Shown one piece after another: positions 1-36,522 of a stretch of 36,522 nt of DNA; within the stretch, counting starts at the first letter, position 1; each line of letters starts with the position of its first letter. The translations under genes and the position numbers were made by a program. Origin of the DNA: Gammaproteobacteria bacterium (GTDB lineage: Bacteria > Pseudomonadota > Gammaproteobacteria > JACQPQ01); NCBI GenBank assembly GCA_016207405.1, contig JACQPQ010000062.1:1-36522 (forward strand), in the 5' to 3' direction. Under the pieces are notes generated by a model, which saw nothing but the letters and a program-made list of their open reading frames with translations, was not told the DNA's origin and did not search any database.

Positions 1-115
1 CATTCGGCATCCTGCCTCATGTGTGCTAAAAATGCATCCTGCATTTTTACCTGAAAAATTCTACGTCGCTCGGGGACGCTCGCAAAGGCAGCAGAAAATA
101 CACAGCAAACCACCC
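1..115. repeat. Right half of MITE-like 190-bp repeat (copy C, cut by window edge)
   Basis: This segment matches the right half of the elements at 27648-27838 and 29114-29304 (the latter reverse-complemented). It has the internal hairpin TAAAAATGCA/TGCATTTTTA (about 27-51), the following CTGAAAAATTCTACGTCGC stretch, and the terminal GGCAGCAGAAAATACACAGC reading into AACCACC near 114. The left half lies outside the window. It sits just upstream of the tolQ leader and encodes no protein that I recognise. Confidence 0.75.
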
Positions 116-208
116 TCCCAACTATTTTAGCGAGGCATGCCGAGCTAAGTCATTGTGATGTCGGCAAATTTGCGGTAAATTTGCTGCAGTCATGTTGGAG
201 AATAAACT

Positions 209-946
209 GTGCCCATTGATTTAACCTTGTGGAATTTATTCCTTCACGCCAGTGGCGTAGTGCAAAGTGTAATGGTGTTGCTATTTGTAGTATCTATTTT
301 CTCCTGGACTGTGATTTTGCAAAGGGGGTTTGTACTTCGAAATGCCCATCGAAAAATAGGTCATTTTGAAGACCGGTTTTGGTCTGGCATTGATTTAAAA
401 ACGCTCTATGAATCGCTTCATATCCGAAGACAGGCTTTGATGGGGTTAGAACGTATCTTTCATGGCGCATTTAAAGAATATCTACAACTTTCCAGCGCGA
501 CGAGTGCCCCACTGACTTCTATTACAGAAGGGGTGAATCGAACCTTACGCGTACACTTATCCAAGGAAGCAGAAGAATTGGAAAATCACTTACCGTTTTT
601 AGCGACGGTAGGCTCTGTGAGCCCGTATGTTGGATTATTTGGAACGGTGTGGGGTATTATGCACGCATTTCTCGCTTTGGGGGCGGAGTCCCAAGCGACT
701 TTAGCTTTAGTTGCGCCCGGCATTGCAGAAGCGCTTATTGCAACGGCCATGGGGTTATTTGCGGCCATTCCAGCTGTGGTCGCGTACAATCGATACACCT
801 CCCATGCTGAAAAAATTATATCCGCTTACGAGAACTTTTCTCACGAGTTGACCAACATTTTGCACCGTCAAACTCATATTGCCCGTAAAGCAACCCCTAC
901 AGAAAAACTTTTTAAGAAAGATGGAACGCCTTCACTCCCGTCGTAG
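209..946 (+). CDS. tolQ: Tol-Pal system proton channel subunit TolQ
   Basis: TolQ is the inner-membrane channel component that works with TolR to use the proton motive force and energise TolA during outer-membrane constriction at division. The 245-residue length fits the family. One N-terminal membrane segment lies at about residues 20-38. A second (about 127-150) contains VGLFGTVWGI, and a third (about 169-193) contains GIAEALIATAMGLFAAIPA; both are MotA/TolQ/ExbB hallmarks. The start is GTG at 209, chosen because TTGGAG at 195-200 lies 8 nt upstream. It is the first gene of a tightly packed tol operon; the tolR start lies inside its 3' end. ExbB is the alternative family name, but tolA, tolB and pal downstream decide for TolQ. 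Confidence 0.95.
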   Translation: MPIDLTLWNLFLHASGVVQSVMVLLFVVSIFSWTVILQRGFVLRNAHRKIGHFEDRFWSGIDLKTLYESLHIRRQALMGLERIFHGAFKEYLQLSSATSAPLTSITEGVNRTLRVHLSKEAEELENHLPFLATVGSVSPYVGLFGTVWGIMHAFLALGAESQATLALVAPGIAEALIATAMGLFAAIPAVVAYNRYTSHAEKIISAYENFSHELTNILHRQTHIARKATPTEKLFKKDGTPSLPS

Positions 947-1376
947 ACGCCTTTTGTCCGAAATCAATGTGGTGCCTTACATTGATGTGATGCTTGTTTT
1001 GTTGGTCATTTTTATCATCACGGCGCCCCTTTTAGCCCAAGGTATTAAAGTCGATTTGCCGAAGTTAAGCGCGAGGCTTCTTGATCCTAAAAGCAAAGAG
1101 CCCCTCGTGGTATCGGTAGATAAAGAGGGTCGTTATTACCTGAGCGTTTCAGCAAGCCCAAGCAGTCCTTTGAACACCTCAGATTTAGTCCACAAAGTGT
1201 CCGTACACTTGCGACAAGACAAAACTCGACCTGTTCTTTTAAATGGAGACGAGGGGGTTTCTTATGGAAAAGTAGTCTATGCTATGACACTCTTGCAAAA
1301 GGCGGGGGCAGAGAGCGTGGGGCTCGTGACCCAATCGCCCGAATCGCGTAAACCCTTCAAAATACCGCCTAAATGA
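921..1376 (+). CDS. tolR: Tol-Pal system protein TolR
   Basis: TolR is the single-pass inner-membrane partner of TolQ in the proton-driven motor. The 151-residue protein has a basic N-terminus, then INVVPYIDVMLVLLVIFIIT at residues 15-34. Asp22 sits at the mouth of the membrane helix, equivalent to the essential proton-path aspartate of TolR/ExbD. A periplasmic domain follows, ending in the usual VGLVTQ strand. I chose ATG 921 over an in-frame TTG at 879 because TolR proteins begin shortly before the basic stretch. This start overlaps the tolQ end by 26 nt. The stop overlaps the tolA start (ATGA). Confidence 0.94.
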   Translation: MERLHSRRRRLLSEINVVPYIDVMLVLLVIFIITAPLLAQGIKVDLPKLSARLLDPKSKEPLVVSVDKEGRYYLSVSASPSSPLNTSDLVHKVSVHLRQDKTRPVLLNGDEGVSYGKVVYAMTLLQKAGAESVGLVTQSPESRKPFKIPPK

Positions 1377-2113
1377 GATGGCAGATCTCTTTTTTTGTAT
1401 CGGTTACCTGTCATATTTTATTATTAGTTGCTTTGTTTTGGGTAGGGTTCCCTCATGTTTTTTCTCCTATTCGTCCCCTCTTTGAGCGCAATATTGACAT
1501 CATAGAGGCCGTGGCCATTGATGAGAGGGAACTGCAAACCGAACTCAAAAAGATTAAAAGTCAAAAACAAGGCGAGAGATCGGCAGAAAAGGCAGCCGGA
1601 GAAGCGCAAAAAAAACGAGTAAAGGAAGAAAAACGACTAGAAGAGCTGAGAATCGAGCGGTTAAAAGAAGCGAAGAAATTAGAAGAACTTAAGAAACAAA
1701 AACAAAAGGAAGAAGAGAACCGAGAACAGAGAGAGCGGGAGCGGATAGAAGAAGAGAAAAAAAGAGCGGAGGCAGAAAAAGCAGCTAAAGTAGCCAAGGA
1801 GAGTGCAGAACGAGCCAGTGCAGAAAAAACTCGTTTAGCACAGGAAAAAGTTGGCTACTATGTTGATGTCATCAAACAAAAAATTCAAAGCCATTGGATA
1901 CCTTCAGGACAGAATTTGTCCTGCCTCCTTCGCATAAGACTTTTACCAGGTGGTAGTGTTGTAGGGGTTGCGGTGATAGAAGGGAGTGGCTCATTGGCTT
2001 TTGATGATTCTGCCGTTCGAGCGGTGCATAAGGCTTCTCCCTTACCTGTTCCACAAGAGCCAGAATTATGGAATCAGTTTAGAGATTTTACTGTACGCTT
2101 TAAACCACAATGA
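1373..2113 (+). CDS. tolA: Cell envelope integrity protein TolA
   Basis: TolA bridges the TolQR motor in the inner membrane to TolB/Pal at the outer membrane. The 246-residue protein has one N-terminal membrane helix (about 5-27). A long charged, Lys/Glu/Arg/Ala-rich helical domain (about 55-155) follows, with many EEKKR-type stretches. The C-terminal TolA domain (about 160-246) contains the WIPSGQNLSCLLRIRLLPGG region and ends with FRDFTVRFKP. It is shorter than Escherichia coli TolA (about 420 residues), mostly in the helical domain, which varies between species. ATG 1373 overlaps the tolR stop as ATGA, and its own stop overlaps the tolB start in the same way, suggesting translational coupling. 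Confidence 0.93.
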   Translation: MRWQISFFVSVTCHILLLVALFWVGFPHVFSPIRPLFERNIDIIEAVAIDERELQTELKKIKSQKQGERSAEKAAGEAQKKRVKEEKRLEELRIERLKEAKKLEELKKQKQKEEENREQRERERIEEEKKRAEAEKAAKVAKESAERASAEKTRLAQEKVGYYVDVIKQKIQSHWIPSGQNLSCLLRIRLLPGGSVVGVAVIEGSGSLAFDDSAVRAVHKASPLPVPQEPELWNQFRDFTVRFKPQ

Positions 2114-3540
2114 AAGCACTTGACTCTAAAGGTGGTGGTCAGATCGGGCGTGTTTTTTACGTGGCCCCAGCATTCTTTGCCTTCCTATTTTGCGTTCACT
2201 TGGGGTGTGTTCAAGCGGAAATAACAATTGAAATTACGCAAGGGAGTGATAGTGCAGTGCCCATTGCTATTCTTCCTTTTGGGCAAGAGGCGCCTATTGC
2301 CCCGTTTTCGAGTGTCATCCAGCAGGATCTACAAAGAAGTGGACGGTTTCAAGCGGTTCAGAGCCATAAGTTTCCAGAAAAAGCTGTGCGTTCCAGTGAA
2401 CTCACTCTTTCAGCCTGGCAGAATTTAGGGGTAGAAAGTATTGTTGTGGGCCGCATTCAGCCACTTTCCTCTTCACAGTACCAAGTCATTTTTGAATTGG
2501 TGGATGTCTATAAAGGGCAGCAGAAAATGTTGCCTTCCCAAAATGGAACACCCGACAATCCGTCTCTTTTTATTCAAAATAATTCTGTTTTGCTGGCGCA
2601 AGAATTTATCATTCACGCAAGTGAATCTAGAAAACTCGCGCATCAAATTAGTGACATAATTTACGAAAGACTAACTGGGGAAAGGGGCATTGCTCTGACT
2701 CGAATTGCCTACGTATCCGTTGTTGTAGAAAGTAAGCAGGGCTCAGAGTATCGCTTGGAAGTTGCAGATCTCGATGGGTTTAACCCCAGGGTTATTATGC
2801 GTTCGAAGAAGCCTTTAATGTCCCCAGACTGGTCGAAAGATGGCAGCAAAATTGCTTACGTTTCGTTTGAGAACGGTCGTTCAGAAATTTTTATTCAGAA
2901 TGTTTCGACAGGCAGAAGAGAAAAGATAGCGCCTTATATGGGGCTTAATACTGCCCCAGCCTGGTCTCCCGATGGAAACAAGCTGGCACTCTCACTTTCC
3001 AAAGACGGCAATTCAGAAATCTATGTCCTCCATTTAGAAACAAAGCGTCTAGAGCGGCTTACGAATGATGGAGCTATTGACACAGAACCTGCTTGGGCAC
3101 CAGATGGGAAAGCATTGATCTTTACTTCAGACCGGGGGGGAGAGGGGAAGCCTCAGATCTATCAATTTTCCTTCGAAACCCGCGCCACGAAGCGCCTGAC
3201 TTTTGAAGGGGACTACAATGCACGGGGAAGATTTACATCTGATGGTAGACACATTATCATGGTGAATCGTCAAAATGGTCAGTTTCATATTGCCGTGCAA
3301 GAGGTAGAAACGGGTACGGTGTTCTGGCTTACGGATGGCGTTTTTGATGAATCGCCGACTGTGGCACCGAATGGCAGACTCGTGCTTTATGCCACAAAAG
3401 AAGGGGGGAAAGGGTTACTTCAAGCGGTTTCTGTGGATGGAAGAGTTCGGCTTCGTTTACCTGCAAGGGAAGGAGAAATTCGGGAACCCGCATGGTCTCC
3501 ATTCCCAATAGGGTTAAGAGGAAAGGGGTTATCTTTATAA
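2110..3540 (+). CDS. tolB: Tol-Pal system beta-propeller protein TolB
   Basis: TolB is the periplasmic protein that binds Pal and TolA. The 476-residue product begins with a long signal sequence (hydrophobic about 15-33, likely cleavage after VQA at residue 36). An N-terminal TolB domain follows (about 40-195, starting VPIAILPFG). Then comes a six-bladed propeller with repeated WSPDG-like motifs: PDWSKDGSKIAYVS, PAWSPDGNKLALS, PAWAPDGKALIFTSDRGG. It is some 40 residues longer than the common length, mainly at the N-terminus. ATG 2110 overlaps the tolA stop (ATGA). The end, SPFPIG, is followed by a short unusual tail (GLRGKGLSL). Confidence 0.95.
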   Translation: MKALDSKGGGQIGRVFYVAPAFFAFLFCVHLGCVQAEITIEITQGSDSAVPIAILPFGQEAPIAPFSSVIQQDLQRSGRFQAVQSHKFPEKAVRSSELTLSAWQNLGVESIVVGRIQPLSSSQYQVIFELVDVYKGQQKMLPSQNGTPDNPSLFIQNNSVLLAQEFIIHASESRKLAHQISDIIYERLTGERGIALTRIAYVSVVVESKQGSEYRLEVADLDGFNPRVIMRSKKPLMSPDWSKDGSKIAYVSFENGRSEIFIQNVSTGRREKIAPYMGLNTAPAWSPDGNKLALSLSKDGNSEIYVLHLETKRLERLTNDGAIDTEPAWAPDGKALIFTSDRGGEGKPQIYQFSFETRATKRLTFEGDYNARGRFTSDGRHIIMVNRQNGQFHIAVQEVETGTVFWLTDGVFDESPTVAPNGRLVLYATKEGGKGLLQAVSVDGRVRLRLPAREGEIREPAWSPFPIGLRGKGLSL

Positions 3541-3569
3541 TCATTATTATTTGTTAAGGAGAAACATCT

Positions 3570-4115
3570 ATGCAAACATCTTCGGTTATTAAATTGATAG
3601 CAGTAACATTTTTTATGGCGTCCCTTTCAGGGTGTGCCTGGTTTGGCAAAAAGCCCACTGAATCACGCAAAGAGGTGACGGGAACGCCTGGTGTAACCGA
3701 GCAGCAACCCGTTCAAGAACCTGTTCAAACAGGAGGTGCAGGAGAAGCGAACCTTTCGTCAGGGTCCTCTCTAGAAGATTCGATTAAAAAAGCACAGAAT
3801 GTATTTTATTTTGATTTTGATAAAAGCATTGTAAAAACGGAAGATTATAAAGACTTAGAGGTACATGCAGGGTATTTGACCTCCGATCCTTCTAAAAAGG
3901 TCCATATTGTAGGCCATGCCGATGAAAGAGGGACGCGTGAGTACAATTTAGCTTTGGGGGAACGAAGAGCTAAAGCCGTTACAGAAGTATTACAAGCTCA
4001 AGGTGTCAAACAAGAACAAGCGACGGTGACCAGTTATGGCGAAGAAGCACCTGCAGCGCTTGGGCACAATGAAGAAGCATGGTCCCTAAACCGTCGAGCA
4101 GAGGTGTTGTATTAA
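3570..4115 (+). CDS. pal: Peptidoglycan-associated lipoprotein Pal
   Basis: Pal is the outer-membrane lipoprotein that anchors the envelope to peptidoglycan. The 181-residue precursor has a type II signal with lipobox LSGC (Cys22 becomes lipidated). A low-complexity Gln/Pro/Gly linker follows, then an OmpA-like domain from about residue 77 (FYFDFDKSIV) to the end. Peptidoglycan-binding residues are visible in HADERGTREYNLALGERRA. AAGGAG at 3557-3562 lies upstream of ATG 3570. It is preceded by a 29-bp gap after tolB and followed by a cpoB remnant whose possible ATT start overlaps the pal stop. Confidence 0.95.
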   Translation: MQTSSVIKLIAVTFFMASLSGCAWFGKKPTESRKEVTGTPGVTEQQPVQEPVQTGGAGEANLSSGSSLEDSIKKAQNVFYFDFDKSIVKTEDYKDLEVHAGYLTSDPSKKVHIVGHADERGTREYNLALGERRAKAVTEVLQAQGVKQEQATVTSYGEEAPAALGHNEEAWSLNRRAEVLY

Positions 4116-4161
4116 AGAAAAACAACAATCCAGAGTTGAAGGAAAAGCCAGTCTAGCAGTA

Positions 4162-4455
4162 GTGGGACTTCTACTAGGATGTGGAATGGTTTTTCCTGCT
4201 CTCGCTGCGGCACCTATTGTAGATCCGCTAGATCTACAAGACCGCATGCTTCGTTTAGAGCGGAGTTTATCGGGACGTAAAGAACTCGATCTCTTAGCTA
4301 AGATCACGCAACTCGAAAGCCGAGAAAGGGAACTTCTGGGGCAGCTCGAGCAACGGACACACGATATTGAGCAGCTTAAAAAGAGTCAGCGAGAGATCAC
4401 AGTAGACTTAGATAAAAGAATACAAGCATTAGAGCAAAAAATGAGTCCGGGATAA
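4162..4455 (+). CDS. cpoB: CpoB/YbgF N-terminal fragment (signal peptide plus coiled coil, TPR domain absent)
   Basis: CpoB (YbgF) coordinates peptidoglycan synthesis with Tol-Pal and is normally about 250-260 residues: signal peptide, trimerising coiled coil and C-terminal TPR repeats. Here the hydrophobic signal core (ending ALAAAP) and the coiled coil are present, with LERSLSGRKELDLLAKITQLE and EQLKKSQREITVDLDKRIQ, which match the family. The protein stops after 97 codons at 4455. A palindromic repeat starts at 4456, and no TPR coding sequence is seen before glnA. The GTG at 4162 is the only standard start in frame, but it gives a signal peptide with no basic n-region. An ATT at 4111, preceded by GAGG, would add IKEKQQSRVEGKASLAV. 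It may be a working minimal protein or a truncated pseudogene. Confidence 0.7.
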   Translation: MGLLLGCGMVFPALAAAPIVDPLDLQDRMLRLERSLSGRKELDLLAKITQLESRERELLGQLEQRTHDIEQLKKSQREITVDLDKRIQALEQKMSPG

Positions 4456-4496
4456 GTAGGGTGGACAAAGCGAGCGAAGCGAGCGGTCCACCCTAC
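4456..4496. repeat. 41-bp palindromic repeat, GTAGGGTGGAC family (copy 1)
   Basis: The arms GTAGGGTGGAC and GTCCACCCTAC enclose GCGAGCGAAGCGAGCG-like sequence. Related copies lie at 15053-15093 and 18865-18901. This copy begins on the base after the cpoB stop codon. It has no T-run, so it is not itself a typical terminator. Confidence 0.8.
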
Positions 4497-4529
4497 AATT
4501 TGAAGAAGATAAGTTAAATCAATCTTAAA

Positions 4530-4584
4530 AAAGGAGGAGTCCTTCTGCGTAAGAGGTAAGGCGAAGGTCTCCTTCTTATTTTTT
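4530..4584 (+). terminator. Rho-independent terminator of the tol operon
   Basis: An imperfect GC-rich stem forms between AAGGAGGAGTCCTTCTGC (4531-4548) and GCGAAGGTCTCCTT (4561-4574). It is followed by CTTATTTTTT, a T-rich run. It lies between the tol operon and glnA, in the correct orientation to end tol transcription. Confidence 0.6.
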
Positions 4585-4631
4585 AGGGGGCGAACAGTTA
4601 CGGGGATTTTTTAATTCTTACGGAGAGAAAA

Positions 4632-6038
4632 ATGTCACTATCAAAAGTATTGCACACGATAAAAGAAAAGGAAGTTAAGTTTGTTGATTTCCGTTTTACA
4701 GATACCCGTGGAAAGGAACAACATGTTTCTATTCCTGTGGGGCGAGCTGACGAAGAGATTTTATCTACGGGTAAAATGTTTGATGGTTCGTCTATTGCAG
4801 GATGGAAGGGAATTCATGAATCTGACATGATTTTAATGCCTGATCCAGAAACAGCCGTCATTGATCCTTTTTCTGAAGAAACAACCCTCAACATTCGGTG
4901 TGATGTTATTGAGCCCGCGACCATGCGCGGATATGAACGATGTCCAAGATCGCTCGCAAAACGTGCAGAAGAATACCTTAAAACCACAGGGGTTGCTGAT
5001 ACGGCCTATTTTGGTCCAGAACCTGAATTTTTTATATTTGATGATGTTCGCTGGAAGGTTCAAATGAGTGGAGCTTCCTATTCTGTTGATTCTGAAGAGG
5101 CTGCTTGGAATTCCGATAAAGCTTATGAAGAAGGCAACACTGGACATCGTCCCCGTGTTAAAGGAGGGTACTTTCCTGTTCCGCCCGTTGACTCTTCTCA
5201 TGATATTCGTTCCGCGATGTGTTTAACGTTAGAGAAACTTGGGATATTGGTGGAAGCGCACCACCATGAAGTTGCGACTGGGAACCAGAACGAAATTTCC
5301 ACTCAATTTAACACACTGGTCAAAAAAGCCGATGAGTTACAAGTTCTAAAATATGTTGTACACAATGTGGCGCATGCGTATGGAAAAACAGTGACTTTCA
5401 TGCCAAAGCCGATTGTAGGAGACAATGGAAATGGCATGCACTGCCATCAATCGCTTGCAAAAGGTGAACAGAATATTTTTGTTGGAAATGGGTATGCCGG
5501 TCTTTCAGAGACCGCTCTTTATTACATTGGAGGCATTATTCAGCATGCACGGGCGATCAATGCGTTTACCAATGGGACAACCAACAGCTATAAAAGGTTA
5601 GTTCCAGGTTTTGAGGCGCCCGTATTACTTACGTATTCTGCTCGAAATCGTTCGGCGGCGATTCGCATTCCGGTTTCGAGTGTAAAAGGGAGGCGGATAG
5701 AAGTTCGTTTCCCAGATGGGTGCACCAATCCTTATTTAGCTTTTTCTGCCATGTTGATGGCGGGGTTAGATGGCATTCAGAAAAAAATCCATCCTGGGCA
5801 GCCGCTCGAAAAAGATCTCTATGATTTGCCGCCGGAAATTGCTTCCGATATTCCTACGGTATGCGCTTCTTTAGAGCAGGCCATGGAGTGTTTAAACAAA
5901 GACAGAGAATTTTTATTAAAAGGAGGGGTATTTACCAACGACCTTATCGATAGCTATGTAGAACTTAAGATGCAGGAAATTCAACAATTGAGGATGTCAA
6001 CACACCCAATTGAGTTTGATTTGTACTATAGCCTTTAG
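4632..6038 (+). CDS. glnA: Type I glutamine synthetase (GSI-beta)
   Basis: GlnA makes glutamine from glutamate, ammonia and ATP in the cytoplasm. The 468-residue length matches the enterobacterial GSI-beta enzyme. The N-terminal beta-grasp domain includes [19 protein letters not shown] and [12 protein letters not shown]. Catalytic-domain motifs include [20 protein letters not shown] (metal/ATP site) and [11 protein letters not shown]. The adenylylation loop reads KDLYDLPPE, with its tyrosine at residue 397, so control by a GlnE-type adenylyltransferase is likely, although no glnE is in the window. ATG 4632 is preceded by CGGAGAG. I see no clear NtrC or sigma-54 site in the 45 bp between the terminator and the start. 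Its stop lies 9 bp from the convergent argG stop. Confidence 0.97.
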
Positions 6039-6047
6039 AGATTGAAA

Positions 6048-7253
6048 TTATCGCGGAATAAGCTTCTTGAAGCGAAGCGCCAGGAGTTTAATAAACCCTC
6101 CGGCATCGCTTTGGCAATAGCACCCTCCATCTTCTTCAAAGGTTGCTATGCGACTGTCATAAAGGGAATGCCCACTGGAACGCCTTCCAACCACCCACAC
6201 ATTGCCTTTGTAAAGTTTGAGCCGTACTTCCCCATGGACAGTACGTTGGGAATAGTCAATAAGCGCTTGCAGGGCAAATCTTTCTGGTGACCACCACAGA
6301 CCATTATAAATAAGTGCTGCATAGCGAGGCATAAGCTCATCTTTTAAGTGAGCCAGTTCCCGGTCTAATGTGAGAGATTCAATCGCTCTATGCGCCTTTA
6401 AAAGAATAGTTCCCCCCGGCGTTTCATAGCACCCTCTTGACTTCATCCCCACCACGCGATTTTCAACGATATCGAGACGGCCAATTCCGTGTTCGCCCCC
6501 TAAGCTATTCAAACGACCCAGCACGTCTTCAGGCGAAAACGCCTCTCCATCGAGCGCAACGAGATCACCGTTTTCAAAATGTAAAGTGACACCCTGTGGA
6601 GTGGAAGGCGCTTGTTCAGGAGAGGTTGTCCACTGCCACATGGACTCCTCTGGCGGCACCCAAGGATCTTCCAAGGCACCTCCTTCATAAGAAATATGAA
6701 GCAAGTTGGCATCCGTAGAGTAAGGAGGTTTGTTTTCAGATTTTAGTTCAATGGGAATGTCATGCTGCTTTGCATAGGCTAAGAGTTTTTCTCTAGACGT
6801 TAAATCCCATTCTCGCCAAGGTGCAATGATTTTGATATCGGGCTTGAGCGCATAAGCGCCCAGTTCAAAACGCACTTGGTCATTCCCTTTTCCAGTTGCG
6901 CCATGCGCGATGGTTGACGCCCCCGTTTCCCCTGCAATCTCCACGAGGCGCTTAGCAATCAAGGGCCTTGCAATAGAAGTGCCCAGCAAATACTCTCCTT
7001 CGTAAATCGCATTGGCACGGAACATAGGGAATACGTATTCTTTCGCAAAAGTATTCCTCAAGTTTTCAACGTAAATCGCTTGAGCGCCTAAAAGCTTTGC
7101 TTTTTTGCGAGCCGATTCAATTTCTTCTCCTTGGCCGATATCCGCGGTGAAAGTGATGACTTCCGAGTGATACCGCTCTCGAAGCCAATGGAGGATTACC
7201 GAAGTATCTAAACCACCTGAAAAAGCGAGAACAATTTTTTGAGGGGATGACAT
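6048..7253 (-). CDS. argG: Argininosuccinate synthase
   Basis: ArgG joins citrulline and aspartate using ATP, the penultimate step of arginine synthesis. The 401-residue protein carries the PP-loop AFSGGLDTS at residues 10-18. It also has [10 protein letters not shown], the [13 protein letters not shown] motif and the [15 protein letters not shown] region, all typical of the short bacterial form. I use ATG 7253; a TTG one codon upstream is the alternative. It starts 4 nt after the htpG stop, so the two are co-transcribed. No other arginine gene is in the window. No strong Shine-Dalgarno precedes it, which suggests coupling to htpG translation. Confidence 0.95.
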
Positions 7254-7257
7254 CAAT

Positions 7258-9156
7258 TTATTTAACCCAGGCCAGCTCCTGAAGAAAATGGTTTATTCTT
7301 TGTACAAAGCGAGCGGGATCTTTAAGGTGTCCACCTTCTGCAAGTACCGCTTGGTCAAACAAAACGTGAATCCACTCTTCAAAACGACTGGGATTCACTT
7401 CGCTTTTTATTCGTTTGACTAAAACATGGTGCGGATTGAGTTCGAAGATGGGCTTGCCAGTTGGAAGAGGTTGGCCGGCCGCTTTAAGAATGCGTTCCAT
7501 CTGAGAGGTAATCCCTTGTTCATCTGCTACAAGGCAGGCTGGAGAAGTAGTCAGCCTTTCTGTGGTACGAACGTCCTTCACATCTTCACTTAGCACTTTT
7601 TTGACACGGTCTATCAGATCTTTAAATTCTTCTTCCGTTTTAGCACGCTCTTTTGTGTCGACTTTATCGGCGACGCTGCCGAGATCTAAGGCGCCTTGAG
7701 CGACCGACTGAAAGGACTTCCCGTCAAAATTTTGAAGACTGGCAATAAGCCACTCGTCAATTCGGTCATGGAGTAATAACACTTCAATCTCTTTCTTCCG
7801 AAATATTTCCAGGTGGGGACTGTTTCGAGCTGCGAGGAAACTATCGGCAGAAACATAATAAATATTCTTTTGAGAAAACCTCATTCTGGAAAGGTAGTCG
7901 GTGAGGGCATGAGAAGGCGTCTCTTGGTCGTCCTTTGTCGAAGAAAAGCGTAAAAGTTTGGCTATTTTCTCTCGGTTGGTGATATCTTCGGCAGGGCCTT
8001 CTTTTAAAACAGCTCCAAATTCCTTCCAGACTTCTGCATAGGTTTTAGGATCGTTCTGAGCGGTTTCTTCCAAGAGATCGAGCACTCTTTTAGTAATCGC
8101 CGATTTAATGGTTTCAACGGCTTTTGATTTTTGTAGAATTTCTCGAGAGATATTCAGGGGAAGATCATTCGTGTCCACGACGCCTCTTACAAATCGCAAA
8201 TAAAAAGGTAAGAACTGCTCTACTTCATCCAAAATAAATACCCGTTGAACATAGAGCTTTAACCCGTGTTTGTGATCGCGCAACCAGAGCCCAAAAGGAG
8301 CACGCTTTGGAATGTAAAGGAGAGTAGTATATTCGAGTTTTCCTTCGACTTTGTTATGGGTCCATAGGAGTGGATCTTCAAAATCGTGTGCCACATGTTT
8401 ATAGAATTCTTTATATTCTTCCTCTTTGATTTCGCTTCGTGGCCTTATCCACAGAGCGGTTGCTTTGTTAATGGTTTCATAGGTATGGGTTTCTTTGCCT
8501 TTTTCATCGCGTTTTACCATCAGAATAGGAAAGCGAATGTGATCAGAATACTTATGAATGAGGGTACGAAGTTTAAAATCGTCCAAGAGTTCTTTTTCAT
8601 CTGCTTTGAGATGGAGAATAACATCCGTTCCACGATTCGACTTACGAATGGAAGTCACCGTAAATTCTCCTTGGCCATCCGATTCCCATTCGACGGCATT
8701 CTCATCTGAAGAACCGGCACGTTGGGTTTTTACGGTTACTGTATCGGCCACAATAAAAGAGGAATAAAAACCTACGCCAAACTGACCAATGAGGGAGAGA
8801 TCTTTTGCTTTATCACCCGTTAAGGCAGACAAAAATTCCTGCGTGCCTGATTTGGCAATGGTGCCAAGATGATCGGTCACTTCTTGTTCTGACATGCCAA
8901 TACCATTGTCAGAGACTGTAATAGTTTTGTTAGATTTGTCAGCCGTAATCTGAATTTTAAGTTCAGAGTCTTTTTGGAGAAGCTCTGGCTGCTTCAAGGC
9001 TTCAAAACGGAGTTTATCCAGAGCATCTGAAGCATTTGAGATCAGTTCGCGCAGGAAAATCTCCTTGTTGCTATAGAGCGAATTCACCATCAACCGCAAG
9101 AGTTGTTTAATTTCGGCTTGAAAATGATGTTTTTCTTTTGTTTTCACGATAGTCAT
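7258..9156 (-). CDS. htpG: Molecular chaperone HtpG (Hsp90)
   Basis: HtpG is the bacterial Hsp90, an ATP-dependent dimeric cytosolic chaperone. The 632-residue protein has the GHKL ATPase domain at the N-terminus with [26 protein letters not shown] and GQFGVGFYS. The middle domain contains RAPFGLW and [12 protein letters not shown], and the C-terminal dimerisation domain is full length. ATG 9156 follows GAGG directly. I looked for a sigma-32 promoter in 9157-9294 and found no convincing match. It heads a two-gene unit with argG. Confidence 0.97.
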
Positions 9157-9294
9157 CCTCAGATAAGAATTTTTTCAGGGGTATTGTATCAAAAAATACG
9201 GGACCATCCAGTTGTTTCCTTTTCTATTTTTCCCGCATAAGGGAGGAGTTAAAGAAGTAGTTAATAGTCCGTCTTCAACACCTTCAAAAAAGAT

Positions 9295-9370
9295 TGGAGC
9301 TGGCGACAGGAATCGAACCCGTGACCGGCTGATTACAAATCAGCTGCTCTACCGTCTGAGCTACGCCAGC
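9295..9370 (-). tRNA. tRNA-Thr (anticodon UGU)
   Basis: The minus strand folds into a standard 76-nt cloverleaf. The acceptor arm is GCTGGCG (9370-9364) paired with CGCCAGC (9305-9299). The D-arm contains TAGCTCAG, and the anticodon stem GCTGA/TCAGC holds loop TTTGTAA, anticodon TGT. The T-arm is CGGGTTCGATTCCTG. The discriminator is U and the 3' CCA is encoded (9297-9295). A T-run follows at about 9286-9291 on the transcript side. Confidence 0.97.
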
Positions 9371-9453
9371 ACTTAGATGTGCTTAAATCTTACAGAATTT
9401 TATTCCCCCTTACTATAAGCCATAGCGCTCCAGTTGTGATAGGATTTTAAAAA

Positions 9454-10110
9454 ATGTCCTTGTCATCTTCTGCTCTTATTGTCCGAAATATCGGCTGCCA
9501 GCCCTACTTGCCTATTTGGCGTTCTATGCAAACCTTCACGGAACGGAGGACGTTGGAAGATCTCGATGAGTTTTGGGTGTTAGAACATCCTCCCGTTTTT
9601 ACACAAGGACTGGCTGGGAAAAAAGAACATGTTTTATCTTTAGGAGACATCCCACTCATTTATACCGACCGAGGCGGTCAAGTCACCTATCACGGACCTG
9701 GACAAATCGTGGTATATTTCTTGATGGATTTAACTCGGAGAAAATGGGGGCCTAAACGACTGGTGCAGACAATAGAAAATGCAGTTATCGCCCACCTTTC
9801 GCATTTGCACATTGCGGCGCATACCTGTGTGGGTGCACCAGGGGTTTATGTTGAGGGGGCTAAAATAGCCTCCATAGGACTTCGCATTCGGCGGGGATGT
9901 TCCTATCATGGACTCAGTTTTAACGTACATATGGATCTGGAACCCTTTTCACGGATCCACCCGTGTGGCTACCCCGGTCTTCCTATAACACAACTGTCCC
10001 TGTTAGGAGGTCCGTCTAGTCTCGAGGAAGTCAAACTTATGCTCATGACGTATTTGATAGAACACCTCGGCTACACTCATCCTCTCTATTTAAAAGAAGC
10101 CTATTCATGA
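9454..10110 (+). CDS. lipB: Octanoyl-[ACP]:protein N-octanoyltransferase LipB
   Basis: LipB moves octanoate from acyl carrier protein to lipoyl domains, the first step of lipoate assembly. The 218-residue protein has the [12 protein letters not shown] motif (about 73-84), Lys137 in [10 protein letters not shown] and the acyl-thioester Cys171 in [13 protein letters not shown], all conserved in the family. ATG 9454 follows AT-rich sequence with AGGA about 10 nt upstream. The stop overlaps the lipA start as ATGA, consistent with consecutive steps made from one mRNA. Confidence 0.96.
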
Positions 10111-11066
10111 CCTTAGAAACCTCCACTTTATCTCCCACCCCTGAATCGAGACGTCAAGAGAAAATGGCGCGGATCCCTATTAAAATTGAGCCAGGCGAAC
10201 CCCCACTTCGAAAACCTGAATGGATCCGCATTAAAATCCCTAGTTCTTCTAAAATAACCGAACTTAAAACCAATTTTCGAGAAAATCGTTTGCATACTGT
10301 TTGCGAGGAAGCGGCTTGTCCGAATCTTTCGGAATGTTTTAGCCATGGGATCGCTACTTTTCTCATTATGGGGGACATTTGTACGCGTCGTTGTACGTTT
10401 TGTGATATTGCACATGGAAAACCAGCCCATTTAGATGAAGAAGAACCTAAAAAATTAGCAGAAACCATCGCTCAAATGCAGTTAAAATATGTAGTCATTA
10501 CCTCTGTCGACCGGGATGACTTGCGAGACGGAGGGGCTTCTCATTTTGTGCGGTGTCTTAAGGCCATTCGCAACAGGACTCCACCTATTCATATTGAAAT
10601 CTTAGTTCCTGATTTTCGAGGTAAAATAGAGGCCGCTTTAGACATTTTGGCCACATTTCCGCCGAATGTTTTTAACCATAATCTTGAAACGGTTCCGAGA
10701 CTTTACAAAGCTGTGCGGCCAGGTTCCGATTACTCAGGCTCTTTGGAATTGATTCGACGATTTAAGGAACGGTGCCCTACTGTTCCTACTAAATCGGGTT
10801 TAATGTTGGGGCTTGGGGAGCGAGAAGAAGAACTCATCGAAGTGTTAAAAGATTTACGAGCGCATCACTGTGAAAGGCTGACATTAGGGCAGTATTTGCA
10901 ACCCAGCCGCTATCATTTCCCAGTAAAGCGTTATGTTGCTCCCAGTGAGTTTGCGTCACTTAAAAAGCTAGCAGAAAATCTGGGATTTACACATGTTGCA
11001 AGCGGCCCGCTCGTCAGATCTTCTTATCATGCAGAAGAACAAGCGGCAGGGAGATCGGTAGGTTAA
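10107..11066 (+). CDS. lipA: Lipoyl synthase LipA (radical SAM)
   Basis: LipA inserts two sulfurs into the octanoyl chain on lipoyl domains. The 319-residue protein has both cluster motifs. The auxiliary [4Fe-4S] set is Cys66, Cys71 and Cys77 ([12 protein letters not shown]), and the radical-SAM CxxxCxxC set is Cys92, Cys96 and Cys99 (CTRRCTFC). The C-terminal RSSYHA carries the serine that ligates the sacrificial cluster. The LGLGEREEE and QYLQPSRYH stretches are also typical. It is coupled to lipB by an ATGA overlap. Its TAA stop (11064-11066) interlocks with the stop of the convergent smc. Confidence 0.97.
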
Positions 11067-14000
11067 AGCCCGCGTAGGTCTACAGGTTCTTTTGAAGTAA
11101 GCATTGAATTTTCATTCCGCACTTCAGATAACGCCCTTTCTAAGTCAACGGACACGAGGCGAGAAACTCCCGGCTCCTGCATGGTCACACCGATAAGATG
11201 GGTTAATTTTGTCATAGTGATTTTATTGTGGGTCACGAGAATGAACTGAACATCCTTAGCTAGCGCTTCAATGAGGGAGCTAAACCGCTCGGTGTTGACA
11301 TCATCGAGTGGAGCATCGACTTCATCACACATACAAAAAGGCGCCGGATTGAGGCGGAAAATAGCAAACATCAGGGCTATGGCCGTGAGCGCTTTTTCAC
11401 CCCCTGAAAGGGAATGAATCGAGCGATTAGCCTTACCCGGCGGATGTGCAATCACGTTGACACCTGTCGTCAATAAATTAGGCTCTGTCATTTCAAGCCA
11501 GGCTTTTCCTCCCTGAAATATTTTTGGAAAGAGCTGCCCAAATTCTAAATTCACAGCTTGAAACGTCGCTTGAAAACGGCTTTTCGTCGCTGTATCAATT
11601 TGGGCAATAGCCGCCTCAAGCGTTTGAAGCGCATTCTGCAAGTCTTCCACCTGTTTATCCAAAAATAATTTGCGTTCCGATTGTTTGGCATGCTCTTCTA
11701 TGGCCACTAAATTAACAGGCCCCATTTGTTCACAATGCTTTTTTACTTTTTTGAGCCGCCGCTCTAATTGATCTTCGGTTTCGGGATCTGCCAAAGACAA
11801 AGATTCACTCTCTTCCCCAATCCCCCAAAGCGTCGCCTGCTCTTTCCAAGTTGAAAGTCGAACGCGGGTTTCCTCTGCAGCGAGTTTTTTATGTTCTATT
11901 TCTGTACGCAATTTGTGGAGCTCACTTTCTAGCACCACACGGTGTGCTCGTTTGGATTTTTGCATTTCTTCTACCGTTTGCAGAGCTTTATGCCCTTCTG
12001 CTACCGCCTGTTCCGTATTTTTTTGCTCCCGACGTTTTGTCTCTTCTTGTTCTTTTAACAGAACCTCTTCTTCTTGCTGCCGCTTGAGTTCTGCGCTCAC
12101 GGCATTTTTCTCGTTCCGCAATTGGTCTAAAGCCGTCTGGGACCGTTTCAAATTCAGCTCTGCTTGCTCTACCCTCACCGCTTGTACCTGTTCATTTAAA
12201 GACAGTTCCGAAACGCCCTCTTTGTAATGGTCGTATTCTTTCTTGCAGTCTTTGAAAGCCTGACGTCCGCTAGAGCGCTCTTCCTGCAAGGCTAACACCT
12301 TCCGTTCTGTTTCTTCTTTTTGAAGCAGCCGGTGCTCGAGTTCTAATGTTATTTGCTGTATGTTTTTTTGATGCGAAGACTGTTCCTCTTCAAGTTCTCC
12401 TAAGAGTTTTTGTGCGTCTTCTTTTTCCTTCAGCTCACGACTCAAAAGAAGTGTCTTGGTTTTTTTTTCCGCTGTCCCTTCGCTCTTCTCCAAACGTTCC
12501 TTGGTTTCTTGCTCACGAAGGCGTTTGCATTCGTTCTCTATTGCCTTTTCTTTTTGCTTCACGGCTTCTCGCTTTGTTTTGAAAATGTCTAGCTGCCGTT
12601 CTTTTTCTTGCAATAAATGTGCAAGTTCAGTCAGTTGTTGTGCTCGGTGGAATGCGGTTTTTGCATGCGCTTCCTGTTTTTGGATGCGCCCCCAATGTTT
12701 TCCCAACCAAACACCCTCTTGGGTGATCACAGATTCGTGGAGGGACAATGTTTTTTGAATACGAAAAGCGTCTTCCAAGGAGTCTACAACGATGATCCCA
12801 TTAAGGAGAGAGCTGAAATCGTACTCGGAATGAATTTTGGTAAGGAGCAAAGATGGATCAGTTAAAGGAAGCCCATTTTTTTGGGGATGAGGAACAATGA
12901 ACGCCCAATTTCCCCATGTGGGCGCTTGGATAAAATCATGGACGAGGGAAAATAAAGTCTCCTCTTCCGGGAGGCAGTGAGCACCCAACAAATGGGAAAG
13001 TACGCATTCTACTGCACGCTCATAGCCAGGCTCTATTTGAATAAGGTCCAATACGGTGGGGAAGGATAAAATCCCTTTTTGATTCAACCAGTCGCTTAAC
13101 TCCCCGCTACCCCCCCCGAGTGCAACTTGCTGTTCAGTTTTAAGCTTCCACTCTTCTTTTTGAATTTCCTTAAGCGCTTTTGAAAGTAAGTCCTCCTCCG
13201 ACAGAATGGCTTCATGCTCTTTTTTTAAGGTTTCAAGCTCCTCCGTATAGGCTAAAAGCCTGGTATGAGAAGCCGCACACTGTGCTCCTTTCTCTTCTAT
13301 CTTTGCGGTGATTACAGCCAGCTCTTTGGGAAGAAGGCTGTTTGAAAATTCTTCTATTTTTTTTTGAAGATACTCTAAACGAACCGCTTTGCGGGCCTCT
13401 TCCGTTTTTTTATCTTGCAACAAAAGTGCACTCTGGCGCGTGTGGGCCAAAAGAGCCTGGTAGGCTTTATTTTCTTCCTCATATTTTTCGTCACACCTCT
13501 CCAGGTTTTTTTCAAGATCGTGATAGGTTTTTGAATGGTTCTCTAATTGTATACGGAGATCGGCTAACTTCAGTTGAAGCTGCGATTGATGACTTTTGGC
13601 CTCTTCCCTCTCGGTCGCTGCCGTATGGATAGTATGAGAAGCCTCCGTTTGTTCGCGGTCAATTTCCTTTAGGCGGTTTTCAAAACCCTGCACTTTTTGA
13701 TGATGATGGATGACCGCTTGTTCAAGGCGTGCGGCCTGGCCACTTAACTCGTAATAGTGCACTTGGAGTTGATTTTGTTTTGCTCCTGCCTCATGCAAAT
13801 AAAGCGCATCCTCTTCACAGGTTTGTTCAAAAGCGCGGGAAGCTTTTTCTTGTTCTTGAAGTGCTTGCTGCAGCCTCTCGATTTCAGTTTGAAAAATTTG
13901 ATTCTGCTCACTCAAGCGATGCCAACGTTTGGCATATAATGCGGTTTGAAGTGACCGTTCTTCTTGTTTCAGAGTTTTATATTCTTCTGCAAGCGTTGCC

Positions 14001-14632
14001 TGCTCCTTGAGTTGAGATAAACTCTGTGTGAGTTCTTGCCTGACGTCATTAATTCTATTGAGATTCTGACGAGTCCTTTCGATTTTGCTCGTCGTTTCTT
14101 TTCGATTTTCTTTGTAATGGCTCAAACCTGCGGCTTCTTCAAAATAGGTTCTGAGAACCTCTGGTTTAGCTTCAATAAAACGAGAAACTGTATTTTGTTC
14201 AATGATGGCATAGCTTCTTTGCCCCAAACCCGTCCCTAAAAATAACTCGGTTACGTCACGGCGTCGGCAGGCGACATGATTTAAGTAATAGCGGGATTCT
14301 AGATCTCTTGTCATTTCCCGTTTTACACTCAATTCCGCACAGGCTTTGTAGGCACCCCCGATTCGACCTTTGGTGTTATCAAATATCAATTCTACTTGAG
14401 CGTACGAGAGTGGCTTTCGAATACTCGATCCATTAAAAATAACATCCAGTCCTGTTTCTCCCCTCAAAAATTTTGCAGAGGACTCCCCAAGCACCCACCG
14501 AACAGCATCTATAATATTAGACTTTCCACACCCATTGGGACCGACTATCCCGACTCGGCCATCTGGAAAATGGAGGGTAGACGGCTCTGCAAATGACTTG
14601 AATCCGACCAGTTTAATCGTGGCTAAATGCAT
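11063..14632 (-). CDS. smc: Chromosome segregation ATPase Smc
   Basis: Smc is the condensin ATPase that organises and helps segregate the chromosome. I start it at ATG 14632 (1189 residues) because family members begin with the strand leading to FKSF. An in-frame extension of 20 residues upstream is unlikely. Walker [10 protein letters not shown], lies at 31-39. Two long coiled-coil arms flank a hinge at roughly 510-660. The ABC signature [10 protein letters not shown] starts at about 1075, and the Walker B/D-loop [10 protein letters not shown] lies near 1102-1111. scpA and scpB are not in the window. Many reverse-strand reading frames inside it are shadows of the Glu/Lys-rich arms. Confidence 0.96.
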
Positions 14633-14846
14633 GGCGAAAGTTCCTTTTCTGGCGTCTTTTTTCCACACAGGCACTGTCGAGCGATAAACCACGTGCCTGA
14701 GAGAGATCTCGAACCCTTAAAAACTATGCATAAACATTGCAATGCATTGATTTCAATGTATTTTTTTAACATGCCCAAAAATAACACAAACTTCGGAAAA
14801 TAAGAAGCGGCGCACCCATTTCCCTGTTATCACCAAATAATTCACA

Positions 14847-14876
14847 AACTTATCCACAGTTTTTGTGGATAAGTTT
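14847..14876. promoter_or_regulatory. Inverted pair of consensus DnaA boxes
   Basis: TTATCCACA at 14850-14858 and TGTGGATAA at 14864-14872 are both exact DnaA-box consensus 9-mers, in head-to-head orientation with a 5-nt spacer. Together with flanking bases they form a 12-bp perfect stem (AACTTATCCACA/TGTGGATAAGTT). A third near-match, TTATCCACT, is on the minus strand at 15142-15150. The same palindrome followed by TTTTT could also act as a weak terminator on the + strand, though no + strand gene ends nearby. Confidence 0.5.
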
Positions 14877-15009
14877 TTAACCGTTTCCCAATACGTTGCC
14901 ATGCCCTCATATTTGGATCAAGTATCAAAGGATAGATGGGAAGGTTTAACTCAATCCCAAAGTTTTATTCTGCCGGATCTAAGCGCTTACGCTTGATCGG
15001 ACCCAAGCA

Positions 15010-15038
15010 GGCAGCGGAAAATACACAGTGAACCACCC
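15010..15038. repeat. Solitary terminal repeat of the MITE-like family
   Basis: GGCAGCGGAAAATACACAGT followed by GAACCACCC matches the right end of the elements at 27648 and 29114. No left half is recognisable upstream, so this is a relic or a solo end. Confidence 0.65.
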
Positions 15039-15052
15039 GTCAGCCTAAAATT

Positions 15053-15093
15053 GGTGGACCGCTCGCAAAAAGCGCTCGCTTTGTCCACCCTAC
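15053..15093. repeat. Palindromic repeat, GTAGGGTGGAC family (copy 2)
   Basis: The arms GGTGGAC and GTCCACC flank CGCTCGCAAAAAGCGCTCGC, followed by CTAC. It is the same family as 4456-4496 and in the same orientation as 18865-18901. Confidence 0.75.
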
Positions 15094-15171
15094 AAAAACT
15101 ACTTACCAATCGATTGGAAAAAACTTATTTGACGGCGTACTAGTGGATAAAAGTTTGGGGGAATTCAGGTA

Positions 15172-16239
15172 CTAAGAATAATACGTTTGATACCAGAGAA
15201 CAAAGCGTTCAATGCCAACGGAAATAGGAGTCGTCGGTTTAAATCCAACCTCTTGCTTCAGATCATCACAATCCGCATAGGTTTCTGGAACATCCCCAGC
15301 CTGTAAAGGAAGATATTTTTTTTTAGCTTCTACGCCAAGCGCACGTCCAAGCAATCTAATCAGCTCCTCCAAATCTACAGGATTTTGATTACCCATATTA
15401 TAAAGACGATACGGCGCACTGCTCTTGCCTGGCACGCGAGAAGATCTCTCCCAAGAAGGGTTTGGGGTTGGAATATGCTCGCACACGCGTAATATCCCTT
15501 CGACAACGTCATCAATATACGTAAAGTCTCTCTTCATTTTGCCATAGTTGTAAACATCAATGGTCTTCCCGGCAAGCAGAGCCTCTGTGAATTTAAAAAT
15601 AGCCATGTCAGGCCGACCCCAGGGTCCATAGACTGTAAAAAATCTTAACCCCGTCGTCGGGATCTGATAAAGATAAGAATACGTGTGCGCCATCAACTCA
15701 TTCGCCTTTTTGGTGGCCGCATACATCGAAATAGGATGGTCAACGTTGTGAGAAACTGAAAAAGGCTTTTTTTGATTCAGTCCATATACAGAGCTGGAAG
15801 AAGCATAAACCAAGTGCTTAACATTCGAATGTCGACAGCCTTCTAAAATATTCAAAAATCCTACCACATTGCTATCAACATACACAAAAGGATTTTCGAG
15901 CGAATAGCGCACCCCCGCCTGAGCAGCCAAATGAATCACACTATCGAAGTTGAACTTCTGGAATAACTCTAAAGTCTTGACCTTTTCTCGTAAATCAAGT
16001 TCGACAAAAGAAAAATTTGGAAAAGGAGTTAACTGAGAAAGCCTATCTTTTTTAAGCGCTACACTGTAATAAGGATTTAAATTATCTATCCCAACGACTT
16101 CTTTTCCCAACTGAAGCAACCGGTGTGCGGTGTGATACCCAATAAATCCTGCAACCCCCGTTACCAAAATACGAATGACGTCTCTCCCCGCTAACCCCCT
16201 ATTGAGTTTGTAGTGTGGGTTTTCTGGCTCAACTTGCAT
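15172..16239 (-). CDS. NAD-dependent UDP-sugar 4-epimerase (CapI/UDP-glucuronate epimerase-like)
   Basis: This is a short-chain dehydrogenase/reductase of the extended UDP-sugar epimerase class. It probably interconverts a UDP-uronic acid and its 4-epimer for capsule or LPS synthesis. The Rossmann motif GVAGFIG is at 28-34, and IDNLNPYYSVALKKDRL is the signature that favours the CapI/LpsL (UDP-glucuronate 4-epimerase) group over GalE. The catalytic pair is Tyr173 and Lys177 in SMYAATKKANE, with the SSSSVYG strand before it. I use ATG 16239 (355 residues); ATG 16305 is also in frame. Either start leaves an extra 20-45 residues before the usual IRILVTG beginning. The substrate is inferred. Confidence 0.85.
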   Translation of the reverse strand: MQVEPENPHYKLNRGLAGRDVIRILVTGVAGFIGYHTAHRLLQLGKEVVGIDNLNPYYSVALKKDRLSQLTPFPNFSFVELDLREKVKTLELFQKFNFDSVIHLAAQAGVRYSLENPFVYVDSNVVGFLNILEGCRHSNVKHLVYASSSSVYGLNQKKPFSVSHNVDHPISMYAATKKANELMAHTYSYLYQIPTTGLRFFTVYGPWGRPDMAIFKFTEALLAGKTIDVYNYGKMKRDFTYIDDVVEGILRVCEHIPTPNPSWERSSRVPGKSSAPYRLYNMGNQNPVDLEELIRLLGRALGVEAKKKYLPLQAGDVPETYADCDDLKQEVGFKPTTPISVGIERFVLWYQTYYS

Positions 16240-16306
16240 GGGTGATACCCTACCACAATTCGTTAAGACGTTGGATAAGTCTTGAATAGAACTTGCTAAC
16301 TCCATT

Positions 16307-16359
16307 CATTTCGACAATAATAGAAATAAGCATATATTTTTATTATAAAAATCGAAATG
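16307..16359. promoter_or_regulatory. Candidate promoter/operator of the wHTH-nucleotidyltransferase pair
   Basis: Two nested inverted repeats precede the + strand start at 16357. CATTTCGA (16307-16314) is mirrored by TCGAAATG (16352-16359), which contains the start codon. Just upstream, ATTTTTA and TAAAAAT (16336-16352) flank a 3-nt spacer in a very AT-rich block. The arrangement fits autorepression by the winged-helix protein; this is inference. Confidence 0.4.
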
Positions 16360-16947
16360 AAAAAAGTTGAAATCATTTGGCGGGAGCTTTTATATCAAAG
16401 TCTAGAGAAACAAGTCTTTCGTTTTACGCAAAAAAATTTGGCTGCACGATTCAAAGTTTCTGTCAGTACAGTGCATCAGGCAATTAGTCTCCCCAGAAAA
16501 TTACATGCCGTACGTGTGACCGGTCGATATTTTGAAATGATTCAGGTAGAAAAAATACTGTATTTGTGGGGAACTTATCGAAATCCTTTTAAAGAACTGA
16601 TCTATGAAACCTTTGTTGCCCAATCGGCTGCTCACATTGAAGGACAATTGCCGCCCGGAACTTTGTTAACAGGGTACGGGGGGTTTAAAGAACGGTTTCA
16701 TAATACTCCTGCAGAGTACGCCCATGTTTATTGTTATTCAGAAAATCTTAACGAGATTAAAAGACGATTTCCCGCTAACAAACAGCAAGCGCCTAACTTG
16801 TGTGTATTTTCTCCTGATCTATTTTTAAAATTATACCCTGCGCTGCCTCTCGCGCAGATTTTTGTCGATATTTGGAATTTACCAGAATGGTATTCAAAAG
16901 ATTTTATTGCAGCCTTTAGACACAACTATGCCACAGTTTTGGAATGA
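16357..16947 (+). CDS. Winged-helix protein, AbiEi-like putative antitoxin/regulator
   Basis: The N-terminal 70 residues look like a winged helix-turn-helix: an early helix (IIWRELLYQSLE), then FTQKNLAARFKVSVSTVHQAI (about 22-43) and a wing containing VRVTGRYFEM. The remaining 120 residues contain LPPGTLLTGYGGFKERF and end with QIFVDIWNLPEWYSKDFIAAF. I recognise these only as resembling uncharacterised partners of nucleotidyltransferases; I cannot name a family with certainty. ATG 16357 follows an AT-rich palindromic promoter region but lacks a good Shine-Dalgarno. Its end overlaps the next gene by 20 nt, so the two form a unit. Both lie on the strand opposite to the surrounding polysaccharide genes. 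By analogy with AbiEi/AbiEii this would be the DNA-binding antitoxin. Confidence 0.6.
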   Translation: MKKVEIIWRELLYQSLEKQVFRFTQKNLAARFKVSVSTVHQAISLPRKLHAVRVTGRYFEMIQVEKILYLWGTYRNPFKELIYETFVAQSAAHIEGQLPPGTLLTGYGGFKERFHNTPAEYAHVYCYSENLNEIKRRFPANKQQAPNLCVFSPDLFLKLYPALPLAQIFVDIWNLPEWYSKDFIAAFRHNYATVLE

Positions 16948-17530
16948 CAATATAACGCAAAAAAGTTTCGATTTTTTGCGTTCGCTTGGCAAACACTATC
17001 AATTTGTATTGATTGGCGGATGGGCGATTTATCTTTATACCCATGCAATGAAATCAAAAGATGTCGATATTGTTTGTCCTTTTGAGGAATTTGCCAAATT
17101 AAAATCCGATTATATCGTCACTAAAAATCCACGATTAAAGAAATATGAAGTTAAGTGTGATGGTTTTGATTTAGATATCTATGTGCCATTTTATTCAGAA
17201 TTAGGGGTAAAACCAGAAGTGCTGCTGGAAACGGCAATTACCCAAGAAGGGTTTAAAGTTCCCAGATTGCGAGATTTAGTGATTTTAAAGCTTTTTGCTT
17301 ACCATGATCGGCGGGGGACTTTAAAAGGGGAAAAAGACAGAATTGACATTCTGAGCATTCTTAAAAATTGCACAGTCGATATAAAAGAGTTACAGCAAAA
17401 ATTGCAGGAGGGGAAAAAAGAAAATTTATTTGCAGAATTTAAGAACTTACTCACTACCACCAGAAGCGTTCCCGAATTAGAAATCACTGATTATGCCATG
17501 AAAAAAATCAAAAAACGTTATGCATTTTAA
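16928..17530 (+). CDS. Nucleotidyltransferase, AbiEii/MNT-like putative toxin
   Basis: This 200-residue protein has the polymerase-beta-type nucleotidyltransferase core. LIGGWAIYLY carries the GG motif (Gly30-Gly31), KSKDVDIV supplies the Asp45/Asp47 metal pair, and FDLDIYV supplies a third acidic strand (Asp81/Asp83). The C-terminal part has LRDLVILKLFAYHDRRGTLKGEKDRIDI, like the KLxA...R...KDxxD stretch in AbiEii-type and COG2253-like proteins. ATG 16928 is preferred over an upstream in-frame ATG at 16862, because the fold begins just after it and it overlaps the partner by only 20 nt. Nucleotide and target are unknown. AbiEii-type toxins act on tRNA or nucleotides, but that cannot be inferred here beyond fold. 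Confidence 0.7.
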   Translation: MPQFWNDNITQKSFDFLRSLGKHYQFVLIGGWAIYLYTHAMKSKDVDIVCPFEEFAKLKSDYIVTKNPRLKKYEVKCDGFDLDIYVPFYSELGVKPEVLLETAITQEGFKVPRLRDLVILKLFAYHDRRGTLKGEKDRIDILSILKNCTVDIKELQQKLQEGKKENLFAEFKNLLTTTRSVPELEITDYAMKKIKKRYAF

Positions 17531-17566
17531 ATCTACCCAACCAACCATTTTTAATAATGACTTCTT

Positions 17567-18853
17567 TCATAACCGCCAGACTTTAAATCCCACCGCTTCT
17601 AAACGTTGTCTGTCAAACGCGGACTTTACATCAATAAAAGGAGCGCCTTCTTTTATTTTCTGAGCCAGCGCTTCGATATCGATGCGGAGAATCTCTTGAT
17701 GCGGAACGGCCGCAATCACTGCAGAGTAGAACGAGTGTTGTCTCCAGTCCACTAGCTCTAGTTCATAGGCTCTGTATGCTTCTGCCTGTTCGACCACTGG
17801 ATCCCAAACAAAACTCTTCACCCCATAAGAGATAAGTTCCTGGATAATATCAACAACCCGTGTATTACGAATATCTCGACAATTTTCTTTGAAGGCAAGG
17901 CCCATCACAAGACAAGAAGCTCCCTTCACAGGTTGTTCATGGCGAATCAATTGCTTTACAGTTTGTTCGGCAATAAATTTCCCCATCCCATCATTGATCC
18001 GACGCCCTGCTAAAATAACTTGGGGGTGATACCCCATCTGCTCCGCTTTATACGTGAGATAATACGGATCGACACCAATACAATGGCCACCCACCAACCC
18101 AGGCTTAAAAGGCAAAAAATTCCACTTGGTGCTTGCGGCCTCAAGCACGCTTGACGTATCAATGTTAAGCGCCTTAAAAATAATCGCAAGCTCATTCACC
18201 AGTGCGATATTTAAGTCCCGCTGAGTGTTTTCAATCACTTTTGCCGCTTCAGCCACTTGGATGCTCGAAGCCTTATAAACGCCAGCAGGGATAATCGTTT
18301 CATACAGCGCTGCGATTTTTTCTACCGTTTCCAGATCTTGCCCTGCTACGACTTTAACAATCGTTTCTAACGTATGTTTTTTATCTCCCGGATTGATACG
18401 CTCTGGAGAATACCCCACTTTAAACCCTTCTCCACATAAGAGGCCTGAATACTGTTCTAATAAGGGCACACAGACTTCTTCAGTTACTCCGGGATAAACG
18501 GTCGATTCATAAATGACCACCGCACCTTGTTTCATATTCTGCGCCACTATTTTTGTGGCTTCTCTCACAAGGGTTAAATCAGGCTGCTTAGCAGAATCCA
18601 CAGGTGTTGGAACGGCAACAATAATAAAATCTGCTTCCTTTAGGGCCATAGGCGAAGCGGTGAGCTGAAGATGGGTGGCCTTTGTAAAGTCAGCTAAAGA
18701 AAATTCTTTAGCTGGATCAGTTTTTTTCTGGTAAGCGTGGATCTTCTCTTCCGAAACATCAAAACCAATGGTAGAAAGGGTTCGACCAAATGCCAACGCC
18801 AGTGGCAAGCCCACATAGCCGAGGCCTACAATTGCAATAATAGGGTTTTTCAT
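17567..18853 (-). CDS. UDP-N-acetylhexosamine/UDP-sugar 6-dehydrogenase (TviB/WecC family)
   Basis: This NAD-dependent enzyme oxidises C6 of a nucleotide sugar twice to give a uronic acid used in surface polysaccharide. The 428-residue protein has the Rossmann motif IVGLGYVGLPLA (8-19), then VPTPVD and YESTVYPG in the N-domain. The active-site Cys258 is in GGHCIGVDPYYL, followed by the QVILAGRRIND stretch that is very like TviB/Vi-antigen UDP-GlcNAc dehydrogenases. The C-terminal UDP-binding domain (GLAFKENCRDIRNTR) is complete. It precedes the epimerase on the same strand, separated by the inserted + strand pair. No clear ribosome binding site is seen; a palindrome ends 11 nt upstream. Confidence 0.9.
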   Translation of the reverse strand: MKNPIIAIVGLGYVGLPLALAFGRTLSTIGFDVSEEKIHAYQKKTDPAKEFSLADFTKATHLQLTASPMALKEADFIIVAVPTPVDSAKQPDLTLVREATKIVAQNMKQGAVVIYESTVYPGVTEEVCVPLLEQYSGLLCGEGFKVGYSPERINPGDKKHTLETIVKVVAGQDLETVEKIAALYETIIPAGVYKASSIQVAEAAKVIENTQRDLNIALVNELAIIFKALNIDTSSVLEAASTKWNFLPFKPGLVGGHCIGVDPYYLTYKAEQMGYHPQVILAGRRINDGMGKFIAEQTVKQLIRHEQPVKGASCLVMGLAFKENCRDIRNTRVVDIIQELISYGVKSFVWDPVVEQAEAYRAYELELVDWRQHSFYSAVIAAVPHQEILRIDIEALAQKIKEGAPFIDVKSAFDRQRLEAVGFKVWRL

Positions 18854-18864
18854 TTGCTTTAGTT

Positions 18865-18901
18865 GGTGGACCGCTCGCTACGCTCGCTTTGTCCACCCTA
18901 C
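18865..18901. repeat. Palindromic repeat, GTAGGGTGGAC family (copy 3)
   Basis: GGTGGACCGCTCGC and GCTCGCTTTGTCCACC with a short loop, then CTAC. It has the same orientation as 15053-15093. In the minus-strand mRNA it would form a hairpin ending 11 nt before the dehydrogenase start codon. Confidence 0.75.
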
Positions 18902-18927
18902 AAGTCGCTTAAGGGACAAAAAGCAAA

Positions 18928-18956
18928 GGCAGCAGAAAATACACCGTGAACCACCC
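18928..18956. repeat. Solitary terminal repeat of the MITE-like family
   Basis: GGCAGCAGAAAATACACCGT followed by GAACCACCC matches the right end of the full elements. It fills, with copy 3 of the palindrome, nearly the whole 117-bp gap between the wzz-like gene and the dehydrogenase gene. Confidence 0.65.
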
Positions 18957-18970
18957 CCACACCATTTGAG

Positions 18971-19978
18971 TCAAGGCATTACCACTTCTTTCTTCCTAAA
19001 TCGTTGTTTTAGCCCCTTTGTAAAATCAAAGGCTTCTAACTTTTGCGGTGGAATATGCTTTTTTATGAAATGAAGGAGGAATACTACAAAAATGCTCGCC
19101 ACAAATCCTATTACCCCACCTAACATTACCATTTGTCTTCGTTTGGGCGACTCCCGCCCATCCGGCACTACGGCCGGATCGATGATGGAAAACGCAAACT
19201 CTTCTCTGGCATCCGTTAGCGTCAGGGACTGAATTTCCTTTTCCATTAAACGATATAAAATTTCTCGCACTTCTACCCAACTGGTTTTTTTAATTTGCTG
19301 CTCAAGGTACTGAATACTTTTACTGGCTTCCTCCCTTCCCCCTTCTCGAATATGATTATTCAGGGACTTCACCAGCTGATTAGCCCATAACGCCGCTCGC
19401 TTAGGCTCGCCCGAATAGAGGGTGAGCGTCACCAACCCCGTTTTAACGTCTTTAGAAACCTTCATACTGGGATAAAATGCCCTATATGCCTCTGACGCAC
19501 TGGGGATATCCCCTCGCCAACGGGTGTGCTTGGCATCCCATTCACTTTCAAACAAAACCGGCAAGAGATTTTGCTCTTCAATAAAATGTTGGATAAATTT
19601 TCGAGACTTTAAGATGGCGAGGTAAGCGTCTACAGAGCCAGTACCGCGCCCCCCAAGATCAATCCCCATCACCGAAGCCAGCCCTCCGTACTGAGCCGCC
19701 AATTGTGCCCCCGTACTCTGTGTCTCCCTAGAAGCTACAGGGGAGAGCAGCACCTCCGCTTTATACTGAGGTGCTTGCCAAAGCGCATAAACTACAGAAA
19801 AGATGAGGGCACAACTGGTAATGGCCACAATAAGGAAACGGCCTTTCCAGAGTTCCCTGGCAATTTCCATCAGGTCGATTTCGTCTTCTTCGGGCGAAAG
19901 CGGATAGGGCGAATAGGAAGGAAGACCTTCGCGGTCGGACTTGGGCGGCTGCCAGGGCGGCTGGGTACTCATATTCAT
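18971..19978 (-). CDS. Wzz-type polysaccharide chain-length/co-polymerase protein
   Basis: This is an inner-membrane protein with the Wzz layout: cytoplasmic Pro/Ser-rich N-terminus (1-45), membrane helix at about 48-67, a periplasmic domain (about 70-280), a Pro-rich ESPKRRQMVMLGG motif before a second helix at about 283-305, then a short basic tail. At 335 residues it lacks the long coiled coil and kinase domain of Wzc/tyrosine-kinase co-polymerases. It probably sets polymer length and contacts the SLBB export protein encoded immediately upstream (1-bp gap). ATG 19978 is used; ATG 19972 is also possible. Export of a capsule or exopolysaccharide is inferred from the neighbours. Confidence 0.85.
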   Translation of the reverse strand: MNMSTQPPWQPPKSDREGLPSYSPYPLSPEEDEIDLMEIARELWKGRFLIVAITSCALIFSVVYALWQAPQYKAEVLLSPVASRETQSTGAQLAAQYGGLASVMGIDLGGRGTGSVDAYLAILKSRKFIQHFIEEQNLLPVLFESEWDAKHTRWRGDIPSASEAYRAFYPSMKVSKDVKTGLVTLTLYSGEPKRAALWANQLVKSLNNHIREGGREEASKSIQYLEQQIKKTSWVEVREILYRLMEKEIQSLTLTDAREEFAFSIIDPAVVPDGRESPKRRQMVMLGGVIGFVASIFVVFLLHFIKKHIPPQKLEAFDFTKGLKQRFRKKEVVMP

Positions 19979-19979
19979 A

Positions 19980-22900
19980 TTATTTCACTAAGTTCGTCAG
20001 CGCAGCGACGGTGACTGCAGACTGATACAAAATCTGCGTGACTTTAGTCCACAACTCCAGTGGCTTTATATGGTCGACATCGAGCGGCACTACAATAGTA
20101 TCCCCAGGGGCGATAGGTTGCTCCGTTCTAAACCAACGAGTCCCTGCAGGGTGCGTCATGCCACCATTGGCCTTAATAATATACACGTGCCCTTCGTCCG
20201 CTTTTACCGTCACCCCCCCGCTTCGCTCAATGTAATCTTCCGTACTTAACGAAGCGTCATACAAGTGTGAGATCGGAACTTGAACTTCCCCCATGACACT
20301 CACTTCCTGTCGGAACCGTGGGATAAAGAGCCTATCCCCACTCCGGAGCTTTACATCATACGTTTTTGGATCTTTCAAGGCTCGGTTAAGGTCAATTACC
20401 AAACGCCCAAGCGGGACAGCACTATCCAGTTTTTCAAGTAGCCCCGATTTTTCCTCCATGGCAGCTCGTTCACTTTCACTTTTTTCGTTTACCGTTGCCT
20501 GGATTTGTTCAGCCTCTAACTCCGATTGGACACGTGCTTTGACCTCTTTCAACCGTTCTGCTTCTGTTTTTATTAAATCTTCTCGCGTAAAAATGGCCGC
20601 TTCTACATAGGCTCCCTCCGTTATTCCTCCAGCTCGTTTAATGATCTGGCTTAAAGTCTCATCCCGAGAAATAGTGTATTCCCCAGGAAATTGCACTTCC
20701 CCCTCTATTGTGACGTACTCCCTATTGCTAAAATTGGGAAGCCTTTGAATATGAAGGACATCATGGGGACTCAAATAACTTTCCGCCATTTCTTGGCCAT
20801 TGCCAAGGGAAATAGAAACATGCTGAATTTCGCGCGACTTTTTAGCTATGATTTCATATCGCGTAATTTCTGCACCCAAACTAAAGGCGTTTTCTGTTAA
20901 CCCCCCCGCCGCAATAAGCAAGCGTTTCACAGACATTTTATCTTCGAGGGGGTATTCCCCAGGAAAGCGAACCCGGCCGGTCACGCGCACGATTTTTTCA
21001 GGCTCTCCTATTGAAGCTTGGAGACGTAATGCATCCACAACCGTTTTTAAAAGTTTTGGCCTATTGTGTTTGGGCCCAAACACAACAATTTCATCTGCAG
21101 GCTGAAGGGGAATAGCTTCTCCTTGAATCGTATTCAAATTGACAGAAAATACCTCACCATAACCCGTAGGCTCTTTTTTTCGATACACCAGAACATAGGC
21201 AAGATCGGCTTCCGGTAAAAGCCCTGCCCCTGCTTGAAGCGCGCCCCCTAAATGCATGTGTTCATGAAAAGGGTAGGCGCCCGGAAATTTGACATGCCCA
21301 ACGATTTTTATAACCGCAGGATACTTTTGATAGCTGGCCTGACTCACCAATTCTTCCACAATAGGTTTAATAGCATCTTGCCGCCCCTCTTCCATTCCAA
21401 ACACGGTCAATTCATCTCTTGGCATTAGAACAAGATCACCTTCCTTCCCTAGATTCTTTAAAGCATTCTCTAAATTAACGGCTAGAATTTGAATTTCCTG
21501 TGTGGGCGGAAGCGCTCTTTTAAGAATGGCATAATTTAAATCGGCTTTTGGTTTAAGTTCATCCACCGACTTCACCAGATCTGACACTCGGATCCCTTCT
21601 TTCCAGGCATACCCACCCGGGCGCCATACATGGCCTTTTACATAAACTACATTTTCCATTTTTTCTAAAATAGGAAACACACGTATGACATCCCCATCCT
21701 GAAGACGCACTTCCTGATTATGCGGCTCTGTTAAATCAAGATCTCGAATAGTTCGGTCTCCCTTTGCATCAATTCGCTCAATACGAGAACTTTTGGGATA
21801 GGACGTTGGCAAAAATCCCCCCGCAAGCTTGATAAGTTCTTTCACAACCTTTTCTTCTTTGAGTTCGTAGATGGCAGGCCTAAGGACTTCTCCTCCCACG
21901 GCAATACGTTTGCCAACTGGCGGAATAAAAATGACATCGCCTGGCAACAACCGTTTATCGCCCCGCGTATCCCCTTTTAACAAAAGATCATAGAGATCGA
22001 GCGTTTGAACCACCTTGCCATTTCGTTTGAGTTCTATCAACCGCAGCGAACCGGTAGGCAAAACACCCCCACTCGCTAAAAGGGCGTTGGTGAGTGTCGT
22101 CAGTCCACTAACGGTATAGGCGCCTGGCCGCTTGGCTTCCCCCAAAACAAAAACTTGAATGGAGCGAAGTTCTCCCATCGTGATACTGGCATTGAACCCA
22201 ATCAATTGTTTGTTAATTCTATCTTGAAGGAGTGCTTTAAATTCATCAAAACGCAATCCAGCTACGGTGATGGGCCCTATTTCTGGAAAATCAATATTGC
22301 CTTCCCTTGTCACCATCAGTTCATGAACCAAGTTCTCTTTTCCAAACAGCTGAATTTTGACTGTATCCCCAGGCCCCAAAATATATTCCGAAAGCACAGG
22401 AAGCTGTGTCATCAAAGAAAAGGGGGAAGAAGCGCTTTGAGTGAATAACTCATATCCAAAAAGTTTTAGAACTTGTTCATCTGGAGACGGCTGCATTTCC
22501 GTTTGAGGTGCAAGGCCGACATTGAAAGGCGTTTTAACGAGAGCAGAGCCTTTTTGCGCGATAGGCTTTCCTTTTGAAAGATCAGAAACAGCACCTCGTG
22601 AAACTCCTTTTTCCTTTACGAATAGAGATAGTTCCCGCCGTTCGGACTTCATTTCATCCAGATTCTTTTTTCCTTCTTCTGGTGTCTCTTCTGGTGTCTC
22701 TTCTGGTGTCTCTTCTTCTAATGCGAGCGCATCGGATTTCATTTCATCCGGTAGCTTTTTAGAGGATGGTTCCTTTTTGGGCTCTTTTATATTTTGTTCA
22801 CGAAGTGCTGCTTGTTTTTGCTCAGGCGTTAAGCGCTGAAACTGTTCAAATAATTGGCGCTTTTCTTCAGGAGAAAGATTTTGGAAAGTTGGATTTTGTG

Positions 22901-22991
22901 TCTTTGCGTAAGCTGATGGCACTACCCACAAAACACTCACAAGGGTCAAAAAAATAATATTCCATATAAAAAACCGAGATGGGATCTGCAT
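19980..22991 (-). CDS. Large multi-SLBB polysaccharide export protein
   Basis: This periplasmic or outer-membrane export protein is related to Wza but much larger: 1003 residues against about 380. A signal peptide (about 5-29, ending AYA) has no lipobox cysteine. Next come a charged low-complexity region with a TPEE repeat, the poly-export domain (YILGPGDTVKIQLFG) and then a series of SLBB-like units. I count seven motifs of the type VxGxVxxPGxY: LGEAKRPGAY, GGEVLRPAIY, KGHVWRPGGY, VGHVKFPGAY, TGRVRFPGEY, EGEVQFPGEY and the weaker MGEVQVPISH. A coiled-coil-like insert lies between the last two. I start at ATG 22991, which has GAGGAA upstream and opens the signal peptide. The wzz-like gene follows directly. 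Confidence 0.85.
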   Translation of the reverse strand: MQIPSRFFIWNIIFLTLVSVLWVVPSAYAKTQNPTFQNLSPEEKRQLFEQFQRLTPEQKQAALREQNIKEPKKEPSSKKLPDEMKSDALALEEETPEETPEETPEEGKKNLDEMKSERRELSLFVKEKGVSRGAVSDLSKGKPIAQKGSALVKTPFNVGLAPQTEMQPSPDEQVLKLFGYELFTQSASSPFSLMTQLPVLSEYILGPGDTVKIQLFGKENLVHELMVTREGNIDFPEIGPITVAGLRFDEFKALLQDRINKQLIGFNASITMGELRSIQVFVLGEAKRPGAYTVSGLTTLTNALLASGGVLPTGSLRLIELKRNGKVVQTLDLYDLLLKGDTRGDKRLLPGDVIFIPPVGKRIAVGGEVLRPAIYELKEEKVVKELIKLAGGFLPTSYPKSSRIERIDAKGDRTIRDLDLTEPHNQEVRLQDGDVIRVFPILEKMENVVYVKGHVWRPGGYAWKEGIRVSDLVKSVDELKPKADLNYAILKRALPPTQEIQILAVNLENALKNLGKEGDLVLMPRDELTVFGMEEGRQDAIKPIVEELVSQASYQKYPAVIKIVGHVKFPGAYPFHEHMHLGGALQAGAGLLPEADLAYVLVYRKKEPTGYGEVFSVNLNTIQGEAIPLQPADEIVVFGPKHNRPKLLKTVVDALRLQASIGEPEKIVRVTGRVRFPGEYPLEDKMSVKRLLIAAGGLTENAFSLGAEITRYEIIAKKSREIQHVSISLGNGQEMAESYLSPHDVLHIQRLPNFSNREYVTIEGEVQFPGEYTISRDETLSQIIKRAGGITEGAYVEAAIFTREDLIKTEAERLKEVKARVQSELEAEQIQATVNEKSESERAAMEEKSGLLEKLDSAVPLGRLVIDLNRALKDPKTYDVKLRSGDRLFIPRFRQEVSVMGEVQVPISHLYDASLSTEDYIERSGGVTVKADEGHVYIIKANGGMTHPAGTRWFRTEQPIAPGDTIVVPLDVDHIKPLELWTKVTQILYQSAVTVAALTNLVK
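22681..22716. repeat. Three tandem 12-bp units inside the SLBB export gene
   Basis: GGTGTCTCTTCT occurs three times in a row on the + strand; on the coding strand it encodes repeated Glu-Glu-Thr-Pro. The 12-bp period keeps the reading frame whatever the copy number. It lies in the charged linker between signal peptide and export domain. Confidence 0.85.
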
Positions 22992-23016
22992 AAATATATT
23001 TTCCTCGTTCCATAAA

Positions 23017-23074
23017 ACTCGATGTTTAAGTTTTTTTGATTGTGCTGAATAGATCAAAAACTTAAACATCGAGT
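23017..23074 (-). terminator. Long AT-rich hairpin between moeB and the SLBB export gene
   Basis: ACTCGATGTTTAAGTTTTTTTGAT (as two arms, 23017-23040 and 23053-23074) pairs almost perfectly across a 12-nt loop with a 2-nt bulge. Read on the minus strand it is followed by TTTT, so it can end the livF-tilS-prmC-moeB transcript. Only about 25 bp separate it from the export gene start, leaving little room for a separate promoter. An attenuator role is possible. Confidence 0.5.
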
Positions 23075-23084
23075 AAGAAAGCAA

Positions 23085-23849
23085 TCAAGGATTATAGAAT
23101 CCCTCCTGACAGCTGCACAAGGGGCATAGAGGATCTTTTATGACTGAAACTTCTCTGAATACCATCGTCAACGCATTGAGAAGTAAGAGCTTGCCTTTTA
23201 ACGTTTGGCCAATACCCAAGAGAAGTTTAAGCGTTTCCGTCGCCTGAATACTCCCCACAATCCCTGCAACAGAACCCAAAATCCCGCTCATCTGACAGGT
23301 GTCTTGAACTGCAAACACTTCTGGATATAAACACTGATAGCAAGGGCTTTTTGGATCTCTCGGGTCAAATACGGTCACTTGCCCGTCCATTCGAATCGCA
23401 GCACCGGACACCAATGGTTTTTTATGGTAAACACTCATCCGATTCAAAGAAAACCGTGCCCCGAAATTATCAGTACAGTCCACAATAACATCCACTTGTT
23501 TCAGCGCACATTCTAGTTCTTCTAGGTTTTGTCCTGATAAGAGTGTCACTTCTACGGCTGGATTCAGAGATTTGAGTGCGAGGAGAGCAGACTGTACTTT
23601 AAGTTCCCCCACCGTTTCCATGCGATGGATGATCTGTCGCTGTAAATCTGGAATATTCACTCGGTCAAAATCGGCAAGAACTAACTGACCGACGCCCGCT
23701 GCTGCCAAATAGAGCGCAACAGGAGAACCCAATCCTCCAAGTCCTACAATTAAAACTTTTGCCTCAAGCAACCGACGTTGGCCAGATTCACCTATGCCAG
23801 GCAATACCACTTGGCGGCTATACCGCTCTAATTGTTCTTTGCTCAACAT
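23085..23849 (-). CDS. moeB: ThiF/MoeB-family sulfur-carrier adenylyltransferase
   Basis: This E1-like enzyme activates the C-terminal Gly-Gly of a small sulfur carrier (MoaD or ThiS) with ATP. The 254-residue protein has the ATP-binding GLGGLGSP motif, the LQRQIIH stretch, DCTDNFGARF and GAAIRMDGQVTVFD. Two CxxC pairs for zinc are visible (CYQC and CPLC). There is no C-terminal rhodanese domain. No moa or thi gene is in the window, so molybdopterin and thiazole branches cannot be told apart; MoeB/HesA is the closest description. ATG 23849 is used; an in-frame GTG at 23870 would add seven residues encoded by a short tandem repeat. It is the last gene of a four-gene minus-strand unit. Confidence 0.85.
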   Translation of the reverse strand: MLSKEQLERYSRQVVLPGIGESGQRRLLEAKVLIVGLGGLGSPVALYLAAAGVGQLVLADFDRVNIPDLQRQIIHRMETVGELKVQSALLALKSLNPAVEVTLLSGQNLEELECALKQVDVIVDCTDNFGARFSLNRMSVYHKKPLVSGAAIRMDGQVTVFDPRDPKSPCYQCLYPEVFAVQDTCQMSGILGSVAGIVGSIQATETLKLLLGIGQTLKGKLLLLNALTMVFREVSVIKDPLCPLCSCQEGFYNP

Positions 23850-23861
23850 TTGTAATGATTC

Positions 23862-23884
23862 ACCAACCACTAACCACTAACCAC
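23862..23884. repeat. Short tandem repeat at the prmC/moeB junction
   Basis: The heptamer ACCACTA is iterated (ACCAACCACTAACCACTAAC followed by CAC). The prmC stop codon and its last codons lie within it, as does the optional GTG start of moeB. Confidence 0.7.
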
Positions 23885-24707
23885 TTCTTTTTCTCCCCAC
23901 CACAACTCTTGGGTGTCCTGCAAGATCACAATACCCTTGAAGTTCCGAATAGCCTCTACTCGCTAATGCCTTCATAAGTTTAGGCTGCTGAGACCATCCA
24001 TGTTCTAACAACAACCACCCATTGGGTTTTAAAACATCCCAGGATGATTCGATAATTTTGAAGAGCTCACAGTAGCCTTCTTCTTTTGAAAATAGTGCGA
24101 TTTTAGGCTCATAACTTATTCCTTCTCCTTCTTCATATTCAGCAATATAAGGGGGATTGCTTAAAATGACATCATAGCCCGCATGAGGCAGTGCTTGGCA
24201 CCAATCGCCTTGATAAAATTGGATTTTCAGAGGAGCATGCCGCTCCCTATTTTCTTTTGCGATTTCCAAAGCTGCCAATGAACAATCTGTAGCGGTTATA
24301 TTCCAGTTGCTTCTTTCTTTAGCAAGCGCTACAGCAATGGCGCCACACCCTGTTCCAAGATCTGCAACTTCTAAAGTCTCGTCTCGGTAAGTGACGATGT
24401 GTAAACAAGTTTCGACTAAGGTTTCTGTTTCTGATCTTGGAATGAGGACAGAAGGGAGCACTTTGAACTTAAGCGACCAAAATTCTTTTTCGCCAACCAA
24501 ATAGGCTATCGGTTCACCTAACATGCGTCTTTCTACTAAAGCTTGCAACGCCCTTTCTTGTGTGTGATCAAGACGCAGTTCAGGTTCACCACAGATTTGG
24601 CTACGGGCAACTCCCAAGACATAAGCCAGTATTATTTCTGCATCTAGGGAAGGCGTATCACTGGCTAAGGCTAAACGAGCAGAAAGGATTCTGATGGATG
24701 TTGTCAT
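23877..24707 (-). CDS. prmC: Peptide chain release factor N5-glutamine methyltransferase PrmC
   Basis: PrmC (HemK) methylates the GGQ glutamine of release factors RF1 and RF2. The 276-residue protein has an N-terminal helical domain (DAEIILAYVLGVAR, GEPIAYLVGEKEFW) and a SAM-binding Rossmann domain with DLGTGCGAIAVALA. The catalytic motif NPPY is in ILSNPPYIAE. The start ATG 24707 is 1 nt after the tilS stop, so the genes are coupled; a longer start inside tilS is rejected. The last residues, RSG, are encoded by a short tandem repeat, which may have replaced the original end. Confidence 0.93.
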   Translation of the reverse strand: MTTSIRILSARLALASDTPSLDAEIILAYVLGVARSQICGEPELRLDHTQERALQALVERRMLGEPIAYLVGEKEFWSLKFKVLPSVLIPRSETETLVETCLHIVTYRDETLEVADLGTGCGAIAVALAKERSNWNITATDCSLAALEIAKENRERHAPLKIQFYQGDWCQALPHAGYDVILSNPPYIAEYEEGEGISYEPKIALFSKEEGYCELFKIIESSWDVLKPNGWLLLEHGWSQQPKLMKALASRGYSELQGYCDLAGHPRVVVGRKRSG

Positions 24708-24708
24708 T

Positions 24709-26010
24709 TCATTCACACTCGCACACACCCAAAACTGCCGCAATAGTATTGCCCACATAAATTAAGGGGATCTGTGTCCGTTCCCACGGCGGAATTCCCC
24801 TCTCTTGAAAAATGTTTTTCAAAGAACGTCTGCTTGGCGCGCCTATAGGCTTACACCGCTCTCCTCCTTGCCGAAAACGAATCGTAATGGGTTGATGAGT
24901 CGTCTCAAGAACTGCACATAGTCGGGCACTCAACTCTGATTTTTGAACTGTGATCGAAAGCGATGGGATCTGAATCGAATCCTTCCCATTCCACTCAATA
25001 ATTTGAGTGAGATCATGCTGAAGTCTAGGGGGAAGCAGAAATAAGATATCTCGATAACGACGAATTTCAACCCCTCGCCATTCAACTACCGGCATCGCAT
25101 CTGCTTTTGCCATTAAAACTTCAGATAACACTTGTTGTAATTTTTTATAAGAAGGGGGAGAAACCCCAAGCGCTTTTATCCAAAAGCGTACACAATTTTT
25201 TTGACGGCACCTTGAAAGCATTGTTAGTTTTTTAATGGCCAGGGTGTTTGCCACTTTCCCCTTCACCGTTTCTAAATCTTGTTCAGCGACTTCGCTCAAA
25301 AGTTCATAGGTTTCTTCGCTTATCTTAGCAAGCCTTAATAGGGGGCGATAAAACCCAGGCCATCTTTTTTTGAGCATAGGAAAAATCTGGTGCCGAAGGA
25401 GATTTCTATCAAAACGAACATCCTGATTACTGGAGTCTTCAATCCAATGTAGATGGGTTTCTTTCGCATAGTTTAAAAGTTCTGCCCGTCGGAGCTGCAA
25501 GAAAGGTTTTAATAAAACCCCGGCCCCCATTGAGCTCATCGGCTGCATGCCAGACAAGCCTATGACTCCACAGCCACGCATGATCCGCGAGAATAGGGTT
25601 TCGGCCTGGTCATCTTCCTGATGTGCTGTGGCGACAAAGTTCATGGGAGAAACTAAGAATTCTTTGAATACTTCCAGACGAATGATCCGCGCTTTTTCCT
25701 CCAAACTTTCTCCTTTTTGCTGTTTGACCTCTATACGTCTTACAACAAGAGGGACCGAGAGCTCATCACAGATCTGCCGACAATGGGTTTCCCATTGATG
25801 AGCTTCTCTATGCAGCTGATGGTTAATGTGGAGCGCTTGGAGTTTAAATCCGAGTCTGGTTTGCAGTTCTGAAAAGGCGTGGAGTAAGGCGTGAGAATCT
25901 ACGCCACCGCTATAAGCAACCCAGAGTGTGTTTTTTTGAGAGAGGAAGGCAACTTTTTGAAAGAGTATCTCTTGAACTTTTTTAACTACAGAGTCTCTGT
26001 TTTCTAACAC
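24709..26010 (-). CDS. tilS: tRNA(Ile)-lysidine synthase TilS
   Basis: TilS changes C34 of tRNA-Ile(CAU) to lysidine so that AUA is read as isoleucine; it is essential in most bacteria. The 433-residue protein has the PP-loop AYSGGVDSHAL near residue 33, the HINHQLH motif, ATAHQEDDQAET and WIEDSSNQDVRFDRN. The C-terminal tRNA-binding region has FRQGGERCKPIG and the LKNIFQERGIPPWER motif. The start is GTG at 26010, overlapping the livF-like stop by 7 nt. It is the second gene of the unit. Confidence 0.94.
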   Translation of the reverse strand: MLENRDSVVKKVQEILFQKVAFLSQKNTLWVAYSGGVDSHALLHAFSELQTRLGFKLQALHINHQLHREAHQWETHCRQICDELSVPLVVRRIEVKQQKGESLEEKARIIRLEVFKEFLVSPMNFVATAHQEDDQAETLFSRIMRGCGVIGLSGMQPMSSMGAGVLLKPFLQLRRAELLNYAKETHLHWIEDSSNQDVRFDRNLLRHQIFPMLKKRWPGFYRPLLRLAKISEETYELLSEVAEQDLETVKGKVANTLAIKKLTMLSRCRQKNCVRFWIKALGVSPPSYKKLQQVLSEVLMAKADAMPVVEWRGVEIRRYRDILFLLPPRLQHDLTQIIEWNGKDSIQIPSLSITVQKSELSARLCAVLETTHQPITIRFRQGGERCKPIGAPSRRSLKNIFQERGIPPWERTQIPLIYVGNTIAAVLGVCECE

Positions 26011-26732
26011 CCTAAATAAGCCTCCTGAATTTTTTTGTTGGTTAGAAGTTCAGAGCTTTTTCCTGTTAGGACAATTTCCCCCGTTTCTAAGACATACCCA
26101 CGCTGTGAGATTTTTAAAGCTTGATACGCGTTTTGTTCAACCAAAAGCACGGTGGTTCCTTCCTTATTTACTTTTTGGATAACAGAAAAAATAGTGTTTA
26201 CCACTTGTGGAGCCAACCCCAAACTGGGTTCATCTAACAACAACACCCTTGGTTTACCCATCAGCGCTCTACCTATCGATAACATTTGTTGCTCGCCGCC
26301 GGATAAAGTCCCCGCTTCTTGCTTGCGACGTTCTTTTAAGCGAGGAAACAGGCTAAATATATATTCGTAATCTTGAAAGATCTCGCGACGGGAAGAGCGT
26401 CTCGCATATGCGCCTATTTCCAGGTTTTCTAACACCGTTAAATTTAAGAAAATACCTCTTCCTTCTGGCGCATGAATAAGCCCTAACCGAGTGATCTGAT
26501 CTGCCTGGGTGTGAACGATAGAATGACCCTGAAATAAAATGTCGCCCGAAATGGGGGTATGCAGACCACTCACGGTTCTAAGGGTTGTGCTTTTACCTGC
26601 CCCATTCGCACCAATAAGCGAAATAATTTCTCCTTGGAAAACATCCAGGCTAATTCCTTTCAAGGCATCAATACACCCATACTGAACTCGAATATTTTGT
26701 ATCGTTAAAAGGGGGGAAGTCATTTTATTCAT
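26004..26732 (-). CDS. LivF-like branched-chain amino acid ABC transporter ATPase
   Basis: This ABC ATPase of the LivF type has a Walker A (GANGAGKST), Q-loop region HAPEGRGIFLNLTVLENLEIG, signature LSGGEQQMLSIGRAL, Walker B VLLLDEPSLGL and switch His region (LLVEQNAYQAL). The sequence follows LivF almost to the last residue (AYLG). LivG, LivH, LivM and the binding protein are not adjacent: panB lies divergently upstream and tilS follows. So this is an orphan ATPase as far as the window shows. ATG 26732 gives 242 residues; ATG 26723 is also possible. LptB was considered and set aside because the EGRGIF and LENLEIGAY stretches are LivF-like. The transported substrate is unknown. Confidence 0.85.
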   Translation of the reverse strand: MNKMTSPLLTIQNIRVQYGCIDALKGISLDVFQGEIISLIGANGAGKSTTLRTVSGLHTPISGDILFQGHSIVHTQADQITRLGLIHAPEGRGIFLNLTVLENLEIGAYARRSSRREIFQDYEYIFSLFPRLKERRKQEAGTLSGGEQQMLSIGRALMGKPRVLLLDEPSLGLAPQVVNTIFSVIQKVNKEGTTVLLVEQNAYQALKISQRGYVLETGEIVLTGKSSELLTNKKIQEAYLGC

Positions 26733-26740
26733 ATCTGCAC

Positions 26741-26770
26741 TTGTAGAAAAAACCAGCGTAATTGTATACT
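26741..26770 (+). promoter_or_regulatory. Possible sigma-70 promoter for panB
   Basis: TTGTAG at 26741-26746 and TATACT at 26765-26770 are separated by 18 bp, about 30 bp before the panB start and inside the divergent livF/panB gap. A ribosome binding site, AAAGAAG (26784-26790), follows. Confidence 0.35.
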
Positions 26771-26802
26771 CAAGCACCTTTTTAAAGAAGTCCTATTATG
26801 TG

Positions 26803-27600
26803 ATGGAAAAAATAACCCTCCAAACCCTTCGTAAAATGAAAAAGACAGGCGAAAAAATTGTATGCCTGACAGCCTATGATGCGAGTTTTTCTCATGTTCT
26901 CTCTACCGAGGGTATCGAAGTCATACTCGTTGGAGATTCGTTAGGAATGGTTATTCAAGGGCATAAAAGCACTTTGCCCGTTACCCCCCAACACATTGCT
27001 TACCATATGGAATGTACGGCGCGGGGGAACCAAAACGCTTTCCTGATCTCCGACATGCCTTTTATGAGTTATGCCACCTTGCCCCAAGCGCTAGAAAATG
27101 CGGCCCTTTTTATGAGAAACGGTGCCAATATGGTGAAGTGTGAAGGTGGGCTGTGGCTAAAAGAAACCATCCAGCAACTCATTTTAAACGGCATTCCGGT
27201 TTGTGGACATTTGGGATTAACTCCGCAGTCTGTTAATGTACTCGGCGGTTATCGGGTGCAAGGGGTAACGCCAGCAGCTGCCAAAAAAATAAGTGAAGAG
27301 GCTTTTGCGTTACAGGAAGCAGGAATAGAAATGCTTATTCTGGAATGCATTCCCAGCATGCTGGCCTCTGACATTACCCAAAGTCTGCAGATCCCTGTTA
27401 TCGGTATTGGGGCGGGTCCTTCCTGTGATGGGCAAATACTGGTTTTGCATGATCTTCTAGGGGTGACCCCTGGATATGCTCCAAAATTCTGTAAAAATTT
27501 TCTTATTGAGAGTCGAGAAGGGGTACAAGGCGCGGTTCGTCTTTTTATTCAGGCTGTAAAAGCGGGAAAGTTTCCGGCGGCGCAGCATAGTTTTGTGTAA
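26803..27600 (+). CDS. panB: 3-methyl-2-oxobutanoate hydroxymethyltransferase
   Basis: PanB makes ketopantoate from ketoisovalerate and methylene-tetrahydrofolate, the first committed step of pantothenate synthesis. The 265-residue protein has the family stretches LTAYDASFSHVL, VGDSLGMVIQGH, DMPFMSYAT, NMVKCEGG, CGHLGLTPQSVN and IGIGAGPSCDGQILV. ATG 26803 or the GTG one codon upstream may start it; both fit the AAAGAAG site. panC and panD follow 270 bp downstream, separated by a MITE-like element rather than directly joined. Confidence 0.96.
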   Translation: MEKITLQTLRKMKKTGEKIVCLTAYDASFSHVLSTEGIEVILVGDSLGMVIQGHKSTLPVTPQHIAYHMECTARGNQNAFLISDMPFMSYATLPQALENAALFMRNGANMVKCEGGLWLKETIQQLILNGIPVCGHLGLTPQSVNVLGGYRVQGVTPAAAKKISEEAFALQEAGIEMLILECIPSMLASDITQSLQIPVIGIGAGPSCDGQILVLHDLLGVTPGYAPKFCKNFLIESREGVQGAVRLFIQAVKAGKFPAAQHSFV

Positions 27601-27647
27601 CCTTTATGCACTCTGCAAGATTAATAAAATATAATCCATCACTGATG

Positions 27648-27838
27648 GGTGGTTCGCTGTATGTTTTCTGCTGCCTGCTGCTCGCATTTGTCCCCTGCGC
27701 TCCTAGAATTTTTCAGGCCGCGCACAGTCGATGTCCTATCGCAAGTAGCGTAAAAATGCATCCTGCATTTTTACCTGAAAAATTCTACGTCGCTCGAGGA
27801 CGCTCGCAAAGGCAGCAGAAAACATACCGTTCACCACC
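27648..27838. mobile_element. MITE-like element, copy A
   Basis: This non-coding element of about 190 bp has imperfect 28-bp terminal inverted repeats: GGTGGTTCGCTGTATG... at the left and ...CATACCGTTCACCACC at the right. A perfect internal hairpin, TAAAAATGCA/TGCATTTTTA, lies at 27751-27773. Internal arms AGAATTTTTCAGG and CCTGAAAAATTCT also pair, so the whole element could fold on itself. It encodes no transposase. Copy B (29114-29304) is the same element inverted. Confidence 0.75.
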
Positions 27839-27873
27839 CTTCCCACCATTCAGTAAGGAGGTGCCCATTATCT

Positions 27874-28725
27874 ATGATCCTTGTTGAAACCATTTCTGAA
27901 ATTCGTCAAGCCCTTCTCCCTTTTAGAGAAGCAAGGCAAACCATTGCCTTTGTTCCAACCATGGGTAATTTGCATGCGGGGCATTGTGAACTCGTCAAAG
28001 AAGCTCGAAAACGAAGCGGCCGCGTAGTCGTGAGTATTTTTGTGAACCCCCTCCAATTTGGTAAAAGCGAGGACTTTGAACAATATCCCCGCACCTTAAA
28101 GGAAGACGTCCAAAAATTGGAGGAGGCTAAAGTGGACGTTTTATTCACTCCCTCAAGTTCTGAAATGTATCCCAAAGGACTTACCGAACACACCCAAGTG
28201 AGGGTGCCTGGTTTATCGGAAATCCACTGTGGAAAATTTCGTCCAGGCCATTTTGAAGGTGTCGCGACCGTTGTTCTTAAACTGTTTCAGTGTGTGTGTC
28301 CTCATGTAGCGTTCTTTGGAGAAAAGGACTATCAACAATATCGTGTGATTGTTGAAATGGTAAAAGATTTGTGCTTGCCGATAGAAGTTCTTTCGGTTCC
28401 GACTATTCGAGAAGCAAGCGGCTTAGCCATGAGCTCGCGTAACGGATATTTGTCGCAAGAAGAACGTTCACAGGCTACTCATATTTATAAGGTTTTAAAG
28501 TGGCTTCAAGAGAATATTCAAAAAGGACGGAGAGATTTTTTTCTTTTAGAGGAACAAGGCCAGCATATCCTTAAAGAAGCGGGCATAAAACCGCAAGAAC
28601 TGTCTATCTCCCGGCGGCACGATCTTAAACCGGCTGGTCCTCATGATACGGCATTGATTGCGCTCGCCGCTGCTTTTGTGGGAGAAACCCGGCTGATTGA
28701 TAATATCTTGATTGATTTACCCTAA
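27874..28725 (+). CDS. panC: Pantothenate synthetase
   Basis: PanC joins pantoate and beta-alanine with ATP. The 283-residue protein has the HIGH-like TMGNLHAGH motif, [33 protein letters not shown] and the KMSKS-like region [16 protein letters not shown] 27874 has AAGGAGG at 27855-27861, with a rather long 12-nt spacing. The leader upstream is the end of a MITE-like element. panD begins 4 nt after its stop; panC and panD supply beta-alanine and its condensation from one transcript. Confidence 0.96.
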
Positions 28726-28729
28726 AGGC

Positions 28730-29083
28730 ATGTGGCTGACTGTCCTCAAATCAAAACTACATCAAGCCTGTATCACGCATACCGAACTCTTGTATGAAGG
28801 ATCGTGTGCTATCGATGAAGAGCTTCTAAAAGCGGCGGGGATTTCTCCCTATGAACAAATTGAAATTTACAATATTGATAATGGTGAACGGTTTACGACT
28901 TATGCATTGTCTGCGCCCCCTGGCTCTCGTATGATTTCACTCCGGGGAGCTGCCGCCCATAAAGGAAAAGTCCATGAACGCGTCATTATTTGCGCTTATG
29001 CCATGATAGAGCCATCTGAAATAACTTATTTCAAACCAACGATTTGTTTATTAAAAGACAACCGGGTGCAATCCAGCGTATGA
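28730..29083 (+). CDS. panD: Aspartate 1-decarboxylase
   Basis: PanD decarboxylates aspartate to beta-alanine using a self-generated pyruvoyl group. The 117-residue proenzyme has the processing site YEGSCAI, where cleavage between Gly24 and Ser25 makes the pyruvoyl residue; the exact position matches the family. INNGERF-like [25 protein letters not shown] and VIICAYA follow. I choose ATG 28730 rather than an in-frame ATG at 28712, because PanD begins four to ten residues before KLHxAxxTH. It follows panC by 4 nt. Confidence 0.95.
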
Positions 29084-29113
29084 ACTGTAATGTCTCACTA
29101 AAATGGTGGGAAA

Positions 29114-29304
29114 GGTGGTTTGCTGTATATTTTCCGCTGCCTTTGCGAGCGTCCCGAGCGACGTAGAATTTTGACGGCAAAAATACAGGATGTATTTTTA
29201 GCGCACTGGAGGAAAGGATATCGACTGTGCGCGGCCGTCAAAATTCTAGGAGCGCAGGGACTTTTAGCGAGCAGCAGGCAGCGGAAAATATACAGCAAAC
29301 CACC
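29114..29304. mobile_element. MITE-like element, copy B (inverted relative to copy A)
   Basis: It has perfect 28-bp terminal inverted repeats, GGTGGTTTGCTGTATATTTT plus CCGCTGCC and its complement at 29277-29304. Internal arms AGAATTTTGACGGC and GCCGTCAAAATTCT and the hairpin AAAATACA..TGTATTTT are present. The reverse complement aligns with copy A over its whole length, with scattered differences. It has no coding capacity; a reading frame that runs through it into asd is accidental. Confidence 0.78.
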
Positions 29305-29322
29305 CATCAACGAGGGATTACT

Positions 29323-30342
29323 ATGAATCGTAAATTGAATATAGCTATCGTGGGTGCAACAGGCTTAGTGGGGACGGCCCTCATCGAAATTTTGGAAGAG
29401 CGACGTTTCCCCATTCAAAAGCTCTTCTTGCTTGCAAGTGCGCGTTCTGCCGGAGAATCATTGGAGTTTTCTGGAAAATCGCACACGGTTCTTGACTTGA
29501 GTTCATTTGACTTCAAAGGGATAGATATTGCTTTTTTTTCGGCGGGTGGAAAAGTATCAGAAGCCTTTGTACCGGTAGCTACAGCTGCCGGATGTATTGT
29601 TATCGATAACACCTCGTGCTTTCGTTATGAAGCGGATATTCCCCTCGTTATTCCAGAAGTGAATCCAGAAGCCATCGCTTTGTTTCGAAACCGCTTGATT
29701 ATTGCAAACCCAAACTGCTCCACGATACAAATGTTAGTGGCTTTAAAACCCATTCATGATCGCGTGGGGATTGAGCGCATTAATGTTGCGACTTACCAAT
29801 CCGTATCCGGCGCAGGAAGAAGGGTTCTAAATGAACTGGCCACTCAAACGACGCACCTCCTCTCTGGCAAGCCCATTGAAGTTGAATATTATCCCAAGCA
29901 ACTGGGATTTAATGTAGTCCCTCAAGTGGATGTCTTCCTTGAAAATGGATACACCAAAGAAGAAATGAAAATGGTATGGGAAACACGCAAAATTCTAGGA
30001 GATCCCACTATAGAAGTAAACCCAACAGCGGTAAGAGTTCCCGTATTTTATGGCCATTCAGAAGCGGTTCACATTGAAACGCGTGCGCCAATTACACCCG
30101 AAGAAGTCAGAACCCTTTTAAGCCATGCCCCTGGCATAAAAGTGATGGACGATGAGAAAGCGCGATATCCCACAGCCGTAACCGAAGGAGCCGGGCACGA
30201 TGACGTCTTTGTGGGACGTATTCGAAAAGATATTTCTCATCCGAATGGCTTAAATCTATGGGTAGTGAGTGATAATATTCGAAAAGGGGCTGCTTTAAAC
30301 AGCATTCAGATCGCTGAAATTTTAATAAGGGACTACTTATAG
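29323..30342 (+). CDS. asd: Aspartate-semialdehyde dehydrogenase
   Basis: Asd reduces beta-aspartyl phosphate to the semialdehyde for lysine, diaminopimelate, threonine and methionine. The 339-residue protein starts with the NADP-binding AIVGATGLVGTALIEIL. It contains the catalytic cysteine in NPNCSTIQ and the base histidine in VFYGHSEAVHIET, and has SVSGAGRRVLNEL. The intact Cys and His argue for true Asd rather than the inactive Usg paralogue. ATG 29323 follows CGAGGGA; the upstream part of the frame lies in the MITE-like element and is rejected. fimV-like follows, as in many gammaproteobacteria. Confidence 0.95.
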   Translation: MNRKLNIAIVGATGLVGTALIEILEERRFPIQKLFLLASARSAGESLEFSGKSHTVLDLSSFDFKGIDIAFFSAGGKVSEAFVPVATAAGCIVIDNTSCFRYEADIPLVIPEVNPEAIALFRNRLIIANPNCSTIQMLVALKPIHDRVGIERINVATYQSVSGAGRRVLNELATQTTHLLSGKPIEVEYYPKQLGFNVVPQVDVFLENGYTKEEMKMVWETRKILGDPTIEVNPTAVRVPVFYGHSEAVHIETRAPITPEEVRTLLSHAPGIKVMDDEKARYPTAVTEGAGHDDVFVGRIRKDISHPNGLNLWVVSDNIRKGAALNSIQIAEILIRDYL

Positions 30343-30352
30343 GAATGCGCCA

Positions 30353-30368
30353 GTGGGGAGTGCGGAAT
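30353..30368. repeat. 16-bp repeat, arm 1 (inverted copy at 30772-30787)
   Basis: GTGGGGAGTGCGGAAT is found here between asd and the fimV-like gene. Its exact reverse complement occurs at 30772-30787 inside that gene. The adjoining GGGAGAATTCT supplies the ribosome binding site of the fimV-like gene. Confidence 0.75.
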
Positions 30369-30380
30369 AGGGAGAATTCT

Positions 30381-31313
30381 ATGATGACAAAATTTTGGAT
30401 AATCGGGATAAGTCTTCTGCTTTCTTTTATTGTTTTTTCAGAGGAACGGCAAAACACGTATGGTCCAACCACTGCAACAGAAACGATTTGGTCTATTGCC
30501 CAAAAAATACATCCCGATCCCGCTCTCGCAGTTAATCAAACGATTTACGCACTTTACGAAGCCAATCCTCGTGCTTTTCTGGGTAAAAACATTAATCATT
30601 TAATGAAAGGGGTTATTCTTAAGCTCCCATCAGGAAACACCATTAGGAATGTAGACCGTAAACGAGCCTGGTTGCTTATTGGAGAGCATCAACGCGCATG
30701 GGAAGCCAAGCAAAAATCAAAACTAGCTCCTCCGCCAACAATGCACACGGAAACACTATTCCCCACTCCGCATTCCGCACTCCCCACTTCCGATCTCTTG
30801 CCACAGCAAGTAGAAGCCTTAGGAAAACAAATTGAAAACCTCCAAAACACGGTTACCCAAACCCAAGAAACTTTATCTTCTTTTCAGTCGGCATCTGTTC
30901 CTCGTCCTTCACTCCCTTATTTTTTAGGATTTAAACCTTTCGAGTGGTTGTTGATTGCATTTTTGACCTTACTCACCGCGTGTATCGGATGGGTATGTTT
31001 CTCCTTAAACTCTCTTCGCCGAGCCAAGCAAAAAGGAGCCTATAGTGCGCCTTGCTTTTCGGAAGAAGATCCACCTTTTGAAAATCAACGAGTTCCTCCT
31101 CAAAAGTTTCAGGAAGAAGTGCCTTCTTCTCTCAAGCAGCTTGACGTTCTTGACGAGACATCCACTAAACTCGATTTAGCAAGAGCTTATCTTGAAATGA
31201 AGGAGCATGAGCATGCCAAACAAATTTTGCAGTCTGTTTTGAAACAAGGCAATGCAAAAGAGCGCGAAGAAGCGCATAAACTACTCGCCAATATTCCAAC
31301 CGTACCCGTATAA
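30381..31313 (+). CDS. FimV-like LysM/TPR membrane protein (short form)
   Basis: FimV proteins bind peptidoglycan in the periplasm and recruit partners through a cytoplasmic TPR domain; they influence type IV pili and cell polarity. This 310-residue protein has a signal-like helix (about 4-20). A FimV N-terminal/LysM domain begins YGPTTATETIWSIAQKI and includes IYALYEANPRAF and VILKLPS. A Pro/Ser linker and short coiled coil (about 155-180) follow, then a membrane helix (FEWLLIAFLTLLTACIGWVC, about 188-210). The C-terminal FimV motif is TKLDLARAYLEMKEHEHAKQ. It is far shorter than Pseudomonas FimV (about 900 residues). ATG 30381 has GGGAG just upstream. The linker carries an apparent in-frame repeat insertion. 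Confidence 0.75.
   Translation: MMTKFWIIGISLLLSFIVFSEERQNTYGPTTATETIWSIAQKIHPDPALAVNQTIYALYEANPRAFLGKNINHLMKGVILKLPSGNTIRNVDRKRAWLLIGEHQRAWEAKQKSKLAPPPTMHTETLFPTPHSALPTSDLLPQQVEALGKQIENLQNTVTQTQETLSSFQSASVPRPSLPYFLGFKPFEWLLIAFLTLLTACIGWVCFSLNSLRRAKQKGAYSAPCFSEEDPPFENQRVPPQKFQEEVPSSLKQLDVLDETSTKLDLARAYLEMKEHEHAKQILQSVLKQGNAKEREEAHKLLANIPTVPV
30772..30787. repeat. 16-bp repeat, arm 2, within the fimV-like coding sequence
   Basis: ATTCCGCACTCCCCAC is the exact reverse complement of 30353-30368. It is embedded in CCCCACTCCGC-type sequence that encodes the linker stretch FPTPHSALPTS. Confidence 0.75.
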
Positions 31314-31319
31314 GTCCAC

Positions 31320-32093
31320 GTGAATATCCACCAAAATCCTTTGAAGTCGCGAAGGGGCATTTATTTACTCCCAAATTTATTGACGCTTGCCAATTTATTT
31401 GCAGGGTTTTATGCCATCATTTCGGCCATGAATGGCCATTATGCTGAGGCAGCCATCTCTGTATTCATTGCAATGATTTTGGATGGCTTGGACGGGCGTG
31501 TTGCCCGCTTAACTAACACGGAAAGTGCTTTTGGCGTCGAGTTTGACAGCCTGTCTGACATGGTAGCTTTCGGAGTTGCACCTGCTTCCATTATCTATAT
31601 GTGGATTTTATTCCCGCTTGCCAAACTGGGCTGGGTGGCTGCGTTTATTTATGTGGCAGGCGCGGCGTTACGTTTGGCACGCTTTAATACTCAGATTGGG
31701 ATGGCCGATAAGCGATATTTCCAAGGGTTGCCAAGCCCTGCAGCGGCTCTCGTTATTGCGGGTTTCGTATGGGTGTTCCACGCCGGGGATCCTCATAACC
31801 TTTTTTTGCAAACGACGGCTTTTAGTTTAACTGCTCTTATGGGGCTGTTAATGGTGAGCAATATTCGTTACGCAAGTTTTAAAAATGTGGATTGGAGGGG
31901 CAAAATTCCTTTTATGGTGCTCTTAGTGCTTGCGTTTTCTTTGGTAATGATTTCCATCAGCCCTTCTCAGGTGTTGTTTAGTTTGTTTTTAATTTATGCC
32001 CTATCTGGCCCCATTTTAACGTTTTGGGATCTCCATAAAGTAAAGGCTTTGCGAAAACGCTTGGGTAAGCGGGGGACAAAAAATCGTGCATGA
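31320..32093 (+). CDS. pssA: CDP-diacylglycerol--serine O-phosphatidyltransferase
   Basis: PssA makes phosphatidylserine, the precursor of phosphatidylethanolamine, in the inner membrane. The 257-residue protein has the CDP-alcohol phosphatidyltransferase motif as DGLDGRVARLTNTESAFGVE followed by FDSLSD, with all motif aspartates present. About seven to eight hydrophobic segments and the PNLLTLANLFAGFYAI start are typical of the polytopic PssA of Bacillus/Legionella type, not the peripheral E. coli type. The start is GTG at 31320, 6 nt after the fimV-like stop. Its end overlaps the next gene by 8 nt. Confidence 0.92.
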   Translation: MNIHQNPLKSRRGIYLLPNLLTLANLFAGFYAIISAMNGHYAEAAISVFIAMILDGLDGRVARLTNTESAFGVEFDSLSDMVAFGVAPASIIYMWILFPLAKLGWVAAFIYVAGAALRLARFNTQIGMADKRYFQGLPSPAAALVIAGFVWVFHAGDPHNLFLQTTAFSLTALMGLLMVSNIRYASFKNVDWRGKIPFMVLLVLAFSLVMISISPSQVLFSLFLIYALSGPILTFWDLHKVKALRKRLGKRGTKNRA

Positions 32094-32583
32094 AAGAAAC
32101 TTGTCTTTCAACAGGCATAGCATTTTAAACGAAATGGGTATTCCTGTATGGGAACTTCAGTCGCCACGTTCCTACAAAACTTTAGATTTATCGCTCCTCA
32201 ATTTAGATACGGACTGGCTTGTTTTTACGGAGCAAGCTCCAGCTGGCATCCAGTCTTTAGATCTGCTCTCAGCCATTTTGAAAGCCGCAAAGGCTAAACC
32301 TGTTTCTCGTAAGATTCAAGCCCGATGGTCTCCATTTACGCCAGAGCATAAACTTTACAACGATTTTACACCCAGACTGATTGTGATTATGGGAGAATAT
32401 CCCGCTCAAGTTCTTCTTCATACCTTTCATACTTTGGAGGAACTTACGGGACGGATGCATAGCCTGGTTCCCTATACATGTCCCGTAATCGTCACCCATG
32501 CACTTTCTAGCATAGAGGCTTCTATCCATGACAAACGTCGCGCATGGCAGGACATTCAAATGGGGATGCGGTTATGTCAATGA
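32086..32583 (+). CDS. Putative DNA polymerase III psi subunit (HolD-like)
   Basis: This 165-residue protein is not confidently recognised. Features that recall HolD/psi are the N-terminal stretch ILNEMGIPVWELQSP (psi proteins have LxxMGIxxWxLR) and a central alternating strand-loop region (PRLIVIMGEYPAQVLL). The end, VIVTHALSSIEASIHDKRRA followed by WQDIQMGMRL, resembles the HPxxLLxxPxxKRxxWxDL tail of psi-like proteins. If correct it links the clamp loader to chi and SSB in the cytoplasm. It overlaps pssA by 8 nt, and its TGA overlaps the nadE start (ATGA), so it is translated as part of this operon. The alternative is a lineage-specific hypothetical protein. Confidence 0.5.
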   Translation: MHERNLSFNRHSILNEMGIPVWELQSPRSYKTLDLSLLNLDTDWLVFTEQAPAGIQSLDLLSAILKAAKAKPVSRKIQARWSPFTPEHKLYNDFTPRLIVIMGEYPAQVLLHTFHTLEELTGRMHSLVPYTCPVIVTHALSSIEASIHDKRRAWQDIQMGMRLCQ

Positions 32584-34262
32584 ATTCATCCCCATCACAC
32601 ATTCGAATGGCTTTGGCACAAATCAATTGTCTCGTCGGAGATGTATGGGGAAATACCGAGAAAATTATCCGGGTAGCACAACAAGCTCTTCGCCAAGCGG
32701 TGGATTTGGTTATCTACCCCGAACTTGCACTTACCGGCTACCCTCCAGAAGATTTGTTATTCAGAGCAGCACTGTATGAACAAGTCGAAGATGCCCTTCT
32801 AAGGATACAAACTGAAATTCGAAGCATGACTCTCATCATAGGGCATCCTGCGAGGAGTGAAAAAGGGCCCCTTAAATTTCCAACGCCTTCTAGTCTGGCT
32901 TATAACGCAGCCACAATCATTCAGAATGGAAAAAGAATCGCCACCTATTTTAAGCAATGCTTGCCTAACTACCATGTGTTCGATGAACGTCGCTATTTTG
33001 CACCTGGGCACTCTCCTTGTGTGTTTTTAATCAAGGGGTTTCCGTTCGGGGTGACAATTTGTGAAGATCTTTGGGAACCTCATCCTATCCAACAATCTAA
33101 ACACAAAGGCGCAGAGTGTCTTATTAACATCAATGCTTCCCCTTATCATCTCGGAAAATATAAAAAACGATTGGCGCTCCTCACGCTACGTGCCCAAGAA
33201 ACAAACTTACCGATTGTCTACAACAATCTTGTAGGGGGCCAAGATGAACTTATTTTTGATGGCCATTCTCTTATTGTGAATGCTAAAGGGCAATTGGTTG
33301 CCGCGTTGCCCCCTTATCAAGCGCTTGTGGAAATTATTGACTTTAATCCTCACAACCGTTCTTTTGTACCGAGAGACGACTCTTCGAGATGGTCTTGGGG
33401 TACCGCAACACTCTCGGATGAGGATTCGGTTTATGGTGCGCTTTTACTCAGCATCCGAGATTATGTCCACAAAAATAAATTTAAACAGGTCGTGCTGGGT
33501 CTATCTGGCGGTATGGATTCTGCGTTGACTTTGGTGATTGCCGTAGATGCCTTGGGGCATGAGAACGTCGAAGCGGTCATGATGCCTTCAAAATACACCT
33601 CTGCCATGAGTGTGGAAGATGCGAGGATCTTAAGCAAAACACTTGAAGTGGAATATCATGAGTATTCTATCGATTCGATGTTTCAAATGTTTATGGGCAC
33701 CTTAAAAGAACGGTTTGCCTCCTTCCCAACGGAAATTACCGAGCAGAACATCCAAGCGCGATGTCGCGCCACGCTCCTCATGGCCATTTCTAACAAAATG
33801 GGCAAACTGGTGCTTACAACCAGCAACAAGAGTGAGCTTGCGGTAGGATATTCCACCTTATACGGCGATATGGCCGGTGGGTTTTGTGTGTTGAAGGATA
33901 TCACCAAGACTTGGGTGTATCGTTTAGCCCACTACCGAAATCATCAATCTCCGGTAATTCCTAAACGAATAATAGAACGAGCCCCTTCTGCAGAGCTTGC
34001 GCCTGAACAAAAAGACGAAGATAGCCTCCCACCCTATAGTAAACTTGACCCTTTGCTTACCCATTATATTGAAGAAAATATGGACATTTCCGGTGTGGTT
34101 AAAAAGGGATTCGATCCTTCTGTTGTGGAACGGGTGATTGCCATGGTCCAACGTAACGAGTACAAACGAGCGCAAGCTCCCCCAGGTCCTCGTATTACCG
34201 AACAAGCGTTTGGAAAAGACTGGCGATATCCGATTACTTCCGGGTATAGAGAGAAAAAATAG
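32580..34262 (+). CDS. nadE: Glutamine-dependent NAD+ synthetase
   Basis: NadE makes NAD+ from deamido-NAD, ATP and glutamine. The 560-residue protein is the two-domain form. The N-terminal nitrilase-like glutaminase has the Glu-Lys-Cys triad in YPELALTGYPPEDL, KQCLPNYHVFDE and VTICEDLWEP. The C-terminal synthetase has the PP-loop LGLSGGMDSALTL and LVLTTSNKSELAVGYSTLYGDMAGG, and ends with RGPRIT-type PPGPRITEQAFGKDWRYPI. ATG 32580 overlaps the previous stop (ATGA); ATG 32574 is two codons upstream. Its stop is 3 bp from the convergent hldE stop. Confidence 0.95.
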   Translation: MNSSPSHIRMALAQINCLVGDVWGNTEKIIRVAQQALRQAVDLVIYPELALTGYPPEDLLFRAALYEQVEDALLRIQTEIRSMTLIIGHPARSEKGPLKFPTPSSLAYNAATIIQNGKRIATYFKQCLPNYHVFDERRYFAPGHSPCVFLIKGFPFGVTICEDLWEPHPIQQSKHKGAECLININASPYHLGKYKKRLALLTLRAQETNLPIVYNNLVGGQDELIFDGHSLIVNAKGQLVAALPPYQALVEIIDFNPHNRSFVPRDDSSRWSWGTATLSDEDSVYGALLLSIRDYVHKNKFKQVVLGLSGGMDSALTLVIAVDALGHENVEAVMMPSKYTSAMSVEDARILSKTLEVEYHEYSIDSMFQMFMGTLKERFASFPTEITEQNIQARCRATLLMAISNKMGKLVLTTSNKSELAVGYSTLYGDMAGGFCVLKDITKTWVYRLAHYRNHQSPVIPKRIIERAPSAELAPEQKDEDSLPPYSKLDPLLTHYIEENMDISGVVKKGFDPSVVERVIAMVQRNEYKRAQAPPGPRITEQAFGKDWRYPITSGYREKK

Positions 34263-34265
34263 GAG

Positions 34266-35687
34266 TTATCCTTGAACCACTTTTTGAAGTACCAAAGAAG
34301 TGGAATACTCTGGAACGAGCGGTAAAATCTCAACCTGTCCTCCGTTTTTTATCACGGTATCATGGCCTGCGACTTCCTCTACTTTCCAGTCTCCTCCCTT
34401 CACTAAAATATGCGGTTTGATGCGGCGAATTAAACGCTCTGGGGTGTCTTCTTTAAAAGAGACCAGTGCATCAATACAGGAAAGACCCGCCAAAACAGAA
34501 AGACGAGCCGAAAGGGGATGGATAGGTCGGTTCGTACCTTTTAACCGATGAACAGAATGATCCGCATTCACGGCCACAATCAGGAATGAACCCTTTTGCT
34601 TGGCTTGTTCAAGATAAGTCACGTGTCCAACATGTAAAATATCAAAACATCCATTGGTCATGACAATGGTTTTTCCTTGTGCTTTAAGTACCTTCACTTT
34701 TTGTAAAAGCATTTCTTCGGATAATATTTTTTGGGTTGGCCCAAAAGGCATTACCGCCAATTCAAGCTCTTCTTTTGAGACGCCAACCGCTCCGAGTTTA
34801 CTGACGACAATCCCAGCAGCTTTATTCGCAAGCAAGGTTGCCTCAGGAAGTGGCACTCCCCCACCAAAGGCAGCTGCGAGAACGGCAATGACGGTATCTC
34901 CTGCTCCCGTCACATCGAATACTTCTTTGTGATCTGCTGGAAAATGCACAATGCTTTTATCTCTTTGGAGAAGACTCATGCCCTCTTCTCCGCGTGTGAC
35001 CAGCAAAGCCTGCCAGTCATTGTCTTTGAGTAACTTGAAGCCTCGAGCGACCCAGGTTTTTTCATCCGGCGAGCATCCAACCGCGGTTTCAAACTCCAAG
35101 AAGTTTGGAGTAACCAGAGTTGCCCCTCGATAAAGACTCATCTCTCGGCTTTTAGGATCTACAAAAACAGGAATGGCATGTGCTTGCGCGATTGAAATGA
35201 GCGTAGGAATAATGGCTTGAAGCCCTTTTGCATAATCCGATAAAACCACCACCATGGCTTTTGGCAAAGCCTGTTCGTAAAAGGACAAAAGGCAGGCAGC
35301 TTCTTTCTTGGAAAATCGTTCTTCGACATCTAAACGAACCAGTTGTTGGTGATGACTGATGATACGGGATTTTGTGATAGTCCGTTTATTCTGAATTTTT
35401 TCCAGGTGACACGTAATGCCTTTTTGATGAACCAGTTCGGTCAATGTGAGTGCATCTCTATCTTCCCCAACAAGGCCGAGGAGTGTTGTAGGGCACCCCA
35501 GGCTTGCGGTGTTTAAGGCTACATTACTTGCACCGCCCGGTCTTTCTTCTGAGTGAGACAATTGAACAACAGGAACAGGAGCCTCAGGTGAGATCCGAGA
35601 AGTTTTTCCATACCAGTAACGGTCGAGCATCACATCGCCCACGACAAGAACGCGCACTTTGGAAAAATCAGGAATGAGAAGAGTCAT
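34266..35687 (-). CDS. hldE: Bifunctional heptose-7-phosphate kinase / heptose-1-phosphate adenylyltransferase
   Basis: HldE (RfaE) makes ADP-heptose for the LPS inner core. The 473-residue protein is the fused form. An N-terminal PfkB-type sugar kinase (VLVVGDVMLDRYWYG, RPGGASNVALN, and the catalytic DVTGAGDTV anion-hole motif) is followed by a C-terminal cytidylyltransferase-fold domain with TNGCFDILHVGHVTYLEQA, NADHSV and KGGDW, ending VPEYSTSLVLQK. ATG 35687 is used; it overlaps the ribE end by 20 nt, and an ATG eight codons upstream is less likely. Presence of ADP-heptose synthesis shows a heptose-containing LPS core. Confidence 0.95.
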   Translation of the reverse strand: MTLLIPDFSKVRVLVVGDVMLDRYWYGKTSRISPEAPVPVVQLSHSEERPGGASNVALNTASLGCPTTLLGLVGEDRDALTLTELVHQKGITCHLEKIQNKRTITKSRIISHHQQLVRLDVEERFSKKEAACLLSFYEQALPKAMVVVLSDYAKGLQAIIPTLISIAQAHAIPVFVDPKSREMSLYRGATLVTPNFLEFETAVGCSPDEKTWVARGFKLLKDNDWQALLVTRGEEGMSLLQRDKSIVHFPADHKEVFDVTGAGDTVIAVLAAAFGGGVPLPEATLLANKAAGIVVSKLGAVGVSKEELELAVMPFGPTQKILSEEMLLQKVKVLKAQGKTIVMTNGCFDILHVGHVTYLEQAKQKGSFLIVAVNADHSVHRLKGTNRPIHPLSARLSVLAGLSCIDALVSFKEDTPERLIRRIKPHILVKGGDWKVEEVAGHDTVIKNGGQVEILPLVPEYSTSLVLQKVVQG

Positions 35688-36285
35688 TTTTGAAAGCCAT
35701 CCAATTTTCAATATAACGTGCCAAAATATCCACCTCTATATTAACCGATCCGCCAACCTGACAAAATTTGAAAGTTGTATGCGCTAAGGTATGAGAGATT
35801 AAATTAACCGTTAAAATGGGGGGCGCCACCGTATTAACCGTTAAACTCACCCCATTCACACAAATAGAGCCTTTTGGACTGACATATCGACATAAAACTT
35901 TAGGTATTTGGATGCAGATCTCTTTCGAACGTCCCTTTCTTTTCACTGTAACAACCTGGCCAATGCCATCCACATGCCCTGTCACAAGGTGGCCACTTAA
36001 AAAATCATTGAGTCGTAAAGGAGGCTCTAGATTGACAACATGCTCCTTTTGCAGGGTTCCTAAAGTTGTACAAGATAGCGTATGAAGCGAAACATCTACC
36101 CAAAAAGTAGAGTCCTGTATTTTAAGAATGGTTAAACATACGCCATCGACAGCAATACTGGAGCCTATTTTAAGATCCTTGAAATCTAAGCCTTCCGCGA
36201 AAATCACTAAGCGCTTATCACCCCGTTTTGAAAACGAGATCACTTGAGTGAGCGTTCCTGTTGTATAGATAATTCCGGAAAACAT
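35668..36285 (-). CDS. ribE: Riboflavin synthase alpha chain
   Basis: This enzyme dismutates two 6,7-dimethyl-8-ribityllumazines to riboflavin. The 205-residue protein is a tandem of two lumazine-binding domains. It begins MFSGIIYTTGTL, the usual start, which fixes ATG 36285. Domain one has SIAVDGVCLTI and NDFLSGHLVTGHVDGIG; domain two has SICVNGVSLTV and the VNLISHTLAHTTF tail, then VNIEVDILARYIE. No FMN riboswitch-like sequence is visible upstream; that region is an inverted-repeat element. The gene is co-transcribed with hldE, although other rib genes are not nearby. The name ribC is used for the same gene in some species. Confidence 0.94.
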   Translation of the reverse strand: MFSGIIYTTGTLTQVISFSKRGDKRLVIFAEGLDFKDLKIGSSIAVDGVCLTILKIQDSTFWVDVSLHTLSCTTLGTLQKEHVVNLEPPLRLNDFLSGHLVTGHVDGIGQVVTVKRKGRSKEICIQIPKVLCRYVSPKGSICVNGVSLTVNTVAPPILTVNLISHTLAHTTFKFCQVGGSVNIEVDILARYIENWMAFKNDSSHS

Positions 36286-36328
36286 AACATAAATTAAGCA
36301 GTTGCCATTCAATACCTACTCCCTCACT

Positions 36329-36520
36329 GTAAATATTCGGTTAAGCCATCGTTGCGAGTACCCCACGCCCTTTAGGGCGGTATAGGTGAAAAGAACACCG
36401 TCGTTGCGAGACTTGCGTTTTTTGCAGGCGTGACGCAATCCAGGCATAGACTCTGGATTGCTTCGCCTTCGCCTAACGGCTCGGCTCGCAACGACGGAAA
36501 TGTGTTAACCGAATGTTTAC
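36329..36520. mobile_element. MITE-like element with CGTCGTTGCGAG inverted repeats
   Basis: Outer inverted repeats GTAAATATTCGGTTAA (36329-36344) and TTAACCGAATGTTTAC (36505-36520) differ at one of 16 positions. Inside, CCGTCGTTGCGAG (36398-36410) pairs with CTCGCAACGACGG (36485-36497), and GCAATCCAG (36435-36443) pairs with CTGGATTGC (36453-36461). A further CGTTGCGAG is at 36350-36358. It is non-coding, about 190 bp. The inner TTGCGAG...GCAATCC pattern is like small dispersed repeats known from many proteobacteria. Confidence 0.65.
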
Positions 36521-36522
36521 CC

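Follow-up and report, generated by a model that had tools for sequence, protein, structure and literature searches.

In the AbiE system of Streptococcus agalactiae, a nucleotidyltransferase toxin carrying motifs I to IV (AbiEii, COG2253) is paired with a two-domain winged helix-turn-helix (wHTH) antitoxin (AbiEi, COG5340), which uses two 23-bp inverted repeats in the promoter (PMC3985639). Pairs of COG4861 and COG4849 proteins (AbiEi_2, PF09952, with an AbiEii/DUF1814 nucleotidyltransferase), in which the antitoxin-like wHTH gene comes first and is overlapped by the nucleotidyltransferase gene, have been listed as AbiE relatives, with KLxAaxxR as motif III of COG4849 and +DxxD as motif IV of DUF1814 (PMC3985639). 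The MenT1 and MenT3 toxins of the Mycobacterium tuberculosis MenAT1 and MenAT3 systems are nucleotidyltransferases that act on tRNA, and have an S/T-x-D-x-D site in which the phosphoacceptor precedes the first Asp by two residues; the MenT3 (TglT) peptide GIPDSRTSKDFDTVAR is phosphorylated at S78 (PMC7205606). HEPN/MNT units (HepT-MntA) also combine a minimal nucleotidyltransferase with a second gene, and in MntA-HepT the antitoxin is the nucleotidyltransferase (PMC7641770).

Here we analyze a two-gene unit, A-B, that is probably a compact AbiE-like (COG4861–COG4849-like) toxin-antitoxin module. Systems of this kind are known, and none of the libraries searched has a family name for its lineage.

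The A-B locus

The window, a stretch of 36,522 nt from the 1.45-Mb genome of a gammaproteobacterium (73 contigs, 94% complete), contains tolQ/R/A/B-, pal-, lipA/B- and hldE-like ORFs, judged from their translations, and resembles an ordinary proteobacterial chromosome. A preliminary description had placed in it a wHTH gene and a nucleotidyltransferase gene overlapping by 20 nt, on the strand opposite to a UDP-sugar dehydrogenase and an epimerase. Both ORFs were found at these positions with A first and the overlap as claimed, and the flanking genes were identified by their Pfam domains:

15172-16305, minus strand: epimerase (PF01370, E 9e-58)
16357..16947, plus strand: gene A, ATG start, 196 aa; winged-helix protein, predicted antitoxin/autorepressor (AbiEi_2/COG4861-like)
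16928..17530, plus strand: gene B, ATG start, 200 aa; nucleotidyltransferase of the DNA polymerase beta type, predicted toxin (AbiEii/DUF1814-like)
17567-18853, minus strand: UDP-glucose/GDP-mannose dehydrogenase (UDP-sugar dehydrogenase; PF03721/00984/03720)

The GC content of the pair is 36.6%, compared to 44.5% for the window, and equally low values were found in 0.4% of the contig segments of the same size as the pair. In a repeat search, neither a target-site duplication nor a terminal inverted repeat was clearly visible around the pair. A REP-like palindrome, GGTGGACCGCTCGC-N-GCTCGCTTTGTCCACC with a short variable loop, was observed at 4460-4492 (minus strand), 15053-15089 (plus) and 18865-18897 (plus), the last two being direct copies that flank the segment formed by the epimerase, the A-B pair and the dehydrogenase; the genome holds 30 exact copies of it and 0 of a reversed control.

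Gene B encodes a nucleotidyltransferase with AbiEii/DUF1814 motifs and a MenT1-like predicted fold

The core and third acidic strand attributed to B in the preliminary description were located at G30 G31, S43-K44-D45-V46-D47, and D83 within FDLDIYV. The motifs of B are distributed as follows:

17009..17074, plus strand: motifs I and II, LIGGWAIYLYTHAMKSKDVDIV; predicted phosphoacceptor S43 and predicted catalytic D45/D47
17174..17176, plus strand: third acidic residue D83 (D in 8/9 sequences, E in 1/9)
17288..17311, plus strand: motif III, KLFAYHDR, fitting KLxAaxxR of COG4849
17333..17347, plus strand: motif IV, KDRID (+DxxD); K136, D137 and D140 kept in 8/8 sequences covering the site

LIGG (motif I, hGG), DVD (motif II, DhD), KLFAYHDR and KDRID thus represent all four AbiEii/DUF1814 motifs. 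The GG and KSKDxD signatures, and with them S43 of the S/T-x-D-x-D site, are invariant in 9/9 B orthologues; in motif III the K and R are invariant and the L and A vary, and K-G-x-K-D-x-x-D is conserved wherever the sequence spans the region. The S-K-D-x-D of B is the same as S78-K79-D80-F81-D82 of MenT3, whereas the motif II arginine (R76 of MenT3, two residues before S78) is absent from the B family, which has M, L or I at position 41, followed by K42.

A structural model of B generated with AF2 from 6 sequences (pLDDT 90.8, pTM 0.87) had as its best PDB matches JHP933 of H. pylori and MenT1, the latter in free form as well as in its MenA1 complex (E 1e-5 to 5e-5); Foldseek comparison with the MenT1 entries 8an4/8an5 gave E values of about 3e-5 and TM scores up to 0.62. 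The model also matched AbiEi (6Y8Q). Structure prediction, proposed as a check in the preliminary description, yielded a fold matching MenT1 in a protein whose motifs match AbiEii/DUF1814. The antitoxin MenA1 is unrelated (PMC11375011), and the PDB search gave no sequence match of B to MenT or of A to AbiEi.

At the level of sequence families, the window B falls below the Pfam cut-offs for DUF6036 (21.1 vs 23.6 bits) and AbiEii (PF08843; 18.6 vs 22.5 bits). On the other hand, its orthologue in L009 scores 31.0 bits over residues 26-183, above the AbiEii cut-off of 22.5 bits, and that in L008 passes the DUF6036 cut-off, which places the B lineage between both Pfam families. PADLOC produced weak, sub-threshold matches for the window proteins (mad1 for A, E 0.0098; AbiEii for B, E 0.049), and NCBIfam gave no match to either. 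In a profile comparison, B scored 35.5 against the cognate AbiEii proteins of the AbiEi_2-type set described below, with a permuted maximum of 19.6; B is shorter than these proteins (200 aa vs 264-296 aa).

Outside the pair lineage, B is most closely related to DUF6036 nucleotidyltransferases encoded on plasmids and chromosomes of proteobacteria (L005, L006, L007, L010 and L011; about 31-34% over the core), which differ in having no A homologue alongside, in being adjoined by another small ORF, and in not always presenting the S of SKDxD. Such a gene lies beside a small uncharacterised ORF, in the same or divergent direction, at L006:2842-3983, L007:2348-3464, L010:3461-4624 and L011:3430-4651, possibly forming another two-gene unit; the small ORFs of L006 and L011 share the motif AYGFxDYAAREx. 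An annotated DUF6036 nucleotidyltransferase gene was also observed near an AbiEi-AbiEii pair on a Fibrella plasmid (L044:1-1045 and 1528-3313).

Protein A is a winged-helix protein with a divergent C-terminal domain

Two regions were delimited in A:

16366..16542, plus strand: winged helix-turn-helix, about residues 4-62 (AF2 and HTH_Crp_2 matches)
16582..16944, plus strand: C-terminal domain, residues 76-196, predicted antitoxicity domain (alignment A4, of 9 A proteins)

HTH_Crp_2 matches 7/9 members of the A family (best E 2.8e-6), and in the window copy all HTH matches are sub-threshold in Pfam. The AF2 model reached a pLDDT of about 90 at residues 20-60, with a poor model of the C-terminal domain, and Foldseek returned mostly generic winged-helix matches. 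A HEPN/MNT variant, one of the options raised in the preliminary description, found no support: the partner is a winged helix instead of a HEPN protein, and the HEPN motif R-x4-6-H is absent from 8/9 A proteins, its single match in the ninth being N-terminal.

For comparison, and with L041 as the starting point, we collected 11 AbiEi_2-type proteins, 9 of which are immediately followed by a nucleotidyltransferase-like gene; PF09952 (AbiEi_2) is probably the Pfam name of COG4861. Alignment of A4 with these antitoxins by hhalign (probability 95.1%, E 3.3e-8, 159 columns) covered both domains, most of the score coming from the HTH part, which scored 53.6 when the domains were split, and showed the same layout of an HTH followed by a C-terminal domain. 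In contrast to the collected proteins (305-372 aa), A (196 aa) lacks a roughly 150-aa N-terminal region. No Pfam AbiEi_2 match was found in A even at E 10.

The C-terminal half of A, left unassigned in the preliminary description, contains the conserved motifs GYSAxxxRFxxxPADYDKVYVY, degenerate in the window copy, and FVDLWNL. Against the full AbiEi_2-type profile this part alone scored 17.7, in a collinear position, with a permuted maximum of 17.5, and against the C-terminal AbiEi_2 profile it scored 15.8, a score reached by 8/60 permutations, with a permuted 95% point of 17.1. These scores are borderline relative to the permuted ones, and its membership in AbiEi_2 is no more than plausible: the domain is collinear with the AbiEi_2 antitoxin domain, but not significantly similar to it on its own.

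The C-terminal domain of A also shows the GG-x13-DxD spacing of B (in L008, GGYSAYQARFKEAPADYD), degenerate in the window copy; in addition, the B model matches AbiEi 6Y8Q, as noted above, and nucleotidyltransferases are found among the DALI matches of AbiEi (PMC7319586). These features could mean that A-B is a streamlined, Patescibacteria-typical AbiE-like lineage that crossed into a gammaproteobacterium and whose antitoxin domain is a decayed nucleotidyltransferase of the toxin's fold. Homology of this domain to B was not supported, as its hhalign score against B was no better than that of permuted columns (16/60 reach it), and the pseudo-nucleotidyltransferase idea is therefore kept as a lead only, in an explanation that we regard as unlikely overall.

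A conserved palindrome in the promoter of A

Upstream of A, the following elements were predicted:

16293..16321, plus strand: predicted promoter, with -35 TTGCTA, a 17-nt spacer and -10 AATAAT overlapped by the operator
16305..16361, plus strand: outer 10-bp perfect inverted repeat TTCATTTCGA ... TCGAAATGAA, arms at 16305-16314 and 16352-16361, the second covering the start codon
16309..16326, plus strand: predicted operator TTTCGA-CAATAA-TAGAAA (TTTCGACAATAATAGAAA), a copy of the conserved palindrome TTTCGA-N6-TCGAAA

The palindrome TTTCGA-N6-TCGAAA was found upstream of A with 0-2 mismatches in 10/11 loci and is missing in L021; matched changes on both arms (TTTCTA...TAGAAA) are present in L018 and L023. 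It overlaps the -10 element in the window, L008, L009, L016 and L019, whereas in L017, L020 and L022 it occupies the whole spacer that separates TTGAC(T) from TACAAT/TATAAT. The predicted promoter of the window (9/12 matches) is not above shuffled sequences when taken alone, and its geometry is shared with the orthologous loci. This conserved palindrome in the A promoter is new here, and is short compared to the 23-bp repeats used by AbiEi. The outer inverted repeat has an arm length reached by 0.5% of shuffles. It was also observed that in L016, L017, L020 and L022 the first codons of A (ATG..AAAATCGAAA, encoding MKKIE/MRKIE) contain another copy of the half-site ATCGAAA of the operator, some 35 nt away from the first arm, and part of the conservation of this peptide may serve DNA binding.

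A genome-wide pattern search with TTTCGANNNNNNTMGAAA gave a single match in the genome, at the A promoter. Since a reversed control pattern also matched once, this uniqueness denotes the absence of a regulon, and significance rests on conservation across loci. On the simplest reading A is predicted to be a dedicated autorepressor with no other target.

A-B is a conserved two-gene module, probably spread horizontally

A scan of genome contigs, with a small B alignment as query, detected two full-length relatives, in a Patescibacteria MAG (L008, 43% identity) and in Ca. Uhrbacteria (L009, 41%); in both, A ends 3 nt before B. The orthologues of A are those of L008, L009, L016, L017, L019, L020, L021 and L022. 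The unit was found in 9/380 Patescibacteria genomes and in one further MAG, three of the copies being decayed. In these 380 genomes the A profile identified 9 genomes and the B profile (E<=1e-10) 7; B lies directly 3' of A in 7/7 cases, and the 2 A genes without a B match at this threshold correspond to decayed loci. The order A-then-B is found at every locus with both genes intact and is kept across nine loci with identities of 32-54% for A and 35-63% for B, which excludes a chance pair of ORFs. The distance matrices of the A and B proteins are correlated (r 0.42, Mantel p 0.015).

Neighbours differ at each locus inspected (by eye, from translations) and include an atpA/atpG-like pair, a glycogen-synthase-like gene and mevalonate-pathway-like genes, none resembling a polysaccharide operon. 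The survey of co-occurrence and variable loci suggested in the preliminary description thus found every B (E<=1e-10) behind an A, and not the solitary nucleotidyltransferases within polysaccharide operons that it had named as contrary evidence. This strict linkage, together with the differing neighbours, favours a mobile two-gene unit.

Decay has affected several copies. In L018/G611, A is intact but for one TAG and B is reduced to residues 1-35; in L023/G758, a remnant joins residues 1-26 of A immediately to residues 180-199 of B; and in G651, A is open and B is broken after residue about 149, where reading TGA as Gly still leaves B broken. These copies fit a dispensable module. No intact B beside a broken A was found among the loci (G889 is divided between a pair of contigs, and G602 is truncated at the end of a contig). 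Near its A-B pair, genome G668 has two more nucleotidyltransferase-like ORFs (L034:5274-5906 and 6880-7542), carrying TREHDDLDL and MRENHIDIYV as judged by eye.

Searches for A, run on 143 relatives and on 399 genomes from the phylum of the window, detected only its own copy and one chance match, located in a long unrelated ORF of G118; a more sensitive profile of 9 A sequences run on 274 genomes of the class found only its own copy and one match spanning only the HTH, in G980. No other sampled genome of Pseudomonadota contained the unit. When viral contigs were scanned with single A and B proteins and with profiles A2 and A3, nothing was found, which provides no evidence of phage carriage, and no pair was detected on a phage or plasmid in the collections searched; tblastn matches of B in phages (E>=0.02) lay in genes bearing a NinI-like phosphatase annotation and were regarded as chance.

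Alternative explanations

A-B might be a regulator and a nucleotidyltransferase devoid of toxicity, such as a signalling or RNA-modifying unit switched by A, given that computation does not separate toxins from benign nucleotidyltransferases and that the DUF6036 relatives have no known function, a literature search having found no paper on them. The patchy distribution, changing contexts and decayed copies of A-B better fit a dispensable selfish or defence module; a non-toxic unit is considered improbable. Slightly less credit is due to B being an aminoglycoside- or lincosamide-type adenylyltransferase acting on a small molecule, with A as its dedicated regulator: the B model does match ANT(2'')-Ia and LnuA in Foldseek and PF10706 matches weakly in 4/9 B orthologues, but JHP933 and MenT1 rank above, the SKDxD phosphoacceptor and DUF1814 motifs III and IV are conserved, and A always comes first, overlapping B or next to it. 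Least probable is a housekeeping or polysaccharide-linked unit, in which a regulator accompanies a nucleotidyltransferase that modifies sugar nucleotides or acceptors in the service of the exopolysaccharide cluster around it. This role is suggested by the position between the epimerase and the UDP-sugar dehydrogenase but opposed by the location on the other strand, with a predicted promoter and operator belonging to the pair itself, the low GC, the unrelated neighbours of the orthologous loci inspected, and an operator found once in the genome, with no A regulon predicted.

Proposed mechanism and significance

The conserved linkage of A and B, the MenT1-like predicted fold and the AbiEii/DUF1814 motifs support the earlier proposal that a wHTH protein and a minimal nucleotidyltransferase form here an AbiE-type toxin-antitoxin or defence unit. 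As the motif II arginine is absent, the window B is sub-threshold in Pfam and the C-terminal domain of A has diverged, formal AbiE membership is held back. In this probable AbiE-like module, the winged helix of A would bind the promoter palindrome and repress the operon, and its C-terminal domain would neutralise B. Neutralisation would most likely proceed by A positioning the nucleotide bound to B itself so that S43 becomes phosphorylated, as occurs at S78 of MenT3 and T39 of MenT1; we infer this self-phosphorylation step from the MenT toxins (PMC11375011, PMC7205606) and the invariant serine. When the level of A falls, free B would probably transfer nucleotides to a cellular target, which by analogy with MenT toxins could be tRNA 3' ends, and growth would stop. 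Phage defence may be proposed by analogy, and the unit, as a cassette of two genes, would move from one genome to another.

In groundwater bacteria, AbiE ranks as one of the more common defence families (PMC12259885), and a patescibacterium whose host is a gammaproteobacterium has been reported to have AbiEii–AbiEi (PMC13059738); no description of the A-B lineage was found in either work. The sub-threshold PADLOC scores, and the Pfam scores below cut-off for the window copy, illustrate that the toxin-antitoxin and defence content of Patescibacteria is hard to detect with current models. This minimal AbiE-like unit of 196+200 aa provides a clear rule for its recognition, consisting of the A profile, the B profile and TTTCGA-N6-TCGAAA, and offers a small system in which to test antitoxin-induced self-phosphorylation of a nucleotidyltransferase. 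Outside the gammaproteobacterium of the window, A-B is found mainly in Patescibacteria, and was probably acquired horizontally by this bacterium from a pool circulating among them, the direction of transfer being the one we infer. A module common to Patescibacteria and a gammaproteobacterium with a small genome points to gene flow between both.
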